NCBI GenBank assembly: GCA_002343455.1
Contig: DDSR01000315.1
Span: forward strand, 1-10,709
Direction of reading: 5' to 3'
Origin: Deltaproteobacteria bacterium UBA2385
Lineage (GTDB): Bacteria; Myxococcota_A; UBA796; UBA2385
DNA: 10,709 nt
Below, piece after piece: positions 1-10,709 of this stretch. Numbering within the stretch: the first letter of the stretch is position 1; every line of letters starts with the position of its first letter. The position numbers and the translations under genes are program-made. The notes beneath the pieces are model-generated. The model made no database searches and was not told where the DNA came from. It worked only from the letters and a program-made list of their open reading frames with translations.

Positions 1-600
1 CTTGTCGGCGAGCGCGGCCAGGAAGGCCTCGAAGGCCCGGTCGTCGATGATCGAGCTGCAGTAGGAGTAGATGAAGTAGACGGTCTCGGGGCGATGACGG
101 AAGGGGGTCTCCAGCACCGTCCGCCTCAGCCGATCGGAGAGGGCCTGGCTGTAGAAGCGGCAGGCCAGGGCGTCCCAGTCCAGGTCCAGGTGTTCGCCCT
201 CCTCGGGGCCGGTCCAGCGCTCCAGGGCCAGCTCGCGGAAGTCGAGGGGGACCCAGCCGTCGGCCTGCCCGGCTGCCCGCCCGCGGCGCAGGCGCACCCG
301 GAGGTCCGACTCGTAGCGCACGGTCCCCTGGTCGTAGCGGCGCCCGCCGAAGGGGTCGTGGACCCAGCGGACTCCGCGCACCGTGCCGTCGAGGACGGCG
401 TGCATCAGGAAGTTGCCCTGGTCCACCACCGCCCGCTCGGCGGGGTCGTACAGGGTCGCCTGCTGCCGGGCCCGGTCGATCAGCAGCCCCCGCATGTCGC
501 AGTGGAAGTCGACGTGGCAGAGCCGCAGATCGCGCGCCCCGGTCTGCTGCCAGTGCCAGTGGAGCCTGTGGTGTTCATCCGCCACGAAGATGGTGGTCAT
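1..600 (-). CDS. UPF0489 / arginase-fold family protein (3' end beyond window)
   Basis: Two hundred residues are visible and the frame is still open at base 1, so the C-terminus is missing. The protein begins MTTIFVADEHHRLHWHW. It carries DFHCD at about residues 31-35, matching the D-x-H-x-D metal-ligand motif of the ureohydrolase (arginase) fold. A second Asp-rich motif, LDLDWDAL, at about residues 139-146 resembles the later arginase D-x-D metal motif. The short DEHH start followed by these motifs fits the UPF0489 family, which is described as arginase-related and includes peptide arginases that convert Arg to Ornithine in ribosomal peptides. The ATG at 598-600 is the only usable start: the frame runs open upstream to a stop at 706-708 with no ATG, GTG or TTG between. 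GGCGGGG just upstream is a weak ribosome site. It is divergent from recX, 68 bp away. No peptide precursor gene is visible, so the substrate is unknown; a metal-dependent hydrolase is the safe call. Confidence 0.72.
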   Translation of the reverse strand, partial: MTTIFVADEHHRLHWHWQQTGARDLRLCHVDFHCDMRGLLIDRARQQATLYDPAERAVVDQGNFLMHAVLDGTVRGVRWVHDPFGGRRYDQGTVRYESDLRVRLRRGRAAGQADGWVPLDFRELALERWTGPEEGEHLDLDWDALACRFYSQALSDRLRRTVLETPFRHRPETVYFIYSYCSSIIDDRAFEAFLAALADK

Positions 601-612
601 GACCCCGCCGGT

Positions 613-648
613 GTCGAAGGATAGGACGCTCCGCCTACCCTCCTCGAC
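613..648. promoter_or_regulatory. Imperfect dyad in the divergent UPF0489 / recX upstream region
   Basis: The 68-bp gap between the divergent starts contains an interrupted inverted repeat. GTCGA at 613-617 pairs with TCGAC at 644-648, and GG-a-TAGG at 619-625 pairs with CCTACC at 634-639. It could be a shared operator or form a hairpin in either 5' leader. It does not look like a known SOS (LexA) box. No convincing -35/-10 pair is seen. The call rests on symmetry alone and may be chance. Confidence 0.25.
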
Positions 649-668
649 CGCGATTCGGATCCGCTGCC

Positions 669-1265
669 ATGTCCGCTCGAACCGAAACCCGGCCTCCTCC
701 TCCGCTCAGCCACGCCACCCTGCGGGCCCGAGCGGACGAGCACCTGCGGCGTTTCAGCCCCTCCGAGGCGCAGATGCGGCGGGTGCTCCAGCGTCGGGTC
801 GACCGCTGCCTGGCCGCCCACGGCGGGGACCGCGGCCAGGCCGCCGGGCTGGTCGACGCCGTTGTGGCCGAGCTGCTGGCCTGCGGGCTGCTCGACGATC
901 GGCGCCTCAGCCGGGCGCTGGCCGAGTCCCTCCATCGTAAGGGGGTCGCTGGCCGGGCGATGCCGGCCCGCCTGCGCTCGCGAGGCTTGGACCCCGAGCT
1001 GCTGGGCGAGGCCCTCGCTCCGCTGAACCGCGAGCTGGTCGAGCCCGAGCTGCTGCGCGCCTGCACCTTCGCCCGGCGCCGCCGCCTGGGGCCGGCCCGT
1101 CCGGTCCATCGCCGCCCGGAGGACCCCGCCGAGCGCCGCCACCGACGCGAGAAGGACATCGGCGCCCTGTGTCGAGCGGGCTTCTCGCTGGGCGTCGCCT
1201 TGCGCGTGGTCGACGCCGCCGACCTGGACCGGCTGGAGGCCGAGGCCCAGGACGGCCCGGCCTGA
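669..1265 (+). CDS. recX: RecX-family regulatory protein
   Basis: The 198-aa product shows the RecX pattern of tandem three-helix modules. The best segment is at about residues 65-105: VVAELLACGLLDDRRLSRALAE, then HRKGVAGRAMPARLRSRGLD. This matches the RecX signature in which a helix ending 'L...G+ldD.r.A...v' is followed by 'kG...i...Lr.+Gl'. RecX binds RecA in the cytoplasm and usually limits RecA filament growth and recombinase activity. It is somewhat longer than the usual length of about 150 aa, with an Arg/Pro-rich insert at about 135-165 (RRRLGPARPVHRRPEDPAER). The region ahead of the last module is less conserved. The ATG at 669 has no strong Shine-Dalgarno. recA and lexA are not in the window, and the gene stands alone here, convergent with the sulfatase gene 30 bp downstream. 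Family call good; function by homology. Confidence 0.82.
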   Translation: MSARTETRPPPPLSHATLRARADEHLRRFSPSEAQMRRVLQRRVDRCLAAHGGDRGQAAGLVDAVVAELLACGLLDDRRLSRALAESLHRKGVAGRAMPARLRSRGLDPELLGEALAPLNRELVEPELLRACTFARRRRLGPARPVHRRPEDPAERRHRREKDIGALCRAGFSLGVALRVVDAADLDRLEAEAQDGPA

Positions 1266-1295
1266 GACGCGCGAACCGAGTCCGCCCGGCGTCGC

Positions 1296-2675
1296 TCAGT
1301 CGATCGGCAGCTCGTCGAGCAGCGCGGAGAACTCGTCGTAGAGCAGCTCGGACTTGGTCCCCGGAAAGCCCGTCACGAGCAGGTTGGTGGACTCGGAGGA
1401 GTCGCCGTCCAGGTCGTAGAAGTACTCGGTCCCGGTGAGCTTGCGGACCAGCTTGTACCGACCGTCCGAGACGGTCTGCCCGGCGTTCTCGTCGCGGATG
1501 GGGCCCCCGAAGACCTCGCTCACCACCGTGGCCCGCTGTCGCTTCGCCCGCGGGTCGTAGAGGTAGGGCAGCAGGCTGATGGAGTCGATGGTCGTCTCGG
1601 CCGGAACGGAGGCGCTCACCCGGCCGCCGGCCAGCTCGATGATGGTGGCGAAGAGGTCCAGGGTGTTGACCGGGTGGCGGATGCGCTTGCCCCCGGTGAG
1701 CAGCCCAGGACCAGCGATGATGAGGGGGACCTGGACGCCGCCCTGGTAGAGGGAGCCCTTGGCCTTGCCCGGCAGGTAGGTGCCCTGGTTGACCCGGGCC
1801 TCGGTCCCGTTGTCGCCCATGTAGATGATCACGGTGTGGGCTCGCGTGACATCGTCCATCGACGCGAGCAGCCGACCGATCTCGGTGTCCACGGACTCGA
1901 GCATCGCCTGGTAGTACTCGTCGGGGCGATCGTCGATGTCGTCGGACTCGCCGGTGAGGTCGTCGTAGGAGTGCAGGTCGGCCGGAGGGAGGTGCAGGGG
2001 GGTGTGTGGGGCGTGGAAGGAGACGTAGGCGAACCAGGGGCCCTCCTGCTCTTCGATCCAGTCCAGCGCGTCGTCGACCGTCCGGGTGGTGGCGTAGTCG
2101 GTCACGGTGGCCTCGACGCCGTTCTCGACCCGGGACCACTCGTAGAAGTCCTCGAGGTGGCCGTTGATCGCGCCGGCGTACTGGTCGAAGCCCATCAGGT
2201 TGGGGTGGTTGGCCAGCCCGTTGTCGGCGTCGCCCAGGTGCCACTTGCCGAAGGCCCCGGTCGCGTAGCCCAGGTCGGCCTCGCCCAGGATCTGCGGCAG
2301 GCCCAGCTCGTCCAGCGAGGGCCCGGGGGCGCCCGTGTTGAGGGGAGAGCCGACCCCGGTGCGCGAGGCGTAGCGGCCGGTGAAGAGGCCCGCCCGCGTG
2401 GGCGAGCAGTAGGGGCTGGACCAGGCCTGGTCGAAGGCGACGCCGTTGTTGCAGAGGCGCTCGATGTTCGGCTGGGGGGCGCGGGTCGCCGCCGGGTAGC
2501 TGTAGCAGGCGCTCTGGTCGGTCCCGACGTCGTCGGAGACGATCAGCAGGATGTTCATCGGGGCTGGCTCGAGGCTTCGAGCAGAGCGCGAGTCATCCTG
2601 GCGACTCGCCAGGTTGGTTCCCACCTCCGGTTCGCACCCGAGCAGCGCCACACTCAACAGAGACACCCAGGGCAT
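1296..2675 (-). CDS. Lipoprotein sulfatase, formylglycine (Cys) type
   Basis: The 459-aa protein begins MPWVSLLSVALLGC, a lipoprotein signal with a lipobox at ALLGC, so Cys14 is the likely acylated N-terminus and the enzyme is membrane-anchored outside the cytoplasm. The type I sulfatase landmarks follow in order: NILLIVSDDVG (metal Asp48/Asp49), CSPTRAGLFTGR (Cys90-x-Pro-x-Arg94, the site converted to formylglycine), GKWHLG (Lys144, His146), HAPH (His221/His224) and YMGDNGTE (Asp288/Asn289, metal). GKAKGSLYQGG fits the usual 'K.G.yeGG' segment. The enzyme should hydrolyse sulfate esters; the substrate (aryl or glycan) cannot be told. Activity needs a formylglycine-generating enzyme or anSME, and neither is in the window. 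The start at 2675 is chosen over an in-frame ATG at 2696 because GGGAGGG lies 7 nt upstream of it and the lipobox then follows at the right distance. It is divergent from a Tat-exported deacetylase-like gene. Confidence 0.93.
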   Translation of the reverse strand: MPWVSLLSVALLGCEPEVGTNLASRQDDSRSARSLEPAPMNILLIVSDDVGTDQSACYSYPAATRAPQPNIERLCNNGVAFDQAWSSPYCSPTRAGLFTGRYASRTGVGSPLNTGAPGPSLDELGLPQILGEADLGYATGAFGKWHLGDADNGLANHPNLMGFDQYAGAINGHLEDFYEWSRVENGVEATVTDYATTRTVDDALDWIEEQEGPWFAYVSFHAPHTPLHLPPADLHSYDDLTGESDDIDDRPDEYYQAMLESVDTEIGRLLASMDDVTRAHTVIIYMGDNGTEARVNQGTYLPGKAKGSLYQGGVQVPLIIAGPGLLTGGKRIRHPVNTLDLFATIIELAGGRVSASVPAETTIDSISLLPYLYDPRAKRQRATVVSEVFGGPIRDENAGQTVSDGRYKLVRKLTGTEYFYDLDGDSSESTNLLVTGFPGTKSELLYDEFSALLDELPID

Positions 2676-2682
2676 CGCCGTT

Positions 2683-2689
2683 CCCTCCC
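2683..2689 (-). promoter_or_regulatory. Strong ribosome binding site of the sulfatase gene
   Basis: GGGAGGG on the minus strand lies 7 nt upstream of the ATG at 2673-2675. It is one of the best Shine-Dalgarno matches in the window. It falls inside the coding sequence if translation began at the alternative ATG (2694-2696), so it decides the start. Confidence 0.75.
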
Positions 2690-2752
2690 GGCCCATTGAT
2701 AGCACCCGGCGATGCGCGAGCGGAAGGGGGTGAGGGGGGTTCTGCTCACATT

Positions 2753-2794
2753 TTTCTGACGATTCCCAGACAATTGGAGACAAGCCTTCAGAAA
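2753..2794. promoter_or_regulatory. 42-bp dyad in shared sulfatase / deacetylase promoter region
   Basis: TTTCTGA at 2753-2759 and its exact complement TCAGAAA at 2788-2794 flank a CAATTG palindrome at 2771-2776, with 11 bp on each side, so all three elements share one axis at 2773.5. A direct repeat AGACAA at 2768-2773 and 2778-2783 is spaced exactly 10 bp. The stretch is clearly AT-richer than its surroundings and sits mid-way between the divergent starts at 2675 and 2862. This looks like an operator for a dimeric or tetrameric regulator controlling both genes. I could not define reliable -35/-10 boxes. Confidence 0.45.
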
Positions 2795-2847
2795 TAGCTC
2801 CTTGCCTGGAGCGTCCGCTCGCGGTCTGGTAGGCTCGACCCGTCGCC

Positions 2848-2856
2848 AGGAAGAGG
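2848..2856 (+). promoter_or_regulatory. Ribosome binding site of the deacetylase-like gene
   Basis: AGGAAGAGG, with GAGG ending 5 nt before the ATG at 2862, selects this start. An upstream in-frame ATG at 2802 has no such site and would bury the Tat signal about 20 residues inside the protein. Confidence 0.7.
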
Positions 2857-2861
2857 TGCCC

Positions 2862-3959
2862 ATGTCCGACCATCGTGATCCCAGCCGCCGCAGCGTGCTC
2901 GGGAGCCTCGCCGCGGCAGGCGTCAGCCTGCTCTTCTCGCCCTCCTCCTCGGCTGGACCGGCGCTGCGGACCAGCTCGCCGGGTACCGGCAGCGCGGCGG
3001 GCACGAAGGCCTACATCAACTTCGTGATCAACGTGCAGAACTTCCGGTACCTCAGCAGCAGCGTCGACACCGTCGGCAAGCTCTGCAGCACCTTCGCCAA
3101 GTACGGGGTGAAGGGCGACTTCTACCTGACCGGGCCGATGGCCCAGCTCTACAACAAGTCCAACCCGGAGATCTTCACCAAGCTGAAGGGCCAGGGCATC
3201 TGCTACCACAGCCGCCCTCCCCACGCGATCTTCACCGGCTTCGAGGGCAAGCTGGAGGGCTTGAGCGGGGATCAGCTCACCAGCCGGATCAACGACTTCG
3301 AGACCCAGTACCTGGACCTGGAGACCGGGCAGCTGGACTCGTCCAAGAGCGGCGGCTTCGCCCTGGTGACGTCGCTGCTCGGCAAGGCGCCCTCCTGCGT
3401 CGCCGTGCCCACCAGCAACGACACCATCAAGGCGGCGGCCTGCCAGTGGTACAAGGACAACGGCGCCAAGGCGGTCGTCTGGTACCACAAGGCCCAGGAC
3501 CTGGGCAGCAACCCCTACCAGACCAAGAACGGGCTGCTCAGCCGGCCCTCGGACATCGTGGTCGAGCAGTGGAAGGCCAGCGGCGAGTCCGGCAGCACCC
3601 TGTGGTGGAACCGCTACAGCAGCGGCTACCCCGGCGCGGACGGCAAGCCCCACAACTACATCGAGCAGAAGGTCGGCACCTGGCAGGGCAAGCGCGCCCC
3701 CTTCGTGACGGTGCTGATCCACGACAACAACTTCACCCGGAAGGGCCCGGATCCCTGGCTCAACACCTTCTGGAAGGACAAGGAGAAGACCAACCCCCGC
3801 AGCGCGCCCTTCGACCTGGAGGCGACGGACCCCAGCTCTCGCCGCAGCGACGAAGAGCAGAGCCGCATCCTGCAGGCCTACGGCAACATGGTGGAGTTCT
3901 GCGCCCAGAACTACAACGTCGTGACCATGGCCGACATCTGCACGATGGCTGGCGTCTAG
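2862..3959 (+). CDS. Tat-exported protein resembling a polysaccharide deacetylase (NodB-like)
   Basis: The 365-aa product starts with a twin-arginine signal: SRRSVLGSL, then a hydrophobic Ala/Leu stretch and SPSSSAG as a likely cleavage area near residue 32. Export in folded form suggests a metal cofactor. The mature part begins AYINFVINVQNF and continues TVGKLCSTFAKYGVKGDFYLTG (about residues 50-88), the layout of a NodB beta-strand followed by the 'll.kygv+atFf.tG' helix-strand. CYHSRPPH (His116, His121) stands where the NodB metal histidines occur. FVTVLIHDNNF (His287) resembles the late 'LlHD' motif, and YNVVTMADIC the usual C-terminal 'y.fvtl.e'. The classical 'TFDD' Asp pair is not seen, so catalysis is not assured. 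Composition is Lys/Asn/Tyr-richer than the neighbours. It is divergent from the sulfatase, suggesting joint action on an extracellular glycan. The fold assignment is moderate and the substrate unknown. Confidence 0.55.
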   Translation: MSDHRDPSRRSVLGSLAAAGVSLLFSPSSSAGPALRTSSPGTGSAAGTKAYINFVINVQNFRYLSSSVDTVGKLCSTFAKYGVKGDFYLTGPMAQLYNKSNPEIFTKLKGQGICYHSRPPHAIFTGFEGKLEGLSGDQLTSRINDFETQYLDLETGQLDSSKSGGFALVTSLLGKAPSCVAVPTSNDTIKAAACQWYKDNGAKAVVWYHKAQDLGSNPYQTKNGLLSRPSDIVVEQWKASGESGSTLWWNRYSSGYPGADGKPHNYIEQKVGTWQGKRAPFVTVLIHDNNFTRKGPDPWLNTFWKDKEKTNPRSAPFDLEATDPSSRRSDEEQSRILQAYGNMVEFCAQNYNVVTMADICTMAGV

Positions 3960-3990
3960 GCCCGGCTGGCTGCTAGGCCCGGCTGCGCGC
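3957..3990. repeat. 17-bp tandem duplication spanning two convergent stop codons
   Basis: TAGGCCCGGCTG occurs at 3957-3968 and again at 3974-3985, with period 17; over the full period the two units match at 14 of 17 positions. The first copy supplies the TAG stop of the plus-strand gene (3957-3959). The second copy starts within the stop of the minus-strand gene (CTA, 3973-3975). The intergenic gap is therefore only 13 bp and consists of the repeat. No terminator hairpin with a T-run is seen. Confidence 0.8.
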
Positions 3991-4623
3991 CCAGCCCCGG
4001 GCGAAGTCTTCGACCGGGATATAGCGGCCAGCGGCGCCGACCTCCTCCCAGCCGCGCGGCCAGCTTGCGGAGCGCTCGGCCCAGGGCGCCTCGACGAGCT
4101 CCAAGGGGAGGGGAGGGGGCCGGTCGATGTCGATGATCAGCACGCTGCGGTGGGCCCCGGAGCGGTTGAAGCTCTGGTGGAACAGCAGGTCGTCGAACAT
4201 CAGCAGCTCGCCCTCGACCAGGGGGCGCTCCTCGTCGCCAATGCGGATGACACACTCGCCCCGCACGTCCAGGCCCATCAGCACCCGCAGGATGAAGGTG
4301 GAGATCTCCGGCGGGCCCTGGTGGGGCTGGATCTCCGTGCCCGGGCCGATCCGGCTGATGGCGGCCGAGCGGAGGTGGGGGATGCGCGCCAGCAGGTCGC
4401 AGGTCCCGGGCATGGCCGCGCTGTTGTCCAGGTTGAGCTTGTCAAAGAGGTACAGCGGGAAGATGCACCAGTCCGCGCCGTGCTCGTCGTTGCCGCGCTG
4501 GCGCAGGTCGAACCAGCCGGGCTGACCCTGGATCGCCCGGGCTTCGGCCTGGATGGTCGGGGAGCCCCGCCGTAGCAGCTCCAGCTCGGGACGGAGGGCG
4601 CGCCAGTCGGGGAAGGGGATCAT
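3973..4623 (-). CDS. Aspartyl/asparaginyl beta-hydroxylase-family protein
   Basis: The 216-aa product matches the short bacterial form of the Asp/Asn beta-hydroxylase family, Fe(II)/2-oxoglutarate dioxygenases with a double-stranded beta-helix. IQPHQGPP (His101 as first iron ligand) is followed by a strand-rich segment (STFILRVLMGLDV, ECVIRIGDEERPLVEGELLMFDD). FDDLLFHQSFNRSGAHRSVLIIDID then gives the distal iron His149 and the 2-oxoglutarate-binding Arg159. These match the family patterns 'H.G', 'fDds..H...N' and 'R..L..D'. There is no signal peptide, so it acts in the cytoplasm. It is the last gene of the minus-strand operon; its ATG overlaps the TGA of the upstream lipoprotein gene by 4 nt (4620-4623), implying translational coupling. 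Substrates of most bacterial members are unknown, so hydroxylation of an Asp/Asn side chain or of a small molecule is inference. Confidence 0.85.
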   Translation of the reverse strand: MIPFPDWRALRPELELLRRGSPTIQAEARAIQGQPGWFDLRQRGNDEHGADWCIFPLYLFDKLNLDNSAAMPGTCDLLARIPHLRSAAISRIGPGTEIQPHQGPPEISTFILRVLMGLDVRGECVIRIGDEERPLVEGELLMFDDLLFHQSFNRSGAHRSVLIIDIDRPPPLPLELVEAPWAERSASWPRGWEEVGAAGRYIPVEDFARGWARSRA

Positions 4624-5669
4624 CGGGGAGCTTCCGAGAGGATTCGGGCGACCACAGGGTCGGCATGGGGATCGGCCTGGGTGTCGGCCCGGGCGGCGCG
4701 CTCGGCGGGATCGGCGGTCAGGGCGAACAGCTTCGCGGCGGTCCAGCGGACCCGGGGCCGGGGGTCGTCGAGGCCGACGGCAAAGGCCTCGGGCCCGGCG
4801 GCAGGGTGGCCATAGAGGGCGTGGAGGATGGCGATGTCGGCGTCCTCGTCGACGGTCTCGCCGACCAGCCGCAGGCCGCCGCCGTAGAGGGGGAGGTGAG
4901 GGAGGCCCTCGTCCTCGGGTCCGGGTCGGAAGGGCGGGTAGCGCTCGGGAGGGGGGTCGGGGTCGGGGCTGCCCTCCAGGATGCGGCCCTCGGTCCAAGC
5001 GAGGTGGAGCAGGCTGCCGGCCTCGGGGGGCAGCGCTCGCTGGCCCAGCAGCCGCACCGCCTCGGTGGCCCAGCCGGTGCGCAGGGCGGGCCCGAGCTCG
5101 CCTTCGACGCGGGCGAGGCCTGGATCGGCCCGGCCGCTGCCCAGGAAGACCCGGCGTCCCCAGGCGGCGCGGAAGGCGTCGCGTCCCTCGCCGGCGACGC
5201 CCGGGTCGGGATGAGCCGCCAGGGAGGCCTCCACCGCCTGCAAGAGCTCCGCGCCCTCGGCCTGGAGCTCGGAGGGCCCTGTCCGGAGCTCGGCGCGCTC
5301 GCTCGGGCGCAGGCGCCAGGCCGCGTGGGTCAGGCAGCGCCGCGCGAACCAGCCCGCCTTGGCGCACCAGGCCACGGCCGGGACCGCCTGCCCGGTCGTG
5401 GCCAGCTCCTCGCCCAGCCGGAAGTGGCACTCCTCGCGCCAGGTGCCCTCGGGGATCTGCGCGCAGGCACGGGCGGCCTGCTCCTCCTCCCCGCGGCGGG
5501 CCCGCAGCGCGGCCTCCTGCACCCGGCAGGTGATCGCCAGCTCGGCGAAGGGCTGGGCGTCGCAGACCTCGGCCAGCGCGACGGGATCCTCGGGCCAGGG
5601 CTGCAGCGCCGCGGCGACCGGGTCGGCGCCGGCCGGGTCGGCGGCGCAGGCCAGCAGCAGCAGGATCAC
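4620..5669 (-). CDS. Lipoprotein with paired-cysteine helical repeats and a HEAT-like C-terminus
   Basis: The 349-aa protein starts at a GTG that overlaps the preceding stop by 4 nt (GTGA, 5666-5669). It reads MILLLLACAAD, a minimal lipoprotein signal with LLAC as lipobox (Cys8) and no basic residue before the hydrophobic stretch. Three cysteine pairs follow: Cys36/Cys48, Cys69/Cys81 and Cys102/Cys112. The first member of each pair is exactly 33 residues after the last. The segments between are helical (for example REECHFRLGEELA and RRCLTHAAWRL), so this looks like disulfide-stapled helix-turn-helix repeats, similar in principle to Sel1/TPR-type solenoids. After a low-complexity middle (PDPDPPPERYPPF, about 235-247) the segment DDPRPRVRWTAAKLFALTAD (301-320) resembles a HEAT repeat. 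It is likely anchored in the envelope facing an oxidising compartment. I recognise no named family. It shares the Cys-pair motif with the next upstream gene. Confidence 0.78.
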   Translation of the reverse strand: MILLLLACAADPAGADPVAAALQPWPEDPVALAEVCDAQPFAELAITCRVQEAALRARRGEEEQAARACAQIPEGTWREECHFRLGEELATTGQAVPAVAWCAKAGWFARRCLTHAAWRLRPSERAELRTGPSELQAEGAELLQAVEASLAAHPDPGVAGEGRDAFRAAWGRRVFLGSGRADPGLARVEGELGPALRTGWATEAVRLLGQRALPPEAGSLLHLAWTEGRILEGSPDPDPPPERYPPFRPGPEDEGLPHLPLYGGGLRLVGETVDEDADIAILHALYGHPAAGPEAFAVGLDDPRPRVRWTAAKLFALTADPAERAARADTQADPHADPVVARILSEAPR

Positions 5670-5995
5670 CGCGGGGCCTGCGGCGTCGTGGAGAGGTGCG
5701 GGCGGCCCAGCACCTGGCGGCACTTCTCGCGGGCCGCCTCGCTGGCGGCGTCGGCGCAGAAGGCGCCCGCCCGGGTGGGCTCGGCGACAGCGAGGCGCAG
5801 CAGCAGCAGGTCGCGGCTCTCGGGCTCGGGGATGGCGGCGATGGCGGCGCGCAGCTCCTCGGGCCGGTCGATCAGCTCGAGGGCGAAGCGCAGGCGGCAG
5901 TCCTCGCGCTCGGTCGGGCCGAGGGAGGCGCACCCGGCCATGTCCCGAGGCGGGCCCTGGCAGGCCCAGGCCAGGGCGAGCACGGCGAGGCTCAT
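5666..5995 (-). CDS. Small lipoprotein with paired-cysteine motif
   Basis: The 109-aa product begins MSLAVLALAWACQG, with a lipobox ending at Cys12. The mature part holds two cysteine pairs: Cys22-x10-Cys33 within GCASLGPTEREDCRLRFALE, and Cys80-x11-Cys92 within CADAASEAAREKCRQVLG. A Cys-free middle copy (IAAIPEPESRDLLLLRLAV) sits at half the distance (about 29 residues from each). All three share an R-(E/D)-x-C/L-R/L core and appear helical. This is the same design as in the next gene downstream, so the two may be related or assemble together. Its ATG overlaps the TGA of the crotonase-family gene by 4 nt (5992-5995), and its own stop overlaps the next GTG by 4 nt. The product is envelope-anchored and its function is unknown. 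The frame has consistent codon use and no better start. Confidence 0.75.
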   Translation of the reverse strand: MSLAVLALAWACQGPPRDMAGCASLGPTEREDCRLRFALELIDRPEELRAAIAAIPEPESRDLLLLRLAVAEPTRAGAFCADAASEAAREKCRQVLGRPHLSTTPQAPR

Positions 5996-6846
5996 CGAGG
6001 CTGGCGGGCGCGAGGCGGCCACTGCACGAGCTGGCCGGAGGTGAGCTCGCGGAAGTTGGCACGCCCGACGGCGGCGTCGCCGTTGTCCAGGCAGCGCTCG
6101 TAGGCGCGGGCCTCGATCTCGGCGCGGTCGGCGGGCTCGCAGCCGACGCTGTCCAGGACGCCCTGCTTGAAGGCGGCGATGGCGGTCGGGGAGCGCCGGG
6201 CGACGGCGGCGGCCAGCTGGCGCGCGCGCTCCAGGCCCGTCTCCAGGCTGTCGAAGCGCTCCTGGACGAGGCCGATGCGCTGCGCCTCTTTCGCGTCCAG
6301 CCGCTCGCCGGTCATGCCCAGGCGCATCGCCTGGGGCACGCCGACCATCGCCCACAGCTCGCTGGTCCCGCCGGCGCCCGGCAGGATGCCGATTCCCGTC
6401 TCGGGCAGGCCGAAGGAGGCGCCGGGGCCCGCGATCCGGTAGTCGGCGGTGATCAGGAACTCGGTGCCCCAGCCCAGGGCCACCCCGTCGACCACGACGA
6501 TGTGGAAGACCGGCGCCCGCCGCAGCCGGGTCAGCACCGCCCGCTGGTGTCGCACATGGGTCCGGACCTGCTCGGCCGTCCAGCCCCCGCGCTCGGTCAC
6601 ATCGGCGCCCGCGATGAAGATCGGGGTGCCCTTCTCGCTTCGGCGACGGCTCCAGGTGATCAGGGCGCGGGCCTGGCCCTCTTCCAGGGCGAGGGTCAGG
6701 CGCTTCCACTCGTCCAGCAAGGCGCTGCCCATCTCGTTGGCGCGGCCGTGGTCGAGCTCGACCTCGACCACGCTGCCGGGGGGGTGACCGGGCAGCTCGG
6801 GCAGGTGGACGCGCAGGTGCGTGAAGTCGGTGGGGTGGACGGACAC
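5992..6846 (-). CDS. Enoyl-CoA hydratase/isomerase (crotonase) family protein
   Basis: The 284-aa product carries the crotonase landmarks. FIAGADVTE (about 77-85) is the first oxyanion-hole segment. VDGVALGWGTEFLITADYRIA (119-139) corresponds to 'G.a.GGG.El....D', with Glu129 at the first catalytic Glu position. FGLPETGIGILPGAGGTSEL (145-164) corresponds to 'f..PE..lG..PG.GGt..L', with Glu149 at the second. Both acidic residues used by enoyl-CoA hydratases are present, although the usual GGG turn reads GWG. The CoA substrate and exact reaction cannot be told. The start is a GTG at 6844-6846, supported by GGAGG 5 nt upstream. There is no signal peptide, so it is cytoplasmic. It heads a four-gene operon with two lipoproteins and a hydroxylase, an unusual setting for a beta-oxidation-type enzyme. 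It is divergent from a plus-strand lipoprotein gene 75 bp away. Confidence 0.9.
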   Translation of the reverse strand: MSVHPTDFTHLRVHLPELPGHPPGSVVEVELDHGRANEMGSALLDEWKRLTLALEEGQARALITWSRRRSEKGTPIFIAGADVTERGGWTAEQVRTHVRHQRAVLTRLRRAPVFHIVVVDGVALGWGTEFLITADYRIAGPGASFGLPETGIGILPGAGGTSELWAMVGVPQAMRLGMTGERLDAKEAQRIGLVQERFDSLETGLERARQLAAAVARRSPTAIAAFKQGVLDSVGCEPADRAEIEARAYERCLDNGDAAVGRANFRELTSGQLVQWPPRARQPR

Positions 6847-6851
6847 GGGCG

Positions 6852-6856
6852 CCTCC
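6852..6856 (-). promoter_or_regulatory. Ribosome binding site supporting the GTG start of the crotonase-family gene
   Basis: GGAGG on the minus strand ends 5 nt before the GTG at 6844-6846. No other credible start with a Shine-Dalgarno lies nearby in this frame. Confidence 0.65.
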
Positions 6857-6873
6857 GGGTGTTCGCCCGATAA

Positions 6874-6907
6874 CCGGCGCGGCGGTTTGCCGGGCCGCCC
6901 GCGCCGG
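6874..6907. repeat. GC-rich hairpin between divergent genes
   Basis: CCGGCGCGG at 6874-6882 has an exact inverted copy CCGCGCCGG at 6899-6907. Three further pairs (CGG 6883-6885 with CCG 6895-6897) form across one bulged base, leaving a loop of about 9 nt. There is no T-run, so it is not a typical intrinsic terminator. It ends 14 nt before the ATG of the plus-strand lipoprotein gene, where it could fold in the leader RNA, or it could serve as an operator for both divergent genes. Confidence 0.45.
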
Positions 6908-6921
6908 GTGATGGGCTCCCC

Positions 6922-7323
6922 ATGGCGCTCCTCATCCTGATGCTCGGCTGCCAGGGCCTGGCAGGGCGCTGGGAGGGCACGCTGCTCTGCCCCGGCCGCC
7001 AGACCTCCTTGGAGGGCGAGGCCGTGCTGCTGCTCTGGCGCGACGGCGGGGGCGAGCTGGCCGGCGAGCTGCGGGCCGAGGGCGAGGCGGCCTCGACCAC
7101 CGGACGCGAGCCGATGCTGGCCGCCTGGGAGCTGGAGCTTGAGCGCAGCGCCCCCTCGGGCCGGCAGGACCTGGGCGCCGATCTGCGCGCCTGCAGCCTC
7201 TACCTCTCGGGCGAGCTGGCCGAGGAGGGCTGCGACGACGCCCAGGGGAGCTGGACCTGGGACGGCGCCGGCGCCCTGTGGATGGAGGGCGAGCGCTGCG
7301 GCCTGGAGCTGGAGCGGGGCTGA
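6922..7323 (+). CDS. Small Cys-rich lipoprotein with a G-x-W-x-G start (lipocalin-like?)
   Basis: The 133-aa product starts MALLILMLGCQG, a very short lipoprotein signal with LMLGC as lipobox (Cys10). The mature chain begins GRWEGTLLC and alternates short hydrophobic and charged strands (EAVLLLWRD, GELAGELRAEGE, AAWELELERS, CSLYLSGELAE, GSWTWDGAGALWMEG), so it looks all-beta. Cys23, Cys91, Cys104 and Cys126 could form two disulfides. The G-x-W-x-G opening is like that of small lipocalin-type domains and resembles the GTWSG domain at 10291-10709, but similarity beyond the motif is weak. No clear Shine-Dalgarno precedes the ATG; a GC-rich hairpin ends 14 nt before it. It is a monocistronic gene between two minus-strand operons and converges with the beta-barrel gene 18 bp away. 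Function is unknown; an outer-membrane or periplasmic location is inferred. Confidence 0.72.
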   Translation: MALLILMLGCQGLAGRWEGTLLCPGRQTSLEGEAVLLLWRDGGGELAGELRAEGEAASTTGREPMLAAWELELERSAPSGRQDLGADLRACSLYLSGELAEEGCDDAQGSWTWDGAGALWMEGERCGLELERG

Positions 7324-7325
7324 TC

Positions 7326-7347
7326 GTTCAGGAGCTGGAGTTCAGGA
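7326..7347. repeat. Short direct repeat at a convergent gene junction
   Basis: GTTCAGGA occurs at 7326-7333 and 7340-7347 (period 14). The second copy contains the stop of the minus-strand barrel gene (TCA at 7342-7344). It is only 8 bp long and may be chance. Confidence 0.4.
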
Positions 7348-8181
7348 TCCCTGCTGGCCGATGCCCAGCACCGCCCGCCAGGCCGGCGTGCCGACGCCCG
7401 AGGAGACCCCCGCGCCGACCGCCGCCCGCAGCACGGTCCCCCCGCTCCGGCGATGGTGGGCGTTGAGGAGCAGCTCGGTCGGGTGGCTGCCCAGGCTGCC
7501 CCAGGGTGCCGCCAGCTCGGTCTGCGCGCTGGCCTCCAGGCTCAGCAGCCCGCCCTGCCAGGCCCGCAGCCCCAGCCCCCCACGCAGCAGCAGCCGGTCG
7601 TCCTGGACGAGGCCGTCGCCCTCGTTTCGCGGGCGGAGCGCGGTGGAGGCGCTGCCCCCGACCCAGAGGGGCCCGTGGCTGCCGTCGGCGACCAGGCCCA
7701 GCAGGCCGGTGATCCCCTCGGCGCCCTGGGCCTGCTCGGCCGCGCCCAGCGGGAGGCCCAGCCCGCCGGCCAGCGCCAGCCCCAGGCCCGCCTCGCTGCC
7801 GGGCAGCAGGACCAGCCGCCCGTCGACGCGGGCGTCCCCCAGGCCGCTGGCCGCGGGGAGCGTGTCGCTGGTGGTGCGCAGCAGCAGGGGAGCCTGGGCC
7901 GAGAGGCGCAGCCGGCCGTGGCTCCAGGCGGCGCCCAGGTCCAGGCCCCAGACCTCGCGGATGATCGCCTCGATCTCGCCGCTGGAGTCCTGGAAGCGCA
8001 GGGGCGAGCGCACCAGGGAGAGGTCGGCGCGGGCGAGGTAGCCGCGCTCGGCGTGGGTCGAGGGCACCCAGAAGCTGCCGCTGCTGTCGACCTCGGCGCG
8101 GGCGTGGGCGGCGTCGATCGCGGGCCAGGTGGGGGCCGGGTCGGAGCTGGCCCAGGCGGTGGCGAGCAGCAGGAGGATCAT
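7342..8181 (-). CDS. Outer-membrane beta-barrel protein (OmpA-family barrel without OmpA domain)
   Basis: The 279-aa product has a Sec signal (MILLLLATAWASS, cleavage likely after AWA). A Gly/Leu-rich series of alternating strands follows: WGLDLGAAWSHGRLRLSAQAPL, SGLGDARVDGRLVLLPG, AGLGLALAGGLGLPLG, RLLLRGGLGLRAW, LLSLEASAQTEL. It ends GVGTPAWRAVLGIG. The order 'LGD.r..gr..l' then 'lgla..gglglP.G' and a final 'GTP.wR...Gi' is the pattern of the N-terminal barrel of myxobacterial OmpA-family proteins. There it is normally followed by thrombospondin-type-3 repeats and an OmpA domain, and both are absent here. The C-terminus is GQQGS, not the aromatic residue common in outer-membrane barrels. 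The start at 8181 overlaps the preceding TGA by 4 nt (8178-8181) and places the signal peptide correctly. It is the last gene of the operon. Confidence 0.72.
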   Translation of the reverse strand: MILLLLATAWASSDPAPTWPAIDAAHARAEVDSSGSFWVPSTHAERGYLARADLSLVRSPLRFQDSSGEIEAIIREVWGLDLGAAWSHGRLRLSAQAPLLLRTTSDTLPAASGLGDARVDGRLVLLPGSEAGLGLALAGGLGLPLGAAEQAQGAEGITGLLGLVADGSHGPLWVGGSASTALRPRNEGDGLVQDDRLLLRGGLGLRAWQGGLLSLEASAQTELAAPWGSLGSHPTELLLNAHHRRSGGTVLRAAVGAGVSSGVGTPAWRAVLGIGQQGS

Positions 8182-9080
8182 CCCCGCACCCCCGGCGGCA
8201 GCAGCAAGGGGCGCGCCTCGCTGGGGATGCCCAGGAAGCCGAGCCGGTCGTAGGGCGCCACCCGCCACCAGAGCCCCTCGATCGCCTGGGGGGCGAAGAG
8301 GAAGTCCGGCAGCCAGCGCGGCTCGGCGACGTCCATGGCCTCGACGATGTCGGTGAAGGTCGCGTCGGCGGAGAGCTCGATCCGGTAGCCGGTGCCGTGC
8401 GGGACCTCCTGCCAGTGGAAGTCCGGCCGGATCAGCGCCGTCCCGGCCTCCGGGCTGAGCAGGGCCTGGGAGAGCAACAGGTCGACGGGCGCGGTCGGCG
8501 CCTCTCCCTGGCTCACCCGGCTGCCCTTGCCCGCGGCCAGCTCCAGGCTGCCGCCGTCCCCGCTCAGCCGGATCCCGCCGGTGACCGCCTCGGTGCGGGT
8601 CGCGCGCTCCTCGATCGCCACGCGGAAGCCCCCGTCCTTGCCCTCGGCGAGGCCGTCGCGGGTGCGGATGGCCAGGGTGCGCGCGGTCGACGAGCCTCCC
8701 CGGGGGCGGGGGGTCGCGACCGTGATGGAGCCCCGCTCGACCCGCAGCTGGGTCCGGTCCGCGGTGGCCTGCTCGATGTCGAGGCAGGTGCCCGGCATCA
8801 GCACGACGTCGTGGGCGCCGCTGGAGGTGGGGCTCGGGTCCAGGCGCACCGTGGCGAAGGAGTCCGGCCCGGTGCAGACCGTCGCCCCCAGCGGCAGCCC
8901 CGTGCAGCGATCCACCTGCACCGGCGAGGCGCCCGAAAGGCTGACGAAGGCCGGCCCGGAGAGCCCGATCAACATGGCCGCGTCCGGCTGTTCGGCGGGC
9001 GCCTGGGCCCGGGCGGGGTGACTCTGGAGCGAGAGCCCCAGCAGCGGGAGCCCCAGAAGTGCACGGACGAGGGCGCTCAT
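8178..9080 (-). CDS. Exported FecR-domain protein with FN3-like C-terminus
   Basis: The 300-aa product has a Sec signal peptide (hydrophobic stretch LLGLPLLGLSL, cleavage near residue 25 after ARA). The central part (about 40-195) follows the FecR-domain order: LSGPAFVSLSG, a short loop to VCTGPDSFATVRLDPS, VVLMPGTCLDIEQAT, LRVERGSITVATP, LAIRTRDGLAEG-DGGFRVAIEE, VTGGIRLSG and LELAAGKGSRV. The C-terminal part (about 208-296), with DFHWQEVPHGTGYRIELSAD, FTDIV and GLWWRVAPYDRLGFLGIPSE, is an FN3-like module of the type often paired with FecR domains in Myxococcota. Unlike FecR itself it has no cytoplasmic anti-sigma region or internal TM helix, and no ECF sigma gene adjoins, so a structural or ligand-binding envelope role is more likely than signalling. 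Cys59, Cys69 and Cys99 are present. Both ends overlap the neighbouring genes by 4 nt. Confidence 0.8.
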   Translation of the reverse strand: MSALVRALLGLPLLGLSLQSHPARAQAPAEQPDAAMLIGLSGPAFVSLSGASPVQVDRCTGLPLGATVCTGPDSFATVRLDPSPTSSGAHDVVLMPGTCLDIEQATADRTQLRVERGSITVATPRPRGGSSTARTLAIRTRDGLAEGKDGGFRVAIEERATRTEAVTGGIRLSGDGGSLELAAGKGSRVSQGEAPTAPVDLLLSQALLSPEAGTALIRPDFHWQEVPHGTGYRIELSADATFTDIVEAMDVAEPRWLPDFLFAPQAIEGLWWRVAPYDRLGFLGIPSEARPLLLPPGVRG

Positions 9081-10294
9081 CGGCTGCCTCCGGGAGGAAG
9101 GGGGAGGATCTCGCAGGCGCGCTGCGCCTCGGGCGAGGCGCTCGGGTCGGCCTGCTCGGGCGGCGGCAGCAGGATCAGCCGCGCCTCGCTCAGCCCCAGG
9201 CGCAGCAGCTCGGCGCGCACGGCCTCGGCCCGGGCCCGCGCGAGCGCGCGGTTGGCCTCGGGGGTCCCTTCGGGCGAGTACAGCCCGCGCAGCTGGAAGC
9301 TCCAGCTCCCGGCGTTGGCGGCCAGCGTCGCCAGGGCCTGCCGCTGCGCCGGCCCCAGCGCGGCCGAGCCCAGGTCGAAGCTGAGGTGATGGGGGCGATC
9401 GTCGCTGTCCCCGCGGACCCAGAGGGCGTGGCCGGCGGCGACCGCCGTCTCGAAGCGGCGCTGGCGGCCCGCGCCGACCACCTCGATGTCCACGGGACCC
9501 GCGGCCACGCTGCTGACCACCGAGCCGTCGGCCCGCGAGGGCAGCTCGGCACCTCCCACCCGGATCCGGTCGCCCGGTCGCGCCGCCACCACCAGGCTGC
9601 CCTGGGTCGGCCGCAGCAGCGCCTCCAGGTCCAGCCCCGCGGGGATGGCGCTGCCTTGCAGCCCGCCCTCGCTCGCCGCCCGGACCTGGCCCTCGATCAT
9701 GCACTGGCGGAGCGGGTGGGGGATCCAGAGCCAGCGTTCGCGGTCGGTGGGGGCCGTCGGCTCGGTCGTCGCCGACCCGGGCGGGCCATCGGAGGGCGGC
9801 TCGTCGATGGGCGCCTCGGCCGGCATCTCAGGGCGCGGCCGAGGCCATGCAAGCCCGACGCCGGCGATGAGCGCGTGCCGGTCGCCGCCGAGATCGACCA
9901 GGTAGCGCGCCTGCACCCGGGGCAGGATCCGCCCCGAGCCGGGCAGGTCCAGGGCGCTGCCCAGGGCGAGGTCGGGCTGCAGCGCGCCGTGGAAGCGGGC
10001 CCCGCCGCCCAGGGTGGCGCTGAGCGCCCCGCCGCTGGGGCCGCGCTCGACCAGGTACAGCCTCAGCTCGGGCCGCCCGGCCAGCCAGGGCTCCGCCGTG
10101 GTTGAGAGGCCTCCTTCGAGCTGGACCCCCAGGTGCAGGCGCGGGTGCAGCGGCCAGGCCACGCTGCCTCCGAGCCCGGCGCCGTCCCCGTCGGACGCCG
10201 GGAGGGTCCCCAGCGCCCCCCACAGGTGCAGGTCGAGCTGGGGCTCGGCCGCGCTGGCGGCGCCGAGCAGCAGGGCGAGCGCAGGGAGGTTCAC
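9077..10294 (-). CDS. Beta-rich envelope protein with C-terminal OmpA-like domain
   Basis: The 405-aa product starts at a GTG overlapping the upstream stop by 4 nt (10291-10294), with signal MNLPALALLLGAASA. Residues about 18-150 are amphipathic strands (LDLHLWGALGTL, LHLGVQLEGGLS, ELRLYLVERG, GGALSATLGGGARF, LIAGVGLAW), consistent with a small barrel. Residues 151-183 are a Pro/Glu-rich linker (RPRPEMPAEAPIDEPPSDG). Residues about 184-298 form a second beta-rich domain (SLVVAARPGDRIRVGGAEL, PVDIEVVGAGRQRRFE). Residues about 303-378 are OmpA-like: LSFDLGSAALGPAQRQALATLA, then GLYSPEGTPEANRALARARA, then RAELLRLGLS. OmpA-like domains normally bind peptidoglycan. Arg355 aligns with the diaminopimelate-contacting Arg, but Ser340 replaces the conserved Asp. 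Cys198 and Cys394 may pair. It is co-transcribed with the FecR-domain and barrel genes. Confidence 0.78.
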   Translation of the reverse strand: MNLPALALLLGAASAAEPQLDLHLWGALGTLPASDGDGAGLGGSVAWPLHPRLHLGVQLEGGLSTTAEPWLAGRPELRLYLVERGPSGGALSATLGGGARFHGALQPDLALGSALDLPGSGRILPRVQARYLVDLGGDRHALIAGVGLAWPRPRPEMPAEAPIDEPPSDGPPGSATTEPTAPTDRERWLWIPHPLRQCMIEGQVRAASEGGLQGSAIPAGLDLEALLRPTQGSLVVAARPGDRIRVGGAELPSRADGSVVSSVAAGPVDIEVVGAGRQRRFETAVAAGHALWVRGDSDDRPHHLSFDLGSAALGPAQRQALATLAANAGSWSFQLRGLYSPEGTPEANRALARARAEAVRAELLRLGLSEARLILLPPPEQADPSASPEAQRACEILPLPPGGSR

Positions 10295-10709
10295 CCGCTG
10301 CTCCGGCGAAGGGCGATGGCCGCGGTCCGCTCGCCGCTCATGGCGTGGTACCTCCCCGAGATGGTGCGACCATCCGCGCTCAAGCTGGCATCGTAGCGAC
10401 CGGCGGTCGGGTCCACCAGGGGGTCGAGCTCCTCGGTGAGCAGCAGGCGGCCCGAGGCCTCGTCCAGGCTGCCTCGGACGCTGACCGTCCGGGCGACCCC
10501 GGTGGTGGGGTGCTTCAGGGTGAGGCGGCCTTCCAAGGCCTCGCTGCGGCCGCCCAGGACCAGGGTGGCGCGCTGCGAGTGGACGTTGCCGCTCCAGGTG
10601 CCCGCGGCGGGGGAGGCCTCCCCGACGGGCGCCGCGGAGGAGGCCGCCGGGGCCTCGCCGGGGGCGGACGTGCTGGGCGCGGGCGCAGGCGCGGGGGAGG
10701 GCGCGGGGG
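10291..10709 (-). CDS. Protein with Pro/Ala-rich linker and C-terminal G-x-W-x-G beta domain (5' end beyond window)
   Basis: Only the C-terminal 138 codons and the stop (TGA, 10291-10293) are visible; the frame is open at the right edge. The first 35 or so visible residues are a Pro/Ala/Ser linker (PAPSPAPAPAPSTSAPGEAP). A beta-rich domain of about 100 residues follows, starting GTWSGNVHSQRATLVLGG. It continues with short strands (EGRLTLKHP, RTVSVRGSLDEASGRLLLTEE, GRYDASLSADGRTISGRYHAM) and ends IALRRSSG. The pattern 'G.W.G ... l.G.l ... G.y...ls.dg..i.G' suggests a lipocalin-like sandwich. The linker suggests a tethered extracytoplasmic domain, for example at the end of a lipoprotein or a membrane protein kinase; this cannot be decided from the window. 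Its stop overlaps the next GTG by 4 nt, so it is upstream in the envelope operon. Confidence 0.7.
   Translation of the reverse strand, partial: PAPSPAPAPAPSTSAPGEAPAASSAAPVGEASPAAGTWSGNVHSQRATLVLGGRSEALEGRLTLKHPTTGVARTVSVRGSLDEASGRLLLTEELDPLVDPTAGRYDASLSADGRTISGRYHAMSGERTAAIALRRSSG

What the first reader, a model, noticed from the sequence alone, without database searches (positions are those of the whole stretch)
7342..10709. Four-gene coupled envelope operon: G-x-W-x-G protein, OmpA-like protein, secreted FecR protein, stand-alone barrel
Four exported or probably exported proteins are encoded with 4-nt overlaps at every junction, which implies stoichiometric co-translation and perhaps a complex. 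Myxobacterial OmpA-family proteins normally carry barrel, thrombospondin-type-3 repeats and OmpA domain in one chain. Here the barrel ends at the usual 'GTP.wR' border and stops, and an OmpA-like domain sits in another gene two positions upstream, with a FecR/FN3 protein between them. A barrel, peptidoglycan anchor and periplasmic ligand-binding or scaffold set could be an uncharacterised outer-membrane assembly.
Basis: partly seen in the sequence, partly recalled or inferred. Interest (0 to 1): 0.72.

Follow-up and report, generated by a model that had tools for sequence, protein, structure and literature searches.

The report
Trans-envelope kinase signalling operon
The four genes are not a stand-alone outer-membrane complex: they look like the tail of a conserved gene set in which a membrane protein kinase is encoded with outer-membrane and cell-wall proteins, probably to sense the state of the cell envelope and change gene expression.

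Summary
The ORFs and their three 4-nt overlaps are real, but the reading changes. The window is a whole contig that ends inside the first gene. In relatives the "G-x-W-x-G protein" is the C-terminal part of a Hanks-type Ser/Thr kinase, behind a hydrophobic helix; it is predicted as an avidin/GID4-like eight-stranded beta cup. The OmpA-like protein is not split from its barrel: it has its own OprF/OmpA-type eight-stranded barrel, and an OmpA/Pal-fold C-terminus that lacks the DAP-contacting Asp in 17 of 17 family members. Relatives of the FecR protein mostly carry a LysM-like start, absent here. The last gene is a stand-alone relative of the barrel of large OmpA proteins. Kinase, OmpA-like and FecR genes lie together in every same-order locus whose contig reaches them (24 of 24 and 25 of 25). 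An FHA + winged-helix-like regulator is linked in 18 of 22, the barrel in 13 of 26. OmpA-like and FecR families co-occur in 22 of the 25 genomes that have either (377 searched). Most likely: an envelope-sensing kinase pathway, comparable in logic to PknH-EmbR and TagQRST-PpkA-Fha but a member of neither. Signal, contacts and output are untested.

The parts
10291..10709 (-). C-terminal part of a probable transmembrane Hanks-type Ser/Thr kinase, cut by the contig end; kinase domain and membrane helix would lie beyond the window
   Evidence: 57% identical to the C-terminus of a 628-aa kinase in the same genus; alignment A5 of 14 such C-termini
10294..10602 (-). G-x-W-x-G domain, predicted avidin/GID4-like eight-stranded beta barrel, inferred to lie in the periplasm
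10603..10707 (-). Pro/Ala-rich linker ahead of the G-x-W-x-G domain
   Evidence: sequence; similar stretches in relatives
9077..10294 (-). OmpA-like outer-membrane protein (called OmpL here), 405 aa, GTG start, signal peptide by eye
   Evidence: PF00691 25.9 bits, cut-off 27.2; family alignment A3 of 17; model
9839..10249 (-). N-terminal eight-stranded outer-membrane barrel of OmpL (residues 16-152)
9419..9598 (-). middle beta domain of OmpL, possibly PEGA-like
   Evidence: weak profile match, E 0.019, to 9k1u_D, a Ser/Thr kinase chain; low model confidence; the PEGA label is recalled
9095..9406 (-). OmpA/Pal-fold C-terminal domain without the DAP-contacting Asp
8178..9080 (-). secreted FecR-domain protein; relatives mostly have a LysM-like start, absent here
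   Evidence: PF04773 16.2 bits, cut-off 24; 48 homologues besides itself; LysM-like start in 22 of 26 same-order members
7342..8181 (-). stand-alone outer-membrane barrel, homologous to the N-terminal barrel of large OmpA proteins
   Evidence: 28% identity over 282 columns to L068:223-2112; homologues in 58 of 58 genomes
10291..10294 (-). 4-nt overlap GTGA, kinase/OmpL
   Evidence: sequence
9077..9080 (-). 4-nt overlap ATGA, OmpL/FecR
   Evidence: sequence
8178..8181 (-). 4-nt overlap ATGA, FecR/barrel
   Evidence: sequence

Best explanation
The four ORFs are the 3' part of a trans-envelope Ser/Thr-kinase signalling operon. SHOWN by sequence comparison in relatives: a Hanks kinase joined by a hydrophobic helix and a Pro/Ala linker to a small beta domain is encoded ahead of an OmpA-like outer-membrane protein and a FecR protein that usually has a LysM-like start; often with a stand-alone barrel behind and an FHA + winged-helix-like regulator beside them. 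INFERRED: the beta domain is a ligand-binding cup in the periplasm. The OmpA-like, FecR and barrel proteins form an outer-membrane/cell-wall arm that presents the signal, or holds the kinase, when the outer membrane or wall is disturbed. The kinase autophosphorylates, the FHA regulator docks on phosphothreonine, is phosphorylated, and its winged helix changes transcription. In the window's genus the regulator gene seems to have left the operon and LysM is lost, so the barrels would do the anchoring.
For: Kinase identity: PF00069 E 9.5e-36 to 2.8e-41 in the four kinases scanned, 2.4e-38 in L203; HRDxKxxN and DFG in 16 of 16 kinases, and a hydrophobic segment between kinase and C-terminus in 13 of 16 (not L063, L070 or the short L078; L067 has a second, Ala/Val-rich one). 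Order: kinase ahead of OmpL in 24 of 24 loci (the window counted by its tail, two with the FHA gene between), OmpL next to FecR in 25 of 25, of 27 loci. The loci were picked by OmpL or G-x-W-x-G matches; they hold 25 of the 26 FecR places. FHA regulator linked in 18 of 22, barrel in 13 of 26. FHA E 3.9e-19 and 5.8e-17; winged helix E 0.007 and 0.0005, below cut-off. Co-occurrence 22/2/1/352, Fisher 2.8e-32, not corrected for kinship. Kinase-FHA pairs stand without OmpL/FecR in five loci, three of them in genomes without a strong OmpL or FecR match, so the pair looks like a signalling unit of its own. Two distant genomes have OmpA, kinase and LysM-FecR genes in one run with 4-nt overlaps. Sensor fold.
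Against: No interaction, signal or target is shown. In the window's genome the kinase domain is not seen: the contig ends, and the missing part could not be assigned. No FHA gene is linked in the only other same-genus locus (G001); four of 22 loci lack it. In G016 and G041 the G-x-W-x-G domain was not detected behind the kinase. The set is patchy: 34 of 58 order genomes have neither family at my thresholds. Only one of five sensor-domain models is confident, from two sequences. Phosphatases were not looked for.
Confidence: 0.6

Rival explanations
1. The envelope proteins are outputs, not inputs: the kinase-FHA pair senses something by itself and the OmpL, FecR and barrel genes belong to its regulon, placed in the same operon for co-expression.
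For: Kinase-FHA pairs exist without envelope genes; the barrel is optional (13 of 26).
Against: OmpL and FecR stay with the kinase where FHA is unlinked (4 of 22 loci); the distant operon with another signalling partner (cyclase) keeps OmpA, kinase and FecR together.
Confidence: 0.25
2. An outer-membrane assembly without signalling role: barrel, OmpA and FecR proteins form a structural or ligand-binding complex.
For: Conserved adjacency; a LysM-FecR protein whose C-terminus looks like a barrel by eye in two distant genomes.
Against: Kinase ahead of OmpL in 24 of 24 loci, FHA in 18 of 22; barrel missing from half; DAP Asp replaced 17/17.
Confidence: 0.08
3. Chance or loose clustering of unrelated envelope genes.
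For: 4-nt overlaps are common in these loci: 39 of 152 same-strand pairs.
Against: The same order in six families of the order and co-occurrence in 22 of 25 genomes.
Confidence: 0.02
4. A type VI secretion threonine-phosphorylation switch (PpkA-Fha type).
For: Same logic: envelope proteins, membrane kinase, FHA partner (PMC10482370, passages).
Against: T6SS sheath family PF05591 found in 2 of 58 order genomes, not in the window's, which is 88% complete; the FHA partner carries a winged-helix-like end.
Confidence: 0.02

Closest known systems
PknH-EmbR of Mycobacterium (PMC4601284, passages seen)
   Same: transmembrane Ser/Thr kinase whose extracellular domain has a cleft; FHA-containing regulator with an OmpR-type DNA-binding domain; EmbR's output concerns the cell envelope
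   Different: EmbR has its DNA-binding domain first and FHA last with a BTA domain between; here FHA is first and the winged-helix-like part last; that PknH is not encoded with OmpA, FecR or barrel proteins is recalled; the sensor folds were not compared
TagQRST-PpkA-Fha threonine phosphorylation pathway of Pseudomonas T6SS (PMC10482370, passages seen)
   Same: outer-membrane and periplasmic proteins act ahead of a membrane Ser/Thr kinase that acts on an FHA protein
   Different: T6SS sheath family not found in 56 of 58 genomes; TagQRST themselves were not searched for; the output here is apparently transcription
FecA-FecR-FecI / PupB-PupR cell-surface signalling (PMC7186176, passages seen)
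   Same: outer-membrane barrel plus FecR-type periplasmic domain linked with signalling
   Different: here the hydrophobic stretch is at the very start of FecR, so there is no room for an N-terminal anti-sigma domain; no STN match; the inner-membrane step would be a kinase
OprF/OmpA family (Pfam PF00691)
   Same: eight-stranded barrel plus OmpA-C fold
   Different: extra middle beta domain; DAP-contacting Asp missing
[not shown]
   Same: an OmpA-C fold protein used for signalling
   Different: YfiB is a lipoprotein acting on a diguanylate cyclase branch (recalled)

Membership tests
Hanks-type transmembrane Ser/Thr kinase | kinase domain with HRDxKxxN and DFG | tested here: inconclusive
   met in 16 of 16 relatives; in the window itself the domain lies beyond the contig end, so membership rests on 57% identity of the C-terminus
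Hanks-type transmembrane Ser/Thr kinase | membrane helix between kinase and sensor | tested here: inconclusive
   hydropathy segment in 13 of 16 relatives; beyond the contig end in the window; direction of insertion inferred
OmpA/OprF by fold | eight-stranded outer-membrane barrel | tested here: met
   [not shown]
OmpA/OprF by fold | OmpA-C fold | tested here: met
   [not shown]
peptidoglycan-binding OmpA | Asp and Arg that bind diaminopimelate (Asp271, Arg286 in A. baumannii OmpA; PMC5974059, passages) | tested here: not met
   Asp replaced 17/17, Arg kept 17/17; both kept in 4/4 canonical OmpA proteins of the same loci; placed by alignment and by the 15-residue spacing
FecR/PupR sigma regulator | N-terminal anti-sigma domain ahead of the membrane helix | tested here: not met
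   hydrophobic stretch starts within the first residues (sequence); only FecR matched at E up to 1
FecR/PupR sigma regulator | C-terminal STN domain that meets the transducer | tested here: inconclusive
   no STN match at E up to 1; structure not predicted
FecR family | homology over the FecR and C-terminal parts | tested here: met
   40-86% identity over most of the length to the hits aligned (34% at the lowest)
FecR family | LysM-like start (common, not universal) | tested here: not met
   absent from the window, G001, G033 and disrupted G008; present in 22 of 26 by a profile built from 28 rows of A1; LysM by 4uz2, E 4.7e-7, but Pfam found no LysM in L162 or L062
PknH-EmbR type pair | FHA regulator with DNA-binding domain encoded with the kinase | tested here: inconclusive
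   18 of 22 same-order loci; not seen in the window, unlinked in G001; winged helix below Pfam cut-off
PknH-EmbR type pair | kinase phosphorylates the FHA regulator | not testable with these tools
   needs biochemistry
T6SS threonine phosphorylation pathway | T6SS in the genome | tested here: not met
   PF05591 not found in G000, found in 2 of 58; G000 is 88% complete

The most novel reading that the evidence does not exclude
A three-layer envelope receptor of a new kind: a Ser/Thr kinase that uses an avidin/GID4-like beta cup as its periplasmic receptor and is gated directly by a wall-facing FecR protein and outer-membrane OmpA barrels, handing the state of the outer membrane to an FHA transcription factor without sigma factor, TonB or histidine kinase.
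Probability: 0.3. Interest if true: 0.8.

Novelty: new variant of a known kind. Interest (0 to 1): 0.58.

Why it matters
How signals cross from the outer membrane to the cytoplasm is known for few systems (TonB transducers with FecR, Rcs, sigma-E, TagQRST; recalled apart from the first and last). This genome has many Ser/Thr kinases (65 matches to one kinase query) whose inputs are unknown here. A conserved operon that names likely envelope partners and an FHA regulator makes one such pathway directly testable, and would put FecR-type proteins outside sigma-factor control.

Tried and rejected
Split OmpA (barrel and OmpA domain in two genes): rejected, OmpL has its own predicted barrel. Stoichiometric co-translation from 4-nt overlaps: not special, 6 of 6 same-strand pairs called in the window and 39 of 152 over all called loci have them (the gene caller gives them a small bonus). 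T6SS switch. Own-genome search for the missing kinase half: candidates at contig ends (C21 kinase start; C413 FHA gene) could not be connected; C413 is syntenic with G001:C349, where my tblastn found no kinase of this family in the 9 kb read, so it looks like an unlinked regulator. Tree of 28 FHA regulators: the two unlinked genus copies group with linked ones at 85/90 only; 8 of 25 inner branches open. Searches that found nothing: plasmids by protein, OmpL in genome contigs, sensor domain in the protein database (none of 1565 candidates), Pfam for the sensor domain (best E 0.038). The profile match of the sensor domain to streptavidin (E 0.001 for two chains of unusual length, 6s50 and 6s4q; other streptavidins 0.28 and worse) would not stand alone. 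Not examined: the FecR-like place G008:C1 (E 1e-12), and 44 of the 51 genomes outside the order with weaker FecR matches. In the phylum searches only the best few candidates of each genome were scored. Literature, open-licence PMC text only: 0 papers with FecR domain + LysM + Myxococcota, 0 with 5 of FecR/LysM/OmpA/adenylate cyclase/protein kinase/operon; no title or abstract start about this cluster in the listings (12 of 12 shown; 1 of 1; 10 of 15; 10 of 88). Four papers were seen as passages; none was read whole.
Full report
WHAT IS THERE. The window is the whole contig C250 of a 6.76-Mb, 496-contig draft genome, 88% complete. Four minus-strand frames fill 7342-10709; the three junctions overlap by 4 nt. 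The first gene is cut by the contig end. The one named locus found is in Myxococcota bacterium isolate MAG.533, JAKLKF010000026.1 (L195); its contig has the same length as G001:C188, of a same-genus genome.

FECR AND BARREL. The FecR protein has 48 homologues besides itself at E up to 0.001, among the 7998 candidates scored. A profile from their N-terminal region finds a LysM-like start in 22 of 26 same-order members; not in the window, G001 and G033, nor in the disrupted G008. The LysM name rests on 4uz2 (E 4.7e-7) and on Pfam labels in 2 of the 49 proteins; Pfam found neither LysM nor FecR in L162 and L062. The last gene aligns over its full length with the barrel of a large OmpA protein, a family with matches in 58 of 58 order genomes.

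CONSERVATION. I collected 27 loci of the order: the window, the 20, L159, L161-L164 and L203. They were picked by OmpL or G-x-W-x-G matches and hold 25 of the 26 FecR places (not G008:C1, E 1e-12). OmpL stands next to FecR in 25 of 25 loci where the contig allows (not L161, L164); the kinase lies ahead of OmpL in 24 of 24 (not L076, L159, L161), in two of them with the FHA gene between, in the window as a tail only. The FHA gene is linked in 18 of 22 loci (absent from L059, L068, L069, L074; window, L071, L076, L159 and L161 not held far enough). The barrel follows FecR directly in 13 of 26 (not held in L164). A further locus, L218, has FHA-kinase-OmpL at a contig end. Overlaps of 4 or 1 nt: OmpL-FecR 15 of 16, kinase-OmpL 9 of 16, FecR-barrel 6 of 7 pairs called (the caller favours them slightly). 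In 377 phylum genomes, strong FecR matches (E below 1e-40) occur in 24 and OmpL (E up to 1e-20) in 23, all in this order; both in 22; Fisher 2.8e-32, not corrected for kinship. The sensor domain is matched in 30 of 377, all in this order. 34 of 58 order genomes have neither FecR nor OmpL family at these thresholds.

TWO TELLING VARIANTS. First, kinase-FHA pairs with no OmpL or FecR beside them: L213, L214, L215, L216, L221 (L205 ends too soon to tell); three of these genomes (G035, G019, G050) have no strong OmpL or FecR match at all. So the pair can occur alone and the envelope genes look like an addition. Second, FecR relatives elsewhere in the phylum: 51 genomes outside the order have weaker matches. 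I read seven of these loci (L196-L202); OmpA matches lie in the neighbourhood of FecR in all seven. In L200 the run is OmpA, a cyclase with HAMP (and a dCache match below cut-off), a kinase, and a 670-aa protein with LysM and FecR; L201 has the same layout, with LysM-FecR and OmpA confirmed by Pfam, the kinase by tblastn and the 579-aa cyclase-like protein not scanned. The three junctions overlap by 4 nt in both. The last 150 residues of the LysM-FecR proteins look like a barrel to my eye; Pfam has no match there.

HOW IT LIKELY WORKS. Shown: the parts, their order and their domains in relatives. Inferred: outer-membrane and wall proteins present or mask a signal for the kinase's beta cup; kinase, FHA regulator and winged helix carry it to the genes. 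Precedents, seen as passages: EmbR is phosphorylated by PknH, which needs its FHA domain and stimulates promoter binding, and PknH's outer domain has a cleft (PMC4601284). TagQ and TagR act ahead of PpkA and Fha (PMC10482370). Sigma regulators of the FecR type have an N-terminal anti-sigma domain, a membrane helix and a periplasmic part with an STN domain (PMC7186176); the first has no room here and no STN match was found. The direction (sensor arm or regulon) is open; I give 0.6 to sensing, 0.25 to regulon.

AGAINST MY READING. The kinase half is not seen in this genome; the regulator is unlinked in this genus (G000:C413 and G001:C349 are syntenic); the set is patchy; two kinases lack a detectable sensor domain; the sensor model rests on two sequences and one of five models; no contacts were tested.

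Noticed in passing
L200:5527-12396 and L201:1306-7953: In two distant phylum genomes a coupled run OmpA - cyclase-like protein (HAMP + cyclase in L200, not scanned in L201) - Ser/Thr kinase - LysM-FecR protein with a barrel-like C-terminus by eye; kinase and cyclase side by side with envelope genes.
   Followed up: partly
L213, L214, L215, L216, L221: Two-gene pairs of a G-x-W-x-G kinase and an FHA regulator without OmpL or FecR beside them.
   Followed up: partly
L153:56-1039 (G000:C413) and L158:3973-4950 (G001:C349): Unlinked FHA + winged-helix-like gene with conserved neighbours in the window's genus, a possible partner of this kinase.
   Followed up: partly
L078:5558-9544 (G008:C24): The locus looks disrupted: OmpL and FecR match in pieces and the kinase frame is short (or assembly errors).
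   Followed up: no
window 4620-7323: Genes 4620-5669, 5666-5995, 5992-6846 (enoyl-CoA hydratase family) and 6922-7323 (+) have counterparts in the same places beside the G001 cluster; three have no Pfam match.
   Followed up: partly
window 1296-2696 (-): Sulfatase (PF00884, E 1.1e-51).
   Followed up: no
window 3973-4623 (-): Aspartyl/asparaginyl beta-hydroxylase (PF05118, E 1.3e-28).
   Followed up: no
window 2862-3959 (+): 365-aa protein with no Pfam family; the longer frame from 2802 has a weak Tat signal match below cut-off.
   Followed up: no
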